Source: Myxococcales bacterium (GTDB lineage: Bacteria; Myxococcota_A; UBA9160; UBA4427). From it: 64,000 nucleotides of DNA. The notes under the pieces were generated by a model that was not told the origin of the DNA, searched no databases, and saw only the letters and a list, made by a program, of their open reading frames with translations. Made by a program: the position numbers and the translations under genes. The stretch is taken from contig JADFNE010000021.1 in assembly GCA_022563535.1 (NCBI GenBank), positions 1-64,000 of the forward strand. Reading direction: 5' to 3'. Shown piece by piece: positions 1-64,000 of the stretch. Within the stretch, counting starts at the first letter, position 1. Each line of letters starts with the position of its first letter.

Positions 1-371
1 GGGGCATGAAGTCGATTGCTGCTCGGTTTGCATTGGCGGTGAATCGTGTCTTCAAGCGCACAGGTAAGGTGATTGCAGGCCGCTATCACGTTCAGCTTCT
101 CACGTCGCCCCAACAGGTGCGCAACGCGCTTCGTTACGTGCTTCTCAATATTCGAAAGCACTTCAAACAGCGGAACGGCCATCCGCCGCCGGTGAAGATT
201 GACGAAGCCTCTTCGGGCAGCCAGTTTGACGGTTGGCGCGCAAGCTCTGAGAGCTTGCGCGTGAAGGCATCCACCCAGGAAGATGTAGGAGTCGCCAAGG
301 CGGTGGGCTGGCTCCTCAGCAAAGGCTGGCGCAGACGCGGCCTAATCAACCTCTCGGCAATACCTGGCTAA
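1..371 (+). CDS. REP-associated tyrosine transposase (RAYT), C-terminal part, cut by window edge
   Basis: This is the C-terminal portion of a Y1/IS200-like RAYT transposase, a family that acts on dispersed palindromic REP units. The frame is open to the window edge and the first in-window ATG (position 6) is internal, so the true start lies outside. Visible family signatures are the GKVIAGRYH block, the RNALRYVLLN helix, an FDGW motif and a terminal GWRRRGLI run just before the stop. The HUH catalytic motif would lie upstream and cannot be checked. A perfect 11-bp inverted repeat with a 3-nt loop (237-247/251-261) lies inside the coding sequence. The last 71 bp (307-377) recur at 38845-38915 with two mismatches, so the element has been copied in this genome. 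Confidence 0.8.
   Translation, partial: GMKSIAARFALAVNRVFKRTGKVIAGRYHVQLLTSPQQVRNALRYVLLNIRKHFKQRNGHPPPVKIDEASSGSQFDGWRASSESLRVKASTQEDVGVAKAVGWLLSKGWRRRGLINLSAIPG
237..261. repeat. 11-bp perfect inverted repeat inside the RAYT gene
   Basis: Arms 237-247 (cgcgcaagctc) and 251-261 (gagcttgcgcg) are exact reverse complements separated by tga. The repeat lies in frame in the transposase coding sequence. RAYT proteins recognise short hairpins, so it could be a REP-like hairpin or a transcript stem-loop, but no second copy was noticed in the window. Confidence 0.6.
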
Positions 372-530
372 AAACTCTCCCCCACCCAGCGCTCTCGCCG
401 ACGCCCAACCCGTCCCGCCTACCAAACCGCCCTTTTCCCTAACCGCCCAACGGGCAACCAAGCCAGGAAGAAGGATGCCCCCGAGGCCTATCCCCAAAGC
501 CTCGCAACCGCAAAGTCCCGCACCCCCCGC

Positions 531-1391
531 CTACCGCCCAACCCCAGCATCCAGCACCGTCAACAATTGATCTGCACTTCCAAGTCGTATCCCCGCCCGC
601 CGTCCTTCCACCAGTAGGCTCGGCTCGCTCGATACCAGGCTTTGGTTGCTCTTCGCTGCTCCCCGTTCCCGAACCTCCACATAGCTCGAATGCGCGAATG
701 CCTCGAACATCGCGGCCTCGCTTTCCGGTACCGCGACCGATACCGCGCCGCGTGGTGCCGCCAGATGGCCTGTGGGTGCGCCCGAGAAGGCGACCGAGAT
801 GTTTCCAGAATCGGAGATGGCGTTGACCCGAGCTGCGGCGCGTCGCACCCGAATTGCACCTTGGGAGTTTCGAACGCGGATTGTTCCGGAGACGTCGTCG
901 ATGGTGATTTCGCCGCGGTGTCCGATCAGTCGCGTCGAGCCCTCGATGTGGTTGGCGAGGATCTGGCCGCGGTCAGTTTCAATCGTCAAGTTTCCCCGGG
1001 TGTTGGCAACGCGCACGTCGCCGCGCCCCGTGTGGAGGTCGAGGGAGTAGTGCTCGGGAACCCAGGCGATTACTTCGATGCTCGGGGTCTGGAGCAAACC
1101 CGAGCGCCAGCCGCGTTGGGCGCCGCGCAAAATGATGCGTTCGGATTGAGAATCGAGCTCGAACCGGACCGCCCTGGCGTTGATGCCCCACGCATGAGCG
1201 TCAAGACGCACGGCGTCGAGTCGGTGGGTGCGAACGGTGATGTCCCCCGCTTCGAGATCGATTTCGAGATGTCCGCCGTAAACCGTGGGCAGATGCTCTT
1301 CGAAGTCCTGTCGACAGCCCGGGCCAAGCGTCCCCAACAGTGCGCAGGCGATCAGTGCGGCGATTCTCGATTGCGGTTTTCCAATACTCAT
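531..1391 (-). CDS. DUF4097-like beta-helical envelope protein, probable lipoprotein
   Basis: About 286 aa when started at ATG 1391, which follows a GGGA purine run. The longer frame to 1469 would put unlikely residues before the signal sequence. Residues 10-25 are hydrophobic and end in GPGC (Cys26). This resembles a lipobox, but the -3 residue is Gly, so lipidation is only likely. The mature part is a string of short repeats of the type GDITVRT, GDVRVAN, GEITIDD, GTIRVRN, GAIRVRR and GNISVAF. These are the hallmark of DUF4097 right-handed beta-helix proteins of unknown function. The gene lies downstream of the sugar transferase on the same strand with a 158-bp gap, so it may be transcribed separately. 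The role is presumably in the envelope; none can be assigned. Confidence 0.7.
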   Translation of the reverse strand: MSIGKPQSRIAALIACALLGTLGPGCRQDFEEHLPTVYGGHLEIDLEAGDITVRTHRLDAVRLDAHAWGINARAVRFELDSQSERIILRGAQRGWRSGLLQTPSIEVIAWVPEHYSLDLHTGRGDVRVANTRGNLTIETDRGQILANHIEGSTRLIGHRGEITIDDVSGTIRVRNSQGAIRVRRAAARVNAISDSGNISVAFSGAPTGHLAAPRGAVSVAVPESEAAMFEAFAHSSYVEVRERGAAKSNQSLVSSEPSLLVEGRRAGIRLGSADQLLTVLDAGVGR

Positions 1392-1549
1392 AATTTGTTT
1401 CCCGGTCATTCCGATTCTCAATCGGTTGATTCCGGGTTGGGGCCGACCGCATGGGAGCGCAATTCTCACCGCTTAGGGGTCTTAGAGCCGGTGATGGATG
1501 AAAGTGACCAGAAGAGCGCCGGGAAAAAACTGGAGGCCGACTGCTGGCG

Positions 1550-2959
1550 CTAGCTCGCGCCGTTACCGGACGCGATGGCGGGCAAGGTACGGAGCATGAT
1601 GCTCAGGTCGTTGGTCAGCGACCAAGTATCGATGTACTCGAGGTCGAGTCGCACCCAGCCATCAAATCCGATCGCGTTTCGCCCCGAGACCTGCCACAGG
1701 CAGGTGATGCCCGGACGCATCGAAAGGCGTCGTCGCTCGAAGGTCTCGTACTCCGCGACCTCGACCGGGACAGGGGGTCGAGGCCCGACCAGGCTCATGT
1801 CTCCGATCAATACGTTGAAAAACTGTGGCGCTTCGTCGAGAGAGTATCGCCTCAGAATGCGCCCGATCTTGGTGATGCGCGGATCCCGGGAAATCTTGAA
1901 CACCGGTCCGTCCATTTCGTTCAACTCGCTGAGTGCATGGCGATTCGCTTCGGCGTCGACACTCATCGTCCGCAATTTGTACATTACGAAGTGTCGACCG
2001 TTGAGCCCGCAGCGGACCTGACGAAAGAATACGGGGCCCGGGCCCGTCAATTTGATCAACGCTGCCGCGATGGCGATTGCCGGTCCCGAGATCAACAAGC
2101 CCAGCGCCGCGCCGACAACGTCGATTCCCCGTTTGATCGCTAGTTTGATCACATTGTGGTGCACCGGTGCAAAGCTCAGGGCCGTAAGACTGCCGAACTG
2201 CGCCGCCCGGGGCGGAGGCAGGTAGTCGCCGAAGAGGTCTGATAGCAGGGTGATGGGTACCCCCGCGGCCGCGCACGAATCCACCACTTCGATGATGCTG
2301 GCGAGCATGGACCTCGGGCAGGCGATGATCACCTCATCGATCACCTGATCGGCAATCAGGCCCTTCATGTCGGTGATCTTGAAAATCAGATTCGGCGCAA
2401 CGCATGAACCGTCGGGCGGTGTGTCGTTGTCCACGAAGCCGATGATGTGCAGACCCCAATCCGGATTCTGCTCGATCACGCTCTGGACGTAGGCGGCCCG
2501 GGGACCCGTTCCTACGATGACCACGTTGCGATCGTAGCGATTCGATTCTCGAATCCAGCGCGAGATGCGGAATACGATCGCGCGAACAATGCACAGCGCG
2601 GCGAGCTGAAGCGCAGTGCAGACGATGGGAAATACTAAAGAGATAGGTGGCGCAAAAATGACGACCATCGCCAACTGAGCAATGCCGACGCCCGCACTCA
2701 GGGTGAGGACCCGGTGCTGAATATCCCGGAGCCCGGAGCTGCGCTGATTTGCGTAGAGATCGAGGAGTTGAAAGGCTACCGGCCAGATGAGTGTGCAGCC
2801 GAATCCAAAGGCGATCAGCCGAAAGCTCGCACTGCCGTCCATCAATTCTTTATCGAGCATCCCCGGAAGCAAAATTGTCGCGAGGAGAACCCCAGCGCAG
2901 ACAAACAGGTCTGCGAGTTGGTAAAGCGGATCGAAATGTGAGGAATCGTCTCTCAGCAA
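1550..2959 (-). CDS. Polyprenyl-phosphate sugar-1-phosphate transferase (WbaP/WcaJ type)
   Basis: 469 aa. This family moves a hexose-1-phosphate from a nucleotide sugar to undecaprenyl phosphate, the first membrane step of exopolysaccharide, capsule or O-antigen assembly. Hydrophobic membrane segments occupy roughly residues 12-130. A nucleotide-binding-like domain follows (VVIVGTGPRA at 146-155). The C-terminal bacterial sugar transferase domain starts near 275 and carries KLRTM at 328-332 and the RRYSLDEAPQFFNVL block with DMSLVGPRP at 387-395, then RPGITCLWQ. The start is a TTG: an in-frame stop lies just upstream and the next Met falls within the first membrane region. The sugar cannot be predicted. 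No polymerase or flippase gene is adjacent, so partners lie elsewhere. Confidence 0.88.
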   Translation of the reverse strand: MLRDDSSHFDPLYQLADLFVCAGVLLATILLPGMLDKELMDGSASFRLIAFGFGCTLIWPVAFQLLDLYANQRSSGLRDIQHRVLTLSAGVGIAQLAMVVIFAPPISLVFPIVCTALQLAALCIVRAIVFRISRWIRESNRYDRNVVIVGTGPRAAYVQSVIEQNPDWGLHIIGFVDNDTPPDGSCVAPNLIFKITDMKGLIADQVIDEVIIACPRSMLASIIEVVDSCAAAGVPITLLSDLFGDYLPPPRAAQFGSLTALSFAPVHHNVIKLAIKRGIDVVGAALGLLISGPAIAIAAALIKLTGPGPVFFRQVRCGLNGRHFVMYKLRTMSVDAEANRHALSELNEMDGPVFKISRDPRITKIGRILRRYSLDEAPQFFNVLIGDMSLVGPRPPVPVEVAEYETFERRRLSMRPGITCLWQVSGRNAIGFDGWVRLDLEYIDTWSLTNDLSIMLRTLPAIASGNGAS

Positions 2960-3234
2960 GTTTGGGTTCGCTCGGAGGTCAGTTTTGCGGGACTTCTACC
3001 GCTGCTTCATCGACCGACACACACGTTCTCGTGAGTTTTCTCCCTGCAAACATCTTCGATCCGTGCGGATTTGAACCGAAAATTTCGCGGTCACCACGCG
3101 ACTGGACGTGCTCCGTTGAGTCCTCAAATTTCCCCTTAGCGTGGAATCGGTTAGTCTTCTCGCCCCCTGAGCTCAACTCAGTGGACTTCCTGAAGGTCCT
3201 TCGGGCAAACGCTCTGTTTCCGCTGGGAGAGCTT
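2960..3234. promoter_or_regulatory. Divergent intergenic region between sugar transferase and fabV
   Basis: 275 bp between two divergent starts, so it should contain both promoters. A short interrupted inverted repeat (TTGAG-TC-CTCAA, 3116-3127) and the octamer TGAGCTCA (3168-3175) are present. No convincing -35/-10 pair was seen on either strand. Confidence 0.3.
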
Positions 3235-4494
3235 ATGACGGTTCTGACACTCAATACTCCCCGCGCCCGGGGACTCATGGTCTTGACCGCCCATCCCGAG
3301 GGTTGCCGGGTTCTCGCCGGTCGTCAGATAGCGCGCGCCCGGGCTGCATTCCCCAAGCCATTGGCAGCGGCCGAAGGCAAGACGGCGCTGATCCTGGGTA
3401 GCACCACTTTCGGTTATGGAAGTTCAACGGCCATCGCTCTCAAACAGGCGGGCTTTGCGAAGATCATCGGCCTGGGTTTCGAAACCCCACCCGCCTTCCG
3501 CAAGGACAAGGTCGCGATCGCTTCGGCGGGCTGGTACCTCACCTCGGCGTTGCACGGCGCTTATCCCGAGCAGCGAACCTACTTCGCCGACGGCTTCAGC
3601 GACCAGACCCGAGACCGGGTGATCGACGATCTGCGGGCGCGAGGCGAACGAATCGACCTGCTCCTGTACAGCGTTGCAGCGCCGCGCCGCAGTCACCTGG
3701 GGGAGACCTGGGGATCGGCGCTCAAGGTCATCGGCGAGCCGTACGACGTGCTGGGCCTCGACTACAAAAGTGGCGAGCACAAGGCGATGCAACTCGAACC
3801 CGCCAGTGAAATCGAAATTGAACACACCCGGCGCGTGATGGGCGGCGACGACCTGAACCTATGGACCAATGCCCTGCTCTACGCAGACCTCGCCAATCCG
3901 GGTTTCAAGGTTGCTGCGCTGAGCTATATCGGTCCCGACTTCGAACCCTTGCGCCGCATCTACTGGGACGGTGCACTGGGTGCGGCCAAGCAACACATCG
4001 ACTCGACGACCCGCTGCCTCAATGATCGGATCGCGGCACGTCTCGGCGGTGTTGCGTTTACCAGCATGAACCCCGCGGTCGTGACAGGAGCTTCGGTCTC
4101 AATTCCGGCCATGCTCAAGTACATCGTCGACTACCTCGGTGTGGTCGACAGCGGCACAGGCACCTATGACGATCCCCTGGAAGTAGGGCTCAACTTTGCG
4201 CGAGCACTCTACGGGGACGGAGAGCCCTGGCGTGAGAAGTTGGACGCCGAGGGTCGGCTGCGTCTCGACGACAACGAACTCGATCCAGAGCTTCAAGGAA
4301 AACTTCGCGATCTCTGGGAGTCGGGCAAGGAGGGCGAAGTTCCGGCGCTTACGGCGCGGGGTCTGGAACTGTTCAAGCAGGAGTTCATGCGACTCTATGG
4401 TTGGGAAGTAGAAGGAGTCGATTACGACGCCCCGGCAGATTTTGCTCCGGTTCTCGGCGAAGAGGAAGGTGTCATCCACCTGATCGACGAGTAG
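3235..4494 (+). CDS. fabV: FabV-type trans-2-enoyl-ACP/CoA reductase (NADH)
   Basis: 419 aa from ATG 3235, preceded by GGGAG six bases upstream; the open frame extends further back but is not coding-like. FabV reduces the 2,3 double bond of enoyl thioesters in the last step of fatty acid elongation and is the triclosan-tolerant alternative to FabI. The family Tyr-x8-Lys active-site pair is present as Y243 and K252 in YWDGALGAAK. The nucleotide-binding loop is GSTTFGYG (55-62) and AGWY follows at 98-101. YSVAAPRR at 145-152 and VMGGDD at 201-206 also match the family. Length is normal. The glycine loop is more divergent than in typical FabV. The 3' end overlaps the convergent glycosylase gene by 23 bp. 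Confidence 0.9.
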   Translation: MTVLTLNTPRARGLMVLTAHPEGCRVLAGRQIARARAAFPKPLAAAEGKTALILGSTTFGYGSSTAIALKQAGFAKIIGLGFETPPAFRKDKVAIASAGWYLTSALHGAYPEQRTYFADGFSDQTRDRVIDDLRARGERIDLLLYSVAAPRRSHLGETWGSALKVIGEPYDVLGLDYKSGEHKAMQLEPASEIEIEHTRRVMGGDDLNLWTNALLYADLANPGFKVAALSYIGPDFEPLRRIYWDGALGAAKQHIDSTTRCLNDRIAARLGGVAFTSMNPAVVTGASVSIPAMLKYIVDYLGVVDSGTGTYDDPLEVGLNFARALYGDGEPWREKLDAEGRLRLDDNELDPELQGKLRDLWESGKEGEVPALTARGLELFKQEFMRLYGWEVEGVDYDAPADFAPVLGEEEGVIHLIDE

Positions 4495-5140
4495 GGATCG
4501 GCTTGCTCAGGTATTGACTGGCGTCTGCACAGAAGCGGTAGGGCCGGTTTATGGCTTTGGAGATGCCGATTCGGGGGCAAGTGGCGAGAGTCAGTACTTC
4601 GAGTTGTTTTGGCGGGTGGCGCAGCGCGATGGGTTGGCCTCGGGCGATCGATTGCCCATCGTGCTCCGGCAGGATCTCGAATGCCTGCGTGAGGCGACCG
4701 GGGCCGGCAGCGATCAGCCTGAGGGAAGAGTCTGCCTTCAGCGATCGATTTCGTCGCATCTGCTCGATGCCCACCAACGGCTGGATCGCGCGAAGCAGGA
4801 CAGCGGCCGCCGTTCCTTTTGGTTCGCAGACCAAATTCGCACAGGCGTGGATTCCGTAGGAGCGATAGACGTAGAGATGGCCTGGGGGGCCGAACATGTT
4901 CCGGTTTCGGGCTGTTTCGCCGCGATGGGCATGTGAGGCGGGGTCCTGACCCCTGCCCAGGTAGGCCTCGACCTCGACGATTTGTCCGGCGAGAAGCCGG
5001 CCGTCCGTTGTGCGTCTTACGAGAATCAACCCGACCATTGCGGCCGCGACCTCGAGACACGAGCGCTCGAAGAAGTCTCGCCCGATGTACGAACCGAATT
5101 TCACCGGTTCCAGCGTACAACGGACTGATAAATCCTTCAT
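4472..5140 (-). CDS. DNA-3-methyladenine glycosylase (AAG/MPG family)
   Basis: 222 aa. Base-excision repair enzyme that removes alkylated purines such as 3-methyladenine. Family blocks are visible in order: an N-terminal FFERSCLEVAA segment, IVEVEAYLG (with the catalytic Glu and nearby Tyr of the family), DPASHA, the block ending MFGPPGHLYVYRSYG, and GPGRLTQAF near the C-terminus. Length fits the monofunctional family of about 200 aa. The gene is convergent with fabV and divergent from sucA, so it is probably transcribed alone. No strong ribosome site precedes the ATG at 5140, so the exact start is less certain than the identity. Confidence 0.9.
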   Translation of the reverse strand: MKDLSVRCTLEPVKFGSYIGRDFFERSCLEVAAAMVGLILVRRTTDGRLLAGQIVEVEAYLGRGQDPASHAHRGETARNRNMFGPPGHLYVYRSYGIHACANLVCEPKGTAAAVLLRAIQPLVGIEQMRRNRSLKADSSLRLIAAGPGRLTQAFEILPEHDGQSIARGQPIALRHPPKQLEVLTLATCPRIGISKAINRPYRFCADASQYLSKPIPTRRSGG

Positions 5141-5244
5141 GAAACTTGAGGTTGCGTACGTCTTCGCCGATATGTAGGAGGATGCCCCCCGGCCGAGTCG
5201 ACCCCGGGGCGAGCAGAAATTCGGGAGTAGCTGGCCGCAATACG

Positions 5245-8200
5245 ATGGCAGATTCGATTGGCGACATGACTCAAGATAGCAACGAAGACCCCACCCAGAT
5301 CCCCAATAAAGACACGGGCTCAGGCAAGGCGAAACAACCCACGCGGACCGGCGAGGGCGGCAGCTCCGAGAGTTTCGAAGAACCCATGGCTCCGCAATCG
5401 CCCTTCGCGTGTTTCGGAATCAACGCCGGCGTGGTGGAAGAAATTCACGAGACATTCCAGGTCGACCCGGGCGCGGTTGATGAAAGCTGGTCCGAAGAAT
5501 TCGACGACGGGCATTTGGACAACGGATCGAGACCGGCGACCACTCGGGTGACCAAGGTCAACGGTTCGGCGACACATCACGCGGTCGCGACATCGCCCCC
5601 GGGCCTGTCCGCACCGCAGCCCCAACAAGAATCTCAACCCCAGCCCAATCCAAACTGGCCCGTCCGCCCAAACCGGCGAAGCGACCACCTCGAATCCCAT
5701 TTGCTCGCGGCGGACAAGAATGCCCGGGTGCTGCGGTTGATTCACTCGTATCGCGCTCGCGGTCATCGCATCGCCAACAGTGATCCGCTGAGCAGCCAGA
5801 CCAAGTACTTCCCCGAACTCGATCCAGCTCATTACGGGCTTGGCAATCATGATCTCGACTATCCGTTCAGCACCGGGGATCTGCCCGGGGGTTCGGTTCA
5901 GACGTTGCGCGACATTCTGCAACGCTTGAAGTCCACCTACTGCAACAGCATCGGCGTCGAGTACACCCACGTTCAGGACCCGGGTCGCAAGCTCTGGCTT
6001 CAGCAACAAATGGAGCGCGACGAGAACCGCTTCCGCTGCGAGCCCGACCAGCTGCGGCGAATTTACGAGAAGTTGTGCAGAGCGGAGATCTTCGAACATT
6101 TTCTCCACAAAAAATTTCTGGGACAGAAACGTTTCTCGTTGGAAGGCGGCGAGGTCGTGATCCCCTTGCTCGATTACATCATCGAGCAAGCTCCCCGCTA
6201 CGGGATCGTCGAGTTCGTTCTGGGCATGAGTCACCGCGGGCGCCTGAACGTGCTCGCGAACGTCTTGCAGAAGCCCCTCGATCTCCTCTTCTCTGAGTTT
6301 CAGGACAGTCCGCTGCTCGATCTGCCCTTCGGTTCGGGGGACGTGAAGTACCACAAGGGCTATTCGAAAGATCGCCGAGTCGAAACGGGCGAACGCATTC
6401 ACCTCACCCTGACCTCCAATCCCTCGCACCTCGAAGCGGTGAATCCGGTCGTCGAGGGACGCACCAAGGCCAAGCAGGTCCGCATGGGAGACTTGGAGGG
6501 CAAAAAGATCGTGCCCATCATTCTGCACGGCGATGCCGCGTTTGCGGGCCAGGGAATTGTCGCGGAGACCTTGAACCTCGCGCAGCTCAAGGGCTATTCA
6601 ACCGGCGGAACCCTTCACATCATCATCAACAACCAGATCGGCTTTACCACGACCCCCGCCGAGGCGCGCTCTACGCTCTACTGTACAGACGTTGCGAAGA
6701 TGATTCAGATCCCGATCTTCCACGTGAACGGAGACGATCCAGAGGCGGTTCTCCGCTGCGCCGAATTGGCCATGCAGTACCGAGCCCGTTTCGGGGACGA
6801 CGTCGTGATCGACGTCATTGGCTATCGCCGCCACGGACACAACGAGGGCGACGAACCGGCCTTCACCCAACCACAACTCTACGCAAAGATTCGCAGTCGC
6901 CGCTCGGTGCGCCAACTGTTTGGAGAGGCACTCGCCGAGCGCGAAGAACTTGCTGCCTCAGAAGCGGAACAGATCGGGATCGCCGTGAGAGCAGACCTGG
7001 ATGCCGCGCTCCTGAACGCAAACGTCGGCTCGGTCGATCCCGCCGAGCCGAACGATCCCCAAGGTCCGTGGGTCGGTTTCGCACGCGTGGCTCCCGACGA
7101 CAATGTCGAAACGGCAGTTCCGATCGAGACCCTGGCCAGAATCGCCGAAGGTGTCGGCAGCGTACCCGACTACTTCAGGCCCCACGCCAAGCTGCGAAAC
7201 CTGTTGGACAGTCGGCGCCAATCCGTCGCCGATCGCGCGCCCATCGATTGGGGGATGGGCGAAGCACTCGCCTTCGGGAGCCTCTTGCTCGAAGGAGACC
7301 GGGTGCGGCTCTCGGGGCAAGACACATCGCGAGGCACCTTCAGTCATCGACATGCTGTGCTGGTCGACCAGGACAGCGGCGAGGAGTACACCCCGCTCGA
7401 TCATATTGCAGAGCGGCAGGGGCGCATCGATATCTATGACAGCCTGCTCTCGGAGGCAGCGGTACTGGGCTTCGAGTACGGCTACAGCCTGGCCGACCCC
7501 GGAACCCTCACCTTGTGGGAAGCCCAGTTCGGCGACTTCGCAAACGGCGCCCAGGTGATCATCGATCAGTTCATCTGCTCGGCCCACGTGAAATGGGGAC
7601 GCATGAGCGGACTCGTCATGCTCTTGCCCCACGGCTACGAAGGCCAGGGACCCGAACACTCGAGTGCGCGGATCGAGCGCTACCTGCAGACCTGCGCCGA
7701 GGATGCGATTCAGGTCGTCAACTGTACGAACCCCGCCCAGTACTTCCACGTGTTGCGACGGCAAATGCGAAGGACCTATCGCGCGCCATTGGTCATCTTG
7801 ACGCCCAAGAGCCTGCTGCGGCTCCCCGCCGCGACTTCCAGCATTGACGACTTCAGCAACGGCCGCTTCCAACACGTGATCGACGATGAACGAGCGGTAC
7901 ACGACGCGCAGGCTGTGCGCCGGGTGCTTCTGTGCAGCGGCAAGGTCTACTACGACCTAGTCGCAGAGCGAGAGAAGCGCTCAGCCAATGGACCCGGCAG
8001 TGTTGCGATCCTGCGGCTCGAACAACTCTACCCATGGCCCAGCATCCGGCTGAACGACTTGATCGCACAGTATCCGCGCACCGAGCGCGTAGTCTGGGTT
8101 CAAGAAGAACCCGCAAACATGGGTGCCTGGACATTTGTGCGCGAGCGAATTCAAGACCTGCTCTCTCCGTCCGCCAAACTCGCGTATGCGGGGCGTGTGC

Positions 8201-8289
8201 CGTCGGCGAGTACAGCCGTGGGATCGACTCGGCTCCATGGCCTGCAACAGGCTGCGTTGGTTCAGGCGGCCTTCGATGGGCTCGACTAG
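5245..8289 (+). CDS. sucA: 2-oxoglutarate dehydrogenase E1 component
   Basis: About 1014 aa if started at ATG 5245; ATG 5266 and ATG 5182 are alternatives, and the first 150 residues are low-complexity and poorly diagnostic. The thiamine diphosphate-dependent E1 decarboxylates 2-oxoglutarate and passes the succinyl group to the E2 lipoyl domain in the TCA cycle. Family motifs include the acidic N-terminal ESWSEEF segment typical of E2 binding, GMSHRGRLNVLAN, HGDAAFAGQG, GDDPEAV, YRRHGHNEGDEP and the C-terminal EEPANMGAW. No sucB or lpd follows: the next gene is convergent and overlaps by 4 bp. E2 and E3 must be encoded elsewhere. Confidence 0.95.
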   Translation: MADSIGDMTQDSNEDPTQIPNKDTGSGKAKQPTRTGEGGSSESFEEPMAPQSPFACFGINAGVVEEIHETFQVDPGAVDESWSEEFDDGHLDNGSRPATTRVTKVNGSATHHAVATSPPGLSAPQPQQESQPQPNPNWPVRPNRRSDHLESHLLAADKNARVLRLIHSYRARGHRIANSDPLSSQTKYFPELDPAHYGLGNHDLDYPFSTGDLPGGSVQTLRDILQRLKSTYCNSIGVEYTHVQDPGRKLWLQQQMERDENRFRCEPDQLRRIYEKLCRAEIFEHFLHKKFLGQKRFSLEGGEVVIPLLDYIIEQAPRYGIVEFVLGMSHRGRLNVLANVLQKPLDLLFSEFQDSPLLDLPFGSGDVKYHKGYSKDRRVETGERIHLTLTSNPSHLEAVNPVVEGRTKAKQVRMGDLEGKKIVPIILHGDAAFAGQGIVAETLNLAQLKGYSTGGTLHIIINNQIGFTTTPAEARSTLYCTDVAKMIQIPIFHVNGDDPEAVLRCAELAMQYRARFGDDVVIDVIGYRRHGHNEGDEPAFTQPQLYAKIRSRRSVRQLFGEALAEREELAASEAEQIGIAVRADLDAALLNANVGSVDPAEPNDPQGPWVGFARVAPDDNVETAVPIETLARIAEGVGSVPDYFRPHAKLRNLLDSRRQSVADRAPIDWGMGEALAFGSLLLEGDRVRLSGQDTSRGTFSHRHAVLVDQDSGEEYTPLDHIAERQGRIDIYDSLLSEAAVLGFEYGYSLADPGTLTLWEAQFGDFANGAQVIIDQFICSAHVKWGRMSGLVMLLPHGYEGQGPEHSSARIERYLQTCAEDAIQVVNCTNPAQYFHVLRRQMRRTYRAPLVILTPKSLLRLPAATSSIDDFSNGRFQHVIDDERAVHDAQAVRRVLLCSGKVYYDLVAEREKRSANGPGSVAILRLEQLYPWPSIRLNDLIAQYPRTERVVWVQEEPANMGAWTFVRERIQDLLSPSAKLAYAGRVPSASTAVGSTRLHGLQQAALVQAAFDGLD

Positions 8290-9623
8290 CGCTTACGGGC
8301 CCAGCCGCCTTCCCATAGAGACAAAATGATGTCTCGAGTGCGCCGCCCCCAGACCGGATGCGGCTCACCGGTTCGTTCTTCCGCGAGTTCTTCGGCGGCC
8401 TTGACGCTCGAAGTGCCTGCCTCCGCCGCGCGTTGCAAGATTCGTTGGGTCACGTTGTAGATCGAGTTCTCCCAACCCCCCTTGCCCTCGAGGTGACGCA
8501 ATATGAACGGATCTTCGATCAGGTTGCCGGCTTGCTCGTTGCTGCAGGCCACGATGCCCATCCGATTGGCCACATAGTCGGGCACGTAGGTGATTCCGCG
8601 TTCGTAGAGGTGGCGGCCGTCGCGGTGTTCTTCGACCAGACAGTTGTTTGCCGCGCCGCAGACGATCGGGGCGTTGATCACCTCGATCGTTTTCGTATCC
8701 AGCACACCACCCAGCGCGTTCGGGCAGAGGATGTCCGATGCCTCGGCGAGAATGCTGTTGTCACTGTAGCCGTCGCAGCCGACCTGCCGGACGTCGAGAA
8801 AGTGTGAAGGGAAGCGAGATGCCAACTGGGTGCAGCGTTCTTCATTGAGTTCCGAAACCACAACCCGGGCTGCGCCCAACTCGAACAGATTCTCGATCAT
8901 GTGAGTGCCGACATTGCCAGCCCCCTGCATGGCGATTTGTTTCCCTTCGAGTCCGCCCAGGCCGCGGAAGTCGAGAGCCGCCTCCATGGCGCGGATCACG
9001 CCCTTTGCGGTCATCGCGGAGGGATTGCCCGAGCCGCCGAGGCGTTCGGGTATGCAGGTCGCGAATCGCGTGTAGCGAAAGATCACCTCCATGTCGTGGG
9101 ATGTGGTGCCGGCATCTTCGGCGGTGACGTACACCCCCCGGAGTGAAGTGATGAATTCGCCGAACTCGCGAAATATGCACTCGCGCAGGGCGGGATCGCG
9201 CGGTTGGTTTCCAGCGGCATCACCTGGCGCCGCGATGATCGCCTTGCCCCCCGCCCACCAGAGGTCGGCCAACGCGCACTTGCGACCCATCCCCACTGCG
9301 AGACGCAGGCCGTCGCGCAGGAAGTGTTCGAGGGTGTCGTACGGCCAGTGGCGGACACCGCCCTGGGCCTGACCCCGGTATGTCTTGTGGATGAAGACAC
9401 CAAATAACGCATGGCTTTCGGGCCCGACGCCTAGAAACACCGCTTCGTGATCTTGATAGTCTCGTCGATCGCCGGCGAAGAACTCGGCGAGGGCATCAAA
9501 CTCGGGCGTCGACGCGCGAGGGCCTTCGTCGCCACTGCCTCCGAGTATCATCACACGAGAATGCGCACCTGCGAGCAGTTGCTCGGCAAATTCCTCGGGA
9601 CGCAACTTGAGCAGTCCTGACAT
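8286..9623 (-). CDS. Leu/Val/Phe-type amino acid dehydrogenase (Glu/Leu/Phe/Val DH family)
   Basis: 445 aa from ATG 9623, preceded by GGGAG nine bases upstream. Enzymes of this family oxidatively deaminate an amino acid to a 2-oxo acid using NAD. The catalytic Lys sits in WWAGGKAIIA, where most leucine dehydrogenases have GGGK, and the catalytic Asp sits in YVTAEDAGT. The Rossmann loop is GAGNVGTHM. CPNALGGV and GAANN match the leucine dehydrogenase subgroup. The protein is longer than the usual 360 aa, with extra N- and C-terminal segments, so the substrate is uncertain. It may feed branched 2-oxo acids or 2-oxoglutarate into central metabolism. Confidence 0.85.
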   Translation of the reverse strand: MSGLLKLRPEEFAEQLLAGAHSRVMILGGSGDEGPRASTPEFDALAEFFAGDRRDYQDHEAVFLGVGPESHALFGVFIHKTYRGQAQGGVRHWPYDTLEHFLRDGLRLAVGMGRKCALADLWWAGGKAIIAAPGDAAGNQPRDPALRECIFREFGEFITSLRGVYVTAEDAGTTSHDMEVIFRYTRFATCIPERLGGSGNPSAMTAKGVIRAMEAALDFRGLGGLEGKQIAMQGAGNVGTHMIENLFELGAARVVVSELNEERCTQLASRFPSHFLDVRQVGCDGYSDNSILAEASDILCPNALGGVLDTKTIEVINAPIVCGAANNCLVEEHRDGRHLYERGITYVPDYVANRMGIVACSNEQAGNLIEDPFILRHLEGKGGWENSIYNVTQRILQRAAEAGTSSVKAAEELAEERTGEPHPVWGRRTRDIILSLWEGGWARKR

Positions 9624-9749
9624 GTGCGCGGATCTCCCAGGTTTGCATCATTGTGAATTGCCCGATGAGTGGGTCGGCTGTTCTAGCGGGCATCTGAACT
9701 TGGAATCCGTAGTTTGTTACAGGTGTGCGTTGGCTGCGAATCATCCCGC

Positions 9750-11525
9750 CTACTCCATTCGCAGGCTGCGCAGTCGGTTGATTGCTGCCGCGATTTCGTG
9801 ACGACGAGGGCGGGCAAGGTTTCCCGGATGGTGTTCTCCGCTCCCGTACGGGTCGAGGGCCTCCAGGCCTTCGCGGTCGAGCAGTGCGTCGAGTTCGTCG
9901 AGAATCACTGTGAGGGTCGCGCCATTTTTCATCGCGTGCTTGCTCGCCCAATGGATCGAGAGCCCGGCAGCTCGGGCCTGGCTGGTGTCCACGAGTTGCG
10001 AAACGCCCCGCAGATCGAGATCGCATCGGCCATAGCGGATGACGTTGGGTTCCCGGGCCTCGATCTTGACTCCCTTTTTTCCGCGCGATGCATCGAAGCT
10101 TTGCGAAATGGGAATTCGCGGTGGGGGGGATTCGATGGCGCCCCGACCTTCTCGCTGTCGCTTGCCCGGGTTCGCTTGTGCGATCTGCTTTGCCGCCGCG
10201 GTTGCGTCGTGCACTTTGTAATCTCGCAGCATGATCACGCGATCCGCGGCTTCGAAGTAGTCGCCGCTTCCGCCCATGACGAGCACGGTCGAAATGCCGA
10301 GTACGTCGTGCAGGTCGCGAACGCGATCAACATAGGGTGTGATGGGTTCGTAGCGCTTGTGAACCAGCTCCTGCATGCGCGCGTCCCGGACCATGAAGTT
10401 GGTCGCGCAAGTATCTTCGTCGAGCAACAGGCCGCTGCACCCTGCTTCGATGGCTTCGACGATACTGGCCGCCTGACTCGTGCTTCCGCTGGCGTCGTCG
10501 CTGCAGAAAGCCCGGGTACTCCGATCGCCGGGGAGTTGGTCGATGAAAGCGTGGATGTCTACCCGTTCGATGCGACGGCCGTCTTCGGCGCGAATCTTGA
10601 CCAGGCCGCGGTCCGCCACGACAGTCTCGCGTCCGTCGCCCGGGATGTGAGGGTAGACACAGCGTTCGAGCGCCTGCAGCAAAGTCGACTTGCCGTGGTA
10701 GCCGCCGCCCACGATCAAGTTGACTCCCTTCGGGATCCCCATGCCGACCCACTGATGAGAACCCGCGCTCGAGATACGGCTGTTGACTTGATTGGGGACA
10801 TCGATGCAGACTTCAAATTCCGGCGGCGATTCGAAGGGAACCACGTCGGCTCCTTGTAGCGGCCGATCATTCGCCCCGGACTCTCTCGGAAGGATTGCGC
10901 CGTTGCCGACAAACGCGATCAATCCCCGCCCCGCGAGTGCTTCGCGAATCGCTTCCTGGTTTTCAATGCAGTGAACAAACGCCGTGACGCGATCAGCGTC
11001 GAGGGAGTCGAAGCGAAGCCCCATAAGTGATGCGCGCGGCACCGCATCGCATAGGAGTTCGCCTGCTCGCTTGCCGAGGATTCGCCGTCCCGCCGCGGGC
11101 AGCCCGACTTCGAGCCGAGCCTCGATCCAGTCGCCGTCGCGACTGATCCGCACGGCGGTTCGCTCGAGCACTTCCTGGCCGCCTGCGTCGATCCGGATCA
11201 GTCCGCTCTTGCCGCTGCCTTCTGACCGGGTTCCTTCTTCCGCTGCAGATTTTCCAATTGCACTGTGAATTGATCGCGCGACGAAGTCGGCGAGGGCCAG
11301 GCGCCGGACGGGACCTTCGATCAACTCGGCTGGAAATCCGGCGACCTCCATCGGAACCCGCACGCGGAGTTTCGAAGGTGCAGCAAACGGATCGCCTTGC
11401 ACGTGGTCGATATACAAGGTGAAGCCATCAAAGGCGTAGGCTCCGCGCAAATCTTTCAACGCGGGGTAACCGCGACCCTCGAGGCGGTGACATTCGCTTT
11501 CGAGGGTCGCTCGAGTCCGATTCAT
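9750..11525 (-). CDS. ABC-class P-loop ATPase (predicted, PF09818-like)
   Basis: 591 aa. A soluble ABC-type ATPase without membrane segments, of the poorly studied family annotated as predicted ATPase of the ABC class. A Walker A loop GGGYHGKSTLLQAL lies near the middle. GLLLDEDTCATNF resembles a Walker B region, and VMGGSGDYFEAADRVI follows. The long N-terminal domain and the C-terminal IRYGRCDLDLRG segment are typical of the family. Its start codon overlaps the stop of the upstream TPR lipoprotein (ATGA, 11522-11525), so the two are translationally coupled. Function is unknown in the family; RNA or nucleotide-related roles have been suggested without firm proof. Confidence 0.8.
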   Translation of the reverse strand: MNRTRATLESECHRLEGRGYPALKDLRGAYAFDGFTLYIDHVQGDPFAAPSKLRVRVPMEVAGFPAELIEGPVRRLALADFVARSIHSAIGKSAAEEGTRSEGSGKSGLIRIDAGGQEVLERTAVRISRDGDWIEARLEVGLPAAGRRILGKRAGELLCDAVPRASLMGLRFDSLDADRVTAFVHCIENQEAIREALAGRGLIAFVGNGAILPRESGANDRPLQGADVVPFESPPEFEVCIDVPNQVNSRISSAGSHQWVGMGIPKGVNLIVGGGYHGKSTLLQALERCVYPHIPGDGRETVVADRGLVKIRAEDGRRIERVDIHAFIDQLPGDRSTRAFCSDDASGSTSQAASIVEAIEAGCSGLLLDEDTCATNFMVRDARMQELVHKRYEPITPYVDRVRDLHDVLGISTVLVMGGSGDYFEAADRVIMLRDYKVHDATAAAKQIAQANPGKRQREGRGAIESPPPRIPISQSFDASRGKKGVKIEAREPNVIRYGRCDLDLRGVSQLVDTSQARAAGLSIHWASKHAMKNGATLTVILDELDALLDREGLEALDPYGSGEHHPGNLARPRRHEIAAAINRLRSLRME

Positions 11526-12658
11526 CCCGTGCGCGGATCTGGTTCGTCGGCCGCACCGCCTGCACCGCCGATGCCGCTTATGTCCTTACAATGTTCATCG
11601 AATTGTTTTTCGCAATTCGTTTCGGCGAAGTTGCAGGCTCTTGCGACATCGCCGAGACGAGTGCCGATGAATTTGGCGTAGTCACAACGCGCCTTGGGGT
11701 CTTCGTCGCCGAAGACGGCGAGCGCTTCCAGGTAATGACGGTCGGCTTCCTCGAGTCGGCCCTGCTTGTCGTAGATTCGCGCCAGGTTCCACTTGTTGAT
11801 CGGGTCGTCGGGGTTGATCGCGACCGCGCGTTCCGAATACTCGAGTGCCTTTTCGCCGTTTCCGGTCATTGCGTAGAAGGCTCCGAGATTCGATATCACC
11901 CGATGGTCCAGGGGATGGTGCTTTTCGATGACCTTCAAGAAGGTAAGCCCCTCATCGATATCGCCGGACCGCTGAAAGCGCCCCAGGAGTCGAAACCATT
12001 TGTCGAGATGCATGCGCGAAGAGAAAAACTCGAGAGAACTGTCGAGGGCGATGTTCGCCTCGCGGTGGCGACCCGCCAGAATCAGCACGTCGACGCGTCC
12101 GATATGGGCGTCCGAGTCGAGGGGTACCGCCGCAATTGCCGCGCCGTAGTGTTCGACGGCGGCGTTCGTGCGCGCGCGAGAGATGCGTGATCGGTTCCCG
12201 GGTGCACCGTTACCTTTGTCGCCACTGGGCTGTGAGCGCGCGGTGGCGATCTCGACGTTCGCCAGACATTTATGTGCTTCTCCGTGGTGACCGTCGTCGG
12301 ACTCGCCCAGCCAGGCTTCGCACAGGGCCCGCGCCCCTTCGGTCGCGCCAGACGACAGCAAGGGGGCCCAGCGATCGAAGGCCTCGCGCGCCTTGCGGTT
12401 GCGTGCGGCCGCTCTCGTCGGATTGTGTGTGCCACCCAACTCGCCGATTGGCGGGGCGCTGTCGACCCGCGATGTGAGCGGGCTTTCGCCGTCGGATGCA
12501 GGTTCTTCGCTGCATGCAAGCGCTGAGAAGCCCAGGCCGACGAGGCAGCCCACGAGCATCCAGCTCTGCGCTAGCCGGCCCATGGAGCGACTTTGTGTGT
12601 GTTGGTTCGCTGTATTCTCGGACCCGTTGGGCACAACTCGTTGCCAGAAAAGCTTCAC
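11522..12658 (-). CDS. TPR-repeat lipoprotein
   Basis: 378 aa from a GTG at 12658, which follows a strong GGAGGGAAACC ribosome site. An alternative ATG at 12583 gives a shorter and more typical signal peptide but lacks a clear ribosome site. A hydrophobic segment ends in LGFSALAC, a good lipobox, so the mature protein should be an acylated Cys-anchored protein. The C-terminal half holds tetratricopeptide repeats (for example VISNLGAFYAMTGNGEKALE and WNLARIYDKQGRLEEADRHY). TPR domains mediate protein-protein contacts. The last four bases overlap the start of the ABC-class ATPase gene, suggesting coordinated amounts of the two proteins although one is enveloped and one cytosolic. Confidence 0.78.
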   Translation of the reverse strand: MKLFWQRVVPNGSENTANQHTQSRSMGRLAQSWMLVGCLVGLGFSALACSEEPASDGESPLTSRVDSAPPIGELGGTHNPTRAAARNRKAREAFDRWAPLLSSGATEGARALCEAWLGESDDGHHGEAHKCLANVEIATARSQPSGDKGNGAPGNRSRISRARTNAAVEHYGAAIAAVPLDSDAHIGRVDVLILAGRHREANIALDSSLEFFSSRMHLDKWFRLLGRFQRSGDIDEGLTFLKVIEKHHPLDHRVISNLGAFYAMTGNGEKALEYSERAVAINPDDPINKWNLARIYDKQGRLEEADRHYLEALAVFGDEDPKARCDYAKFIGTRLGDVARACNFAETNCEKQFDEHCKDISGIGGAGGAADEPDPRTG

Positions 12659-12686
12659 GGTTTCCCTCCCCCGCTCGAAGATACCC

Positions 12687-12698
12687 CAATCGCGATTG
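12687..12698. promoter_or_regulatory. 12-bp perfect palindrome CAATCGCGATTG in a divergent promoter region
   Basis: Perfect palindrome 29 bp upstream of the TPR lipoprotein start and 122 bp upstream of the hydrolase start, in a 162-bp divergent gap. Position and symmetry suggest a dimeric regulator operator. No second copy was noticed, so this is tentative. Confidence 0.3.
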
Positions 12699-12820
12699 CA
12701 GTAGTGGGGATCTACGTAATGGAGTGGCGGTCGCCCGCCCGCGGTGCTTCCCTTGCTGGACCCGCGGCGCCCGCCGGCGACACGTGACCCATGGCATGTG
12801 AATGGAACGGAGGTCGATCG

Positions 12821-14230
12821 ATGCTCGAAGCGATCAAGTTTTCTCGAAGTTTCTGGCTCCCACTCGCAACGGGATTGGGGTGGATTCTTTCCGGGGAGGC
12901 GGGCGGATTCCTGTCGCTCGTGTATTCGCTGCCCCCGGCTTTCCTCTGCTTCTCGGCTGCATACATGGGCATGACGGCTGTGGGAGGAAAGAACTCAACC
13001 ACCCTCGCGGCACTCGGTGGCGCAATCGGGGTCGTGTTTGGGATCCCGGCCCTGGTCTTTTACGGCCTGGGCCTGGGCGTGATGTTGATCGCACTATCTG
13101 CCTGGACCTTTATCGACGCTGGAAACGGCGCGGCCAACAGCTTCGAACCCCTCGAAGATGTACCTGCGGCCGAACTGAGCCCGGTTTTCTCTGCGCAGGT
13201 GGCTCTCGACGAAGCCCTGCTGGGTGCCATAACGCTAATGGTTCCGGTGCCGAGTCTCGAAGACGGGGTGCGAATCGAGCGCGAAGTTTCAGCAGCGATC
13301 GAATTGTTCGAAGCCCAGGGTTGGCTCGAAAAGCCGGAAGACTATCACCGCATACCCCTGCCGCTGGATGTCCCGAGCATTAAGCAGGCGAGTGTCCGCA
13401 CCTTGGCGGGCCGGATCGATTTTGAGTCCCTGAGTTTCGACAGCGAGTACGAACCCATGGCCGACGAACCCGGCCGCGATCGCTGGCAAGGATACGTGTC
13501 CAATCGCACCGCCCATGCCCACGTTCTGCGCCACCCCGGGGCGCCGCGTCCCTGGATTGTATGCATTCACGGCTACCAGATGGGCAGACCGGTCGCGGAC
13601 TTCACTGCCTTCGATCCTCGTATCTTCCACCAAAAGTTCGGTTTCAACATGTTGCTCCCCACCCTGCCGCTTCACGGCCCCCGAAAAGCCGGTCGCTTCA
13701 GTGGGGACGGCTACTTGAGTGGCGACGTGCTCGACAGCATCCACGCGACAAGTCAGGGCATTTGGGACATCCGCCGGTTGATTACCTGGGTGCGCGCACA
13801 AGACGCGCCGAGCGTTGGAGTCTACGGACTTTCGCTCGGGGGATTCAACGCGTCGCTCTTGAGTGGCCTGGAGCCCAGCCTGGACTTTGCAATTGCCGGC
13901 ATTCCGATGACGGATCTGTCCGCAACGTACTGGCGACATCTACCCGACCAGGTCATTCGCCAATTTCTCGATGTCGGTCTGACCCGAGAGAAACTCGACC
14001 TCATCACACAGGTGGTGTCGCCGATCAGACTGACTCCAAAGGTCCCTGCCGAAGGTCGCGCCATCTTCGGCGCCGTAGGCGATCGACTCGTCTCCCCCAA
14101 ACAAGTCCGCGATCTGGCCCGCCACTGGAACCACCCCACCACCTGGTACCAAGGCTCCCACCTGACCTTCTTCTTCGACGACAACGTCAAACAACTTCTA
14201 TCCAGAACCCTGATCCAACCGTCTCTCTAA
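12821..14230 (+). CDS. Membrane-anchored alpha/beta hydrolase
   Basis: 469 aa from ATG 12821, chosen because GGAGG lies seven bases upstream; the in-frame ATG at 12791 has none. The N-terminus carries hydrophobic segments, roughly residues 8-28, 30-50 and 70-100. The C-terminal half is an alpha/beta hydrolase. It has an oxyanion-type segment [11 protein letters not shown], the nucleophile elbow GLSLGG, an acid region near GAVGDRLV and a likely catalytic His in YQGSHLTFF. The substrate cannot be told; a lipid or ester is plausible from the membrane anchor and lipid-metabolism neighbours. It is convergent with the thiolase gene, overlapping by 4 bp. Confidence 0.75.
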
Positions 14231-15417
14231 CTCGCCATCCGATAAAGCGCCAACACCGCCGCCCCACCCAACCCGAGGTTGTGCTGCAACGCAATCTTCG
14301 CATCGGCAACCTGTCGCTTGTCTGCCGTGCCCCGCAATTGCCAAGTAAGCTCCGAACACTGAGCCAACCCAGTCGCCCCAAGCGGATGCCCCTTCGAGAT
14401 CAACCCGCCCGACGGGTTCACCACCACCTGGCCACCATAGGTCTGTGCGCCCGAGTCGATGAACTCACCCGCCTTGCCTTCGGGGCACAGCCCCAGGGCT
14501 TCATAGGTGATGAGTTCATTGGCGGAAAAGCAGTCGTGAAGTTCGATCACGTCCACGTCTTCCGGCCCGAAACCCGACGCTTCGTAGAGTTTGGCGGCGC
14601 CAGCCTTCGTCATGTCACTGCCGACCATTTTGATCATGCTTCCTTCGAAGGAACTCGCGAAGTCCGTGGTCATGTTCATGGCGAGAATCTCGACCGCCTG
14701 GCCGCGCAGACCATGTGAGTTGACGAAATCTTCACTCGCCACGATTGCCGCGGCTGAACCATCGCTGGTGGGGCAGCACTGCAACTTGGTCAACGGATCG
14801 TAGATTTTGGGTGCAGCCAGGATTTCTTCCAGGGTGTACTCGTCCTGGAACTGGGAGTAGGGGTTGTTGACCGAGTGCTTGTGGTTCTTGTACCCGATCT
14901 TGGCGAAGTGTTCGGGCTTCGTTCCGTAGCGCTGCATATGCTCGCGGCCCGCGTTGCCGAACATCTGGGCGGCTGCGGGTGCCTTGGCGTCGAAGCCGCA
15001 CTGCTCGTTCATTACGGCAAAGTGTTTGTCGAGTGCCATCGTGCGGTCGGTGTACTTGATGCCGAGGGAACCCTTCTCCATCTTTTCGAAACCCAGCGCC
15101 ATCACGCAATCCGCAATTCCGCCCTCGACGAACTGCTTGGCCATGTGGAGGGCAGTGCTGCCCGTGGAGCAGTTGTTGTTCACGTTGTAGATGGGAATGC
15201 CAGAGTGCCCGAGTTCGTAGAACGCGCGCTCTCCCGCGGTCGAGTCGCCATAGCAGTAACCGACAGCGGCCTGCTCGATTTCTTCGAACTTGATGCCCGC
15301 GTCTTCGATCGCCTTGTTGCCCGCTTCGCGCGCCATGTCGGGGTAGCACCAGTCTTTTGATCCGGGCTTCTCAAACTTGGTCATCCCGACGCCGATTATG
15401 AATGTCTTGCGTCCCAT
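14227..15417 (-). CDS. Thiolase-like acyltransferase of the SCP-X/lipid-transfer family
   Basis: 396 aa from ATG 15417, with GGAG nine bases upstream. These proteins resemble the thiolase domain of sterol carrier protein X and cleave or form beta-keto acyl-CoA, often for branched or sterol side chains. The active-site Cys is in NNNCSTGS near residue 83. The C-terminal HDCFSANE block and the [20 protein letters not shown] block carry the expected His residues. The lone family member here has no adjacent DUF35/OB-fold partner, which many SCP-X thiolases have. Divergent from the Fe-S flavoenzyme gene, with which it could share a lipid-degradation role. Confidence 0.88.
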
Positions 15418-15611
15418 GGTCGTGTCTCCATCTGCGCGCTTGAGTCTTTCGAGGTTTGGCGGGTCAATTTAGCACGCTGCCGCCCGCCGAGTCGGAGACG
15501 CGAGCAGGCAAAACAACAGCCTCGCTGGGTTCGCCCAATTCGTTCCGGCTCGGGTAGAATCAGGCTGCAGGATCCGCGCATACGTGTGCTTCTGCTCATC
15601 GAGGAACTTCC

Positions 15612-17579
15612 ATGGCACTTCGTTTTCCCAATCTATTTTCCCCGCTTCGCATCCGGAACCTCACGCTCAAGAATCGAATCGGCTCTTCAGGCCACGACAC
15701 CTGCCTGGCGGATCACACGCTTCCCGGCGATGCAATGGTCGCCTACCACCGCGCGCGAGCGAAGGGCGGAGCTGGACTGATCGTTCTCGAAGTCTCTGGA
15801 GTGCACGAGTCTGCGCGTTATACCGCGGAGATGATGCTCGCGACCCACGACGACTGCATTCCAGGCTTCCGGAGAATTGCCGAAGCAGTTCACGAGTACG
15901 ATTGCGTCGTAATCGGTCAGCTATTCCATCCGGGTCGCGAGATCCTGTCTTCGCCGAGCGGCACGGCTCCCGTCGCCTACTCGTCGTCGGATGTTCCCAA
16001 CGAGCGCTTCCACGTCACCCCCAGGGCTGTCCCGAAAAATGTGATTCAGGAAATCGTCCAGGGCTTTGGCCAGAGCGCGGCCCGGCTCGTTCGGGCCGGT
16101 CTGGATGGCGTGGAGATCGTTGCCAGCCACGGATACCTGCCCGATCAGTTCATGAATCCGCGAGTCAATCAGCGAACAGACGAGTACGGTGGGAGTTTGG
16201 ACAACCGCCTTCGCTTCCTGCGCGAGTGCATCGAATCCATTCGCGCCAACATCGGCGACCGCGCCATCGGCTTGCGTATCTCGGGAAGCTCGTGGGATTC
16301 CGACGGACTGCAGCGCGACGAGATCCTCGAGATGTGCGCGGCCTTGGATGGTGACGGCGAGATCGACTACTACAGCGTAACGGCGGGCTCCTCTGCGAGC
16401 ATCATGGGCTCCATTCACATTGCGCCGCCGATGGGTTCGTACGAAAGCGCCTACGTGGCGCCGGACGGCAAGGCCCTCAAGGCAGTCGTTTCCAAGCCCG
16501 TCATGGTTACCGGTCGCATTACGACACCCGGGGTGGCCGAGCAGATCATCAGTCGTGGCGAGGGAGACATCTGCGGCATGACCCGCGCGATGATCTGCGA
16601 CGAACAACTCGCGAACAAGGCATTGGAAGATCGTGCCGACGAGATCCGCGAGTGCATCGGCTGCAATCAGGCATGCATTGGGCACATGCACGTCGGTGCG
16701 CCGATCTCGTGCATTCAACACCCCGAATCCGGGCGGGAGCTCATCTACGGTGAGCGAAAGCCAGCGAAGAAAAGACGCCGCATCATGGTCGTAGGTGGAG
16801 GGCCCGGTGGCATGAAGGCCGCGGCGGTTGCGGCGGAACGCGGTCACGACGTGACACTCTACGAAGCGACCGAGCAGCTCGGCGGGCAGGCGCTATTGGC
16901 GCAACAACTGCCGGGACGCGGCGACTTCGGCGGACTCATCACAAATTTGAATCGCGAACTCGAACAAGCCGGAGTTCGCGTAATCACCAAGCTTGGCGTC
17001 GACGTGGAGAGGATTCGAAAAGAGAGCCCCGACGCCGTCATCCTGGCAACCGGTGCAAGGCCCCGAACCCCCGAGATCGAGCAGGCAGACGACGCCCATG
17101 TGCTGGGGGCCTGGGAGGTCATCTCGGGACAGGCGCGCCCAGGCACCTCCGTCGTGGTCGCCGACTGGCGCTGCGACTGGATCGGACTCGGGCTCGCCGA
17201 GCTACTCGCGCGCGATGGCTGTCGCGTGAGGCTCTGCGTGAACGGAATGATGCCGGGGGAGACGATCCAGCAATACGTGCGCGACCCCTGGCTGGGCACG
17301 ATGCACAAACTGGGGGTCGAAGTCATTCCCCTGGTGCGCCTGGCCGGCGTTGATTCAGACACGGTCTACTTCGAGCACACCTTGAGCGGCGAGCCTCTCA
17401 TGTGCGAGGAGGTCGACACGCTCGTGCACTCCCTGGGGCACGTTTCGGTCAATGCGCTCGAACGGGAACTCCAAGCCAGCGACTACTCGGGAAACATCAT
17501 GGCGCTAGGCGACTGCGTCTGCCCGAGGACCGCCGAAGAAGCCGTCCTCGAGGGTCTGGAACTGGGATCGGCCGTCTAG
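15612..17579 (+). CDS. Iron-sulfur flavin oxidoreductase (2,4-dienoyl-CoA reductase/TMADH-like)
   Basis: 655 aa from ATG 15612, with GAGGAA upstream. Architecture is an N-terminal Old Yellow Enzyme FMN barrel (about 1-340), a 4Fe-4S cluster and a C-terminal FAD/NAD-binding module (about 385-655). The cluster ligands are visible as C-x2-C-x3-C-x11-C in CIGCNQACIGH plus a later Cys in PISC. The barrel has the HGYLPDQFMNPRVNQRTDEY-type segment, and the dinucleotide loop is VVGGGPGGMKAAAVAAERG. This family reduces dienoyl-CoA, bile acid-like enones or demethylates amines. With a thiolase next door, an unsaturated acyl-CoA or steroid-like substrate is the best guess. Confidence 0.88.
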   Translation: MALRFPNLFSPLRIRNLTLKNRIGSSGHDTCLADHTLPGDAMVAYHRARAKGGAGLIVLEVSGVHESARYTAEMMLATHDDCIPGFRRIAEAVHEYDCVVIGQLFHPGREILSSPSGTAPVAYSSSDVPNERFHVTPRAVPKNVIQEIVQGFGQSAARLVRAGLDGVEIVASHGYLPDQFMNPRVNQRTDEYGGSLDNRLRFLRECIESIRANIGDRAIGLRISGSSWDSDGLQRDEILEMCAALDGDGEIDYYSVTAGSSASIMGSIHIAPPMGSYESAYVAPDGKALKAVVSKPVMVTGRITTPGVAEQIISRGEGDICGMTRAMICDEQLANKALEDRADEIRECIGCNQACIGHMHVGAPISCIQHPESGRELIYGERKPAKKRRRIMVVGGGPGGMKAAAVAAERGHDVTLYEATEQLGGQALLAQQLPGRGDFGGLITNLNRELEQAGVRVITKLGVDVERIRKESPDAVILATGARPRTPEIEQADDAHVLGAWEVISGQARPGTSVVVADWRCDWIGLGLAELLARDGCRVRLCVNGMMPGETIQQYVRDPWLGTMHKLGVEVIPLVRLAGVDSDTVYFEHTLSGEPLMCEEVDTLVHSLGHVSVNALERELQASDYSGNIMALGDCVCPRTAEEAVLEGLELGSAV

Positions 17580-17616
17580 CAGGCTAGGAGCCGCCGCGCG
17601 TTGGTCCCCTCGACGG

Positions 17617-18414
17617 CTAGATCTTGAAGTGATCGCGGATGAGGCGCAGCACCAACCAGTCCGGCAGCAATCGCTTACCAAGGGGCATCATCAGAGAGTC
17701 TGGACCGATCGTGTAGCGAAAGCGCGGTCGCTTCGCGGTCAGGGCTTTTACGATAGCGTTCGCGACGACTTCGGGGCCGGGAGCTTTCGGGAGCGATTCG
17801 AGAATGACTTGCTCGCAGCTGCGTATGCGTTCGGCGTAGTGGGAGTTGCTGCCTTCGTTCCATTCCATGGCGGCATTGAATGGAGTGTTGATGTCCCCCG
17901 GCTCGATCAAGCTCACGCCAATTCCAAAGGGACGCACTTCGTTGTAGAGCGCACCCGCGATGGCTTCGACGGCGGCCTTGCTTGCGGAGTAGTGGGCTTG
18001 AAACGGGATCGGAGCGCGGCCACCGATCGATCCCACCAGCGCGATGCGTCCACTGCGCGCTTCGCGCATTTGCGGAAGCACTCGCTTCAATACCCTGAGC
18101 ACCCCCCCCAGGTTGGTGTCGAGTTGTCGCTGGTACGCTTCCATGGAGACTTCTTCGATGCTGCCGAAGATTCCAAAGCCCGCGTTGCAAACCAGCGCGT
18201 CGAGGGAACCACAGGCAGCGAGCACCTGGGTCACCGCTTTGTCGACGGATTCATCGCTGCAGACATCCATCGCGATCCAGTCGATGTGCTCGCCGAGAGA
18301 ATCCGCCGGCTCGTTTCGACTGGTCGCAAAAACTCGGTAGCCGTCTGCCGCGAGTGCCCGACAAGTTGCCAGGCCAATGCCGGATGTTCCGCCGGTTATG
18401 AGTACCGAACCCAT
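17617..18414 (-). CDS. Short-chain dehydrogenase/reductase
   Basis: 265 aa from ATG 18414, with AGGAGCC upstream; the frame to 18462 is not preferred. Classical SDR: cofactor loop TGGTSGIG near the N-terminus, NAG motif in VCNAGFG, catalytic Ser in VGSIGGRAP and Tyr-x3-Lys in YSASK. A Rossmann-fold NAD(P) oxidoreductase of unknown substrate. It ends a leftward gene series (DAG kinase, nucleotidyltransferase-like protein, CPBP protease, SDR), but the 66-bp gap to the protease and its own ribosome site leave co-transcription open. Confidence 0.88.
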   Translation of the reverse strand: MGSVLITGGTSGIGLATCRALAADGYRVFATSRNEPADSLGEHIDWIAMDVCSDESVDKAVTQVLAACGSLDALVCNAGFGIFGSIEEVSMEAYQRQLDTNLGGVLRVLKRVLPQMREARSGRIALVGSIGGRAPIPFQAHYSASKAAVEAIAGALYNEVRPFGIGVSLIEPGDINTPFNAAMEWNEGSNSHYAERIRSCEQVILESLPKAPGPEVVANAIVKALTAKRPRFRYTIGPDSLMMPLGKRLLPDWLVLRLIRDHFKI

Positions 18415-18480
18415 GCTGGCTCCTGGTTGCAAGTTGAAGCAGACGATATCACAGCGTCCCAATGGTTCAGCGCGTACCTG

Positions 18481-20004
18481 TTAGCGATAGACCAACAAGA
18501 TGCCCAACACGAAGAACAAATTGTAGACCGAGTGCGCCAGGATTCCGGGCAGCAGACTGCGCGCGCGTTCAAACGCGATCGCCCAGACGAAGCCGCTCCA
18601 AAAAGTCATCAGAAACCCCGGCAGGGAATAGAAGTGAATCGCACTGAACAACACAGCACTCATTGCCGCAGCTTCCCATGCTCCAAAGCGGTTGCGCAGG
18701 GTGTAAAAGAGCAGGCCGCGGAACACGAGTTCCTCGAAGATGGGAGTCCAGAGCATGTAGTCGATACAGCTTTCGATCACCTCCCGGGTTGATCCCCAGA
18801 TCAACGTCTCATCGAGCCCTTCGGCCCAGTGCCCTTCGAACCCCAGTCCCCAACTTCCCCATGCGAGGGCCGTCGTGCCCAGCAGATCGATCGCCAAGGC
18901 GGCGGCGGCGATGGAAAAAACCGCGGAAGCGCGCAGCTGTGTCGGACTCAAGCCGAACGTTTTGAAGAACCCGACGGGCGACGACACCAGCAGGTAGCGA
19001 TGGATGAGCCAAAGCAGAGGCAGCGACGCAATCAGCGTTCCCCAGGTATAGAAGGGGTCCAGCCATTCGGGTTGAGAAAACTGAATCGCCAGTTGGTTGA
19101 GGGTGACGAAGTAGAAGCGGTTCCAGAAGTCGGCGCGAACGAGCACGGCAAAACCCAGGGCCATCGACCAGGGAACGACGTTGTTTGCGGATGAGTTGTG
19201 CGGGGGGAATTTTCTTTGCGCTGCGCCTCGCGCCATCGCGGCGAGCAGCACGGCTCCGGCGGCGATCAGCAGATAATTGGCCGCGGTCAAGGCCTCGACC
19301 CGACGCTGCCAACGTGCTCCGCGTCGTTCAATGCGGCGCGAAATATTCGCAGCAGGCTCGGTCTTGCCCGCGCGCGCAAGCAGGCGGACTGCGGGTCGTT
19401 CGAGCAGCCAATCCGAAAGCCCCGCCTCGGCCAGACTTTCGAGGGCTCGACGATTGACCTTCGGCGTCGTGGGTTTATCCCCGACCCTCGCTCCGTAGAT
19501 CGTTCGGATGGCAGATTCAATCTCGGGGTCGAGAGTCTGTTCCGCGCGTTCGAAGGCTTTTTGCAGTTCGCCCGCCTCGGCGAGCAAGACGCTCAGGCCG
19601 GCGTTCGACTGTAAGAGATCTTCGAAGCCTTCATCTTCGCCGTCGCCTTCGATCCCCACTCGGGCCGCAATGGATTCAGTCGCATCGCGCTGGATTGCGA
19701 CCGAGACGTCGAGCACCTCTTCGAAGGATCCGAACAGGGCGCGACGAACCGGCTGAAGCAGACCTGGGCTCTCATTGGCTTCGGCGAGTTCCAGGTCGCG
19801 AACAATGACTCGCTGTGCCGTATTGGCCGGATCGGAGAGCCATGCCGTGGGACTGCTGTCGATGCGCGATCCCCAACCCTGAAACATCACCAGGGTCCAG
19901 GCCGCTACATAGAGCGCGGTGAAGAGCGGCGAGAACGGGTTGGGCAGGGAACGGTCGCCCCGCTCTTCATCTCCCGTCCGGCCTACTTGTCCAACGCGTT
20001 CCAT
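18481..20004 (-). CDS. CPBP-family intramembrane metalloprotease (CAAX protease/bacteriocin-processing type)
   Basis: 507 aa. A polytopic membrane protein with a C-terminal CPBP (Abi) domain. The catalytic EExxxR motif appears as EELVFR, followed by HFYSLPG and the C-terminal HSVYNLF, giving the expected Glu and His ligands. The N-terminal half contains a signal-like hydrophobic segment and a large soluble region rich in Glu and Arg before the membrane domain. This is longer than the usual 200-300 aa family members. AGGAGG precedes ATG 20004. Substrates of bacterial CPBP proteases are mostly unknown; its lipid-enzyme neighbours hint at envelope quality control. Confidence 0.82.
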   Translation of the reverse strand: MERVGQVGRTGDEERGDRSLPNPFSPLFTALYVAAWTLVMFQGWGSRIDSSPTAWLSDPANTAQRVIVRDLELAEANESPGLLQPVRRALFGSFEEVLDVSVAIQRDATESIAARVGIEGDGEDEGFEDLLQSNAGLSVLLAEAGELQKAFERAEQTLDPEIESAIRTIYGARVGDKPTTPKVNRRALESLAEAGLSDWLLERPAVRLLARAGKTEPAANISRRIERRGARWQRRVEALTAANYLLIAAGAVLLAAMARGAAQRKFPPHNSSANNVVPWSMALGFAVLVRADFWNRFYFVTLNQLAIQFSQPEWLDPFYTWGTLIASLPLLWLIHRYLLVSSPVGFFKTFGLSPTQLRASAVFSIAAAALAIDLLGTTALAWGSWGLGFEGHWAEGLDETLIWGSTREVIESCIDYMLWTPIFEELVFRGLLFYTLRNRFGAWEAAAMSAVLFSAIHFYSLPGFLMTFWSGFVWAIAFERARSLLPGILAHSVYNLFFVLGILLVYR

Positions 20005-20029
20005 CGCCCTCGGCGCCTCCTGCCGCTGC

Positions 20030-20995
20030 TCAACGACGCAAGTAGACCTTCCAGATCACGGGCCAGCCGAAGATCAAAGGATGTTCTCGCTGTCGTTTCG
20101 TGAGTTCGATGGCCTCGCCGGTATGTCGTTCCATTTTCCAGATCGCGTACGGAACCCAGTCGCCAAACGTAAAGGCCGTCTTGAGCAGGCGGCCGATGGC
20201 CAAGGTGCGAGCCACCGGAAGAGAGATGTGCCAACGCCAGCGCATCGCAGTCCTGCGCAGGGGCGCCATCTCGATCTCGCAAGCAGATCCACCGCCGCGC
20301 ACCGTCGCGCGTTCGATCCACCCCAGTTCTTCCAGTATCCCAAATGCGCTCTCGGCCGCGCGGTCGTAGCGTTCCCTGGCACTTTCATAGATGGTCGCAA
20401 TGGTCTCGCGCGATTCCGCCCGACGTTCGGCGCCATAGGTTCTTGCGATCGCCTGCTGCCAGAACGCGGCGAGCGAAAATCTTTGAACCCGACCGTCTGA
20501 CGGCAAGAAGACCACCAGACGTTGTGCCAGGGTCACCACCGCCTGGGCCGCACAGCGGATCGCGTGATCCCGGGCCGCTTCGTCGCGCTGATAGACGAGC
20601 ATCGCAGGCTGGGCGAAGCGCGCCCAGATGTACGGGTGCACACATTCGGGTCGCACGGCGCTTGCAAAATCTTGCATGGTGAGGACCGCATACTTTGCGC
20701 GCAGGGTTTGCGACTCGTACTGGGTTTCGATGTAGAAGACGTTCGGCGGCAACGCGGTGTTACTGAGTGCCAGCAGACTCGAGTCGTAGGTGTCGCTGTA
20801 GCGATCGACGAGTACGTAGAAATCGAAGACGCCCTCATCGGACTTCTTGCGCAGACACGAACCGTAGAAGAGGATGCACGCGACGTTTTTTCGCTGCTCG
20901 CGAATGGCGTCTGCAAGTGCGAGGGCGGTCGGCGGTGCTTCTTCGGATAGTTCCTTGGCTACGAGTTCGGCCAGAGATGAGTTCAGGTCGATCAT
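20030..20995 (-). CDS. Nucleotidyltransferase-fold protein, possibly Tam41-like CDP-DAG synthase
   Basis: 321 aa, soluble, no signal peptide. An N-terminal segment LFYGSCLRKKSDEGVFDFYV resembles the GS...D-x-Y/F core of nucleotidyltransferases. It recalls mitochondrial Tam41, which makes CDP-diacylglycerol from phosphatidic acid and CTP. The rest shows no motif recognised with confidence. It lies 31 bp downstream of a DAG-kinase-like gene on the same strand, so kinase product (a phosphorylated lipid) and cytidylyltransferase would form consecutive steps. The Tam41 assignment is inference from one motif and context and should be read as tentative. Confidence 0.5.
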   Translation of the reverse strand: MIDLNSSLAELVAKELSEEAPPTALALADAIREQRKNVACILFYGSCLRKKSDEGVFDFYVLVDRYSDTYDSSLLALSNTALPPNVFYIETQYESQTLRAKYAVLTMQDFASAVRPECVHPYIWARFAQPAMLVYQRDEAARDHAIRCAAQAVVTLAQRLVVFLPSDGRVQRFSLAAFWQQAIARTYGAERRAESRETIATIYESARERYDRAAESAFGILEELGWIERATVRGGGSACEIEMAPLRRTAMRWRWHISLPVARTLAIGRLLKTAFTFGDWVPYAIWKMERHTGEAIELTKRQREHPLIFGWPVIWKVYLRR

Positions 20996-21026
20996 GAACG
21001 GGTATGAGAAACGGGGTGTTCCCGAT

Positions 21027-21995
21027 TCACGCGCGAACGAATTGGATCGTGTGGTCCGCCGAGATTTCGATCTGCCGCCCGGGTACCGGATCGAATAGTT
21101 CGCCGTCTACCGTAAAGCCACAGTCGAGGCGCAGTTCGACCCGGTTGGCGTTGCGGCTGGTGTAGCCGTTTTCTTCGGTAACGAAGGGCAGCGGCTTGCC
21201 GCGCAAGATTCCGAGCAAAGAGCGCGGAATGCGTTGGGCATTACTCGCGACAGATGTGATTTGGACGCCGCCGGGACCGCTTCCCCAGAACGGCTTCATT
21301 CTCGAAAACAATCGATCGAGGGTGCTCGCGATCAACAGGAAGTACTCGCCGCGGTCTTGCAGCTGGCCGTTGATCAGCACCTGAACCTTGTCGGGCTGCA
21401 GAATGCCGTTGTTGTCGCCCGCCGCGAGTCTGCCGAGCAGGCTCGCGGTGATCATGGTCGCGCCCACCGCGCCTTGGATCCCCGGAGCGTGGTCGTTTTC
21501 AAACAGTTCGTGGTTCAGGCCGATCGCGCGGTGGATGACGCCCAGACCGAAGAACATTCCATACTGTGCCTGCCGATCGATCGTGTGGCGTACACAGAGA
21601 ACCTGGCGGGGCGAAATCCGCTCGCTCAGCCTGCCGTTTTCTATGTCGTCGATCAGCGCGGCGAATCCGCGGACGGGATCCTTCAGCGCCCCGAGATCGC
21701 TGGCGCTCATGTTGGTCCGGCCTCCACGCAGCGGAGCGATCATTGGAATTCGACCCTCGAAGGCGTTGTTGCCGAGGATTTCGGTGAGGGCGAACTGCAC
21801 GGTGCCGTCGCCACCGTTGATGACGAGCAGATCGACTTCCTGACGCGCGAGATCCGCCAGTGCTTCCGGCACGACGTCGGCAGAATTGGTCTCGACGTGC
21901 AAAACATCCGGATGGCGTCGAAGAAACCCGAGCAGGCGTTCGACCTGCGCGTCGTTCCTCCCCGCATAGAGGTTGTTCAGTAATCCGATCCGCAA
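21027..21995 (-). CDS. Diacylglycerol kinase-family lipid kinase
   Basis: 322 aa. The DAGK catalytic domain phosphorylates diacylglycerol or a related lipid alcohol at the membrane surface. NGGDGTVQFALTEI gives the GGDGT nucleotide-binding motif, and RGGRTNMSASDLG matches the second conserved Gly-rich segment. The C-terminal beta domain is complete and ends in ISADHTIQF. The start is a TTG at 21995, preceded by GGAG nine bases upstream, rather than an ATG. It opens a leftward series with a nucleotidyltransferase-like protein and a CPBP protease, pointing to phospholipid synthesis or remodelling. Confidence 0.87.
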   Translation of the reverse strand: MRIGLLNNLYAGRNDAQVERLLGFLRRHPDVLHVETNSADVVPEALADLARQEVDLLVINGGDGTVQFALTEILGNNAFEGRIPMIAPLRGGRTNMSASDLGALKDPVRGFAALIDDIENGRLSERISPRQVLCVRHTIDRQAQYGMFFGLGVIHRAIGLNHELFENDHAPGIQGAVGATMITASLLGRLAAGDNNGILQPDKVQVLINGQLQDRGEYFLLIASTLDRLFSRMKPFWGSGPGGVQITSVASNAQRIPRSLLGILRGKPLPFVTEENGYTSRNANRVELRLDCGFTVDGELFDPVPGRQIEISADHTIQFVRA

Positions 21996-22048
21996 AAGTT
22001 TTTACTCCGAGGGGGTTCGAGGCGTACGGGTGGGTGGTACTGCCTTAC

Positions 22049-23377
22049 TCATGGGCGTGTCACTGGATTCAAGAAGCTGACGGTTGCGACGCCCTGGCCC
22101 TGGATTTGGATTGGTTTCGAGTTCGAACTCGGCGGAATCGTAACCTCAAAATTCGCCACCGACCACACTCGCTTAGGCTTGGTACTCAGCCCCGCGAGGA
22201 AGCGAATCGGTCCCGGGAGGTCCTTTAGTGGGTCATGCTGAAGGAGACGTTCCTTCAGAAGAATCCGACCGCCACCGCCTTTCGACCCAGTCCCGCCGGG
22301 CCCTAGCCCATTGAGGGTAATGACGTGTGGAATCCAATACGGGTCCTTCCCGTCATGACTGGGCGGCGGTTGAATAGCATCTCCAAGAGTCAGGTCAAAC
22401 GCAGTTCTCGCAACCAATCTTCTCAGACACGGTAGGTCGGAAGACTCGAAAAGTTTCTGAACAGAAGTCGGGTGGTTTGGTCCGCGCTGGGTTAGTTGCC
22501 CCGGTGCTCTAGCCGCCTCACAGCCCGGTTCGAGGTATCCGAGCCAGCGAGACCGCTTCCCCGAGGGGCTCAGAAAGTCAGCGAGATAAAACGGATTGTC
22601 GCCCCGCTGTGACAACAGTTCGATGCGCCGCAGACCCAGGTCGGTTTCCGCGCCTTTCGAGATCGTGTGGGTGAGGGTCGCCCAGCCGTTGACACGCGCC
22701 GGCTCCGTCATGCCCGCGAGCTTGATGGAGCCGCGCACCTCAGCGCCCAGCGCCAGCAGATCCACTCGGTACTTCCTCCCCAGGAGCTGCTGCGGCAGGG
22801 GGTACAAGGTGTTGGGCGCAAAGCTGAGATCAAGCCTCGAGCTGGATTTGTCCACTTGCAGGGTGTAATGGGGGGAATGCATGTCGAGATGGCACTTCTT
22901 GATATCCAGACGCCGTCCGTCTTCGGAAAGCGTCCAGCTCTTCTCCAGCTTGCCGTTGCGGAACTTCGCAATTTCGCCGCCGGGCGAAATCACGTGGCCG
23001 ACCGCGACACCGTTCCGGCTACCCGGACCCTGGTTCGTAATGAGAAACCGCGCCACGACGATGTAGCCTTGCTCGAGTTCGATCGTGAGATCCCAATACT
23101 CAGAGGCGCTGCCGTGGCTGAGCCTGCGCGCGGCAGGAGATGCGAGGTCTCGCGGCGGAGGGCCGTCGGCCAGCGCGAGGGGCGCCGCGGTGGCCAGCGC
23201 GAGAAGCGCGCCCATGGCCAGATTTCGGACCCATTTCCGGTCTGAATTGGGTCTAAATACCCTCGGTCTTGAGGTTTTGAGAACCCCGAGCGCGGTAGTC
23301 AGCCCAATCACCTTTGCGGCTCGATCGCACGAGGTTCGCCTGCCGAGTTGTCGCCGCTTGCTGACATCGTCACGCAT
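22049..23377 (-). CDS. Secreted protein of unknown function
   Basis: Up to 442 aa. A signal peptide-like segment (MGALLALATAAPLALA, then ADG) starts at an in-frame ATG at 23215, with 54 residues upstream that look non-signal. The true start could be 23215 (388 aa); neither has a clear ribosome site. The mature region contains SEYWDLTIELEQGYIVVARF and GVAVGHVISPGGE, which recall the beta-rich lipocalin-like fold of AttH/Svf1 proteins, and an IKKCHLDMHS segment. The resemblance is weak. No catalytic motif is recognised. It lies upstream of the DAG kinase gene on the same strand. Confidence 0.6.
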   Translation of the reverse strand: MRDDVSKRRQLGRRTSCDRAAKVIGLTTALGVLKTSRPRVFRPNSDRKWVRNLAMGALLALATAAPLALADGPPPRDLASPAARRLSHGSASEYWDLTIELEQGYIVVARFLITNQGPGSRNGVAVGHVISPGGEIAKFRNGKLEKSWTLSEDGRRLDIKKCHLDMHSPHYTLQVDKSSSRLDLSFAPNTLYPLPQQLLGRKYRVDLLALGAEVRGSIKLAGMTEPARVNGWATLTHTISKGAETDLGLRRIELLSQRGDNPFYLADFLSPSGKRSRWLGYLEPGCEAARAPGQLTQRGPNHPTSVQKLFESSDLPCLRRLVARTAFDLTLGDAIQPPPSHDGKDPYWIPHVITLNGLGPGGTGSKGGGGRILLKERLLQHDPLKDLPGPIRFLAGLSTKPKRVWSVANFEVTIPPSSNSKPIQIQGQGVATVSFLNPVTRP

Positions 23378-23540
23378 CCTCGGTCAGCGGCGAGATGAAC
23401 TTCGCATCGCAGTTCGTTGGGACGGCTGCAGCCCGCAACTGTTTCAGGCTATCACAGGGATTGATGCTGAGATAGCCTGCCCAACAACCACTTGCCCTCG
23501 GGCGGAGCGCGATGGGACTCGGTGCGCACTCGGTTTTGAG

Positions 23541-24554
23541 ATGTGCTCGCGAAGCTCGCGTTCTCACCGGAATCGAATCGAAGTCAAACCTTTGATCACT
23601 CTGGGACATCTTTCCGATCTCCACGCCACCGATCCGAGTCGGGCCAGTCTCGCCGCGCTGTCGAACAAGCGTTTCTTTGGCTGGCTCTCGTGGAATCTCC
23701 GACGCAGTCGCAACTACAAACGAGAGATTGCCACGGCCATGTTCGACGATCTCAAACGCGAGTCTCCGGATCATGTGGCGGTGACCGGTGACCTGATCAA
23801 CATTTCACTTCCTCACGAGTTCGAAGCTGCAGGGCGTATGTTGCGCACCCTTGGAAGTCCCGACTGGGTTTCGGTCGTGCCGGGCAATCACGACGCCTAT
23901 GTGAAGATGCCCTTCGAACGCGGGTGGGCACATTGGTTGCGCTACCTCGAGTCAGACCCCGCGGAGTCCGACAATGTGTCCAATTCAGCGGATACCGATG
24001 ACCATTCGAACATGTTCTCATTTCCGGGCAGGTTGCCAAGTGTGCGTATTCGCGGCGATCTTGCGCTTGTCGGCGTCTGCACGGCACTGCCGACAAAGCT
24101 CTTCGTGGCGGCGGGAAAGGTGGGAGCCAGGCAGCTCGAGCAGCTGGAAACGACCCTCGAAGCCCTGCGTGCGCGCGATCTTTGTCGCGTCGTCCTGGTG
24201 CATCACCCGGTGGTCGATGCGCACGTTTCGAAGCGACGTCGGCTGAGGGATTCGGCCGAGCTGCGTCGTGTTCTCGAGCGCGCGGGCGCCGAGCTGGTGA
24301 TCCACGGACACAATCATCGAAGTGAGTTCAAGACACTCGCTGGAAAGGACGGCGCCATTCCGGTCGTCGGCGTTCGCTCCGCGTCGTACGGCGGTACCAA
24401 TCCAGACAAGACTGCGCAGTATCACATCTATCAGTTCGAGCGCGCGACGGATCCCGAAGGCTCGCGCTTTCGGGTGTCGCTGCGCGTTCGAGAATGGGAT
24501 GCGGGGTCGCGGACGTTCGTCGAAATCGGGCAGGAGCGAACGCTACCGCTGTGA
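23541..24554 (+). CDS. Metallophosphoesterase (calcineurin-like)
   Basis: About 337 aa from ATG 23541; a TTG at 23592 is a possible shorter start. All metal-binding blocks of the calcineurin-like fold are present: GHLSDLHATD, VAVTGDLIN, VPGNHDAY, VLVHHPV and VIHGHNH. Enzymes of this family hydrolyse phosphomonoesters or phosphodiesters with a two-metal centre; some act on UDP-diacylglucosamine (LpxH) or cAMP. The order and spacing fit the broad family and not clearly LpxH. The neighbours on the other strand are kdsA and an NTP transferase. The convergent NTP-transferase gene overlaps its 3' end by 12 bp. Confidence 0.85.
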   Translation: MCSRSSRSHRNRIEVKPLITLGHLSDLHATDPSRASLAALSNKRFFGWLSWNLRRSRNYKREIATAMFDDLKRESPDHVAVTGDLINISLPHEFEAAGRMLRTLGSPDWVSVVPGNHDAYVKMPFERGWAHWLRYLESDPAESDNVSNSADTDDHSNMFSFPGRLPSVRIRGDLALVGVCTALPTKLFVAAGKVGARQLEQLETTLEALRARDLCRVVLVHHPVVDAHVSKRRRLRDSAELRRVLERAGAELVIHGHNHRSEFKTLAGKDGAIPVVGVRSASYGGTNPDKTAQYHIYQFERATDPEGSRFRVSLRVREWDAGSRTFVEIGQERTLPL

Positions 24555-25382
24555 AGGGGTTGAGCTTCGCTCGCGCTCGGCAAAGATGTTCTTGACGAGC
24601 TCCCAATCGCTCAGCTTGTCGACATCGACCGCGGCTTCGGCGGTCGGCATCTCCACCGCCGCAACGACAATCCCCACGACATCAGAAACTCGGCGAAAGG
24701 CCGCCGCCAGGTCGAGTCGCCGCGAGATGAACAACAGCAGTGAAACGAAGCCAAACGTGCTGACCATCCGCCAGGGCTGCTTTCGGTGCTGCTCGGCGCG
24801 GAGCCAGAAGTCCAAGATCTTGCGTGCTGCGGGGGTCATGAAGGCAAATAGATTGGCTCCGCTGTAACGCTCGCCGCGGAAGGGCAAGTAGGTTCGCTTT
24901 GCGTCGGGAAAGCGCCGGACGATCAGCGTTTCTGAGACCAGCCCCGCCACCATGTCGGCGCCCCCTGCGCAGGCGGCATCAAAGAAGTGGTCGAGCATCG
25001 CGTGGTCGAGCAGGGCGTGGTCGGCGGTGGTGACGAGCACGGGATTGCGGGTCTGGCCCGCCGGATTTTCGGCCTCGATCGCCTCAATTCCCGCCAGCAC
25101 ACTGCGGCTCGGCGACGATTCGGCGGGAAGCAGCCGCAGCTGGGATCGCGAAACCAGTTCGGCGACCCGGGGCACGCTCGTCATCAGATCCAGGGAGTCG
25201 CTGCACAGCAGGATCGCGCCAATACGCTCATGGGAGACCAGGATTTCGAGCACGCGAACCAACATGGGTATGCCCGCGATGTCGAGCAGTGCACGATGGG
25301 TGGCGCCGGCTGCGCGAGCGAGTTCGTCGTTTTCGTCTCTGCGTCCGGCGAGTACCAGAACATCAAAGCACGGGCTCGACAC
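24543..25382 (-). CDS. MobA-like NTP transferase-domain protein
   Basis: 279 aa from a GTG at 25382. The N-terminus VLVLAGRRDENDELAR followed by HRALLDIAGIPMLVRVL matches the sugar-nucleotide or cofactor guanylyl/cytidylyltransferase fold (GT-A). A TTADHALL segment gives the metal-binding acidic region. The substrate is not determined. It begins two bases after the end of kdsA and is almost certainly co-transcribed, which suggests a role with KDO or other LPS sugars. It is not KdsB, which is encoded elsewhere in the window at 45841. The C-terminal part ends in a moderately hydrophobic stretch (STFGFVSLLLFISRRLD). Confidence 0.72.
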   Translation of the reverse strand: MSSPCFDVLVLAGRRDENDELARAAGATHRALLDIAGIPMLVRVLEILVSHERIGAILLCSDSLDLMTSVPRVAELVSRSQLRLLPAESSPSRSVLAGIEAIEAENPAGQTRNPVLVTTADHALLDHAMLDHFFDAACAGGADMVAGLVSETLIVRRFPDAKRTYLPFRGERYSGANLFAFMTPAARKILDFWLRAEQHRKQPWRMVSTFGFVSLLLFISRRLDLAAAFRRVSDVVGIVVAAVEMPTAEAAVDVDKLSDWELVKNIFAERERSSTPSQR

Positions 25383-25383
25383 T

Positions 25384-26193
25384 CTACGCTTCTCGCCTCA
25401 CGCGGTCTAGCGCCCGAACTTCGCCCAACATTTGATCGAGCGCGGCAAACGTGATCTGACTGGGTCCATCACACAAGGCGTTCTCCGGGTCGGGATGTGC
25501 TTCGACGAAGAGCACGTCGATGCCGACCGCGACCGCGGCCCGGGCCAGCGGCGCCACGAATTCGCGGCTTCCCCCCGAAGCGCCACCCAGTGATCCGGGT
25601 TTTTGAACGGAGTGAGTGGCATCGAAACAAACCGGCGCAAACGCTCGCATCTCGATCAGGGCGGTCATGTCCGCGACCAGGTTGTTGTAACCGAATTGAG
25701 TACCGCGATCGGTGAGCAGAACATTTTCGCAACCGAAATGCTTGAGCTTCTCCACCAGGACGTTCATGTTCGATGGCGCGATGAACTGTCCCTTTTTGAC
25801 GTTCACGGGAAGTCCCGTGGCCGCACATGCAGCCAGCAAGTCCGTCTGGCGACACAAAAAAGCGGGTACTTGAATACAGTCGACGACTTGCGCGACGATC
25901 TCTGCCTGGTTCGGTTCGTGGATGTCGGTCAGCACAGGCAGCTTGGTTTCGCGCTTGACCGCGGCCAGCATTTCGAGTCCCGCTTCGATCCCAGGACCGC
26001 GGAAGGCAGTGACCTGGGAGCGATTGGCCTTGTCGAAGGAAGCCTTGAAGATGAGTGGCAAGTCGTGACGCGAGGCAATTTCGGCGATCGTACGAGCCGA
26101 AGCCAGCGCGCTCGACTCGTCTTCCAGGACATTGAGCCCCGCGATCAGGGCTAGCGGCGCTCCTCCGCCAATTTCGATTGAAGCGATCCGCAC
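25384..26193 (-). CDS. kdsA: 3-deoxy-D-manno-octulosonate-8-phosphate synthase
   Basis: 269 aa from GTG 26193, chosen because GGAGGGAG ends eight bases upstream; the frame extends to 26241 without a ribosome site. KdsA condenses arabinose-5-phosphate with phosphoenolpyruvate to KDO-8-phosphate for the LPS inner core. Family blocks are FKASFDKANRS, DIHEPNQAEIV, VPAFLCRQTDLL, VKKGQF, DRGTQFGYNNLV and FVEAHPDPENA. The metal-site position after AGL is Asn (GLNVLED), as in metal-independent enzymes. Kept with an NTP-transferase gene immediately downstream, while kdsD and kdsB are 20 kb away. Confidence 0.95.
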   Translation of the reverse strand: MRIASIEIGGGAPLALIAGLNVLEDESSALASARTIAEIASRHDLPLIFKASFDKANRSQVTAFRGPGIEAGLEMLAAVKRETKLPVLTDIHEPNQAEIVAQVVDCIQVPAFLCRQTDLLAACAATGLPVNVKKGQFIAPSNMNVLVEKLKHFGCENVLLTDRGTQFGYNNLVADMTALIEMRAFAPVCFDATHSVQKPGSLGGASGGSREFVAPLARAAVAVGIDVLFVEAHPDPENALCDGPSQITFAALDQMLGEVRALDRVRREA

Positions 26194-26265
26194 GTCTGTA
26201 ACTCCCTCCGGTCGAGATAAATCGCGCGGAGAGTAGGTCACGAGTCCCCAGGGGACAACAACCTG

Positions 26266-26499
26266 CTAGAGGCTGGAAAGTTGGTCTTCGCGTATGTCCG
26301 TCAACTCGAATTGTTCGTTGTGGAACAGCGAGTCGACCAAATCGCGCACTTCGCCCTCGTCTTCGCTGAATTCAGAGGCCATGAGAATGAGTTCCACGAA
26401 AGATGTGGGTTCAAATTCGCCCAGTTCCTGGGCCGGATTCGAGGGCAGCAGGAGATCTAGCTCCGTTGCTCCACAATACGCGTTGTTTTCGATAGACAT
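26266..26499 (-). CDS. Small acidic protein, unknown
   Basis: 77 aa from ATG 26499; a GTG start at 26517 would add six residues. Very acidic, with repeated Glu and Asp and no Lys-rich segment, signal peptide or membrane segment. The composition is unlike a random frame. It lies upstream of kdsA in the same direction with a 72-bp gap. No family is recognised and the ribosome site is weak, so it could be a spurious frame. Confidence 0.45.
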   Translation of the reverse strand: MSIENNAYCGATELDLLLPSNPAQELGEFEPTSFVELILMASEFSEDEGEVRDLVDSLFHNEQFELTDIREDQLSSL

Positions 26500-26666
26500 G
26501 GGGATCTTCGAATGCACCCGCCGTGCCGATCGAGACGATTTCGGTCAAAAATTACAAGATCCTTTACATTCAGGTGGTTGCAGGAGGAGGATGCGCAGCC
26601 GAGGGCGGCGTTTCGGCGCTGGAGAGTCGGGAATACGTCGCTCCCGCCCAATTGTCGACGCCCAAG

Positions 26667-26688
26667 CTGTCTCCGAATTGGTAGACAG
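26667..26688. repeat. Short hairpin upstream of the glutaredoxin gene
   Basis: A 6-bp perfect stem (ctgtct/agacag) with a 10-nt loop, 37 bp before the glutaredoxin start. Too short for certainty; no T-run follows, so it is not a standard terminator. Confidence 0.25.
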
Positions 26689-26724
26689 TCGAGTGATTAC
26701 TGGACGATAAGGACGACGTGCCCA

Positions 26725-27006
26725 ATGTCTGAACAAGAAAATCATGCAGAAAAAAGTCTCTCGATCTATGAGTTTTCCGGCTGCCCCTACTGCATCCGGG
26801 TACGAAGCTTTCTCGCCGGATTGGGCGAGACCGTAGAGCTGCGAGATGTCTCCACCGATCGCTCGCATCTCGAGGAGCTCGTCCGCGCGACGGGCAGCCA
26901 GATGGTGCCCTGCCTGCGAATCGAATCGTGCGACGGCGAAGCGCAGTGGGTGCACGAATCCGGCGACATCATCGAATACTTGCGGGAACACTTCGCGCGC
27001 AATTGA
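26725..27006 (+). CDS. Glutaredoxin
   Basis: 93 aa from ATG 26725, preceded by an AAGGA site. Thiol-disulfide oxidoreductase that uses glutathione to reduce disulfides. The dithiol active site is CPYC in EFSGCPYCIRV, and the cis-proline appears in MVPCLRI, with the C-terminal GDIIEYL helix of glutathione S-transferase-like glutaredoxins. It sits between small genes on the opposite strand and is probably monocistronic. Confidence 0.88.
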   Translation: MSEQENHAEKSLSIYEFSGCPYCIRVRSFLAGLGETVELRDVSTDRSHLEELVRATGSQMVPCLRIESCDGEAQWVHESGDIIEYLREHFARN

Positions 27007-27029
27007 TTTACGAGTCTGTTGGGATCGGA

Positions 27030-27365
27030 TCAGCTGCCGGATTTGCGGCGAGCGGTCTTCACGCCGCCCTGTCCCTTCCAGGTGACGACCCGGCGGATCG
27101 CGGCGTCGGCTTTGGGTCGGCTCCCGGTTCCCAATGAAGACAGCAGGCCCGGATAGTTTCCCGACTTGAGAAAAGCTTCGACGGCGCTGATCTCGCGATC
27201 CGATGGGCGCGACGCCTTTCGCGGGCCCCGGTTGGAGTCGGTTTCATAGTCGCGCCGAAACGCCTCGGCATCGAAACCACGCTTTTCGAGGATTCGCTTC
27301 ACCTTGTGAGCAGAGAGCATCTTGTCCCAAAAGTCTTTCTTGCTGGCCTTCTTTTTTCCCGCCAT
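27030..27365 (-). CDS. Small basic protein, unknown
   Basis: 111 aa, rich in Lys and Arg at both ends (MAGKKKASKKDFW and TARRKSGS), with a central helix-forming part. AAAAGGCGACACC precedes the ATG, a good ribosome site. The charge would suit nucleic acid binding but no domain is recognised. It is convergent with glutaredoxin, 23 bp apart. Confidence 0.6.
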   Translation of the reverse strand: MAGKKKASKKDFWDKMLSAHKVKRILEKRGFDAEAFRRDYETDSNRGPRKASRPSDREISAVEAFLKSGNYPGLLSSLGTGSRPKADAAIRRVVTWKGQGGVKTARRKSGS

Positions 27366-27530
27366 GGTGTCGCCTTTTCGATGCTTGTAAAAACTATCTA
27401 CGAAATGAATTGTTACATACTTTTATGCGATTTCCACCTATGGGAATCGGCAAATTTATACTGATTAGTAATGCTACGAATTAACCAATGGTTTGTACGC
27501 TGAGACAAGGGGTAGGCGATCTTGTGACGG
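27366..27530. promoter_or_regulatory. AT-rich divergent region upstream of STT3 homologue
   Basis: 165 bp, markedly AT-richer than the surrounding coding DNA, between a leftward small gene and the rightward STT3 gene. It contains the hexamer TATACT at 27457-27462, which looks like a -10 box, but no matching -35 at normal spacing. Promoters for both genes should lie here. Confidence 0.35.
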
Positions 27531-29861
27531 TTGGCTTCGGTAGATTGCTTTGGAGTGTCTACGTCTACCGAATTCGAGGATACCATCGAACCCGAGCGCG
27601 AATGCCATCTACCGCCATTTGCCAGGTGCAAGGACAGCGATCCTCAAGTGAATGACGACAGCACAGGCGACAAACGAGATTCTCGGATTTCCCGCGCCCG
27701 TGTGCAGTGGGGCATTGTGCTGTTGGCGTTTGCGGTGCGGTGCCTGCCCATTCGCAACGTATTCGTCGACGGACAGACACTCTTTACGGACAGCGATTCG
27801 TACTATCACCTGCGGCGCATCGCATACAACCTCGCCTCCTTTCCCGAGACACTCGAACACGATCCTTATCTGAACTTTCCGGCCGGCGCGCAAGCCATCT
27901 GGCCGCAAACCCTGGACTGGATTCTCGCGCTGTTGCTTCGGCCCTTCTACATTTTTGGAGGCGGCGCTCTGGGCGCTGGGCGCCAACAAGACTTCGAGCG
28001 TGTTCTGGTATGGCTTCCACCGATCCTCGGCGCGCTTACGGTGTGGCTTCTCTACCGAATTGCGCTGCGTCACTTTGGCGCGCGAGTCGCGCTTGTTTCA
28101 GCACTGGTTTTGAGTGTTCTTCCTGCCCACTTCTGGTACTCGCAAATTGGTTTCCTCGATCATCATGTGGTTGTGGCTTTAGGTGCGACCCTGCTGCTCG
28201 GCGCGACCATGGATCTGGTGCGTCGTTGTGGCGCGCGCGACACGCTGGTGGTCCCGGCGGCTGCCCTGGGCGCGTTGCTCGTCGCAAACTTGGCAATTTG
28301 GCCCGGAGCGCTTCTCTACGTCGCACTCGGCGAAGCTGCGATGCTGTCTCTATGGGTCGCGTCGCCGACGGTCGAGACGCGCAGGCGCGCCGTCGATTGT
28401 CTGTTGGTCGCAAATCTCACCGCCTTCGTGTTGATTGCGCCGTTCAGTTTCGGCAACCAATGGTCCGCGTGGGGCAGGTACAGCGCGGTTGTGCTCTCGA
28501 ACTTTCAACCCTGGTTCTTCGCGGTGCTGGCATTGTTCGCGGGAGCGGGTTCGCTGCTGTTTCACAGGGTGTCCACGGGATCCGCGTCGTTGCGAGTCGC
28601 CGCAATGCTGCCGATCGGCGTTGCATTGCTGGCAGCGAGTGTCGCGTTCATTCCCGAACTCGAGACGAGTGTGCGAGATTCGCTGCAATGGCTCGGCCGC
28701 ACCGACGCATTCCAGTCCATGGTGGGCGAGTCGGTTCCGTTGTTCGTCCTGCACGGTAAGTTCACCGGCGAGATCGCCTCGTCGCGGCTTTCTTACTTCA
28801 TATATTTGTTTCCGGCCGCGATCGCCTGGCTCTGTTTCGAGTGGCACACCCAGGGCAACCGTCCGGCGCTCTTTGGGTTCGTGGGATGGGCACTGGTTTT
28901 GTTCGTGTTCACGCTGTTGCAAAAGCGCTTCTTCAATACGTTCTCAATCGCATTGGCCCTCACCCTGGGCGCCACCCTGGTGAAGCTCTACGACGTACTG
29001 GGCGAGCGGTTCACCCTCGGTCGGAACCTGCGCATCGGATGCATGACCCTGGTTGCCATCGGTCTCCTCACTCCCAGTCTCGCGGTCTATCGCGGTGCCG
29101 TGGTCGGGATTGCGAGTGCGATCGGCGGCGTGTCGCCCGAGCCCAACTATCGAACTGAAGTAAATCTGGCGCGACGAGACATGACGACCTGGCTGCGTCA
29201 CCACACCCCCGACACTGCGGGCTACCTGGATTCTCAGGGCGAGCCCGAATACGGCGTGCTGGCACGCTGGGGGGAGGGGCACTTCATCAAGTACGTGGCG
29301 CGCCGACCCACGGTGATGGGAAATTTTGGCGACGATCTTGGACGCGATCATTTCTTGCTGGCCCGCAGTTTTTTTGACGCCGAACCCGAGCGCTCTTTCG
29401 AAATTCTCGAATCCCTGAAGGTTCGCTACGTGGTGATCCGTTCGATGTCGGAGTCGCGCAGCATGGCGACCGCCCTGTTCAACGGAGATGGATCGCGATT
29501 GGGTCGCTACCGCCTGCTTTACGAGGTTCGCGCGCTTTCTGGCACCCAGGTGCCTGCGTACAAAATCTTCGAGTTTGTGAAGGGAGTGGAACTCACGGGA
29601 AGCGCTCCCCCGCGCAGTCTTGTGGTGGCTGAACTCGAACTCGTGACCAATCTCGGGCGCGAAACCCGCTTTGAAATGGTGACCGAGGCCGACGCCTTGG
29701 GGCGCTATCGGCTGCAGCTCCCTTATTCGACCCGGGGTCGGCCCGAATCGACGCGCACCGCTGCGCGGTACCAGATTCGCGCAGGAGACTCGGTCGAAGA
29801 AGTTGCGATCGACGAGGCCGCGGTGCAGAGCGGTGCTCAGATCCCGGGTCCGAACTTCTGA
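27531..29861 (+). CDS. STT3-family oligosaccharyltransferase homologue (AglB/PglB-like)
   Basis: 776 aa from a TTG at 27531; GTG 27648 is a possible shorter start. STT3 proteins transfer lipid-linked glycans onto Asn residues in the periplasm. The N-terminal loop has the first acidic motif, D87-S-D89 in FTDSDSYYHLRR, followed by many membrane segments and a second conserved FLDHHVVVAL. The C-terminal soluble domain lies from about 530. The signature WWDYG is replaced by RWGEG at 579-583 (VLARWGEGHFIKYV), so the acceptor-Asn recognition site is changed. No glycan-synthesis genes are adjacent. The family call is firm; activity is not. Confidence 0.82.
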   Translation: MASVDCFGVSTSTEFEDTIEPERECHLPPFARCKDSDPQVNDDSTGDKRDSRISRARVQWGIVLLAFAVRCLPIRNVFVDGQTLFTDSDSYYHLRRIAYNLASFPETLEHDPYLNFPAGAQAIWPQTLDWILALLLRPFYIFGGGALGAGRQQDFERVLVWLPPILGALTVWLLYRIALRHFGARVALVSALVLSVLPAHFWYSQIGFLDHHVVVALGATLLLGATMDLVRRCGARDTLVVPAAALGALLVANLAIWPGALLYVALGEAAMLSLWVASPTVETRRRAVDCLLVANLTAFVLIAPFSFGNQWSAWGRYSAVVLSNFQPWFFAVLALFAGAGSLLFHRVSTGSASLRVAAMLPIGVALLAASVAFIPELETSVRDSLQWLGRTDAFQSMVGESVPLFVLHGKFTGEIASSRLSYFIYLFPAAIAWLCFEWHTQGNRPALFGFVGWALVLFVFTLLQKRFFNTFSIALALTLGATLVKLYDVLGERFTLGRNLRIGCMTLVAIGLLTPSLAVYRGAVVGIASAIGGVSPEPNYRTEVNLARRDMTTWLRHHTPDTAGYLDSQGEPEYGVLARWGEGHFIKYVARRPTVMGNFGDDLGRDHFLLARSFFDAEPERSFEILESLKVRYVVIRSMSESRSMATALFNGDGSRLGRYRLLYEVRALSGTQVPAYKIFEFVKGVELTGSAPPRSLVVAELELVTNLGRETRFEMVTEADALGRYRLQLPYSTRGRPESTRTAARYQIRAGDSVEEVAIDEAAVQSGAQIPGPNF

Positions 29862-30011
29862 TCGGCGCCGAATAGCCGCATTTTCAGCTTTTCTCAGGGT
29901 TTATCCGGATCGAGTCGAGCTCGCGTTGGGCCGCTAACTGGATTGTGAGAAACCAGACCTCCCCGGGCGACAAGACTACTGCGGGCAGGCGACAACTCTG
30001 GAGTCAGCTCC

Positions 30012-31418
30012 GTGATTCTCAAGCAACAAGTCACTGACACACACCAAAAAGCACTGCAGGTCAATCTCGACCCACAGCGCTACGGAACTTTTGCAGAAAT
30101 TGGCGCCGGCCAGGAAGTCGCGCGGTGGTTTTTCCGCGTGGGCGGTGCGGCGGGAACGATCGCCAAGTCGATCTCCGCCTACGACATGAAAATCAGCGAT
30201 GCGATCTACGGCGCGTGTGACCGCTACGTGTCCCGCGAGAGACTCGAAGCGATGTTGGAGCGCGAACACAACCTGTGCATAGAACGCCTGGGCGCTGTGC
30301 GAGGCGATCAAACTGCCTTCTTTGCCTTCGCCAACACCGTGGTGGCCCAAAACTACAAGGGCACGAATCAATGCCACGGTTGGTTGGGGATTCGCTTCCA
30401 GAGCCGTCCCCGAGACGTTGACAATCAGATCGTCATCCATGTCTTGATGAAGGACAGTGAAGCGACGCTGCAGCAGGAGGCGCTCGGGATCGTCGGCGTC
30501 AACCTGGTCTACGGCGCATGTTTTCTGTTTCCGGAACCCGAAGTCTTGCTCCAATCGCTGCTCGACGCCCTGAGTACTGAGCGTATCGAGATCGATATGA
30601 TCGAATTCACGGGGATCGAGTTTCGGAAAGTCGAACAACGCTCGATGAGCTTGCGACTGGTGCAACTCGGCCTCAGTCGGGCCGCGATGTTTGGTCCGGA
30701 CGGCAAGGTGGTCCAGCCCGCCGCGGTCCTGCGCAAAAAACCGATCCTGGTCGAGCGGGGCAGTTTTCGTCCGGTTTCGAACGTGAACCTGGACATGATT
30801 CGTGCCGCGCGGGAAGAATTTTCTGCAGCAGATGATGTCGAGGAAGGAGACGTTGTCGAGTTGATGGAAATCACCATGAACAACTTGATGTCCGAGGGCG
30901 ACATCGATATCCGCGACTTTCTCCAGCGCGTAGACCTTCTCAGTGCGGTCGGGAAGGTGGTGATGGTCTCGGACTATTTCGAGTACTACCGCCTCGGTAG
31001 TTACTTCCGTCGTTATACCAATGCCCCGATCGGGGTCACGATGGGAGCGGGAAGCGTTTTGCAGCTGTTTGAAGAGAGGCACTACCAGGAACTCGATGGG
31101 GGCATCTTGGAGTCATTCGGGCGACTCTTTCAAAACAAACTGCGGATCTATGTCTATCCCTTTTTGGATCCCGACACGCTGAAGTTGCTCAAGGTCAAGA
31201 ATCTGAAGATTCCCAACAAGCTGAATCACCTGTTCAAGTATCTGGTCGAGCGGGGAATGATCTCACAACTCGAGAGCTACAACTCAGAGTGTCTGAGCAT
31301 CTTCTCCCGGGAGTTGCTCAAGAAGATCAGCACCGGTGACCATTCCTGGGAAGACTCCGTCCCCGAGGAAGTTTCTGATCTCATCAAAGAGCGCGGCTTC
31401 TTCCACTACAAGGAATAG
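30012..31418 (+). CDS. Conserved protein of unknown function
   Basis: 468 aa from GTG 30012, with GGAG eight bases upstream. Highly ordered, no signal peptide or membrane segments. The N-terminus has FAEIGAGQEVARWFFRVGG followed by TIAKSISAYDM, a segment I take to be diagnostic of a widespread bacterial family of unknown function. No enzyme motif is recognised. The 3' end overlaps the convergent heme A synthase gene by 13 bp. It is 150 bp downstream of the STT3 gene and could be read from the same transcript. Confidence 0.7.
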   Translation: MILKQQVTDTHQKALQVNLDPQRYGTFAEIGAGQEVARWFFRVGGAAGTIAKSISAYDMKISDAIYGACDRYVSRERLEAMLEREHNLCIERLGAVRGDQTAFFAFANTVVAQNYKGTNQCHGWLGIRFQSRPRDVDNQIVIHVLMKDSEATLQQEALGIVGVNLVYGACFLFPEPEVLLQSLLDALSTERIEIDMIEFTGIEFRKVEQRSMSLRLVQLGLSRAAMFGPDGKVVQPAAVLRKKPILVERGSFRPVSNVNLDMIRAAREEFSAADDVEEGDVVELMEITMNNLMSEGDIDIRDFLQRVDLLSAVGKVVMVSDYFEYYRLGSYFRRYTNAPIGVTMGAGSVLQLFEERHYQELDGGILESFGRLFQNKLRIYVYPFLDPDTLKLLKVKNLKIPNKLNHLFKYLVERGMISQLESYNSECLSIFSRELLKKISTGDHSWEDSVPEEVSDLIKERGFFHYKE

Positions 31419-32452
31419 CCCGATCGGGTGGCGACCGTGCGGTGGGCGAGCAGAGTCGCGCTGCAGGCCAAAGCGAAAGCACCGGCCTGGTGGGCGATTG
31501 CGAAGGGCAGGGGGGCCCGATACAGCGCAGTCGCGGCCCCCAGGACAAACTGAAGCAGCAGCACCAGTCCAAACTGGTACTGGACCCAGTTTGGAGAGAG
31601 CTGACTTCGACGTTGTGCAAATAGCAATCCCGTCGCGTAGGCCAGCAGAGCAAAGCCTATGGCCCGGTGGATGTAGTGAATGGCGACCGGGCTGTAGAGC
31701 AGGTTCTGGGTGAGCGAGGCGTGTGGAAAGAACGGTCCCGGAGCGTAGAGGCCGTTCATGTCCGGAAATGTCGGGAAGAGAACGCCGGCCCGAGTGCCCG
31801 CCATGAACGCGCCGTAGAGAATCTGGACTGCGACCATGCTCAGCAGTCCAAGGACTGGGATGTTCGTCAAGGCAGATGTCATGGGCACACGACCCCAACG
31901 CAGGTCCAACAAGGTCCAGAGAATCCACTGCGCAATGAAGAACGCCAACAACAAGTGTGCCGCCAGACGCAGATGACTGACCTCGGGCCGGTCGACCAGG
32001 CCGCTGCGAACCATGTACCAACCGAGTAGACCCTGGACGCCTCCGAGTGCGATGGCAACGACTACCCGAAAGGAGAGCCAGCTTGCGAGTCGTTTGCCCA
32101 GCGAAAAATAGAGCCAGGGTACGAAGGCCACGAGGCCGATCGTTCGACCCATCAAGCGATGGAAGTATTCCCAGAAGAAGATGCGCTTGAAGTCGTCGAG
32201 CTGCATCCATTGATTGACTTCGAGGTATTGCGGGGAAGTCTTGTAGGCAGCGAAGACCTCGCGCCACTGGGCTTCGCCGATCGGTGGCAGCACTCCCATG
32301 AGGGGTCGCCAATCCACCATCGAGAGTCCGGAACCCGTGAGCCGGGTGATGCCCCCGACGAGCACCAGGGCAAACAGGGTCGCAAAGAGACACCCGAGCC
32401 AGCACGCGATCGCGCGGTCGTGCGCGGCGGGTTCGTTGGCTTCAGTTTGCAT
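31406..32452 (-). CDS. ctaA: Heme A synthase (CtaA/COX15)
   Basis: 348 aa from ATG 32452; a TTG at 32518 would add 22 residues and overlap the upstream gene by 23 bp. It oxidises the C8 methyl of heme O to give heme A for aa3-type cytochrome oxidase, using two heme-binding His pairs in an eight-helix membrane protein. Family blocks are VGGITRLTGSGLSMVDW, EYFHRLMGR, SHLRLAAHL and IHYIHRAIGF, giving the conserved His residues. This is the COX15-like type found in alphaproteobacteria and mitochondria. It sits directly downstream of AMMECR1 and Memo genes, same strand. Confidence 0.92.
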   Translation of the reverse strand: MQTEANEPAAHDRAIACWLGCLFATLFALVLVGGITRLTGSGLSMVDWRPLMGVLPPIGEAQWREVFAAYKTSPQYLEVNQWMQLDDFKRIFFWEYFHRLMGRTIGLVAFVPWLYFSLGKRLASWLSFRVVVAIALGGVQGLLGWYMVRSGLVDRPEVSHLRLAAHLLLAFFIAQWILWTLLDLRWGRVPMTSALTNIPVLGLLSMVAVQILYGAFMAGTRAGVLFPTFPDMNGLYAPGPFFPHASLTQNLLYSPVAIHYIHRAIGFALLAYATGLLFAQRRSQLSPNWVQYQFGLVLLLQFVLGAATALYRAPLPFAIAHQAGAFALACSATLLAHRTVATRSGYSL

Positions 32453-32495
32453 CCAGGCGGTGCGTAGCACAGCCAACGCCTGCGCGATTCCCGAG

Positions 32496-33077
32496 TCACT
32501 TGCCGTGGCGGTTCCCAAACGATTCCGTCTGAAATTTCCAGAACTGTTGGGAACTCGCCCAGTAGTCCTCCGGCAGGTACGCTTTTTTGCGCAAGTGCTT
32601 CAAGAAATCGACCGGATCCGGGAGCTTCTCCCATACCGCTGGCAGAAACACACCGCGAGCGCTGGCATCCTGCAGGATCAGACCATCGATCCCGGGTCGG
32701 AGCTGGTTCAAGAGATCTTGTTCCGATTCGACGTCGAGCAACTCGGGCGGGCTGAGCACCGAGATTTCGATCTCGAGGGTATCGAGTTCATGAGCTTGCA
32801 GTGGCGAAAAGCGGGGATCCTTGTTGGCTGCGGCAAAGGCGCGCTCGGCGACGTCGATCACCAACGGCCGAGAACTCTCCACACTGCCGATGCAGCCGCG
32901 CAGCTCGCCATCGAGATGCAAGGTGACGAAGCAGGCTCGATCCGCGGTGAGGGCGGCGGAATAGTCGCTCACCGCGACCGACGCGGGCGCGCCGTGTGAA
33001 ACACCGCATTCGATCGAGCGGTGCGCGAGTTCGAGCAATATCTCGCGCTGCGGTTGATCGTAACGCTCACTCTGCAA
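32496..33077 (-). CDS. AmmeMemoRadiSam system protein A (AMMECR1 domain)
   Basis: 193 aa from a TTG start at 33077. The AMMECR1 domain spans nearly the whole protein: VTLHLDGELRGCIGSVE, DPRFSPLQAHELD, LEIEISVLSPPE and GVFLPAVWEKLPD. Function is unknown; the domain is usually linked with Memo and a radical SAM protein. It follows the Memo gene with a 9-bp gap, so the two are co-transcribed. No radical SAM partner is in the window. Confidence 0.9.
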   Translation of the reverse strand: MQSERYDQPQREILLELAHRSIECGVSHGAPASVAVSDYSAALTADRACFVTLHLDGELRGCIGSVESSRPLVIDVAERAFAAANKDPRFSPLQAHELDTLEIEISVLSPPELLDVESEQDLLNQLRPGIDGLILQDASARGVFLPAVWEKLPDPVDFLKHLRKKAYLPEDYWASSQQFWKFQTESFGNRHGK

Positions 33078-33086
33078 CGGTACTGG

Positions 33087-33938
33087 TTACCTTTCGCCCA
33101 ATGCTTGGACGAACGCCCAAGCTCCGTAGCCCACGACTCGGTCGTGACCGCCCTGGGTGTCACCCGAATTTCTGACGTCGAGAGTATGAACTGTAAGTTT
33201 CTTTTCCCTGGCGGTCAGCAGAAGACCCCTGGCCGCCACGCGACCGCAGGCGGATTCCCAATCGAGCAGGTCGGGTTGCAGGGTTTCGATCGCGCGGGTG
33301 GTCTCGGCGTCGCGCGCACGAGCTTCGGCGTACGAAAGGTAGTGACTCAAGTCGGAGCTGATCACGACAAGGGTCTCGTCTCCTCCCCAGAGTTCTTCGA
33401 GCACCTCGGCGACATCTTTGCCTTTGGCATCGCCGACTGAGAATGGGACGAGGGTGAAGCTCTCGAGCAAGATCTGGAGGAAGGGAAGTTGAACTTCCAA
33501 GCTGTGTTCATCGGCGTGGGCTTCGTCGTTGATCGACACCTGGGGAAGCTTCAACGATCGCAGTGTCGCCTCACGATCCAGCGGAATCTTGCCGAGCGGG
33601 GTTTCGAACGCTTCGGCTGAACTCGCACCCAGGCCTTCGAGGGGAACCCGATGAGAGGGACCGAGCAGGACGACCCGTTTGATCTCTTTGCGTCGCGGAA
33701 CCAGGTGACGGTACGCCGACGCAGCGATGGGCCCCGAAAAGCGAAAGCCCGCATGAGGCACGATCAACGCTTTGGGAGAGAGGGTCGTTGGGGCTTGCTC
33801 GGTCTCGGAGTCTGTTTTGGCCGCAGTTTTGGCCGCAGTTTCGGCATCGTCGAGAAATCCGCGCACCTCACGCTCGAGCGACCGGGGGTCGTCCGGATAA
33901 AAGAAGCCTGCGACGCTGGGCGGGCGGACCGTAGCCAC
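33087..33938 (-). CDS. AmmeMemoRadiSam system protein B (Memo family)
   Basis: 283 aa from GTG 33938; the frame extends upstream into the opposite-strand gene and is not coding there. The Memo fold resembles class III extradiol dioxygenases with three metal-type His/Asp/Cys positions. Visible blocks are PHAGFRFSGPIAASAY, LLGPSHRVP, EHSLEVQLPFLQ and ISSDLSHYLSY. Eukaryotic MEMO1 binds copper and iron and is oxidoreductase-like. A 12-bp unit (33814-33837) repeats in tandem inside the gene and encodes AAKT twice. Divergent from the PEP-synthase-like gene. Confidence 0.9.
   Translation of the reverse strand: MATVRPPSVAGFFYPDDPRSLEREVRGFLDDAETAAKTAAKTDSETEQAPTTLSPKALIVPHAGFRFSGPIAASAYRHLVPRRKEIKRVVLLGPSHRVPLEGLGASSAEAFETPLGKIPLDREATLRSLKLPQVSINDEAHADEHSLEVQLPFLQILLESFTLVPFSVGDAKGKDVAEVLEELWGGDETLVVISSDLSHYLSYAEARARDAETTRAIETLQPDLLDWESACGRVAARGLLLTAREKKLTVHTLDVRNSGDTQGGHDRVVGYGAWAFVQALGER
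33814..33846. repeat. Tandem 12-bp repeat inside the Memo gene
   Basis: The unit gttttggccgca (33814-33825) is repeated exactly at 33826-33837 and partly at 33838-33846. It is in frame and adds Ala-Ala-Lys-Thr copies to the Memo protein in a linker. It could vary in copy number between strains. Confidence 0.7.
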
Positions 33939-34118
33939 CGACCTAGTCTGAACACCTAAACCCTTCCGGTCAAGCGCGAAGATGGATTTCGGCCCGGGCT
34001 CGCAGTGTCCCGGGTTGTCATATGCCCTCGAACGGTGCAAGGTTCCGACCGATGTGTTGCCTATCTCCAGGAGTCGCGCAGACCGCGGTTTCAACGCCTC
34101 GGTGATGAATTTCCAATC

Positions 34119-36554
34119 ATGAATCCCGTCATTTTTCGACTGGAAGACATTCGCGACGAACTCGTCGGCGGCAAGGCCGCCGGCCTCGCGCAGCTGCACG
34201 GCATGGGGCTTTGCGTACCCGCGGGCTTCGCAATCCTGGGCGCGACTCCGGACAACCTGCCGAGCGATCTGGCGCATCACTACCGAGAACTCGGCGGGGG
34301 CAAGGTCGCGGTGCGTTCGTCGGCGCTCGACGAAGACGGCGGTGAGGCATCCTTCGCCGGGCAGTACGAGACCCTGCTCAACGTCGAAGGCGATGAGGCC
34401 GTGGCTCGCGCCGTGGTTCAATGCCTGGAGTCGCTTTCCGCCGCGCGGGCGGGTGCCTATCGCGCACGCCTGGGTGGGGACGACGCTGGGCAAGCGAATA
34501 TGTGTGTGGTGGTTCAAAGAATGATCGAAGCGCGCGCGGCTGGGGTGCTCTTTACCGTCGACCCTGTGAGTCACCGCCGGGCACACGCGGTGATTGACGT
34601 CGTGCCGGGGTTGGGGGAAGCGTTGGTCAGCGGCTTGGAAACCCCCGACCACTACGTGCTCGATCGCAGAGGCGAGGTGCTGCGCGCCGATCTGGTGGGC
34701 GATCGGGCGATCCTTGAACCCGAGAGTCTGCGCAAACTACTCGCCGAAGCGATTCGAGCGGAGGCACGGCGAGGCACTCCTCTCGATCTCGAATGGGCCA
34801 TCGACGCCGACGACCAGATCTGGTGGCTTCAAGCTCGCCCCATTACAACCCTCGGACCGGATCTGAACGAACTCGATACCGAGAGGATCGACGCCAGCCA
34901 CGTCTATACCCGTTGCAACATCGGAGAGATGTTCCCGGGCGTCTGTACCCCGCTCTCCTATTCGTTTACGGCACGGGGCATCGACGTGGGCATGCAGCGT
35001 ATGCACATTCGGGTGGGGGTGCAGGACGAACTGGTGAAAGATTTCAAGTTCATCGCGATGTCCTATGGGCATCTCTTTCTCAACCTCACCACTTTGAGTG
35101 ATGCGTCGAGCCAGACGTTCGGCGGAGATTCGAGCAGCCTCACGCTTTCGCTTTGTGGCCGCATCATCACCGATCCTGAAATCGTCATGAAGCCGCCGCC
35201 GCCCTGGCCGCGCAGGCTCAAGAACCTCGCGGGCTACTTCGTATACATGCTCGGGCAACGCCGAGCGCGACGATCACTCAAGGCGTTGATTGCCGAGCTG
35301 CACTTTGCTCCCGCCGATGGGAGTGCCGCGGCGATGTGGCGCGCGATCGACGACAAGTTTGACGCAATCTTCGATGCGATGGATTGGCATCTGGTTTCGT
35401 CGGCGACCTCGGGCATCATGGCGCCGATACTCTTGGGAATCGTCGCCCAGGGAGACGAGCCCGGTCCGGATCATCACAGCGAAGTCGCAGCTCTGCTCGC
35501 CGGAGCCGAGGGCGTCGAAAGTGTCGATATCGCCGAAGGCGCGGTTCGCATTCAGGACGCAGCCCTCGCTCAACCCGGCGCTGCCGAACAATTGGCCGGG
35601 CTGGACGATCACGCTGCGCTTGCGTGGTTGATGGGCAGCGAGTCCGCAGCAGTGGGTCGCGAATTCCGCCGCTACCTCGATCGTCATGGACATCGCGCGA
35701 TCAAGGAACTCGAACTGCGACAACCCGAATGGCGCGAAGACCCGCTGCCCTTGGTGACGGCGCTCAGGGTCAGCTGCCGCGCGAGGTTGCTGGATCGAGA
35801 TGCACAAAAACCACTTGCAATCCGAAGCCGCGCGCATCAGCCGGACCGGACTGCGCGAGAAGAGGGCAGCGACAAAGGTCTATTTCTTCGTTTGTTACTG
35901 GGGCCATTGGTTCGTCTGGCACACCAGACCGTGCGCTCGCGGGAAGAAACCAAGTCGGGTTTGGTCGCCGTCACCGCGCGCTTCAAACAGGGGTACCGCG
36001 AACTTGCGCGCAGATTGGTGGCCGAAGGTCTCTTACCCGACGAAGATGCGGTCTTTTTCTTGTTTCACGAAGAACTCGGAGCGCTGTTTTCGGGAGACGC
36101 ATCGGGGCTCGCCCGTGCGGCGGTTGATCGACGCAGCGTTTTCGACGCCCAGGCTGCCCTGCAATTTGCCGATGTCTTTGTGGGCGAGCCGGTACCGATC
36201 GTTCCAGAACTGCCGGACGATCTCGAGGGCCACTTCGTCACTGGAACGTCGGTTAGCCGTGGCGTGGTCGTGGGAATCGCTCGGGTGGTCCATACACCCG
36301 CCGAAGCCGAGTCACTGGAGAGCGGTGAAATCTTGATCGCACCCATAACCGATGTCGGCTGGACGCCATACTTCAGCATGATCTCGGGATTGGTGACGGA
36401 TGTTGGAAGCGCCGTGTCTCACGGCGCCGTCGTCGCGCGGGAATTCGGCCTGCCCGCCGTGGTCAATACCCGCTTCGCCACCCAGTTGTTCAAATCTGGC
36501 GATCGTATCGTACTCGACGCGGACCGCGGCCTGGTTCGGTTGGCCGACGACTGA
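34119..36554 (+). CDS. PEP synthase/rifampicin phosphotransferase-like enzyme
   Basis: 811 aa from ATG 34119. Three-part architecture: an N-terminal ATP-grasp domain (VGGKAAGLAQLHG, KVAVRSSALDEDG, FAGQYETLLN, AGVLFTVDPVS, VPGLGEALVSG), a long middle domain (about 320-700) and a C-terminal swivelling His domain with SHGAVVAREFGLPAVV. ATP-grasp plus His domain fits enzymes that pyrophosphorylate or phosphorylate a substrate. The order and the Ser-His-Gly context are closer to rifampicin phosphotransferases than to true PEP synthase. Substrate is not determined. Divergent from the Memo gene, upstream of a PQQ dehydrogenase with a 47-bp gap. Confidence 0.78.
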   Translation: MNPVIFRLEDIRDELVGGKAAGLAQLHGMGLCVPAGFAILGATPDNLPSDLAHHYRELGGGKVAVRSSALDEDGGEASFAGQYETLLNVEGDEAVARAVVQCLESLSAARAGAYRARLGGDDAGQANMCVVVQRMIEARAAGVLFTVDPVSHRRAHAVIDVVPGLGEALVSGLETPDHYVLDRRGEVLRADLVGDRAILEPESLRKLLAEAIRAEARRGTPLDLEWAIDADDQIWWLQARPITTLGPDLNELDTERIDASHVYTRCNIGEMFPGVCTPLSYSFTARGIDVGMQRMHIRVGVQDELVKDFKFIAMSYGHLFLNLTTLSDASSQTFGGDSSSLTLSLCGRIITDPEIVMKPPPPWPRRLKNLAGYFVYMLGQRRARRSLKALIAELHFAPADGSAAAMWRAIDDKFDAIFDAMDWHLVSSATSGIMAPILLGIVAQGDEPGPDHHSEVAALLAGAEGVESVDIAEGAVRIQDAALAQPGAAEQLAGLDDHAALAWLMGSESAAVGREFRRYLDRHGHRAIKELELRQPEWREDPLPLVTALRVSCRARLLDRDAQKPLAIRSRAHQPDRTAREEGSDKGLFLRLLLGPLVRLAHQTVRSREETKSGLVAVTARFKQGYRELARRLVAEGLLPDEDAVFFLFHEELGALFSGDASGLARAAVDRRSVFDAQAALQFADVFVGEPVPIVPELPDDLEGHFVTGTSVSRGVVVGIARVVHTPAEAESLESGEILIAPITDVGWTPYFSMISGLVTDVGSAVSHGAVVAREFGLPAVVNTRFATQLFKSGDRIVLDADRGLVRLADD

Positions 36555-36601
36555 AACCCGGCGATGGCCCTGGCCGTAGTCAGGCGATACCGTTCTTGAA
36601 G

Positions 36602-38611
36602 ATGAGAACCACACCCGACCCTCGACGCGGTATTCGGTTTCTGACACGCACGCTTTCGACCGCGGCGCTCCTGCTTCTGGTCGTGGGATGTAGCGACCCC
36701 ATCGAGATCGACTATTCGGGGCCCACTGCCCAGTGGGCCGCGTACGGGGGAAATGGCGGCGGTTCGCGCTACTCGCCACTGACCCAGATCACAAAGAAAA
36801 ACGTGGCCGCCCTCGAGATCGCCTGGGAGTACCACACCGGTGATATCGACGACGGCGCAGAAACCTTGTTGGGTACGGCCTTTCAAAATACCCCGATCCT
36901 GGTCGGCGACACCCTCTACGTCTGTACGCCCCGCAACCGCGTTGTGGCCCTCGACCCGAACACCGGCGAAGAACGCTGGGTATTCGATTCGGAGGTGGAT
37001 ACCACCGGGATGTACATCGTGACATGTCGCGGTGTTTCGCATTGGCTGGACACTCAGCTCGCAAGCGGCGAGCCGTGTCGCGAAAAGATCTACATGGGGA
37101 CCCTCGACGCGCGCATGATCGCGATCGACGCGAAGACGGGCAAGCTGTGTCGGGGGTTCGGCGACAATGGAATCATTGATCTCTCGGAAGGCATTGGCGA
37201 TCGCCATCCGGGCGAGTACGGCGTGACCTCACCTCCGGCACTGATCAACGGCATGCTCGTCACCGGAGCCATGGTGCTCGATAATATTCGCGTGGACGCC
37301 CCCGGCGGCGTGATCCGAGGCTACGACGCTCACAACGGCGAGTTGCGCTGGAGTTGGGATCCGATGCCCCCCGGCGAGAGTTTCATCGAGACGACCGATG
37401 AAGCCGGCAACCTCGTCCGCTACCGCCGGGGTACGACCAACGCCTGGTCGGTCCTGTCGGTAGACCCGGAATTGAATCTGGTATTCGTTCCGACAGGCAA
37501 TACCGCACCCGATTACTACGGCGGCTCCCGCAACGGCCTCGACTACTACTCGAGTTCGGTCGTCGCGCTCGACGCCGACAGCGGCGAGGTTCGCTGGCAC
37601 TTCCAGACCGTGCACCACGATGTCTGGGATTACGACGTACCCGCGCAGCCGGTTCTCTTCGATTTTCCGAGGCATGGGAAGATGATCCCGGCACTCGCCC
37701 AGGCGACGAAGTTGGGCCACATCTTCTATCTGAATCGGAAAACCGGCGAGCCTCTCTTCCCGGTAGAGGAACGTCCCGTTTCGGTCAGTGGAGTCGCATC
37801 CGAAGTGCTCGCTCCGACGCAACCGATTCCCACGAGCCCACCGCCCCTTCATCCACACAACCTCACCCCCGGCGACGCCTGGGGGCTCACACCTTGGGAC
37901 CGGGGGAAGTGTCGCGAAAAAATCGAAGCCCTGGATTTCAGCGGTCCCTTTACGCCGCCGTCGACTAAAGGTTGGCTCCAGTACCCGAGTTTTCTCGGCG
38001 GGACCAACTGGGGAAGCCTCGCGGTTGACGCGCACCGCGAACTCATGGTCGTGAACACGAGCCGGATCGCAGCCGAATTGATCCTGGTGCCGCGCGAGGA
38101 AGCCGACGCCGAGTTGGCCCAGGAACCCAGAACGAGAAAGGGCCCCGACAACGAACCCCAGGCCGGGACTCCCTATGCCGTGCGCAGAGACATTCTTGTT
38201 TCCCCTCTCGGCCTCCCCTGCAGTCCTCCTCCCTGGGGCACGCTTGTCGGCATCGACTACGCGAGTGGTGACGTGCGCTGGGAAGTTACGCTCGGCACGA
38301 CCGAGGATATCGCCCCCGTGCCGATCCCCTGGAAGCTGGGCACCCCCAATCAAGGGGGTCCGATCGTGACAGCCGCTGGTCTCGTGTTCATCGCCGCCGC
38401 CATGGACAACTACCTGCGCGCGTTCGACAGCGAAACTGGCGAAGAACTCTGGAAGGGTCGACTCCCGGCCGGGGGTCAAGCTACGCCTTTGACCTATCGC
38501 ACGAGCGAGGCTGCCAGGCAGTTCGTGGTCATTGCCGCGGGCGGTCACGCATTGATGCAGACGAAGCTGGGAGATTCGGTGGTGGCGTTTGCGTTGCCGG
38601 GTGGGGGGTGA
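36602..38611 (+). CDS. PQQ-dependent dehydrogenase, lipoprotein form
   Basis: 669 aa from ATG 36602; a TTG at 36596 is also in frame. A signal sequence ends in LLLLVVGC, a good lipobox, so the mature protein should be anchored at Cys. The rest is an eight-bladed quinoprotein propeller typical of glucose/ethanol dehydrogenases: GNGGGSRYSPLTQI, VTCRGVSHW, VFVPTGNTAPDY, FQTVHHDVWDYDVPAQP and GGTNWGS. It has no N-terminal five-helix domain, unlike membrane-bound glucose dehydrogenase, and no cytochrome c domain. It oxidises a sugar or alcohol in the periplasm and needs a separate electron acceptor. PQQ synthesis genes are not in the window. Confidence 0.87.
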   Translation: MRTTPDPRRGIRFLTRTLSTAALLLLVVGCSDPIEIDYSGPTAQWAAYGGNGGGSRYSPLTQITKKNVAALEIAWEYHTGDIDDGAETLLGTAFQNTPILVGDTLYVCTPRNRVVALDPNTGEERWVFDSEVDTTGMYIVTCRGVSHWLDTQLASGEPCREKIYMGTLDARMIAIDAKTGKLCRGFGDNGIIDLSEGIGDRHPGEYGVTSPPALINGMLVTGAMVLDNIRVDAPGGVIRGYDAHNGELRWSWDPMPPGESFIETTDEAGNLVRYRRGTTNAWSVLSVDPELNLVFVPTGNTAPDYYGGSRNGLDYYSSSVVALDADSGEVRWHFQTVHHDVWDYDVPAQPVLFDFPRHGKMIPALAQATKLGHIFYLNRKTGEPLFPVEERPVSVSGVASEVLAPTQPIPTSPPPLHPHNLTPGDAWGLTPWDRGKCREKIEALDFSGPFTPPSTKGWLQYPSFLGGTNWGSLAVDAHRELMVVNTSRIAAELILVPREEADAELAQEPRTRKGPDNEPQAGTPYAVRRDILVSPLGLPCSPPPWGTLVGIDYASGDVRWEVTLGTTEDIAPVPIPWKLGTPNQGGPIVTAAGLVFIAAAMDNYLRAFDSETGEELWKGRLPAGGQATPLTYRTSEAARQFVVIAAGGHALMQTKLGDSVVAFALPGGG

Positions 38612-38928
38612 GGAGGGGGGTGGTAGTTATTGATGGGCATTGCGGTGGCGCGGACAGGGGGTGGATGAAAGTTCACGAATTGTAGTTGTGTTTATTTTGT
38701 TTATCTGACGCATTATTGGGTTGATAAGGGCGATCGTTCCTGCTACGGTAGAGGCATGGCAGTAATCAAGCAGCTCGAACTCGCTGACTATGTCTTGCAG
38801 AAGCGCATGACCTCTGGGCATGGCGGGCCGCGCAAAGGCAGCAAGCTGGCTCCTCAGCAAAGGCTGGCGCAGACGCGGCCTAATCAACCTCTCCGCAATA
38901 CCCGGCTAAAAACTCCCCCCCCCTTGAC
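38612..38928. other. Intergenic region with transposase remnant
   Basis: 317 bp between the PQQ dehydrogenase and cyclase stops. The first part is G-rich then AT-rich (around 38680-38725). A hexamer pair TTGATA-N17-TACGGT (38721-38749) precedes an ATG at 38756 and could be a promoter of the remnant. The second half holds the RAYT remnant. No independent gene seen. Confidence 0.6.
38756..38909 (+). pseudogene. RAYT transposase remnant (internally deleted)
   Basis: The last 71 bp (38845-38915) match the end of the transposase at 307-377 in 69 of 71 positions. In that frame the sequence reads GRAKAASWLLSKG then WRRRGLINLSAIPG and a stop, with a TGA at 38808-38810 blocking it upstream. The preceding ATG frame (38756) encodes an N-terminal-like segment with GHGGPRKGSK, reminiscent of the basic start of some RAYTs. 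This looks like an internally deleted copy that joined the two ends of the gene out of frame. The central domain is missing, so it cannot be active. Confidence 0.7.
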
Positions 38929-41900
38929 TCAACTCGCCAATGCCGCCGCTCGATCCGCCTGCAACTGAGCACCCCTCTCGGCGAATGCCTCGCTCGCTCG
39001 CCCAAACTCCCGCTCCGCGATTGCCCGGTCTCCGCGCAAGTTGGCGATCTCCGCGGCTTCGAGATGGAGGTCAGCTTGGAAATACTCCGCGCCGGTCTCG
39101 TCGATCAGTTCTGCCGCGCGGACCAGGAGGTCTTCGATTTCGCCGACGACCCCTTTGCCACGCAGCACTCTCAGCGCTCGCGCGGTGAGCAACAGCCCCT
39201 CGATTTCGTGAAGGGTGTCGCGGGCTGGCGCGAGTCGAACTGCCTCTTGCGCCACGTCGAGGGCCCGGTCGGCGGAGTCCCCTCCCAGATGCGCCAGGGC
39301 GATGCAGCACAGAGCGCCAATTTCGGCGCCGAGGATGCCGGATTCTCGAACATCCTCGAGGCTTGCGATGCCCGCGCGCAGGGCTTCGTTCCATTCACCT
39401 CGAGCGGAGTGCACCCGCGATACCGCCTGCTGGCCGTGTATTAGCGTGCCCTTGTTGTCCAACACCTTCCCGATCTCTCGGAACCGGTGAGCCTGCATCA
39501 GCGCCGAATCGAAGCGCCCGCCTTCGACCTCCCACGCGCTCCGAATGCCGTGCACCACACCGACCCACTCAGCGCGTTCGGGACTGGCGTCCATCGCTTC
39601 GACCAGCGCCGCAACCTCCATCGCTTCTTTCGTGCGACCGAGGTACCGCAGAATTCCGGTTCGCATGGCGAGCAGCGAAGCATGGGTGGAAGCGTCTTCC
39701 GTGGGTTCCGCTGCCGAAGCGTCCCGGACGAGGTTTTCGAGGGCGCGGCGGTTCAGATGCAAGGCTTCCTGGAGATGGCCACGCGCCATCACGCTCCAGG
39801 CCGCAGTCAGATTTACCGACGCGAGGAGTTCTGGCGATCCACACGACTCGGCAACCTCTTCGGCTTCGCGCAGCGCCGCCAATCCGCACTCGAAGTCAGC
39901 GCCGAAGATGCAGCACTTCCCAAACGCTACAAGCAGCAGACACAGTCGATCTCGATCTCCGGCACTTTCAGCCAGTGAACGTCCTTCGGCCAGATACTCC
40001 CGCGCTTCGCGAAGGGGGAGCCCCCGCCGCACGCCGATTTCGAGCAGCCCCAGGCGCACGTTCAACCCCAGTTCCTGATGCTCTTCCGAGAGCAACGTAC
40101 GAGCCTCCGCTTCGATGAGTTGTTCCCGCGCAGTGCAGAGATGACTCATCGCCGCCGCCAGGTTCTGGGTGCTCATCCACATCGCCGCCCGGTGATGCCA
40201 GTGGGCGCTGTTGAGCGGGCGACCCGCTTCGGTCCAATGGTGTGCCAGAAGCGCCGCTCGTTCGCCCAGGCGATCTTGATCGATGCGTTCGATGGCCCGA
40301 GCAATGGCTTCATGGGTACGGGTCCTGCGACTCACGAGCTGTGATGCATAGGCGACTTCGCGGGTCAGAGGGTGAAAGAACTCGTAGGTGGCGTCGGGGT
40401 AGAGAGCAATCTCGACCAGGAATTCCTTGGTGCACAGAGTTTCGAGAGCCGAATCGAGATCTCCCCAGTGTGGAGCTGCGAGTTCGTCCAATAGCGGTCG
40501 CGAAACCCGACGCCCGATCACCGACGCTGTCTGCAACAGCAACTTTTCCCAATCGGGAAGTTGGTCGACGCGAGAAGCCAGCAGGCTCTGCACCGACGAA
40601 GGAATCTCGAAATCGGGGCCACTGCCTTCGAGTCGGTAGTTTCCCGTCTCACCCACGAGCCTTCCGGCTTCGACCATCGCGCGCACCGACTCTTCGATGA
40701 AGAACGGATTGCCCAGGGTACGGGAATTGATCCGGTCCTTGAGCGCAGCAAGCTGAGGGTCTGTCCCCAGAATCGAATCCATCAACTCTCGTGCAAGCTG
40801 ATCGCCCAATGGCAGCAGCCGCTTCGCGGGTTCGGCAGACATCGCCTTCCAGTCCTGCAGAAATTCGGGACGGAAATTGACGATCACGAGGGTGCGGGTC
40901 TCGGCAGCGCGTTCCACCAGGGTGGCGAGCCAACTCAGGCTTGCCTCGTCCATGAACTGAAGATCTTCGTACAACGTCACCATCGGTTCGCGCTTGCTGC
41001 GCGCGATCGAGTAGCGCACATCAAAATCGACCAGCCGCCGCTGGCGTACTTCAGGCGTAAGTATGGGTGCGGGTCGCTCCGGATCGGCGACACCCAGAAA
41101 GTCGAAGACCAACGGCAAACTCGCGGCCAACTCGGGATCGAGCAGCACCACCCGACCGGCAATCTTTTCCCGTGCTTGCTGGGGGGAGTCGCGTTCTTCT
41201 ACACCGAGCGCCGCGCGATAGAGTCCGAGGATCGGCAACAGCGGAATCGATCGCCCGTGAGCCACACCATGGGTCTCGGTACACGGGATGCCGCGAGCAC
41301 GACACTGCTCGAGAAATTCGTAGGCCAGGCGACTCTTCCCGACCCCCGCCTCGCCGACGAACGCAACCAGCTGCGCCCGGCCTTCGAGGGCCGCGTCGAG
41401 GGCCGCGGAAAGCTCGCCCATGAACTCGTCGCGACCGAGAAAGCGACTGAAGCCCCGGGCCTTCGCCAGATCGAGTCGCGAGCGAAACTCTCCCACTCCG
41501 CGAAGTGCTGCGAGATCGATCGGAGCCACGGCTCCTTTGACGTCGAAGGATCCGAGATCCTCGAGTTCGAAGTACCCGCGAACGGCTGCGGCCGTAGTCT
41601 CGCCGAGGTAGATGCAGTCGGGCGGAGCCACCGCTTGAATGCGCGCAGCGAGGCCGACTGTGTGTCCCTGGGCGGTGTAATCCATGCGCAGGTCGTCGCC
41701 GATCTTGCCGACCACGACTTCTCCAGAATTCAGTCCCATGCGGACCGAAAAGTTGAGTCCTTCGTTCCGGCGCAAATCATCGGCGTAGCGGCGCAACGAT
41801 TGCTTGAGATGAAGCGCGGCATAACAAGCCCGTTGTGCGTGGTCTTCGTGGGCGATCGGAGCGCCGAACAGCGCCATGATCCCGTCCCCGGTGAACTGGT

Positions 41901-42216
41901 TGACCGTTCCTTCGAAGCGATGAATACCCTCCGCCAAAATTCTGAAGAAGCGATCGAGGATCTCGTGCCAGCGCTCGGGATCGACCTGGTGAGAGAGCGC
42001 CACCGAACCCTTGACGTCGGCAAAGAACACCGTGACCTGCTTGCGTTCGCCTTGCAGTGCGCTGCGCGAAGTGAGGATCTTGCGAGTCAGATGAGCGGGG
42101 GTGTAGGAGCCGGGTACCAGCTCACTTCTCGTTCCCCCCGTCGCCAGGGGCCCGCCGCAGTGCATGCAGAAGCGCGCCTCTTCGGGATTGTCATTGCGGC
42201 ATGCGGTACAACGCAC
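38929..42216 (-). CDS. Class III cyclase-domain / AAA ATPase / TPR regulator
   Basis: 1095 aa from GTG 42216, preceded by an AGG site. Domains in order: N-terminal zinc ribbon (C3-x2-C6 and C17-x2-C20), class III adenylyl/guanylyl cyclase homology domain (about 55-230; FFADVKGS and FTGDGIMALFG supply both metal-binding Asp), AAA/NACHT-like ATPase with P-loop FVGEAGVGKSRLAY, and a long C-terminal TPR region. In the cyclase domain the transition-state Asn-x3-Arg becomes GHTVGLAAR, so the Asn is Gly and nucleotide cyclisation may be lost. Large proteins of this type are thought to be signal-responsive regulators; the stimulus is unknown. Confidence 0.85.
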   Translation of the reverse strand: MRCTACRNDNPEEARFCMHCGGPLATGGTRSELVPGSYTPAHLTRKILTSRSALQGERKQVTVFFADVKGSVALSHQVDPERWHEILDRFFRILAEGIHRFEGTVNQFTGDGIMALFGAPIAHEDHAQRACYAALHLKQSLRRYADDLRRNEGLNFSVRMGLNSGEVVVGKIGDDLRMDYTAQGHTVGLAARIQAVAPPDCIYLGETTAAAVRGYFELEDLGSFDVKGAVAPIDLAALRGVGEFRSRLDLAKARGFSRFLGRDEFMGELSAALDAALEGRAQLVAFVGEAGVGKSRLAYEFLEQCRARGIPCTETHGVAHGRSIPLLPILGLYRAALGVEERDSPQQAREKIAGRVVLLDPELAASLPLVFDFLGVADPERPAPILTPEVRQRRLVDFDVRYSIARSKREPMVTLYEDLQFMDEASLSWLATLVERAAETRTLVIVNFRPEFLQDWKAMSAEPAKRLLPLGDQLARELMDSILGTDPQLAALKDRINSRTLGNPFFIEESVRAMVEAGRLVGETGNYRLEGSGPDFEIPSSVQSLLASRVDQLPDWEKLLLQTASVIGRRVSRPLLDELAAPHWGDLDSALETLCTKEFLVEIALYPDATYEFFHPLTREVAYASQLVSRRTRTHEAIARAIERIDQDRLGERAALLAHHWTEAGRPLNSAHWHHRAAMWMSTQNLAAAMSHLCTAREQLIEAEARTLLSEEHQELGLNVRLGLLEIGVRRGLPLREAREYLAEGRSLAESAGDRDRLCLLLVAFGKCCIFGADFECGLAALREAEEVAESCGSPELLASVNLTAAWSVMARGHLQEALHLNRRALENLVRDASAAEPTEDASTHASLLAMRTGILRYLGRTKEAMEVAALVEAMDASPERAEWVGVVHGIRSAWEVEGGRFDSALMQAHRFREIGKVLDNKGTLIHGQQAVSRVHSARGEWNEALRAGIASLEDVRESGILGAEIGALCCIALAHLGGDSADRALDVAQEAVRLAPARDTLHEIEGLLLTARALRVLRGKGVVGEIEDLLVRAAELIDETGAEYFQADLHLEAAEIANLRGDRAIAEREFGRASEAFAERGAQLQADRAAALAS

Positions 42217-42270
42217 GATGGGACCTCGGGGCGGGAGGCAACGGCCAATCCGCGGTACGATGTTTACCCC

Positions 42271-42894
42271 ATGACCGAAGCCGAAACAAAACCCTCGAGC
42301 GTGCATTTTTGGTTCGAGTTCGCGAGCACGTATTCGTATCTGGCCGCCTCTCGAATCGAAAAGATCGGAAACGCTGCGGGCATCGACATTGTCTGGGAGC
42401 CCTTCTTGTTGGGTCCCATTTTCAAGGAGCAGGGCTGGCGAGACTCTCCCTTCAATTTGTATCCACAAAAGGGTCGCTACATGTGGAGAGATATCGAGCG
42501 GCTGTGCGAGGGGTATGGGCTCCCGTTCAAGAAGCCCGAGAATTTTCCCGCAAACAGCCTGCTTGCCGCCCGAGTGGCAAGCGTGGGGCGCGAAAAATTC
42601 TGGCTGCCAGATTTCACTCGCGCCGTGTACCACGCCAACTTTGTCGACGGCAGGGATATCTCGGACCCGGAATTGATCGCGGATATTCTCGCCGCTGTGG
42701 CACAACCGGCCGAAGAAGTGATCGACCAGGCCAATCGAGACGAAACCAAGAAACGCCTGCGAGAGCAGACCCAGCGGGCTAGCGACCTCGGAATCTTCGG
42801 GGCGCCAACCTTCAGCGTGGGAGACGAGATCTTCTGGGGCAATGATCGCCTGGGAGACGCGATCGTCTGGGCCCGGGGCGGAGGCGCGCCTTGA
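42271..42894 (+). CDS. 2-hydroxychromene-2-carboxylate isomerase-like protein (DsbA family)
   Basis: 207 aa from ATG 42271, 54 bp from the divergent cyclase start. HCCA isomerases use glutathione to interconvert isomers in naphthalene breakdown; many homologues are general glutathione-dependent enzymes. The family start FWFEFASTYSYLAASRI and the C-terminal GIFGAPTFSVGDEIFWGNDRL are well preserved, including the Gly-x-Pro-Thr-Phe segment. The true substrate is uncertain because no aromatic degradation genes are nearby. Confidence 0.87.
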   Translation: MTEAETKPSSVHFWFEFASTYSYLAASRIEKIGNAAGIDIVWEPFLLGPIFKEQGWRDSPFNLYPQKGRYMWRDIERLCEGYGLPFKKPENFPANSLLAARVASVGREKFWLPDFTRAVYHANFVDGRDISDPELIADILAAVAQPAEEVIDQANRDETKKRLREQTQRASDLGIFGAPTFSVGDEIFWGNDRLGDAIVWARGGGAP

Positions 42895-42958
42895 AGCTGC
42901 GCCCGGAGTTCTCCCGAATCTCGATTTCGCTGCGGAAGAGCGTCGAAGCCCGCTTCTC

Positions 42959-44713
42959 ATGATCACCAGCATGCTTTTGATCACGGGCAGCTGGATCGTG
43001 TTGGCGGGACTGCTGATCGGCCTGGGCGCCGCAACCTGGCGATTGTGCGGGGCATCGACCCCCGTGCACTTATCGTCGGCGTTCTTCGTTGGCTGGGCGG
43101 TCTGGATCGGCATCCTCCAACTGCTCCATTTCTGGATTCCCATGAGCGAGGCAGCGGTGTCAGCGCTGCTGATCACCCTGGGCGGGATGGGCTCGATATG
43201 GAATCGACGTCCCCTCGGCGCGAGGCTCGGCACCGCGCTGCGCGAGCACAGCCTCATCCTCTTTGGCCTCGCGGTCTTTGCCCTTTGGCTGTCCAATCGC
43301 AGCCTCGGTCCGCTGCTCGCGGTGGACGCCGGTCTCTATCACCTGAGTTCGATCCAGTGGGCCAGCGACTACCCGCTGGTGACGGGCCTCGGCAACCTGC
43401 ACGGACGACTCGCCTTCAACAGCGCAGCGTTTCTCTGGTTGTCTTCCCTCGACTCATGGCCGGCGATGTTTCGCTCATTCAACGTCGCCCTCGGACCCCT
43501 GTTGCTGGCGGCGATCGCGCGAATGGCGCTTCGGACCAAAGCCTGGAGCTCCGGCACCGAAGCTCCGCAAGCCACACGCGTCTTTCACGCCGCACTGTTG
43601 CTACCACTGCTCTACGCAGCTGCAGTCATGCACGTATCGAGCACCAATCCGGACTGGATCGTGTTGATCCTCGGCGGCGTCTTGGCATCCGAATTGGCCG
43701 ATCTCATGGGCCTCGATACGGACGCCAATCCAAGCGGAAACTTCCTCGCGATCGCGGCCCTCTGCGCTGCCGGCATAACAGTCAAGTTGAGCTTTGCTGC
43801 CCTGGGCGGGGCAGTTCTCGCGGTCGCCACGGTTCAGGTGTTGCGTCTCCACTCGGAGCATCAACGCAACGCGTTGCGAGATCTCCTGCCCGGAATTTTA
43901 CTGGTGCTCCTGCTGCTCATTCCCTGGTCCCTGCGCAGCTTCGAAATGAGCGGTTACCCCGCCTACCCCAGCACGCTCTTCGCGGTCGATGTGCCGTGGC
44001 GGGTGCCCGAAGCCCGGGTCGAAAGCGAGCTCCGATGGATTCGCAGTTGGGCACGAGCGCCGGGACAATCTCCCGATCACGTAATGGGAAACGCCGACTG
44101 GATCGTTCCCTGGTTCAAAGACCGGCTTCGAAGTTCGGACTCGGTTGCACTGCTGTTGTTTCCCCTGGCGCTATCGGCCTGGGGGCTCTTGTGGCTTGGC
44201 CTGCGTCGCACGACCGTGTCGAGTCTGAAGCCCCCGCTCATCGGGCCCTTCGCGTTCGCGGTACTGGTTTGGTTTGCAGTCGCACCGGATCCGCGTTTTC
44301 TCGGGAGTTCGTTATGGGCCTGCGCAGCGGGCTTGCTCGCAGCCATGCCCCGGCGAAGGACCGCCGGAGACGGATCCGATCTGGGACGAATGATTGCGAG
44401 GGGCGGCGCGGCGCTCTGCACCCTCGGATTCCTGGCGTTTGTCGGCTACATGGGCTCGAGGGTTGGCGGTGCGTACATTCGACCGGGCCCCAGCGACGGA
44501 CGCTATCCCGTACAGAGAGTCCAGACGGAAGAATTCCGAACCCGGTCGGGATTGATTCTCAATATCCCTCGCAAGGGCGATCGCTGTTGGGAGGCACCGC
44601 TCCCCTGCACACCGTTCGCGACACCGCGATTGCGGCTGCAGATAGACGGTCGGCTCGACAGTGGCTTCGAACTGGAACCACTGGAAGCTTCGGGGCGGGG
44701 AGCCGGCGCGTGA
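42959..44713 (+). CDS. Polytopic membrane protein, LIC_10190-like
   Basis: 584 aa from ATG 42959, chosen because the upstream extension is hydrophilic and reads through the end of the isomerase gene. At least ten hydrophobic segments, with a central luminal-type motif VDAGLYHLSSIQWASDYPLV then TGLGNLHGRLAFN. This matches a family of unknown membrane proteins that look like lipid-linked sugar transferases (GT-C) with an acidic residue after the first helices. It lies 64 bp after the isomerase gene and 3 bp before the convergent kdsD end. A role in envelope glycan assembly is likely but unproven. Confidence 0.65.
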   Translation: MITSMLLITGSWIVLAGLLIGLGAATWRLCGASTPVHLSSAFFVGWAVWIGILQLLHFWIPMSEAAVSALLITLGGMGSIWNRRPLGARLGTALREHSLILFGLAVFALWLSNRSLGPLLAVDAGLYHLSSIQWASDYPLVTGLGNLHGRLAFNSAAFLWLSSLDSWPAMFRSFNVALGPLLLAAIARMALRTKAWSSGTEAPQATRVFHAALLLPLLYAAAVMHVSSTNPDWIVLILGGVLASELADLMGLDTDANPSGNFLAIAALCAAGITVKLSFAALGGAVLAVATVQVLRLHSEHQRNALRDLLPGILLVLLLLIPWSLRSFEMSGYPAYPSTLFAVDVPWRVPEARVESELRWIRSWARAPGQSPDHVMGNADWIVPWFKDRLRSSDSVALLLFPLALSAWGLLWLGLRRTTVSSLKPPLIGPFAFAVLVWFAVAPDPRFLGSSLWACAAGLLAAMPRRRTAGDGSDLGRMIARGGAALCTLGFLAFVGYMGSRVGGAYIRPGPSDGRYPVQRVQTEEFRTRSGLILNIPRKGDRCWEAPLPCTPFATPRLRLQIDGRLDSGFELEPLEASGRGAGA

Positions 44714-44716
44714 GGG

Positions 44717-45775
44717 CTATCTCGTGTCGAACACCGAGAAGCCCCGGGCGATCAGATCCTGCACGTCGATCATGCCGGCGACGTGTCCTGCCTCGTCCAC
44801 GACCGGGATCTCGTCGATCGCATGTTTTCGCATGATCTTCAGCACATCGATCACCATGTCGTCGCGCTGAACGTGCACCGGATTGTGGCTCATCGCTTCG
44901 GTGACGGGCAGTTGCGCGGCGAGGTCTCGCTTTTTGAACAGACGAAAGAAGTCACCGTGGGTCACGATTCCCACCAACTGCTTGGAACCGTCTACCACCG
45001 CGGCGGCACCCGCTCGCCGGGGCGCTTTGAGGATTGCCTCGTAGCACTCTCCCAGGCTGGCTTCAGAATCGATGACCGGACAGTCCACACCCACGCGCAT
45101 GAGTTCGTGGGCGCGCATCAGCGAGCGCCCCAGCGCCCCGCCCGGATGATAGAATGCGTACTGCTCGGGATTGATCGCACGGAGTTCCATCACCGAGAGC
45201 GCCAGAGCATCTCCCAGCCCCAGCATGGAGGCGGTCGACGAACTGGGTGCCAATCCCAGTGGACAGGCCTCGGCGGTGTCACCGATATCGAGAACGTGAT
45301 CGGCGTACTTCGCTGCCTCGGAATCCAGGTTGGCGGTCAGCAGGATCACTTTGCAGCCCTGGCGCTTGAGCAGCGGCAGCAGTGCAGACAACTCCGACCC
45401 GCCACTCTTTGACAAGCCAATCACCACGTCGTCGGCGTGCACCATTCCGAGATCACCGTGCAGTGCTTCCACCGGGTGCAAGCTGTAAGCGAGGGTGCCG
45501 GTGCTGGCCATGGTGGCCTGGATTTTCTCACCGATCAGGCGTGCCTTGCCAATGCCCGTCACACATACGCGACCGCGACACCGGTACAGCGTATTCACGG
45601 CGTCCACGAAGGCCTCGCCCAGCTGGCCGCGGGCGGCGCGGACCGCATCGATCTCCGAATCGAGCACCGCCCGACCGCGAGCCAAAATGGCGTCTCGGGT
45701 GGCCTGATTCAGGGGTTCGTCGCTAGCGGGTGCCGGGGCACTCGACAATTTTGGCTGGCTGGGTCGGATCTTCAT
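44717..45775 (-). CDS. kdsD: Arabinose-5-phosphate isomerase (KpsF/GutQ family)
   Basis: 352 aa from ATG 45775; a GTG at 45796 adds seven residues. It converts ribulose-5-phosphate to arabinose-5-phosphate, the precursor used by KdsA. The SIS domain covers about 40-180 (VCVTGIGKARLIGEKI, GLSKSGGSEL, PSSSTASMLGLGDALA), and two CBS domains follow (VGIVTHGDF and DEIPVVDEAGHVAGMI), which may sense nucleotides. Divergent from kdsB with a 65-bp gap, so both KDO steps can be co-regulated. kdsA is about 20 kb away. Confidence 0.93.
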   Translation of the reverse strand: MKIRPSQPKLSSAPAPASDEPLNQATRDAILARGRAVLDSEIDAVRAARGQLGEAFVDAVNTLYRCRGRVCVTGIGKARLIGEKIQATMASTGTLAYSLHPVEALHGDLGMVHADDVVIGLSKSGGSELSALLPLLKRQGCKVILLTANLDSEAAKYADHVLDIGDTAEACPLGLAPSSSTASMLGLGDALALSVMELRAINPEQYAFYHPGGALGRSLMRAHELMRVGVDCPVIDSEASLGECYEAILKAPRRAGAAAVVDGSKQLVGIVTHGDFFRLFKKRDLAAQLPVTEAMSHNPVHVQRDDMVIDVLKIMRKHAIDEIPVVDEAGHVAGMIDVQDLIARGFSVFDTR

Positions 45776-45818
45776 ATATCTCGCAGTATCGTTCACTCGC
45801 TGGATTCGCTCAACCGGG

Positions 45819-45830
45819 GACGGTACCGTC
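45819..45830. promoter_or_regulatory. 12-bp perfect palindrome GACGGTACCGTC between kdsD and kdsB
   Basis: Perfect palindrome ending 10 bp before the kdsB ATG and 44 bp upstream of the kdsD start. Its place in a 65-bp divergent gap suggests a repressor site that could shut both genes. No further copy noticed. Confidence 0.3.
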
Positions 45831-45840
45831 GGGCCAACTT

Positions 45841-46599
45841 ATGCACCCCATCGTCGGAATCATCCCTGCGCGCTACGCGTCACATCGCCTGCCTGGCAAG
45901 GCGCTGGCCAAATTGGCTGGCAAGCCCATGATACAGCACGTCTACGAACGCGCTTTGCGGGCCCCCTCGCTGGAACGGCTGTTGGTGGCCACCGACGATG
46001 AGCGCATTCGAGACGCCGTGCTGGAATTTGGCGGCGAGGCGGTCATGACCGACCCCGCCCACCCTACAGGCACGGATCGGCTCGCGGAGGTAGTCCGGGG
46101 GCTCGAAGATGTTTCGATCGTGGTCAATATTCAGGGCGACGAACCTCTGCTTTCCCCCGACGCAATCGAGGCCGTCATTGCCCCCCTTTTGCTCGACCCG
46201 AAGCTTTCGATGAGCAGCGCAATGTCGCCCCTGCCCGACCCGCGCGAGGCCCGAAACCCCAACGTCGTCAAAGTCGTCACCGACCTGCAGGGCCGCGCGC
46301 TCTACTTCTCACGCTCACCGATCCCGCTGCCCCGGGAAGACTCGGACGCACCGGGCCCCTGGATGAAACACATCGGGCTGTACGCCTACCGGCGGGATTT
46401 CCTGCTCGAATTCACCCAGCTCGAACCCACCGAACTGGAGCGCTGCGAGAGGCTCGAACAGCTTCGCGCACTCGAGCACGGCCATCGCATCCAGATGGCG
46501 CTGCTCGAAGCCGACGAGTCAATCGGGGTGGACACCCCGGAAGACCTGGAGCGTGTCCGGCAGGTATTGGAGCGACGGGCTGCCGATCAGGATCGCTGA
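45841..46599 (+). CDS. kdsB: CMP-KDO synthetase (3-deoxy-manno-octulosonate cytidylyltransferase)
   Basis: 252 aa from ATG 45841; the frame is open upstream but lacks family residues. KdsB activates KDO with CTP to CMP-KDO. Family blocks are IIPARYASHRLPGKAL, DDERIRDAV, PTGTDRLAEV, VNIQGDEPLL and a C-terminal GVDTPEDLERVR. Divergent from kdsD. The 3' end overlaps the convergent citrate synthase gene by 13 bp. Confidence 0.95.
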   Translation: MHPIVGIIPARYASHRLPGKALAKLAGKPMIQHVYERALRAPSLERLLVATDDERIRDAVLEFGGEAVMTDPAHPTGTDRLAEVVRGLEDVSIVVNIQGDEPLLSPDAIEAVIAPLLLDPKLSMSSAMSPLPDPREARNPNVVKVVTDLQGRALYFSRSPIPLPREDSDAPGPWMKHIGLYAYRRDFLLEFTQLEPTELERCERLEQLRALEHGHRIQMALLEADESIGVDTPEDLERVRQVLERRAADQDR

Positions 46600-47876
46600 T
46601 CGATCCCAGTGAAGGGCCGCTGGGTAAGGCCGGTATAGATCTGGCGCGGCCGCGCAATCTTGAAGTTTGGATCCGTGTGGAGTTCCATCCAGTTGGCGAT
46701 CCAGCCGGGCAGCCGACCCATCGCCGAGAGCACGGTAAACATGTCAGAGGGGAATCCGACCGCGTTGTAGGTGATTGCCGAGTAGAACTCAATGTTCGGA
46801 AAGAGATTGTGCTCTTCGAAATACGGGTCCTTCGTCACCGCCTCTTCCAGTTCGATCGCAACCTCGAGCAGCTTGCTGTGCACCCCGAGCCGATCCATCA
46901 AGTCAAAACACGTGGTCTTGATCAGGCCGGCACGCGGATCGTACTTTTCGTAGATGCGGTGCCCGAAGCCCATCAATGCATCGCCGCCGCCGTCCTTTTT
47001 GACCTGCTCGAGGAAGTCGCGACACGAGATCCCTTCGTCGCGAATCTGCGCCAGCATCTGAATGACCGCGCGGTTGTCACCACTGTGCTGCGGGCCCCAA
47101 AGCGCGTTGATCCCCGCCGAAATGGTGCCGAAGAGGTTCAACATCGACGAACCCACCAGGCGGACACAGCTGGTCGAACAGTTCTGTCCATGATCGGCCT
47201 GCAAGATCAGCAGCAATTCGATGGCTTGCTCCACGACTGGATCCGGATCGAAGTCTTCGCATGGATTCGCGAACATCATGTGGAGAAAGCTCCCGACGTA
47301 GCTGAGTTCGTCCCGGGGATACATGAAGGGTTGGCCGATGGAGTGTTTGTACGCGTACGCGGCCAGGGTCGGCATCTTGGCGATCAGTCTGTGCATCGAA
47401 ATTTCGACCTGAGCTGAATCCCGGGGTTCCAGAGAGTCTGGATAGAAGGTCGAGAGCGCACCCGCTGCGGCGGACAGCGCCGCCATCGGATGGGCGTCCT
47501 TCGGGAGCGCGCCAAAGAAGTCCTTCATATCTTCGTGCAGCAGGGTGTGATGACGGATTGAATTGTCGAATTGCGCGAGCGCCTCGCGAGTGGGCAGGTC
47601 CCCGTAGATCAACAGATATGCGACCTCGATAAAATTGCTGTGCTCTGCGAGTTCTTCGATCGGAATGCCTCGGTAGCGCAGCTCGCCGCGCACGGGGTCG
47701 ATGTAGGTAATGGCGCTGGTGCAGGAGCCGGTGTTTGCGTAACCGGGATCGAAAGTAATGAGCCCGGTCTGTCCTCGCAGCTTCGTGATGTCGATACCCT
47801 TTTCGCCGTGCACCCCGGCCACGATGGGCAGTTCCACCGTCTTGTCACCAAACTGGAGCGTTGCCGTCTCTGTCAT
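46587..47876 (-). CDS. gltA: Citrate synthase with altered active-site residues
   Basis: 429 aa from ATG 47876, with GGAG nine bases upstream; the longer frame to 47981 is not preferred. Citrate synthase condenses acetyl-CoA with oxaloacetate. The type II fold, length and C-terminal KIARPRQIYTG are normal. The first catalytic His is kept in GPQHSGDNR (usually GPxHGGANE), and the second in GFGHRIYEKYDPRA. The catalytic Asp in the canonical NVDFYSG motif is Glu (PNIEFYSA), and an oxaloacetate-binding His is Gln (LQADHGQN for LHADHEQN). It may be a divergent, slower or substrate-altered enzyme. Convergent with kdsB. Confidence 0.85.
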   Translation of the reverse strand: MTETATLQFGDKTVELPIVAGVHGEKGIDITKLRGQTGLITFDPGYANTGSCTSAITYIDPVRGELRYRGIPIEELAEHSNFIEVAYLLIYGDLPTREALAQFDNSIRHHTLLHEDMKDFFGALPKDAHPMAALSAAAGALSTFYPDSLEPRDSAQVEISMHRLIAKMPTLAAYAYKHSIGQPFMYPRDELSYVGSFLHMMFANPCEDFDPDPVVEQAIELLLILQADHGQNCSTSCVRLVGSSMLNLFGTISAGINALWGPQHSGDNRAVIQMLAQIRDEGISCRDFLEQVKKDGGGDALMGFGHRIYEKYDPRAGLIKTTCFDLMDRLGVHSKLLEVAIELEEAVTKDPYFEEHNLFPNIEFYSAITYNAVGFPSDMFTVLSAMGRLPGWIANWMELHTDPNFKIARPRQIYTGLTQRPFTGIDQRS

Positions 47877-48228
47877 TGCGCGATTCTCCGTGATCCCAAG
47901 GGCCCGAGCAACACCGATGCGCGTGTCTGCACGATCGTTGACCAGACCATTTTGCACCGGAATTGACCCGATCACAACCACTTGATTTCAGCACATCGCG
48001 TCCGGGTCGAGCTTCTTTTCTTGGCGACGGCTCCGCCGAGATCTTCCACACCGCGCCGAGCGCGGCGGCGCCGATCGAAAGGAAATCGCTGATATTCTCG
48101 ATCTCGACCGCCGTGTAGAGCGGGGCATTGCAACGCCTTTTCCCTCGCAGCGCGCACTCGGCCGGACTGTAAAAGGCGGTTAGAATACTCGTCAAACGCA
48201 ATCGGGTAAGGCCAAGTGGAGAGTTCTC
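47877..48228. other. Intergenic region between gltA and an SDR gene
   Basis: 352 bp between divergent starts. A TAGAAT hexamer at 48181-48186 lies 43 bp before the SDR start and could be a -10 box, but no -35 match is at the right distance. A leftward open frame across the region has coding-like patches (around 48040-48110) but no recognisable family. No RNA gene seen. Confidence 0.5.
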
Positions 48229-49011
48229 ATGGGCGGCACGGGAAGCGACGCACAAACGGATATGCTCGCTGACAAGGTCGCGATTGTGACCGGAGCTGGA
48301 CAGGGCGTCGGCCAGGGAATCGCACTGGCCCTCGCCCGACACGGCGCACAGGTCGCACTGTTCGGCCGAACCCTCGCAAAGGTTCAAGCGAGCGCAAAGT
48401 TGATCGAGGAACGGGGCGGCGTGGCGCTAGCCGTCGAAGGGGACGTCAAGAACCTCGAAGACCTCGCGCGATGCGTCGAACAAACGGTGGACACCCTCGG
48501 CGGAATCCAGATCCTGGTCAACAACGCACAGCAAGTTCCGCTGGGAACACTCAACTCGGTCTCGGAAGAATCGCTCAATGACGGTTGGTCGTCCGGCCCC
48601 CTCGCGACATTCCGCATGATGAAGCTCTGCTATCCACACTTGAAGGGCGATGGCTCGATCATCAATCTCGCCAGCACGGTGGCCCGGCGCTGGGACACCG
48701 CAAACTACGGCGCGTACGCGGCGGTCAAGGAGGCGATCCGAGCGTTCAGCCGGGCCGCTGCTTCCGAATGGGGAGCGGACAACATCCGAACCAACGTCAT
48801 TCTCCCACACGCCAAGTCACCGGGACTCAAATGGTGGATCGACAACAATCCCGAAGAAGCCGCCGCGTTCGTCGCGACCATTCCGTTGGGCCGCATCGGA
48901 GAATGTGAGGAAGATATCGGCGAGGTCGCTGCCTTCTTGTGTTCGAAGGCCGGGTCCTACATCAGCGGTCAGAGCATTGCAGTCGACGGCGGCCAGGCGT
49001 ACATGCCCTGA
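48229..49011 (+). CDS. Short-chain dehydrogenase/reductase
   Basis: 260 aa from ATG 48229, with GGAG upstream. Classical SDR: cofactor loop TGAGQGVGQGIA, NNAQ motif in ILVNNAQQVP, catalytic Ser in NLASTVA and Tyr-x3-Lys in YAAVK. The C-terminal ISGQSIAVDGGQAY is the usual family ending. The substrate is unknown. Its own promoter region lies upstream, and 278 bp of non-coding DNA follow. Confidence 0.9.
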   Translation: MGGTGSDAQTDMLADKVAIVTGAGQGVGQGIALALARHGAQVALFGRTLAKVQASAKLIEERGGVALAVEGDVKNLEDLARCVEQTVDTLGGIQILVNNAQQVPLGTLNSVSEESLNDGWSSGPLATFRMMKLCYPHLKGDGSIINLASTVARRWDTANYGAYAAVKEAIRAFSRAAASEWGADNIRTNVILPHAKSPGLKWWIDNNPEEAAAFVATIPLGRIGECEEDIGEVAAFLCSKAGSYISGQSIAVDGGQAYMP

Positions 49012-49289
49012 AACCGACTGCCTGACCGCGGGACTAGACCAGCCCGGGTTTGCGCGGTGAGGTCCGCACCAGCCTATGTGGGAAGTCACCTTCTCCCCGA
49101 GCCCCTTTCTCGCGAGGGCGCAAATCGGAAACTCTCGTGCGGATCTGCGCCCAGACGGCATGTAAACCAAGCGTTTTTCACCTGCGCACTGCTGTCGACG
49201 CACTGGCTTGTGTCTTGCACCCCTTCTGGGGGATCGCAGCGTTGTGATGTTGCCCAGCCCTCATCGACGCGGCGAGCCCGGAGCATCAT
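49012..49289. other. Intergenic region upstream of the EEP-family gene
   Basis: 278 bp. No gene, hairpin or promoter pair is recognised. A GGAG at 49280-49283 serves the downstream TTG start. Confidence 0.4.
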
Positions 49290-50540
49290 TTGGCAACGAG
49301 ACTTCAAATCGCGACTCAGAACGTCTGGGGTCTTCCAGAACCCTTCGCCAAACACGTCTTGCCGCGGATGCAAGAACTGGCCCGGTCGCTGATGGAATGC
49401 ACGGAAGACGTACTGGTATTCCAAGAGGCCTGGACGGCGGAGATCCGCAAGATCCTGGTGGATGGGGGCCGGAGAGCCGGATTCACTCACCACTGGAATC
49501 CGGCTGACGGTGCGGGCGGAGGTCTGCTCATCATCTCCCGTCTGCCTTTCGATCAGCCGCGCTTCGAACGGTTTCACTTGACCGGGACACTCGGACGCTT
49601 GAATCGCGGTGAGTACCTGGGTGGCAAGGGCTTCGCAAGCGTCAGGCTCAAGACCGAGCAGGGGCCGGTCTGGCTCGTGAACACTCATCTGCACGCCTCC
49701 TATAGAAGCAACCAGAAATTCATGAGCAGCGCCGTGCGAACGGCTCAATTGCTTCAGCTAGCCGACTCGCTTCCAGTCTCGGGTGAGCCGGTCATTGTCG
49801 CAGGCGACTTCAATTGCAATCAGGGCGATGCGGAGTACGTCATTTGGCAGGGGCTCTCGGGCATGCGAGATGCGGCCCTCGCCTTTGATCACCCTCCGAG
49901 CACGATCTCGAGCGAAAATTTCTACAAGCGTGGCATCGAAAGCGATGACCGAAGGATCGACTACGTCTTCGTTGAGAATGGATCGGCGTTGGCTCTCGAA
50001 CCGATCGCATCGCGACGAGTCTTTGACAAAACCTTCGATCTCCGCGGTCGACCGCGACCGATATCCGATCACTTCGGTATATCCCTCACGTTCGAACTCC
50101 AGCCCACGACGTCAGTGCAACCCGTCGAAGTGCGCAGAGCCGCAGGCCCCAATATCATCTCGAACGCTCGTCGATTGCTCGAGAAGGCCAAAGCCGAAAT
50201 CGATCGAGAGGAGATCACCAACGATCGAGTGGTCGCAAACTTGGCAATGCTGGCGGGTGGCGCAGTACTGCTGCGATCGAACGAGCGCGTTACCCGCCGG
50301 GGGCTGCTCCATCGCGCCCTGGGGTTCGCCGGGCTCGCCGCTGTCGGACCCGCAGTTGCGCTCAAAGCGATCGCCATGTCGGACGCCGATCGGCAGCGCC
50401 ATGCATTCACGGCCGCGACCCAGACTCTCGCGAAGTTCGACCACGATGGCGGGCGTTGGGCACGACGGGAACTGGATTCCATCATTGGCAGTCCTGCTGT
50501 GCCGCTCACGCCGAAGAACGGTCGCTCGAGCAACGGCTAG
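49290..50540 (+). CDS. Endonuclease/exonuclease/phosphatase-family protein with C-terminal extension
   Basis: 416 aa from a TTG start, supported by GGAG seven bases upstream. The EEP fold covers residues 5-275: QNVWGLP, VLVFQEAW (metal Glu), NTHLHASY, VAGDFNCNQGD, RRIDYVFV and the final SDHFGI His. Bacterial relatives include sphingomyelinases and deoxyribonucleases. The extra 140 residues after the domain include a weakly hydrophobic segment (RALGFAGLAAVGPAVAL) that could anchor it to a membrane. Substrate unknown. Confidence 0.8.
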   Translation: MATRLQIATQNVWGLPEPFAKHVLPRMQELARSLMECTEDVLVFQEAWTAEIRKILVDGGRRAGFTHHWNPADGAGGGLLIISRLPFDQPRFERFHLTGTLGRLNRGEYLGGKGFASVRLKTEQGPVWLVNTHLHASYRSNQKFMSSAVRTAQLLQLADSLPVSGEPVIVAGDFNCNQGDAEYVIWQGLSGMRDAALAFDHPPSTISSENFYKRGIESDDRRIDYVFVENGSALALEPIASRRVFDKTFDLRGRPRPISDHFGISLTFELQPTTSVQPVEVRRAAGPNIISNARRLLEKAKAEIDREEITNDRVVANLAMLAGGAVLLRSNERVTRRGLLHRALGFAGLAAVGPAVALKAIAMSDADRQRHAFTAATQTLAKFDHDGGRWARRELDSIIGSPAVPLTPKNGRSSNG

Positions 50541-50733
50541 CAAACATTTCCCTCCGGGCCCTGCGAAGCGCCTTCACTCGCCTTTCATTGCGTCATCTCG
50601 GACGATTCCACCGGGCGACCATCACGCGAGCGTCAAAACGGGCTATATTTTTCCACTCTCTTCTGCGACGCTCATGCCGGCCGCCCTTGGGTGGACCTCG
50701 ACCCAATAGCTTCGAGATCACGAATTAACACTC

Positions 50734-51858
50734 ATGTCGAAGGCGCTCATGACGCAGCTGCAACACGGTGCGGGGCACGCGAGAATCTGGGTCCTCACGG
50801 AGGGTCGAGCGGGCGACAATGCCCAGGTCATCGCCCTCGCACGGGCGCTGGAGCTGCCTTTCCGCGTGCTGGCGCTCGAGGGCAACACCGTTCCGCGCAT
50901 GATCCTCGATCGCATCGAAGACTTCCTCGGCCTCGATCGGAAACCCCTGCGGCTGCCCGCCGACGCACCCGAAGCATGGCCCGACCTCGTGATCGGGATC
51001 GCAGGCGGCAGCGTCAGCACAGTGCGTCGCGTTGTCCATGTTTCAGGCGGGGTCACCCACAGCGTTCAGCTCGGGCGACCCGTCGCGTCCCTGCGCTGCT
51101 TCGATCTCGTGGTGACCACTCCGCAGTACGGCCTGCCCGAGGCGCCCAATGTGTTGAATGCCACGCTGCCCTTCGGGATTACCACGTCAGATCCCGAGCA
51201 CACGGCATTCTGGAGCAAGAAACTTTCGAAGATGCCGCGGCCCTGGACGGCCTTGCTCGTCGGCGGGAATAGCGGCTCGTACCGGCTGGGCAACGAGGCT
51301 TTCAAACGAATCGTCGAGACCGCGACCCGCGCCGTGTCGCGCGGCGGCTCGATCCTCGCGACGACCAGTCCGCGCACGCCCAGCTTCGTCGCCGACGCCC
51401 TTCGGGAAGCGTTGCCCGCGCCAAACTTTGTCCATGCGTACGAGCCCGGCGATCCCTCGAACCCCTATTCGGCGTTCCTCGATCTCGCCGATCACTTCGT
51501 GGTGACCGGTGAGAGCGCTTCGATGATTGCCGATGCGGTGAAGACGCGACGCAGCGTAGAGATCGTGACCCTCGACCCCAGGTGGCTCTCGAGACTGCTC
51601 GTGGGGCTGCATCGATCGGCGACTCGACTCGCCGGCGGGCTGACGAGAGCCCTCACCCTGCGCGGACTGTGGGTGCCGCCGCGGGATCTCGAGGCGTTTC
51701 ACGAGCGGCTCTTCACAGTAGAGGCGGCCGGTGGCTGCGACGCCGCCAGCCCCACCGACGATCAACGGGTGCTCGCTCGGGTGCGCGCGCTCATCGAGCC
51801 AACCGACGAGCCCGCGGCCAAGCCCTGGCCACGGCCAGTCGTGGGGGCGACCGAGTGA
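50734..51858 (+). CDS. ELM1-like protein (mitochondrial-fission ELM1 family, DUF1022-type)
   Basis: 374 aa. The N-terminus WVLTEGRAGDNAQVIALARAL is the family signature, followed by GGNSGSY and a Rossmann-like C-terminal half with FVVTGESASMIADA. Plant ELM1 acts in mitochondrial division, but bacterial members are uncharacterised and resemble GT-B glycosyltransferases in fold; I take a sugar-transfer role as likely. It is the first gene of a five-gene operon: its stop overlaps the GTG of the next gene by four bases. Confidence 0.8.
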   Translation: MSKALMTQLQHGAGHARIWVLTEGRAGDNAQVIALARALELPFRVLALEGNTVPRMILDRIEDFLGLDRKPLRLPADAPEAWPDLVIGIAGGSVSTVRRVVHVSGGVTHSVQLGRPVASLRCFDLVVTTPQYGLPEAPNVLNATLPFGITTSDPEHTAFWSKKLSKMPRPWTALLVGGNSGSYRLGNEAFKRIVETATRAVSRGGSILATTSPRTPSFVADALREALPAPNFVHAYEPGDPSNPYSAFLDLADHFVVTGESASMIADAVKTRRSVEIVTLDPRWLSRLLVGLHRSATRLAGGLTRALTLRGLWVPPRDLEAFHERLFTVEAAGGCDAASPTDDQRVLARVRALIEPTDEPAAKPWPRPVVGATE

Positions 51859-52562
51859 GTGACGCAGGCTGCATGGACCCGGCTGCGCTCGCCACGATCC
51901 GCGCGGACGTCGTCGCTGCCGCCGAACCTTATCCCTGGTTCGAGCCACAGCGGTTGATCCGCGAGTCGGTGTATTCGCGCTTGCTCGACGAGTTGCCACA
52001 ACCGGAGATCTTCAGAAAGATCGTGGGCAGGCGGCGGCGCTACGGACAGGCGAGTCACGACCGCTTCTCCCTCGACTACAAGCCCGGCATCCCACTCTCG
52101 CCGCTGTGGCAGGATTTCATCGATGAACTCCATAGCGAGCCCTACATGACGAAGGTCAGGGAACTGCTGAAGCGGGAAGACTTTTTCCTCACCTGTCATT
52201 GGCACTACACCCCGACTGGATGTTCTGTTTCGCCGCACTGCGACGCAGCGTGGAAGCTCGGCTCACACATCTTCTACTTCAACGACAAAACAAAGTGGGA
52301 TCCGAGCTGGGGCGGCGCGACGGTCATTCTCGACGACGGTGGCGCAATTGGCTACACGTCGGCTCCGAAGTTCGAGGACTTCCCCGCTCGCATCGATTGC
52401 GAACCGACGGGAAACCGCAGTCTTCTGTTCTTGCGCACCGACCATTCGTGGCACGGCGTCGAGCCACTCCGCTGCCCAGAGGGCGAGATGCGCAAGGTCT
52501 TCATCGTCGAGTACCGCAAGGACAGCATACGCGAGCGCTTTCGCGCACGGACCGGTATCTAG
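51855..52562 (+). CDS. 2-oxoglutarate/Fe(II)-dependent oxygenase
   Basis: 235 aa from GTG 51855, whose GTGA overlaps the stop of the ELM1-like gene. Fe(II) ligands H128-x-D130 are in SVSPHCDAAWK and the distal His is H200 (SWHGVEP; H197 nearby), followed by the 2-oxoglutarate-binding Arg R213 (MRKVFIVEY). This is the prolyl-hydroxylase-like double-stranded beta-helix fold, so it should hydroxylate a metabolite, lipid or sugar. The stop is immediately followed by the sulfotransferase start. The substrate is presumably a glycan or lipid handled by the neighbours. Confidence 0.85.
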   Translation: MSDAGCMDPAALATIRADVVAAAEPYPWFEPQRLIRESVYSRLLDELPQPEIFRKIVGRRRRYGQASHDRFSLDYKPGIPLSPLWQDFIDELHSEPYMTKVRELLKREDFFLTCHWHYTPTGCSVSPHCDAAWKLGSHIFYFNDKTKWDPSWGGATVILDDGGAIGYTSAPKFEDFPARIDCEPTGNRSLLFLRTDHSWHGVEPLRCPEGEMRKVFIVEYRKDSIRERFRARTGI

Positions 52563-52570
52563 TGGTAAAT

Positions 52571-53584
52571 ATGACATCTCCAATCGAAGACACAAAGACA
52601 GCTACCGCTCGGCAAAAAGCGATTGTCGTCGTGGGGCCCGGGCGCAGCGGGACGAGCGCCCTCACCCGGGCGGTCGCGGCTTTGGGGGTGGATCTCGGCA
52701 GCAATCTGAAGCGGGGATCGTCGAAAAACCCGAAGGGCTTCTTTGAGGACCTCGATATTCTCGATTTGAACTACGAGCTTCACGAGGCCTTCGGCCTGCG
52801 ACGCAACGGCTCGAGCGTGCGGTTGCTTGCGGCCGAAGACTGGGAGCGCGTCGACCTGGCCCCCTTCCGCGAACGACTCGCAAAGATCGTGCGCAATCGT
52901 TTCGCCGACGCCGAGTGTTGGGGCTTCAAGTGCGGCGGAGTCATTCGCATGCTGCCCTTCTGGGAAGAGACGCTCGAAGCCCTGCAGCAACAGGTCTACT
53001 ACGTCATGGCTGTCCGCAACCCGCTCGACGTCGCAGCTTCGCGCCGCAAACTCGACGCTCTGCGTGGCGTGCGCGAGAAGTGCGACGTCGAATGGCTCAC
53101 CCAGGTGGTGCCCTACTACCGCCGACTTTTCGACCGGCGCTGCGTGGTCGTCGACTTCGACCGCCTGCTGGACGATCCGCAGCGAGAGTTACGACGCATG
53201 GCTCGGGTGCTCGAGATCGAGGTGACCGAGGACATCGAACGCGGCATCCGCGAATACGCTGACGAGTTTTTAAACCCCGACTTGCGGCACAGCGCCACGG
53301 GCTTCGACGCCTTCGCGAACGATCCGCAGACAAACGCAGCCACCCGGGAGGGCTATCGCTGGCTGCTTCGCTTCGCATCGGATGAGGTCGAGCCCGGAAA
53401 CGCAGCACACGAGCAGTGGCTGAGTGAGTGGACGGGGATCGAAACGTCGCTCGAAACGATGCGCCCCTTGCTGCGCCATATCGATTCACTCGAAGACGAT
53501 TTGCGCCAGCGCAACTGGGGAGTGAGCGCTTTCTTACGCGCCCGCCTGTGGAGGGGTCGCGGCTTGGCTGCGCCCGCCGGATGA
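52571..53584 (+). CDS. Sulfotransferase-family protein (first of two)
   Basis: 337 aa from ATG 52571; a GTG at 52562 overlaps the previous stop and is also possible. PAPS-dependent sulfotransferase fold: the 5'-phosphosulfate loop is GPGRSGTSALTRAV (22-35) and the 3'-phosphate site is AVRNPLDVAASRRKL (147-161). The acceptor cannot be predicted. It differs from the next gene in sequence and is not a simple duplicate. Stop overlaps the next start (ATGA, 53581-53584). Confidence 0.85.
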   Translation: MTSPIEDTKTATARQKAIVVVGPGRSGTSALTRAVAALGVDLGSNLKRGSSKNPKGFFEDLDILDLNYELHEAFGLRRNGSSVRLLAAEDWERVDLAPFRERLAKIVRNRFADAECWGFKCGGVIRMLPFWEETLEALQQQVYYVMAVRNPLDVAASRRKLDALRGVREKCDVEWLTQVVPYYRRLFDRRCVVVDFDRLLDDPQRELRRMARVLEIEVTEDIERGIREYADEFLNPDLRHSATGFDAFANDPQTNAATREGYRWLLRFASDEVEPGNAAHEQWLSEWTGIETSLETMRPLLRHIDSLEDDLRQRNWGVSAFLRARLWRGRGLAAPAG

Positions 53585-54591
53585 GGGCTGCGCGCGATCT
53601 CGGTCACCGCGCCTGGGATACGACCGCAGCATCCCTGCGCGACTGGGCGGCCGTCAACAAGGCGCGACGACAAGCCAACGCACTCGTGCAATCGGCCGGC
53701 GCGAGCGAAGCAGTACTCGTCTATGGCCGCCTCATACGCGAGGTACAACGAGCGCGGGAATCCCTGGGCAGCTACGACCAGATCGCAACATGGCTCGACG
53801 ACGGAGCATCCCCTCCCGACGATCTCGAATTGCCCACCGAGGCACCGGAAACCCTGCTGCTCTTCGTCGGCTATTCGCGCAGCGGTCATTCGCTGGTGGG
53901 CTCATTGATCGACGCACACCCCAACGCAATCATCTCCCACGAACTCCACGCCGCGAAGCATCTGGCCGCGGGGGCATCACTTGCCCGAGTACAGCGCGCC
54001 ATCGCGCTCAACGCCTATTTTTTTCACCACTTTGGCCGCGGCTATTCGGGCTACAACTACGAAGTGCCCGGGCAAATGCAGGGGCGCGTTCGTCGCCTGC
54101 AGATCCTCGGCGACAAGAAGGCGAACGGCACGACGCGGTTGCTGCGCAGCGATCCCCAGTTCCCACAGCGGCTGCGTGAGCATTTGGGCGTACCCGTGCG
54201 CTGGATGCACGTGATCCGCAACCCCTTCGACAACATCACGACCAAGGCGCGGCGCACGCGCACCAGTCTGCGCTTTGCGGCCAACGTTTATTTTCGACAC
54301 GTCGAAGCCGTCGTCGCGCTCAGGCGTACGGAGGGCGAACGTGTGATCGACGTCTACCTCGACGATCTGACGAAAGACCCGCGCGGTGTGCTGGGCTCGC
54401 TAGTCGAAACTCTGGGACTTACGGACACTCCCCCGGACTACCTCGATGCATGTGCAGAACGGGTCTTTGCCAAGTCGCGGAAAACCAGCTCCGCCAATGA
54501 ATGGTCGAGCGATCTGCTGCGGGACGTTCGTGCGCGCATACGCGACTGCGAGTTCCTGGCGCGTTTCGCGGATGAGCCGATAGCAAAATGA
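53581..54591 (+). CDS. Sulfotransferase-family protein (second)
   Basis: 336 aa from ATG 53581. An N-terminal 80 aa part precedes the PAPS loop VGYSRSGHSLVGSLIDAHP (96-114), and the 3'-phosphate site appears later in MHVIRNPFDNITTKAR. It is only distantly related to the upstream sulfotransferase. A second sulfotransferase suggests that two positions of the same product are sulfated. Stop overlaps the start of the glycosyltransferase gene (54588-54591, ATGA). Confidence 0.85.
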   Translation: MRAARDLGHRAWDTTAASLRDWAAVNKARRQANALVQSAGASEAVLVYGRLIREVQRARESLGSYDQIATWLDDGASPPDDLELPTEAPETLLLFVGYSRSGHSLVGSLIDAHPNAIISHELHAAKHLAAGASLARVQRAIALNAYFFHHFGRGYSGYNYEVPGQMQGRVRRLQILGDKKANGTTRLLRSDPQFPQRLREHLGVPVRWMHVIRNPFDNITTKARRTRTSLRFAANVYFRHVEAVVALRRTEGERVIDVYLDDLTKDPRGVLGSLVETLGLTDTPPDYLDACAERVFAKSRKTSSANEWSSDLLRDVRARIRDCEFLARFADEPIAK

Positions 54592-55748
54592 GCCCGCTCG
54601 CTGAGTCTCAGCAGCGAACGGAACGGCCGCGCTACGGCATCTATTTGAGCGCCCGCAACATGGGCAGCCGGGAACGACTTTTGCTGGCCGTTGCACGGGC
54701 TCTGGTCGCGCGCGGAGGCCAGGTGGACATCCTGGCTGCGGGGGCCGAAACGACCCTGCGCGACGCACTCGCCGCCGATCCAATGCCCAATTTGCGACTG
54801 ATCGATCTGGCTCCGCGCGGATGGCCCGCACCTCACAAGCTGCGCGTTGCACTGACGATTCCTCGCCTCGCGCGCTGGATCGATGAGTGCCGGCCAGCGG
54901 TCCTGCTCGGAACCTCGGTGCCCCCCAATCTCGCTTGTATCGCCGCCACGCGTTGGGCGCAGCACAGTCCACAGGTCGTGCTGCGCCAGAGCAACACGCT
55001 GCGGATCGACCATCACGCTCGCTACGGCGGACTGCGTCGTCGACCGCGCGATCTTCTCGTGCCGCGGTTCTACTCCCGCGCGCAGGTGATCATCGCAGTG
55101 GCAAGTGAAGTCGCAGACAATCTTTCTACGCTGGGAATCGAAACCCCCATCGAGGTCATTCCGAACGCGGTCGAAATTGCCTTCGCGGCGCAACGCGCTC
55201 GCGAGGAGCCGGATCACCCATGGCTCGCGGAACGCGACCGACCCACTTTGATTCAAATCGGACGACTCGTGGCAAAAAAGGATCAACTCACGCTGCTCGA
55301 CGCATTCGCCAAGGTCGTGCGCGATCGGCCAGCTCGGTTGCTGGTCTACGGAGAGGGCCCGATGCGTCGCACCCTCGAACACCGGATCGCAGCGCTCGGT
55401 ATTGGAGAGCACGTCGCCCTCCCCGGCTTTACGCCGAACCCCTTCGCCGCCATCGCACGAGCCGACCTCTTCGTGCTTTCATCGATTTCCGAGGGCATGC
55501 CGAGCGCGCTGATCGAGGCCCTCGCCTGCGGAACCCCAGCGATCAGCACTGATTGCCCAAGTGGCCCCGCCGAAATCCTGCAAGGCGGCAAGATCGGCCG
55601 CCTGGTTGAAGTCGGAAACGCCGAGGCATTGGCCCAGGCGATGCTCGATACCCTCGACGCGCCGCCGGAGGCTGACACACTGCGGAGACGGGCGGCGGAT
55701 TTTGGTTTTGATCAGATTGTGCAGCGGTATGTGGGCGTGTTGGAATAA
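54588..55748 (+). CDS. GT4-family glycosyltransferase
   Basis: 386 aa from ATG 54588. Two-domain GT-B glycosyltransferase. The C-terminal half has IGRLVAKKDQLTLLDAF, a donor-binding loop, and the EX7E element in SEGMPSALIEALACGTPAIS. It transfers a sugar from a nucleotide donor to a glycan or lipid acceptor. It ends the five-gene operon. The next gene on the opposite strand starts 9 bp after its stop. Confidence 0.9.
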   Translation: MSPLAESQQRTERPRYGIYLSARNMGSRERLLLAVARALVARGGQVDILAAGAETTLRDALAADPMPNLRLIDLAPRGWPAPHKLRVALTIPRLARWIDECRPAVLLGTSVPPNLACIAATRWAQHSPQVVLRQSNTLRIDHHARYGGLRRRPRDLLVPRFYSRAQVIIAVASEVADNLSTLGIETPIEVIPNAVEIAFAAQRAREEPDHPWLAERDRPTLIQIGRLVAKKDQLTLLDAFAKVVRDRPARLLVYGEGPMRRTLEHRIAALGIGEHVALPGFTPNPFAAIARADLFVLSSISEGMPSALIEALACGTPAISTDCPSGPAEILQGGKIGRLVEVGNAEALAQAMLDTLDAPPEADTLRRRAADFGFDQIVQRYVGVLE

Positions 55749-55757
55749 CTGATCGAA

Positions 55758-56608
55758 CTATTCATACCAGGCGAGGACCGATTCCACGCGCTCCTCAGTC
55801 AGTCCGCAGAGTTCTTCGAAGCCCTGGTCAGTCAGACCGATCCGCTCGCGCGACGCCGCATGATGCGAGATCTCCTCTTCTGACGTGTCCAGACCGAAAC
55901 CGATCGCCTTTGCCACCGCGTCGGCCACGCAGACGGTGTCACACAGCAGCCGCTCCTTGGGTTCCACCACTTCCTCGGGATTGTGATGAAAGGCAATCCC
56001 TATGGCGATGACCTCGTGTAGCGCCCAACGCTGTGCGATGAGCTGGCCCAGCTCACCGTGATGCACTCCGAGGATCTCGATTTCCGCGCGCCGTTCATCG
56101 AGGCCTCCCTTGCCCCGCGATCTTGCGAGGAGGGTGAGCAGCTCCGGCTCCAGATGCGGACTGAGAACCAGCCTACCGATGTCGTGGAGAAGCGCAGCCG
56201 TGAACGCCTCGGGGGGATCGTCTCCGTGCACAAGAGACTTGCGAGTTCGGCCGCGAGGGCAGCAGCCACGGAGTGACGCCACAAGCTGCCCGCGGGCGCA
56301 CCGTAGGCAGGCAGTGGTTGTTTCATGCAGGCCCCGACGGCCGTGCCGACTGTTAGCGAGAGAATGGTGCCAGCCCCTGTTCGCATGGCGGCTCGTTCCA
56401 CCGTCGTAATCGGCTCAGCGCCGGAGTTGGCAGCAGAGTTGGCGACGCGCAGCAGGCGCGCGGTCAAGGCTGGATCAAGTGAGATTCCGGAGACGACCTG
56501 ATCGATATCCCAGTCTTCGTCCGAGAAGATCCTTGCGAGTCGCGCAGCGGTCTCCGGCAGCGGCTCGAGTTCGCCCGATTCTCGAATGAGTGCGTCTAGA
56601 TCGATCAT
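55758..56608 (-). pseudogene. HDOD-domain signalling protein, frameshifted
   Basis: Two frames together encode a complete HDOD domain. The first runs from ATG 56608 (56614 GTG possible) to about 56215, reading LDALIRESGELEPLPE and later SLWRHSVAAALAAELASLL. The second runs on to 55758, reading PPEAFTAALLHDIGRLVLSP. The junction is at a G6 run on the plus strand (56211-56216): one more G would join them as LCTETIPPEAFTAALLHDIG, exactly as expected for the family. So the gene has a one-base loss at a homopolymer, either real, phase-variable or a sequencing error. HDOD proteins act in two-component and c-di-GMP signalling. It follows a CheX-like gene, 33 bp apart. Confidence 0.8.
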
Positions 56609-56641
56609 GACCACTACCCCTCTGCCGACACCCGAAAGTTG

Positions 56642-57049
56642 TCAGCTGGCCTCTGTGTTCTGGCAGGCCGAAGTTTTATTCGACTCCTCGACTTCCAGGA
56701 GCGCGACGATCACCGAGGCGCCCTGGAATTCGAAGCCGACACGAGTGACTTCGCGGCTGCCGGGCATGCGCAGGGAATAGTTCTTGCCTTCGACTATGCT
56801 CGGCAGGCCAATGCTGGTCGGCTGCGGCATACACGCCTTGAGGTTGCCTCCAATCATGTTCGTGAGCTCGCCGATCGCGTCGGTGATCTCGTCCTCCCCC
56901 AGCTCGCCGGGCTCCATCTCGAACATCATGCTGGCGGCCCGTCGCGCGTGGTCTTCACCAATCTGCAAAACCACCCCCCTCAAGAACGCACCCACACCCG
57001 CCAACCGAGAATGCCCGCCAGTACCCCGCACAGCAAAGTAGGCGTCCAC
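56642..57049 (-). CDS. CheX-like chemotaxis phosphatase fragment
   Basis: 135 aa from GTG 57049, or 110 aa from GTG 56974. The C-terminal core matches CheX: ARRAASMMFEMEPGELGED, then AIGELTNMIGGNLKA, then GLPSIVEGKNYSL. The N-terminal 50 or so residues of typical CheX are missing. In the longer frame they are replaced by residues that overlap the end of the LptF-LptG gene and do not resemble the family. CheX dephosphorylates CheY-P. It may be truncated by a deletion next to lptFG. It is co-directional with the HDOD gene 33 bp downstream. Confidence 0.6.
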   Translation of the reverse strand: MDAYFAVRGTGGHSRLAGVGAFLRGVVLQIGEDHARRAASMMFEMEPGELGEDEITDAIGELTNMIGGNLKACMPQPTSIGLPSIVEGKNYSLRMPGSREVTRVGFEFQGASVIVALLEVEESNKTSACQNTEAS

Positions 57050-59310
57050 GCCGCGAGCGCGGGGGATAGCGTGTGGCCGTAGCCGAGGGAGGTTGCGAAT
57101 CCGGTAACCAGGACGTAGCCCACGCCAATGGCAACGCTCGCTGAAAGGGTTGCGGAAGGACGTGGGAAGGGCGAGCCGCCAACGGCGTAGAGCAACACGA
57201 CGAGGGGCAACAGGAAGCAGGCCAGCGGCTTGGCGAGCCGGGTCTGGTGCTCGACTTCGAGTTCGGTCGAGTCGAGTTTTTCGGCGCGGGCGTCGTCGAT
57301 TGCATTGGTGAGCTCGCCCAGGGTCAGGTTGTGGGTGTCGACGTCGGCGACGAACGTCTCGCCGAGCTGGACGTAGGGCGATGCGGAGACTCGAATGGGG
57401 ATACCGTCGGATCCCAGCTTGATTCGCCGGGGCTCGCTCAACCGCCAGCGACCCCGTCCCACGTGCAGCCCGGAACTCGCGTCGGTGCGCGCCGTGGGGA
57501 GGCCGTCCTCGCCGAGGTCGTAGATCGTGATCCCGGTGCGCGCGACGCCGGTTTCGGTCGACAGACTCATCGATTCGACGAGCTTGCTGCCGGTCGAATA
57601 CCAGACGGGCCGAGGGGATACGTAGTCGGCCGAGCGACCGTAGATCTCTCGGATCTTTACTTCATCCTGCAGCGCGGCCATGCGCGGAGTCACCACGTTG
57701 ATGAGCACGAAATAGACCGGCACGGCAAGCAACGACAAGAGCATCACGGACGCGAGAGCCTTGGGGGCCTGAATCCCGCAGGCGCGCATGCCGAGCAGTT
57801 CACCTTCGGCGGCCAGCAAGCTCACGGTGAGCCCGGTGCCGACGAGCAACGCCATCGGTGCCGCGTTTGCCAAGAGCATCCAGCTGCGCGCCCAGTAGAA
57901 GCGGAGGATTTCGAGCGGGGTCGCGCTGTGCTGGGCGAACCAGTCGATGCGACCCACGAAGTCGATCAGCAAGTAGGCAACGAAGATCACGCCGAAACTC
58001 AGCGCCGCGGTCTCCGCATAACGCAGGCCGACATAGCGGTGTAATGCAAAACGGCGCGTCCGCGACGGACCCGTCTGGGTGCGGGTTTTTCGCCGGGGCG
58101 TGCGCGAGCGCTCGGGCTGTCCGTTGCTGCGCACGACGCCGCGTCGGAATAGCGCCAGTGCAACGGCCAGCAATACAAAGTTGGGCAACCAGGCGCCCAG
58201 GGTCGGCATGCCGAGCGCCTCGACCACACCTTCGCCCACTTGCGCGACTGCGTAATAGGCCAGGGTTGCGAGCAGACCCACGACGCCACCACTCGAGCGC
58301 GAGTGACTGCGGCGCGTCATGAACAGCGGCACCGCCAGAAAACCGAAGAGTCCGGTAGAAACCGGGACTGCGAAACGACGATGCATTTCGAGCAAGTAGG
58401 GTTTAGCGTCGGATGCGCTGCGGGCGGCGGCCTCTGTCTGAAGCTCGCCCAGGGAGAGAGCTTGAATGGGATCGTCGGCCGCTTTGCGTTCGAGCGGTGC
58501 GGATTCACCTGGGAGTTCGGCCCGCATCGAATCAAAGCTGATGCGACGGGGCGAGTTCTTCCCGGCGTAGAGGATCGCGCCCTCGCGCAGCACCAGATGC
58601 GCGGGCTGGCCCTCGAGTTCGACGATCTCGGCACGGCGCGCAAAAACCGTCTCGTCGAGTTCCTCCGTCCAGAGGAGTACCTGTTCCAGATGTTTGCGAT
58701 CGGCCGAGACAGAACGCGCGTAGATCTGCCAGCTACCGAAGCGCGTAAGTTTCTGCGCCTGGATGCGAGCCCAGGGTTGCTCGACCGCCACGCGCTCCCA
58801 AGTCTCCTGCTGGCCGCGGTGGGACCAGGGCACGAGAGTCGTCTGCAACCACAGCGCCGGCAGCGTGAGCAAAGCCGCCAGGAGAAACGCCGGCCCCGAC
58901 AATCGATGGGTCGGTATGCCGCACGAGTCGAGGGCGAGGATCTCCTGATCGGCGCCCAGGCGACCGAGGGCGATGAGCAGGCCGACCAAGGTCGAAAACG
59001 GAATCATCGTGGCGAGCATCGGGATCGCCTTGAAACCGGCGATGATTGCGATGTCCGCGCTCTCGACGCCGCGGCTCGCTAGCGGCATCAGTCGCACCAG
59101 GTCGTTCGCGAGCACGACGAGGGTCAGACCGAAGAGTGCGAAGCAAATGGGGACAATCGCTTCCCGAATGAAATACGCGTACAGCTTCCGGCCGGGCCGG
59201 CCCCTGCGGATCACTGCCGTGGTCTGCCCAGTTCCGCGATCGTTCTCGCCGTCACCCATTGCAGGTTGGACAGAGGCCGTGGGCTGCGAGTTCCGCAAAA
59301 ATCGCGACAC
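56980..59310 (-). CDS. LptF-LptG fused permease of the LPS transporter
   Basis: 776 aa in one open frame from GTG 59310 (ATG 59259 possible). LptF and LptG are separate permeases in most bacteria that extract LPS from the inner membrane together with LptB. Here the first half (about 45-395) and second half (about 425-776) each show the YjgP/YjgQ pattern: an N-terminal group of helices, a periplasmic jellyroll and C-terminal helices. Matching segments are PFSTLVGLLIALGRL in the first half and GTGLTVSLLAAEGEL in the second, each followed by a CGI tripeptide. A charged linker (about 398-425) joins them. No other lpt gene is in the window. Confidence 0.87.
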   Translation of the reverse strand: MSRFLRNSQPTASVQPAMGDGENDRGTGQTTAVIRRGRPGRKLYAYFIREAIVPICFALFGLTLVVLANDLVRLMPLASRGVESADIAIIAGFKAIPMLATMIPFSTLVGLLIALGRLGADQEILALDSCGIPTHRLSGPAFLLAALLTLPALWLQTTLVPWSHRGQQETWERVAVEQPWARIQAQKLTRFGSWQIYARSVSADRKHLEQVLLWTEELDETVFARRAEIVELEGQPAHLVLREGAILYAGKNSPRRISFDSMRAELPGESAPLERKAADDPIQALSLGELQTEAAARSASDAKPYLLEMHRRFAVPVSTGLFGFLAVPLFMTRRSHSRSSGGVVGLLATLAYYAVAQVGEGVVEALGMPTLGAWLPNFVLLAVALALFRRGVVRSNGQPERSRTPRRKTRTQTGPSRTRRFALHRYVGLRYAETAALSFGVIFVAYLLIDFVGRIDWFAQHSATPLEILRFYWARSWMLLANAAPMALLVGTGLTVSLLAAEGELLGMRACGIQAPKALASVMLLSLLAVPVYFVLINVVTPRMAALQDEVKIREIYGRSADYVSPRPVWYSTGSKLVESMSLSTETGVARTGITIYDLGEDGLPTARTDASSGLHVGRGRWRLSEPRRIKLGSDGIPIRVSASPYVQLGETFVADVDTHNLTLGELTNAIDDARAEKLDSTELEVEHQTRLAKPLACFLLPLVVLLYAVGGSPFPRPSATLSASVAIGVGYVLVTGFATSLGYGHTLSPALAAWTPTLLCGVLAGILGWRVWVRS

Positions 59311-59369
59311 GGGCGCAACGGACCCTGGCGACGACGATGCTCACCGCGAGATCATCTGGCGCGCAAGTC

Positions 59370-61094
59370 TCAGCCGGCATGCGCCTCCTCGGCCTCGCCC
59401 GATTCGAGTTCGGCTCGGCCGTCGCGAATGCGATACACGCGATCGGCGATGCGTTTGAGCGCGGGTTGATGAGAAATTGCAATCACCGTCACCGAGCCGC
59501 GCAACCCCTCGATCGTGTCCCAAAGCAGGCGTTCGCTCTCGGGGTCGAGCGAAGCTGTGGCCTCGTCCAGAATCAACAGCTTTGGCCGCGAAGCGAGTGC
59601 GCGCGCAATGCCGATCCGCGTACGCTGCCCCCCTGAGAGCAAGGCGCCCCGCTCACCGACCAGGAGGTCGAGACCCCCGCGTTGCTCGCTGATCTCATCC
59701 CAGACCCCAGCGGCTTTCAATGCGGCGATCACGTCTTCGTCCGAGATGTTCGTGTCGCCCATCGTCACATTGGCGCGAATCGTGTCGTTGAACAGCAGAA
59801 CTTCCTGAGGCACAGCGCCGATCGACGAGCGCCAGGCCGCGAGATCGATTTCGTCCAGCGGTTCCCCGTCGATCAATACACTCCCCGCCGAGGGCTGGAT
59901 CAGGCCGGCAATCAGATCGATGATCGTCGTTTTTCCGCTGCCAGAGGACCCGACCAGCGCGGTAATCTCTCCGGCCGAAAACTCCAGATCGACATTGTCG
60001 AGCACCTGCTTCTCATGGTAGGCGAAGCTCAAACCACGGATCTCGATCGCGCGCTCGAATGTGGGCGCGCGCCCCCCGTGCAACTCTTCGGCCGCCGCCT
60101 TAGTCGCTTCGGTCAGTTTGACGATCGCCTCGAGGAAAGGCTGGGCCGTAGCCGTGCGCTGGTAACACGCCTGGACCTTTTGCGCTTTCGAGAGCCCGCG
60201 CGCCAGGGCCAGCAGCATGACCGACACTTCCGAAAACTCGAGCATGCCGGAGTTCCGCGCGTAGACGAGGCAGACCAGCAGGAGCACGAAGGTAAGCGGC
60301 TCCTGGAGACCTTTGAGGCTTTCATGGGCGAGCACCTCCTTTCGCATCGCCCGCTTGAGGCGCTGGGTATCGGCCTCGAGCAGCGGGCCGACCAAATGTT
60401 CTCGACGCATCATCTTCAACAACTTCACGTTCGGAACGACGTCTGAGAACCGCGAGAGCAGATCGTTGATCACCTTCGATTGCTTGCGTCCCGCCTTGCC
60501 CGCCATCCGCACCAGGAAGTGCAGGATGGCGATTGTCATTGCGCCTCCGACCAGGCTGAGCAGCGCAATCTTCCAGGAGATGACGAGCGCCACGCATACG
60601 CCGACAATGGAGAGGAAAACACTCTGGGTCGCGAGCGCGAAATCTCGAAAGGCGTTGGCGGTACGCGTAGCCTCAACCGAGAGTGCCGTGCTGAGCCGGC
60701 CGAGCGAATACTCCTGGAAGTAGCTCCAGCGCGCGCGGAACAGCGCACTCAATAGTTCTAGCCGCAGCCGGGTCGAAATCCGCGCGACGGCGTTGCCCAC
60801 GTGGCGCCAGGCAAGGATTACGAGCCCAGCCTTGACCCAGATGAGAATACCGATGACGAGTGCGAGGCTCCAAAGCTCGAAGGGTAGACCGATCGAATTG
60901 AGGGCAGCGCTCACTCGGTCGATGGCTTCCGACCCAGACCCCACAGTGACTTGATCCTCCTGCATCGCAAGTGCGAGCAAGGGCACGGCGGTCGCGAGTC
61001 CGAGCCCTTCCGCAGCCGCGGAGAGGATCAGATAGCCGACGGTGAGGGCTGTCTCTTTCGGATACTGGCTCGGGAAGTAGCGGAATGGCTGCAT
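59370..61094 (-). CDS. ABC exporter, fused membrane and ATPase domains (MsbA-like)
   Basis: 574 aa from ATG 61094, with GAGGTAGCAG upstream. A type IV ABC exporter half-transporter: six membrane helices in 1-320, then a nucleotide-binding domain with Walker A VGSSGSGKTTIIDL, signature LLSGGQRTRIGIARAL and Walker B LLILDEATAS. It could flip lipid A or a lipid-linked glycan. It lies 59 bp upstream of LptF-LptG on the same strand, suggesting co-transcription and a role in surface lipid export. Confidence 0.88.
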   Translation of the reverse strand: MQPFRYFPSQYPKETALTVGYLILSAAAEGLGLATAVPLLALAMQEDQVTVGSGSEAIDRVSAALNSIGLPFELWSLALVIGILIWVKAGLVILAWRHVGNAVARISTRLRLELLSALFRARWSYFQEYSLGRLSTALSVEATRTANAFRDFALATQSVFLSIVGVCVALVISWKIALLSLVGGAMTIAILHFLVRMAGKAGRKQSKVINDLLSRFSDVVPNVKLLKMMRREHLVGPLLEADTQRLKRAMRKEVLAHESLKGLQEPLTFVLLLVCLVYARNSGMLEFSEVSVMLLALARGLSKAQKVQACYQRTATAQPFLEAIVKLTEATKAAAEELHGGRAPTFERAIEIRGLSFAYHEKQVLDNVDLEFSAGEITALVGSSGSGKTTIIDLIAGLIQPSAGSVLIDGEPLDEIDLAAWRSSIGAVPQEVLLFNDTIRANVTMGDTNISDEDVIAALKAAGVWDEISEQRGGLDLLVGERGALLSGGQRTRIGIARALASRPKLLILDEATASLDPESERLLWDTIEGLRGSVTVIAISHQPALKRIADRVYRIRDGRAELESGEAEEAHAG

Positions 61095-61187
61095 CTGCTA
61101 CCTCGGTTACCTCGGGCGAAGGGGGGGACGACGGAACGTCGCACGGTACCTCGCGAATTGCAAGATCCGGCCTGCCGAGACTGCGGG

Positions 61188-61979
61188 CTAGGAATCGCTT
61201 TGCTCACGCCCGCGGGACTGGACGCCGGCGCGTCGACTCGAAATCACTTCGGCCGATACGGCTTTGGCGGATTCGATCCCCGCCTTGCGTTCGTACGCCA
61301 GGGCTTCTGGGAGCGACATGCCGGCACCCTCGTCGATCAGCTTCTTGTATCCGACGAGCACCTGCGGAACACAGGATGCCATGTCGCTTGCCAACGACTG
61401 CGCGGCCGACAAAAGTTCATCGGGTTTCACCACTCGGTTGACCAGGCCCCACTCGTAAGCGAGTTCTGGACCTATGGTGTTGCCCGTAAAACTGATTTCC
61501 TTGGCCCGGGCCATCCCGATCAGCCTGGGGAGTTTCTGGCTCAGGCCCCAGCCCGGCAGCATGCCGACTCGCGCGTGGGTATCGGCGAACTTTGCCCGCT
61601 CTGAGGCCAGGATCAGATCACAGGCCAGCGCGAGTTCGAAGCCACCTGTGATCGCATGACCGTTGACCGCCGCGATGATCGGCCCCTCGAAGCTCGCAAT
61701 GCCCTTTACCATTTCAGCCTGACCCACAACACTGGTGTCGTGCCCGGAGGCATCGGGGCCCCCGGCCGAGAGTTCAGTCAGATCCATCCCCGCGCAGAAC
61801 GCGCGACCCGCGCCGGTCAAGACGATTGCGCGAATATCCCCGTCGTCCTGCAGTTCGCGAAAGGCGTTCCCGATGGCGAGACGCAGGGCTGCCGAGAGAG
61901 CGTTCATCTGATCCGGTCGATTCAGGGTTACGGTGGCCACCGGCCCATCTCGCTTGATCAGCAGTACCGAATCTGTCAT
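61188..61979 (-). CDS. Enoyl-CoA hydratase/isomerase family protein
   Basis: 263 aa from ATG 61979, with GGAGGAGCG upstream. Crotonase fold: ALNRPDQMNAL-like N-terminus, AGRAFCAGMDL oxyanion loop and GHAITGGFELALACDL. One expected catalytic Glu is in the GGFE segment; the second position (HARVGMLPGWG) lacks the usual Glu and has Gly-Met-Leu, so it may be a variant with different chemistry, for example isomerase or hydrolase. It lies 93 bp upstream of the ABC exporter gene, same strand. Confidence 0.85.
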   Translation of the reverse strand: MTDSVLLIKRDGPVATVTLNRPDQMNALSAALRLAIGNAFRELQDDGDIRAIVLTGAGRAFCAGMDLTELSAGGPDASGHDTSVVGQAEMVKGIASFEGPIIAAVNGHAITGGFELALACDLILASERAKFADTHARVGMLPGWGLSQKLPRLIGMARAKEISFTGNTIGPELAYEWGLVNRVVKPDELLSAAQSLASDMASCVPQVLVGYKKLIDEGAGMSLPEALAYERKAGIESAKAVSAEVISSRRAGVQSRGREQSDS

Positions 61980-62009
61980 CTCGCTTCGCTCCTCCGCAAC
62001 GGGTGCGAA

Positions 62010-63512
62010 CTAAAAAGCCGCCTTCCAACCCTTCTCTTCGAAGGCTTGTCGACTGCAGTGCTTTGACTTCGGAACATAGGGGGCAATCGCATCGTCGACC
62101 TCTCCGGTTTCGACTGCCGCCTTCAACTGAACCAGCGATTCGACCCGGCGCACTAGCAAGCGAAATGTCAACTGTCCATCGAGATAGCTACCCCAATCGA
62201 GCCAGCAGACGCCGTTTTCCACCGTGGCGTTACGCGGTCGATCTTCTTTCGACGAAACCACGATCGTGTAATAGCCGTGCTCATCGACGGGCACGTCGGT
62301 GTCGATGACCGCGTCCTCGCAAACTCCAGCCCAGAAGTTGTAGGTCGTCACCGTGAAGCCGCGAATATCCTTACCCGCGGTGTAGACGGGCTCGCGCGGC
62401 GTGTCGGGTGCGCTGAGCTTCTTGCCGCGGGTTACATGCACCCGTCCGAGTCGCTGGGTATAGGGCGTAACGAGATAGAGAATGTCGGCGCTCGCCAGAA
62501 TGTCGTAGGGGAGTCCCCAATTGCTCTTGGTGCTGTACTCCTCCGGCCAGCACAGCCCGCGATGATCGGGAATGGGAAGCGGTGCGAATCGGGTGGTGTC
62601 CACTGGAGGGACCGAACCTTCGGGGTGGGGATCGGCCGCTTCGTAGTGAAGCGTCTGAAGACCCCTGGCGTCGTAGACCGTCACCGAAGGCAACCACACT
62701 CCGGCATTGTTCGGCGGCATGGCGCCGAGTTCGGAACCGGTGGTGCGATAGATACAAAAGACCGCCGGGTTGCGGCCGCCCTTTACCTTGACTCCCACGT
62801 AGCTCGTGTTCTTTTCGGGCTCTTCGGGTGTTTCGGTAAAGACCAACTGGGCGGTGAAGCACCGCTCCATTCCCTCCGGCACTTCTTCGCGGAATGGATT
62901 CACGCTGCCCTCGTCGGGGTCGAGATCGACGTCCAATAGCGTGGATAGATTATTGGTGTCGAAGTCGGACGGGTGAAACGCGAAGTAGCGCGAGTGCGGA
63001 TACTCCCCCTTGAACACCACCTTGCCACCCTCGGGCACTGGAATGAACCCGGGCGGGGCGCCGTCCCCATGCCAGAAGCGATTACTGAAGTAGTTTGAAG
63101 CCGAGGTATCGATCAGGTAGGGGAAGCGGTTGTTCGTCTCCGGAGTCGAGACCCCGGGCCAGCCCGGACAACACGGCTCGCCGATCGTTCGTCCCACCTG
63201 GTATTCGGGCGCGCCGAGTCGAATGCCGCAGTTTTCGGCAATGTAGTCGGAGATGCGACCTTCCACGCCGGCGAGTTCGGGATCCGTCAAACGCGGGAAG
63301 ATCCCGAGCACAGCGGATCCAGTCGTGTCCCGCGCGTCGGCCATCAAGCGGTGTAGAAACTCGAGATCGTCTCTGATCTCGTCCGGGGCCACTTCGAGGA
63401 GTTGCCGTACCACGTCGGCGTGACCGACGAACTCGTTGAATTCTGATTTCACCGAAAGCTCACCGGCGATCAACTTGCGCAGGGTCTGCTCGAACCGTGC
63501 GTGATTACTCAT
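62010..63512 (-). CDS. Protein of unknown function with a DUF1214-like region
   Basis: 500 aa from ATG 63512, whose ATGA overlaps the stop of the upstream sulfotransferase. GGAGACC precedes the ATG. No signal peptide. The middle SRYFAFHPSDFDTNNLSTLL then DPDEGSVNPFRE resembles DUF1214 beta-sandwich proteins. The rest shows no recognised motif, but the acidic, beta-rich composition is consistent with a globular protein. Coupling to a sulfotransferase hints at a shared substrate. Confidence 0.6.
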   Translation of the reverse strand: MSNHARFEQTLRKLIAGELSVKSEFNEFVGHADVVRQLLEVAPDEIRDDLEFLHRLMADARDTTGSAVLGIFPRLTDPELAGVEGRISDYIAENCGIRLGAPEYQVGRTIGEPCCPGWPGVSTPETNNRFPYLIDTSASNYFSNRFWHGDGAPPGFIPVPEGGKVVFKGEYPHSRYFAFHPSDFDTNNLSTLLDVDLDPDEGSVNPFREEVPEGMERCFTAQLVFTETPEEPEKNTSYVGVKVKGGRNPAVFCIYRTTGSELGAMPPNNAGVWLPSVTVYDARGLQTLHYEAADPHPEGSVPPVDTTRFAPLPIPDHRGLCWPEEYSTKSNWGLPYDILASADILYLVTPYTQRLGRVHVTRGKKLSAPDTPREPVYTAGKDIRGFTVTTYNFWAGVCEDAVIDTDVPVDEHGYYTIVVSSKEDRPRNATVENGVCWLDWGSYLDGQLTFRLLVRRVESLVQLKAAVETGEVDDAIAPYVPKSKHCSRQAFEEKGWKAAF

Positions 63513-64000
63513 GGGGTCTCCGGGATTGCTGGTTCGCTGATCGGTCGGGGCGGCATGCGATCGTAGCCGAAGGCCTCGAACGCGAACCCCCAGTTTTCAT
63601 TGACGGTGTTCACGATCTCGGGAGGAAAATCGAAGCGGTTCTTTTCATAGCTGCCCAGGCTCTCGAGGTAGCGCTCGAACAGCGGGCGCACGACTTCGAA
63701 ATCGCCGAGTTCGAGGGTCTTGTAGATTTTTTCGAGCTCGGACACCGGGCGCACGTCGAGATCTTCGTAACGAATCTCGACCAGATGTCCGGGCGGAATC
63801 AGGTTTCGCTGTTCGAGGTAGCTCTGCATTTGCACCCGGTAGGCGTGAACGATCCAGGCGTCGATGTCCTCCCACTCGAACTCCTGCAACACCGAGCCCG
63901 GCAACATCTTGCGGTACATGTTCCGCATCGATTGATAGACCGGGTAGGGATTGCGCACGATGTTCACGAACCGAGCGTCCGGGAACATCTCGAGCAAGAC
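63509..64000 (-). CDS. Sulfotransferase-family protein, C-terminal part, cut by window edge
   Basis: Visible 163 codons, with the N-terminus outside the window. The 3'-phosphate-binding segment ARFVNIVRNPYPVYQSMRNMY and the acidic core HLVEIRYEDL are typical of PAPS-dependent sulfotransferases. It is unlike the two at 52571 and 53581. It is followed in the same transcript by the DUF1214-like protein with a 4-bp ATGA overlap. Confidence 0.82.
   Translation of the reverse strand, partial: VLLEMFPDARFVNIVRNPYPVYQSMRNMYRKMLPGSVLQEFEWEDIDAWIVHAYRVQMQSYLEQRNLIPPGHLVEIRYEDLDVRPVSELEKIYKTLELGDFEVVRPLFERYLESLGSYEKNRFDFPPEIVNTVNENWGFAFEAFGYDRMPPRPISEPAIPETP

Follow-up and report, generated by a model that had tools for sequence, protein, structure and literature searches.

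Catalytic residues are conserved and the WWDYG motif is replaced in a clade of AglB-long-like proteins that includes a gene of a Myxococcales bacterium

The 64,000-nucleotide stretch of DNA that was analysed (the window) carries, at 27531..29861 on the forward strand, a gene for a predicted STT3/AglB-long-like membrane glycosyltransferase in which the WWDYG motif of archaeal, bacterial and eukaryotic oligosaccharyltransferases reads RWGEG. Loss of WWDYG is clade-wide among the homologues in the phylum, their catalytic residues being nearly frozen, and is not the oddity of one gene. Whether these proteins represent a large bacterial AglB-like clade, with several paralogous subfamilies, in which the catalytic centre was kept, the N-x-S/T pocket replaced and a different acceptor rule acquired is in our judgement about evenly poised. 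A clade that lacks WWDYG but has near-frozen catalytic residues would show natural evolution parting chemistry from acceptor choice. Two questions then become open to test, namely where in the enzyme the sequon rule is set and whether a +2 Ser/Thr is indispensable to a lipid-linked oligosaccharyltransferase; such an enzyme could also help glycoengineering.

The open reading frame extends over 776 codons from a TTG, from which all residues are numbered here. This TTG is probably not the true start, which would lie further downstream, because similarity sets in only at residue 30 with the nearest orthologue and near residue 60 with most others. Pfam places the STT3 N-terminal membrane region at 27765..28463 (+) (residues 79-311; E 4e-10; 40.2 bits against a cut-off of 24.5), and the hydropathy profile has 14 hydrophobic segments, all N-terminal of residue 521, after which the C-terminal part is soluble. 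This part comprises an AglB_core-like domain at 29214..29441 (+) (residues 562-637; E 2.3e-7, above the cut-off) and, at 29583..29843 (+), the peripheral domain AglB_L1 (residues 685-771; E 2.7e-18; 66.3 bits against a cut-off of 23.6), otherwise a feature of archaeal AglB-long. The closest solved protein by sequence is Archaeoglobus fulgidus AglB-L (AfAglB; phmmer, E 2e-20), and a profile of 27 relatives searched against the PDB found AfAglB at E 1e-69, human STT3A at 1e-12 and yeast STT3 at 4e-9. Judged by these similarities, the protein is a member by descent of the STT3/AglB/PglB (GT66) superfamily, within which archaeal AglB-long is closest to it. The only NCBIfam match is to the archaeal AglB model TIGR04154, whose name refers to the archaeosortase system; at 312.8 bits it stays below the curated cut-off of 450, and thus we have not filed the protein under TIGR04154. 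Nor have we filed it as a canonical N-x-S/T oligosaccharyltransferase, since WWDYG is absent.

The catalytic centre agrees with that of A. fulgidus AglB-L (3waj, 5gmy, 7e9s), with which the protein shares the membrane STT3 domain, the first-DXD Asp, the DHH motif, the TIXE-type Glu, the phosphate-site Arg and both the AglB core and AglB_L1 domains. In AfAglB the metal is described as held by the first-DXD Asp, the DHH Asp and the second His, with the TIXE Glu joining through a water molecule (PMC8342417). The first acidic motif, DSD, lies at 27789..27797 (+) (residues 87-89), and its Asp89, aligned with the metal ligand Asp47 of AfAglB, is Asp in all 96 readable homologues. The DHH motif, which would supply metal ligands by alignment, is found at 28158..28166 (+) (residues 210-212), its Asp being kept in 98/98 readable homologues, the first His in 95/98 and the second in 97/98. 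Conservation of these two motifs had already been noticed in a reading of the sequence alone, and it holds; Glu400, which that reading had not mentioned, is present as well. It belongs to the EL5 element VGES at 28722..28733 (+) (residues 398-401), aligns with Glu360 of the TIXE motif and is Glu in 96/96 readable homologues, although a literal TIXE or SVSE tetrad is absent from the window protein, where residues 397-400 read MVGE. Finally, Arg466 (28926..28928, +), whose aligned counterpart in AfAglB, Arg426, lies near the lipid phosphate, is Arg in 93/96. A decaying or non-enzymatic paralogue would fit the loss of the recognition motif, yet catalytic residues that are invariant or nearly so over some 96 rows, a reading frame without interruption in each of the four genus members sampled and a replacement motif conserved throughout the window's subfamily leave this explanation barely credible.

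The replacement, RWGEGH, is located at 29265..29282 (+) (residues 579-584). In phmmer, and also with the 27-sequence profile, it aligns to WWDYGH of AfAglB-L, and the profile places it opposite WWDYGN of the short A. fulgidus AglB C-terminal domains 3vgp and 3vu0; with this profile the alignment to the WWDYG site is secure. An STT3 homologue without WWDYG, with RWGEG at residues 579-583, is exactly what the sequence-only reading had reported, and phmmer and the profile alignment bear it out to the residue. RWGEGH occurs in 4 rows, those of the window gene and of the orthologues from three further genomes of its genus, and is therefore not a sequencing error. The same reading would have given up the novelty if the closest homologues shared RWGEG and were shown to glycosylate N-x-S/T; the first half of this holds, as they do read RWGEG.

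We then have a broader count over the phylum, from 99 rows, namely the distinct homologous ORFs, window gene included, of 160 loci that are part of the homologue places listed. Rows were kept at E 1e-8 with a profile of the WWDYG-less family plus AfAglB, and duplicates were dropped by a core-string test; this filter leans to the WWDYG-less family, and three PglB-like enzymes found by PF02516 fall outside it and are counted separately. Gaps at the motif affect 3/99 rows. In the 96 homologues readable at the site, WWD is found in none and both Trp in one; the first Trp is kept in 2/96, the second in 52/96 and the Asp in 10/96, the Gly in 94/96 and the following His in 89/96. The DGGK motif that in PglB follows WWDYG is not present in the window protein either, its position being occupied by the lineage motif NFGDD at 29322..29336 (+) (residues 598-602). 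Over the whole WWDYG/DGGK region the window's 35-member subfamily has a signature of its own, W-x-x-G-H...[N/G]FG, where [N/G]FG comes about 14 residues past the Gly-His; FG is found in 35/35 rows and NFGDD in 23/35. Possession of such a conserved signature suggests that the recognition site was rebuilt and not left to decay, and a conserved motif beside the putative acceptor site argues for altered selection over loss of function.

WWDYG has been described as strictly conserved in N-oligosaccharyltransferases, and the changes W457S, W457R (in a double mutant), Y460N and G461D left Campylobacter jejuni PglB inactive (PMC3527161). Arginine at this position is thus not expected in a canonical enzyme. 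It may still be supposed that N-x-S/T is glycosylated, the Ser/Thr being held by other residues and RWGEG being a tolerated lineage variant; the second Trp and the Gly are indeed kept in the window's subfamily, and methanogen AglBs include WWDNG variants (PMC5131992). Yet that variant retains WWD, as do all our five references (AfAglB, the Halocatena AglB and three PglB-like proteins of the phylum), and, together with the inactivating changes of C. jejuni PglB, among them W457R in the double mutant (PMC3527161), this makes continued N-x-S/T specificity rather improbable.

The sequence-only reading had also regarded a large STT3-like enzyme as uncommon in such a lineage, and here it was mistaken: an STT3 homologue is found in 41/60 sampled relatives, often as several paralogues, and the window's genome has three copies, the two besides the window gene being on the separate contigs C51 and C13. 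Active deltaproteobacterial PglBs have, moreover, been published (PMC4894442), and some bacterial STT3 sequences have been placed inside the euryarchaeal AglB clade (PMC4973528). Bacterial STT3 homologues are thus already known, while a WWDYG-less bacterial clade is apparently undescribed in the open-licence literature searched, where the titles and abstract openings (bioRxiv left aside) gave no paper on one. Campylobacter and Desulfovibrio PglB resemble the window protein in being bacterial single-subunit enzymes of GT-C architecture; PglB has WWDYG, DGGK and the MI motif (PMC8342417, PMC3703281), whereas the window protein has neither a literal WWDYG nor DGGK. When all ORFs of the same loci were scanned for WWDYG-like strings, three distinct proteins were recovered, all of family f46 from the same phylum (L126 of genome G238, L127 of G206 and L129 of G226), reading WWDFG or WWDYG, and L126 and L127 also have a DGSK or DGGK loop. 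Since the scan does recover the motif in f46 proteins, its absence elsewhere is not an artefact of method.

One and the same PF02516 search finds both these PglB-like proteins and the window family, and in a 29-row IQ-TREE phylogeny a branch with support 97/92 splits the five WWD rows (AfAglB, Halocatena AglB and the three f46 proteins) from the 24 WWDYG-less rows, the motif columns being included in the alignment. The f46 proteins join further from the WWDYG-less rows than the two archaeal AglBs. A 101-row FastTree, built after three partial rows and one very weak row had been dropped, resolves two large subfamilies within the window's order: the window gene falls in one of 35 rows, marked by xWxxGH and with the Trp in 33 of them, and the C51 and C13 copies of the same genome fall in another of 41 rows, mostly without Trp. 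At locus L038 of genome G008 (3604-8254) two STT3-like genes, one of each subfamily, stand head to head, their matched stretches being only some 80 bases apart. A plasmid search for homologues gave two haloarchaeal matches only. The STT3-domain protein of a Salinibaculum sp. KK48 plasmid (L172, 1800-4160) also seems to lack WWDYG, reading DWGRNR, at a site whose alignment is uncertain; unlike the window protein it is archaeal and sits on a very long branch.

A whole-protein AlphaFold model built from four sequences (pLDDT 63, pTM 0.57) best matches AfAglB and then eukaryotic STT3 and PglB. Local confidence at RWGEG is poor, and for this reason the model was not used for pocket geometry and the C-terminal domain was modelled alone. 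The model of residues 535-776 (pLDDT 79.7, pTM 0.81) superposes on AfAglB (7e9s) with Z 21.9 and an rmsd of 3.5 over 232 residues; as modelled, the C-terminal domain has the AglB fold. Identity to AfAglB over the structurally aligned C-terminal domain is about 32%, and WWDYG, TIAE and NPFQ of AfAglB correspond to RWGEG, MVGE and NFGDD. RWGEG (model residues 45-49) is placed where a strand (41-43) meets a helix (46-56), and WWDYG of AglB, too, has a helix after it (PMC3703281).

The C-mannosyltransferase DPY19 (7zlg) has a related fold in the C-terminal core and appears in the structural comparisons of both models, with Z 12.5 and an rmsd of 2.9 over 123 residues for the C-terminal one and Z 15.3 for the whole protein. 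Perhaps, then, another protein side chain (Trp, Ser or Thr) is modified in the manner of DPY19, which has no sequon pocket. However, both sequence and structure appear nearer to AglB, with its higher structural score (Z 21.9), and the window family shows little or no variation in its metal ligands. DPY19, on the other hand, is not known to need a metal, and we regard this alternative as highly improbable.

The explanation that we favour, to which we give slightly less than even weight, is a functional AglB-long-like transferase that would use a lipid-linked glycan, with the +2 Ser/Thr pocket rebuilt and the acceptor probably an Asn in a non-canonical context. A divalent ion held by Asp89, Asp210 and His212 would activate a glycan linked to polyprenyl phosphate or diphosphate on the periplasmic side, and Asp89 and Glu400 would position and activate the acceptor as in oligosaccharyltransferases. 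For AglB it has been proposed that the first-DXD Asp and the TIXE Glu handle the carboxamide of the acceptor Asn, and the Ser/Thr is held by WWDYG together with DK/MI (PMC8342417). A DK/MI pattern search gave no match in the window protein; it gave none in the canonical controls either and is thus uninformative. With the carboxamide-handling residues kept and WWDYG lost, an amide-type acceptor without the +2 rule would be expected: the +2 pocket being gone, the remodelled WxxGH...NFG surface would choose the acceptor, most likely a protein Asn whose sequence context differs from, or is looser than, the canonical N-x-S/T. That the enzyme may act on a different site or acceptor had been proposed from the sequence alone, and this is a reasonable suggestion given an otherwise intact catalytic site without WWDYG, a combination from which we infer a working transferase with another acceptor rule.

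The metal/Glu centre would, nonetheless, also serve another nucleophile. The main rival to an Asn acceptor is a transferase recruited from an AglB-type ancestor that passes its lipid-linked glycan to a non-protein acceptor (a polysaccharide, a lipid A-type lipid or another lipid-linked glycan). Such recruitment would be expected to entail loss of the peptide pocket, in keeping with the lack of WWD in 96/96 readable rows, and the whole-protein model resembles ArnT and arabinosyltransferases as well, at lower Z. In addition, the more distant homologues lie near GT2 and PMT_2 glycosyltransferases, sulfatases and methyltransferases, like surface-glycan genes. Against this, Glu400, aligned with the proposed acceptor-amide residue of oligosaccharyltransferases, does not vary, the protein still has the AglB core and P1 domains, and in the window's own genus the gene stands alone among unrelated housekeeping genes. 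We therefore hold a non-protein acceptor to be unlikely, while taking it more seriously than the other alternatives to an Asn acceptor.

Two further points count against the favoured explanation: the TIGR04154 score is below its cut-off, and the gene lies outside any glycan cluster, with neither a target protein nor a partner conserved beside it in the compared loci. Genomic context was rejected as a clue to the acceptor, there being no neighbour common to all compared loci and the wider neighbours fitting more than one reading. A second association was also discarded. When the lists for the 60 relatives were compared by hand, exosortase was found in 41/41 STT3-positive genomes and STT3 was missing from 5/5 exosortase-free relatives; in the phylum sample, exosortase is found in all 34 STT3-positive members of the order and in the one other STT3-positive member of the class, but in 0/20 STT3-positive genomes outside the class. 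The co-occurrence thus vanishes outside the class, and a functional dependency of STT3 on exosortase was rejected for this reason. The window's genome itself has five exosortase (PF09721) matches (L161-L165).

A few neighbours of the gene deserve mention in their own right. On its 3' side and on the same strand, 30012-31418 (+) encodes a protein of 468 residues for which Pfam gives nothing up to E 1 and NCBIfam a single match at chance level; it holds this position here and in genome G002 (L078), but no member of its family turned up in the loci of G001 and G003. Further on, 32496-33077 (-) encodes an AMMECR1 / AmmeMemoRadiSam system protein A (Pfam, NCBIfam), and the adjoining 521-residue ORF at 33087-34652 (-) appears Memo-like in its C-terminal part when its sequence is read by itself. 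On the other side of the gene, at 24543-26241 (-), a MobA-like NTP transferase lies beside a KDO-8-phosphate synthase, and this NTP transferase scores under the curated cut-offs of the CMP-KDO synthetase models.
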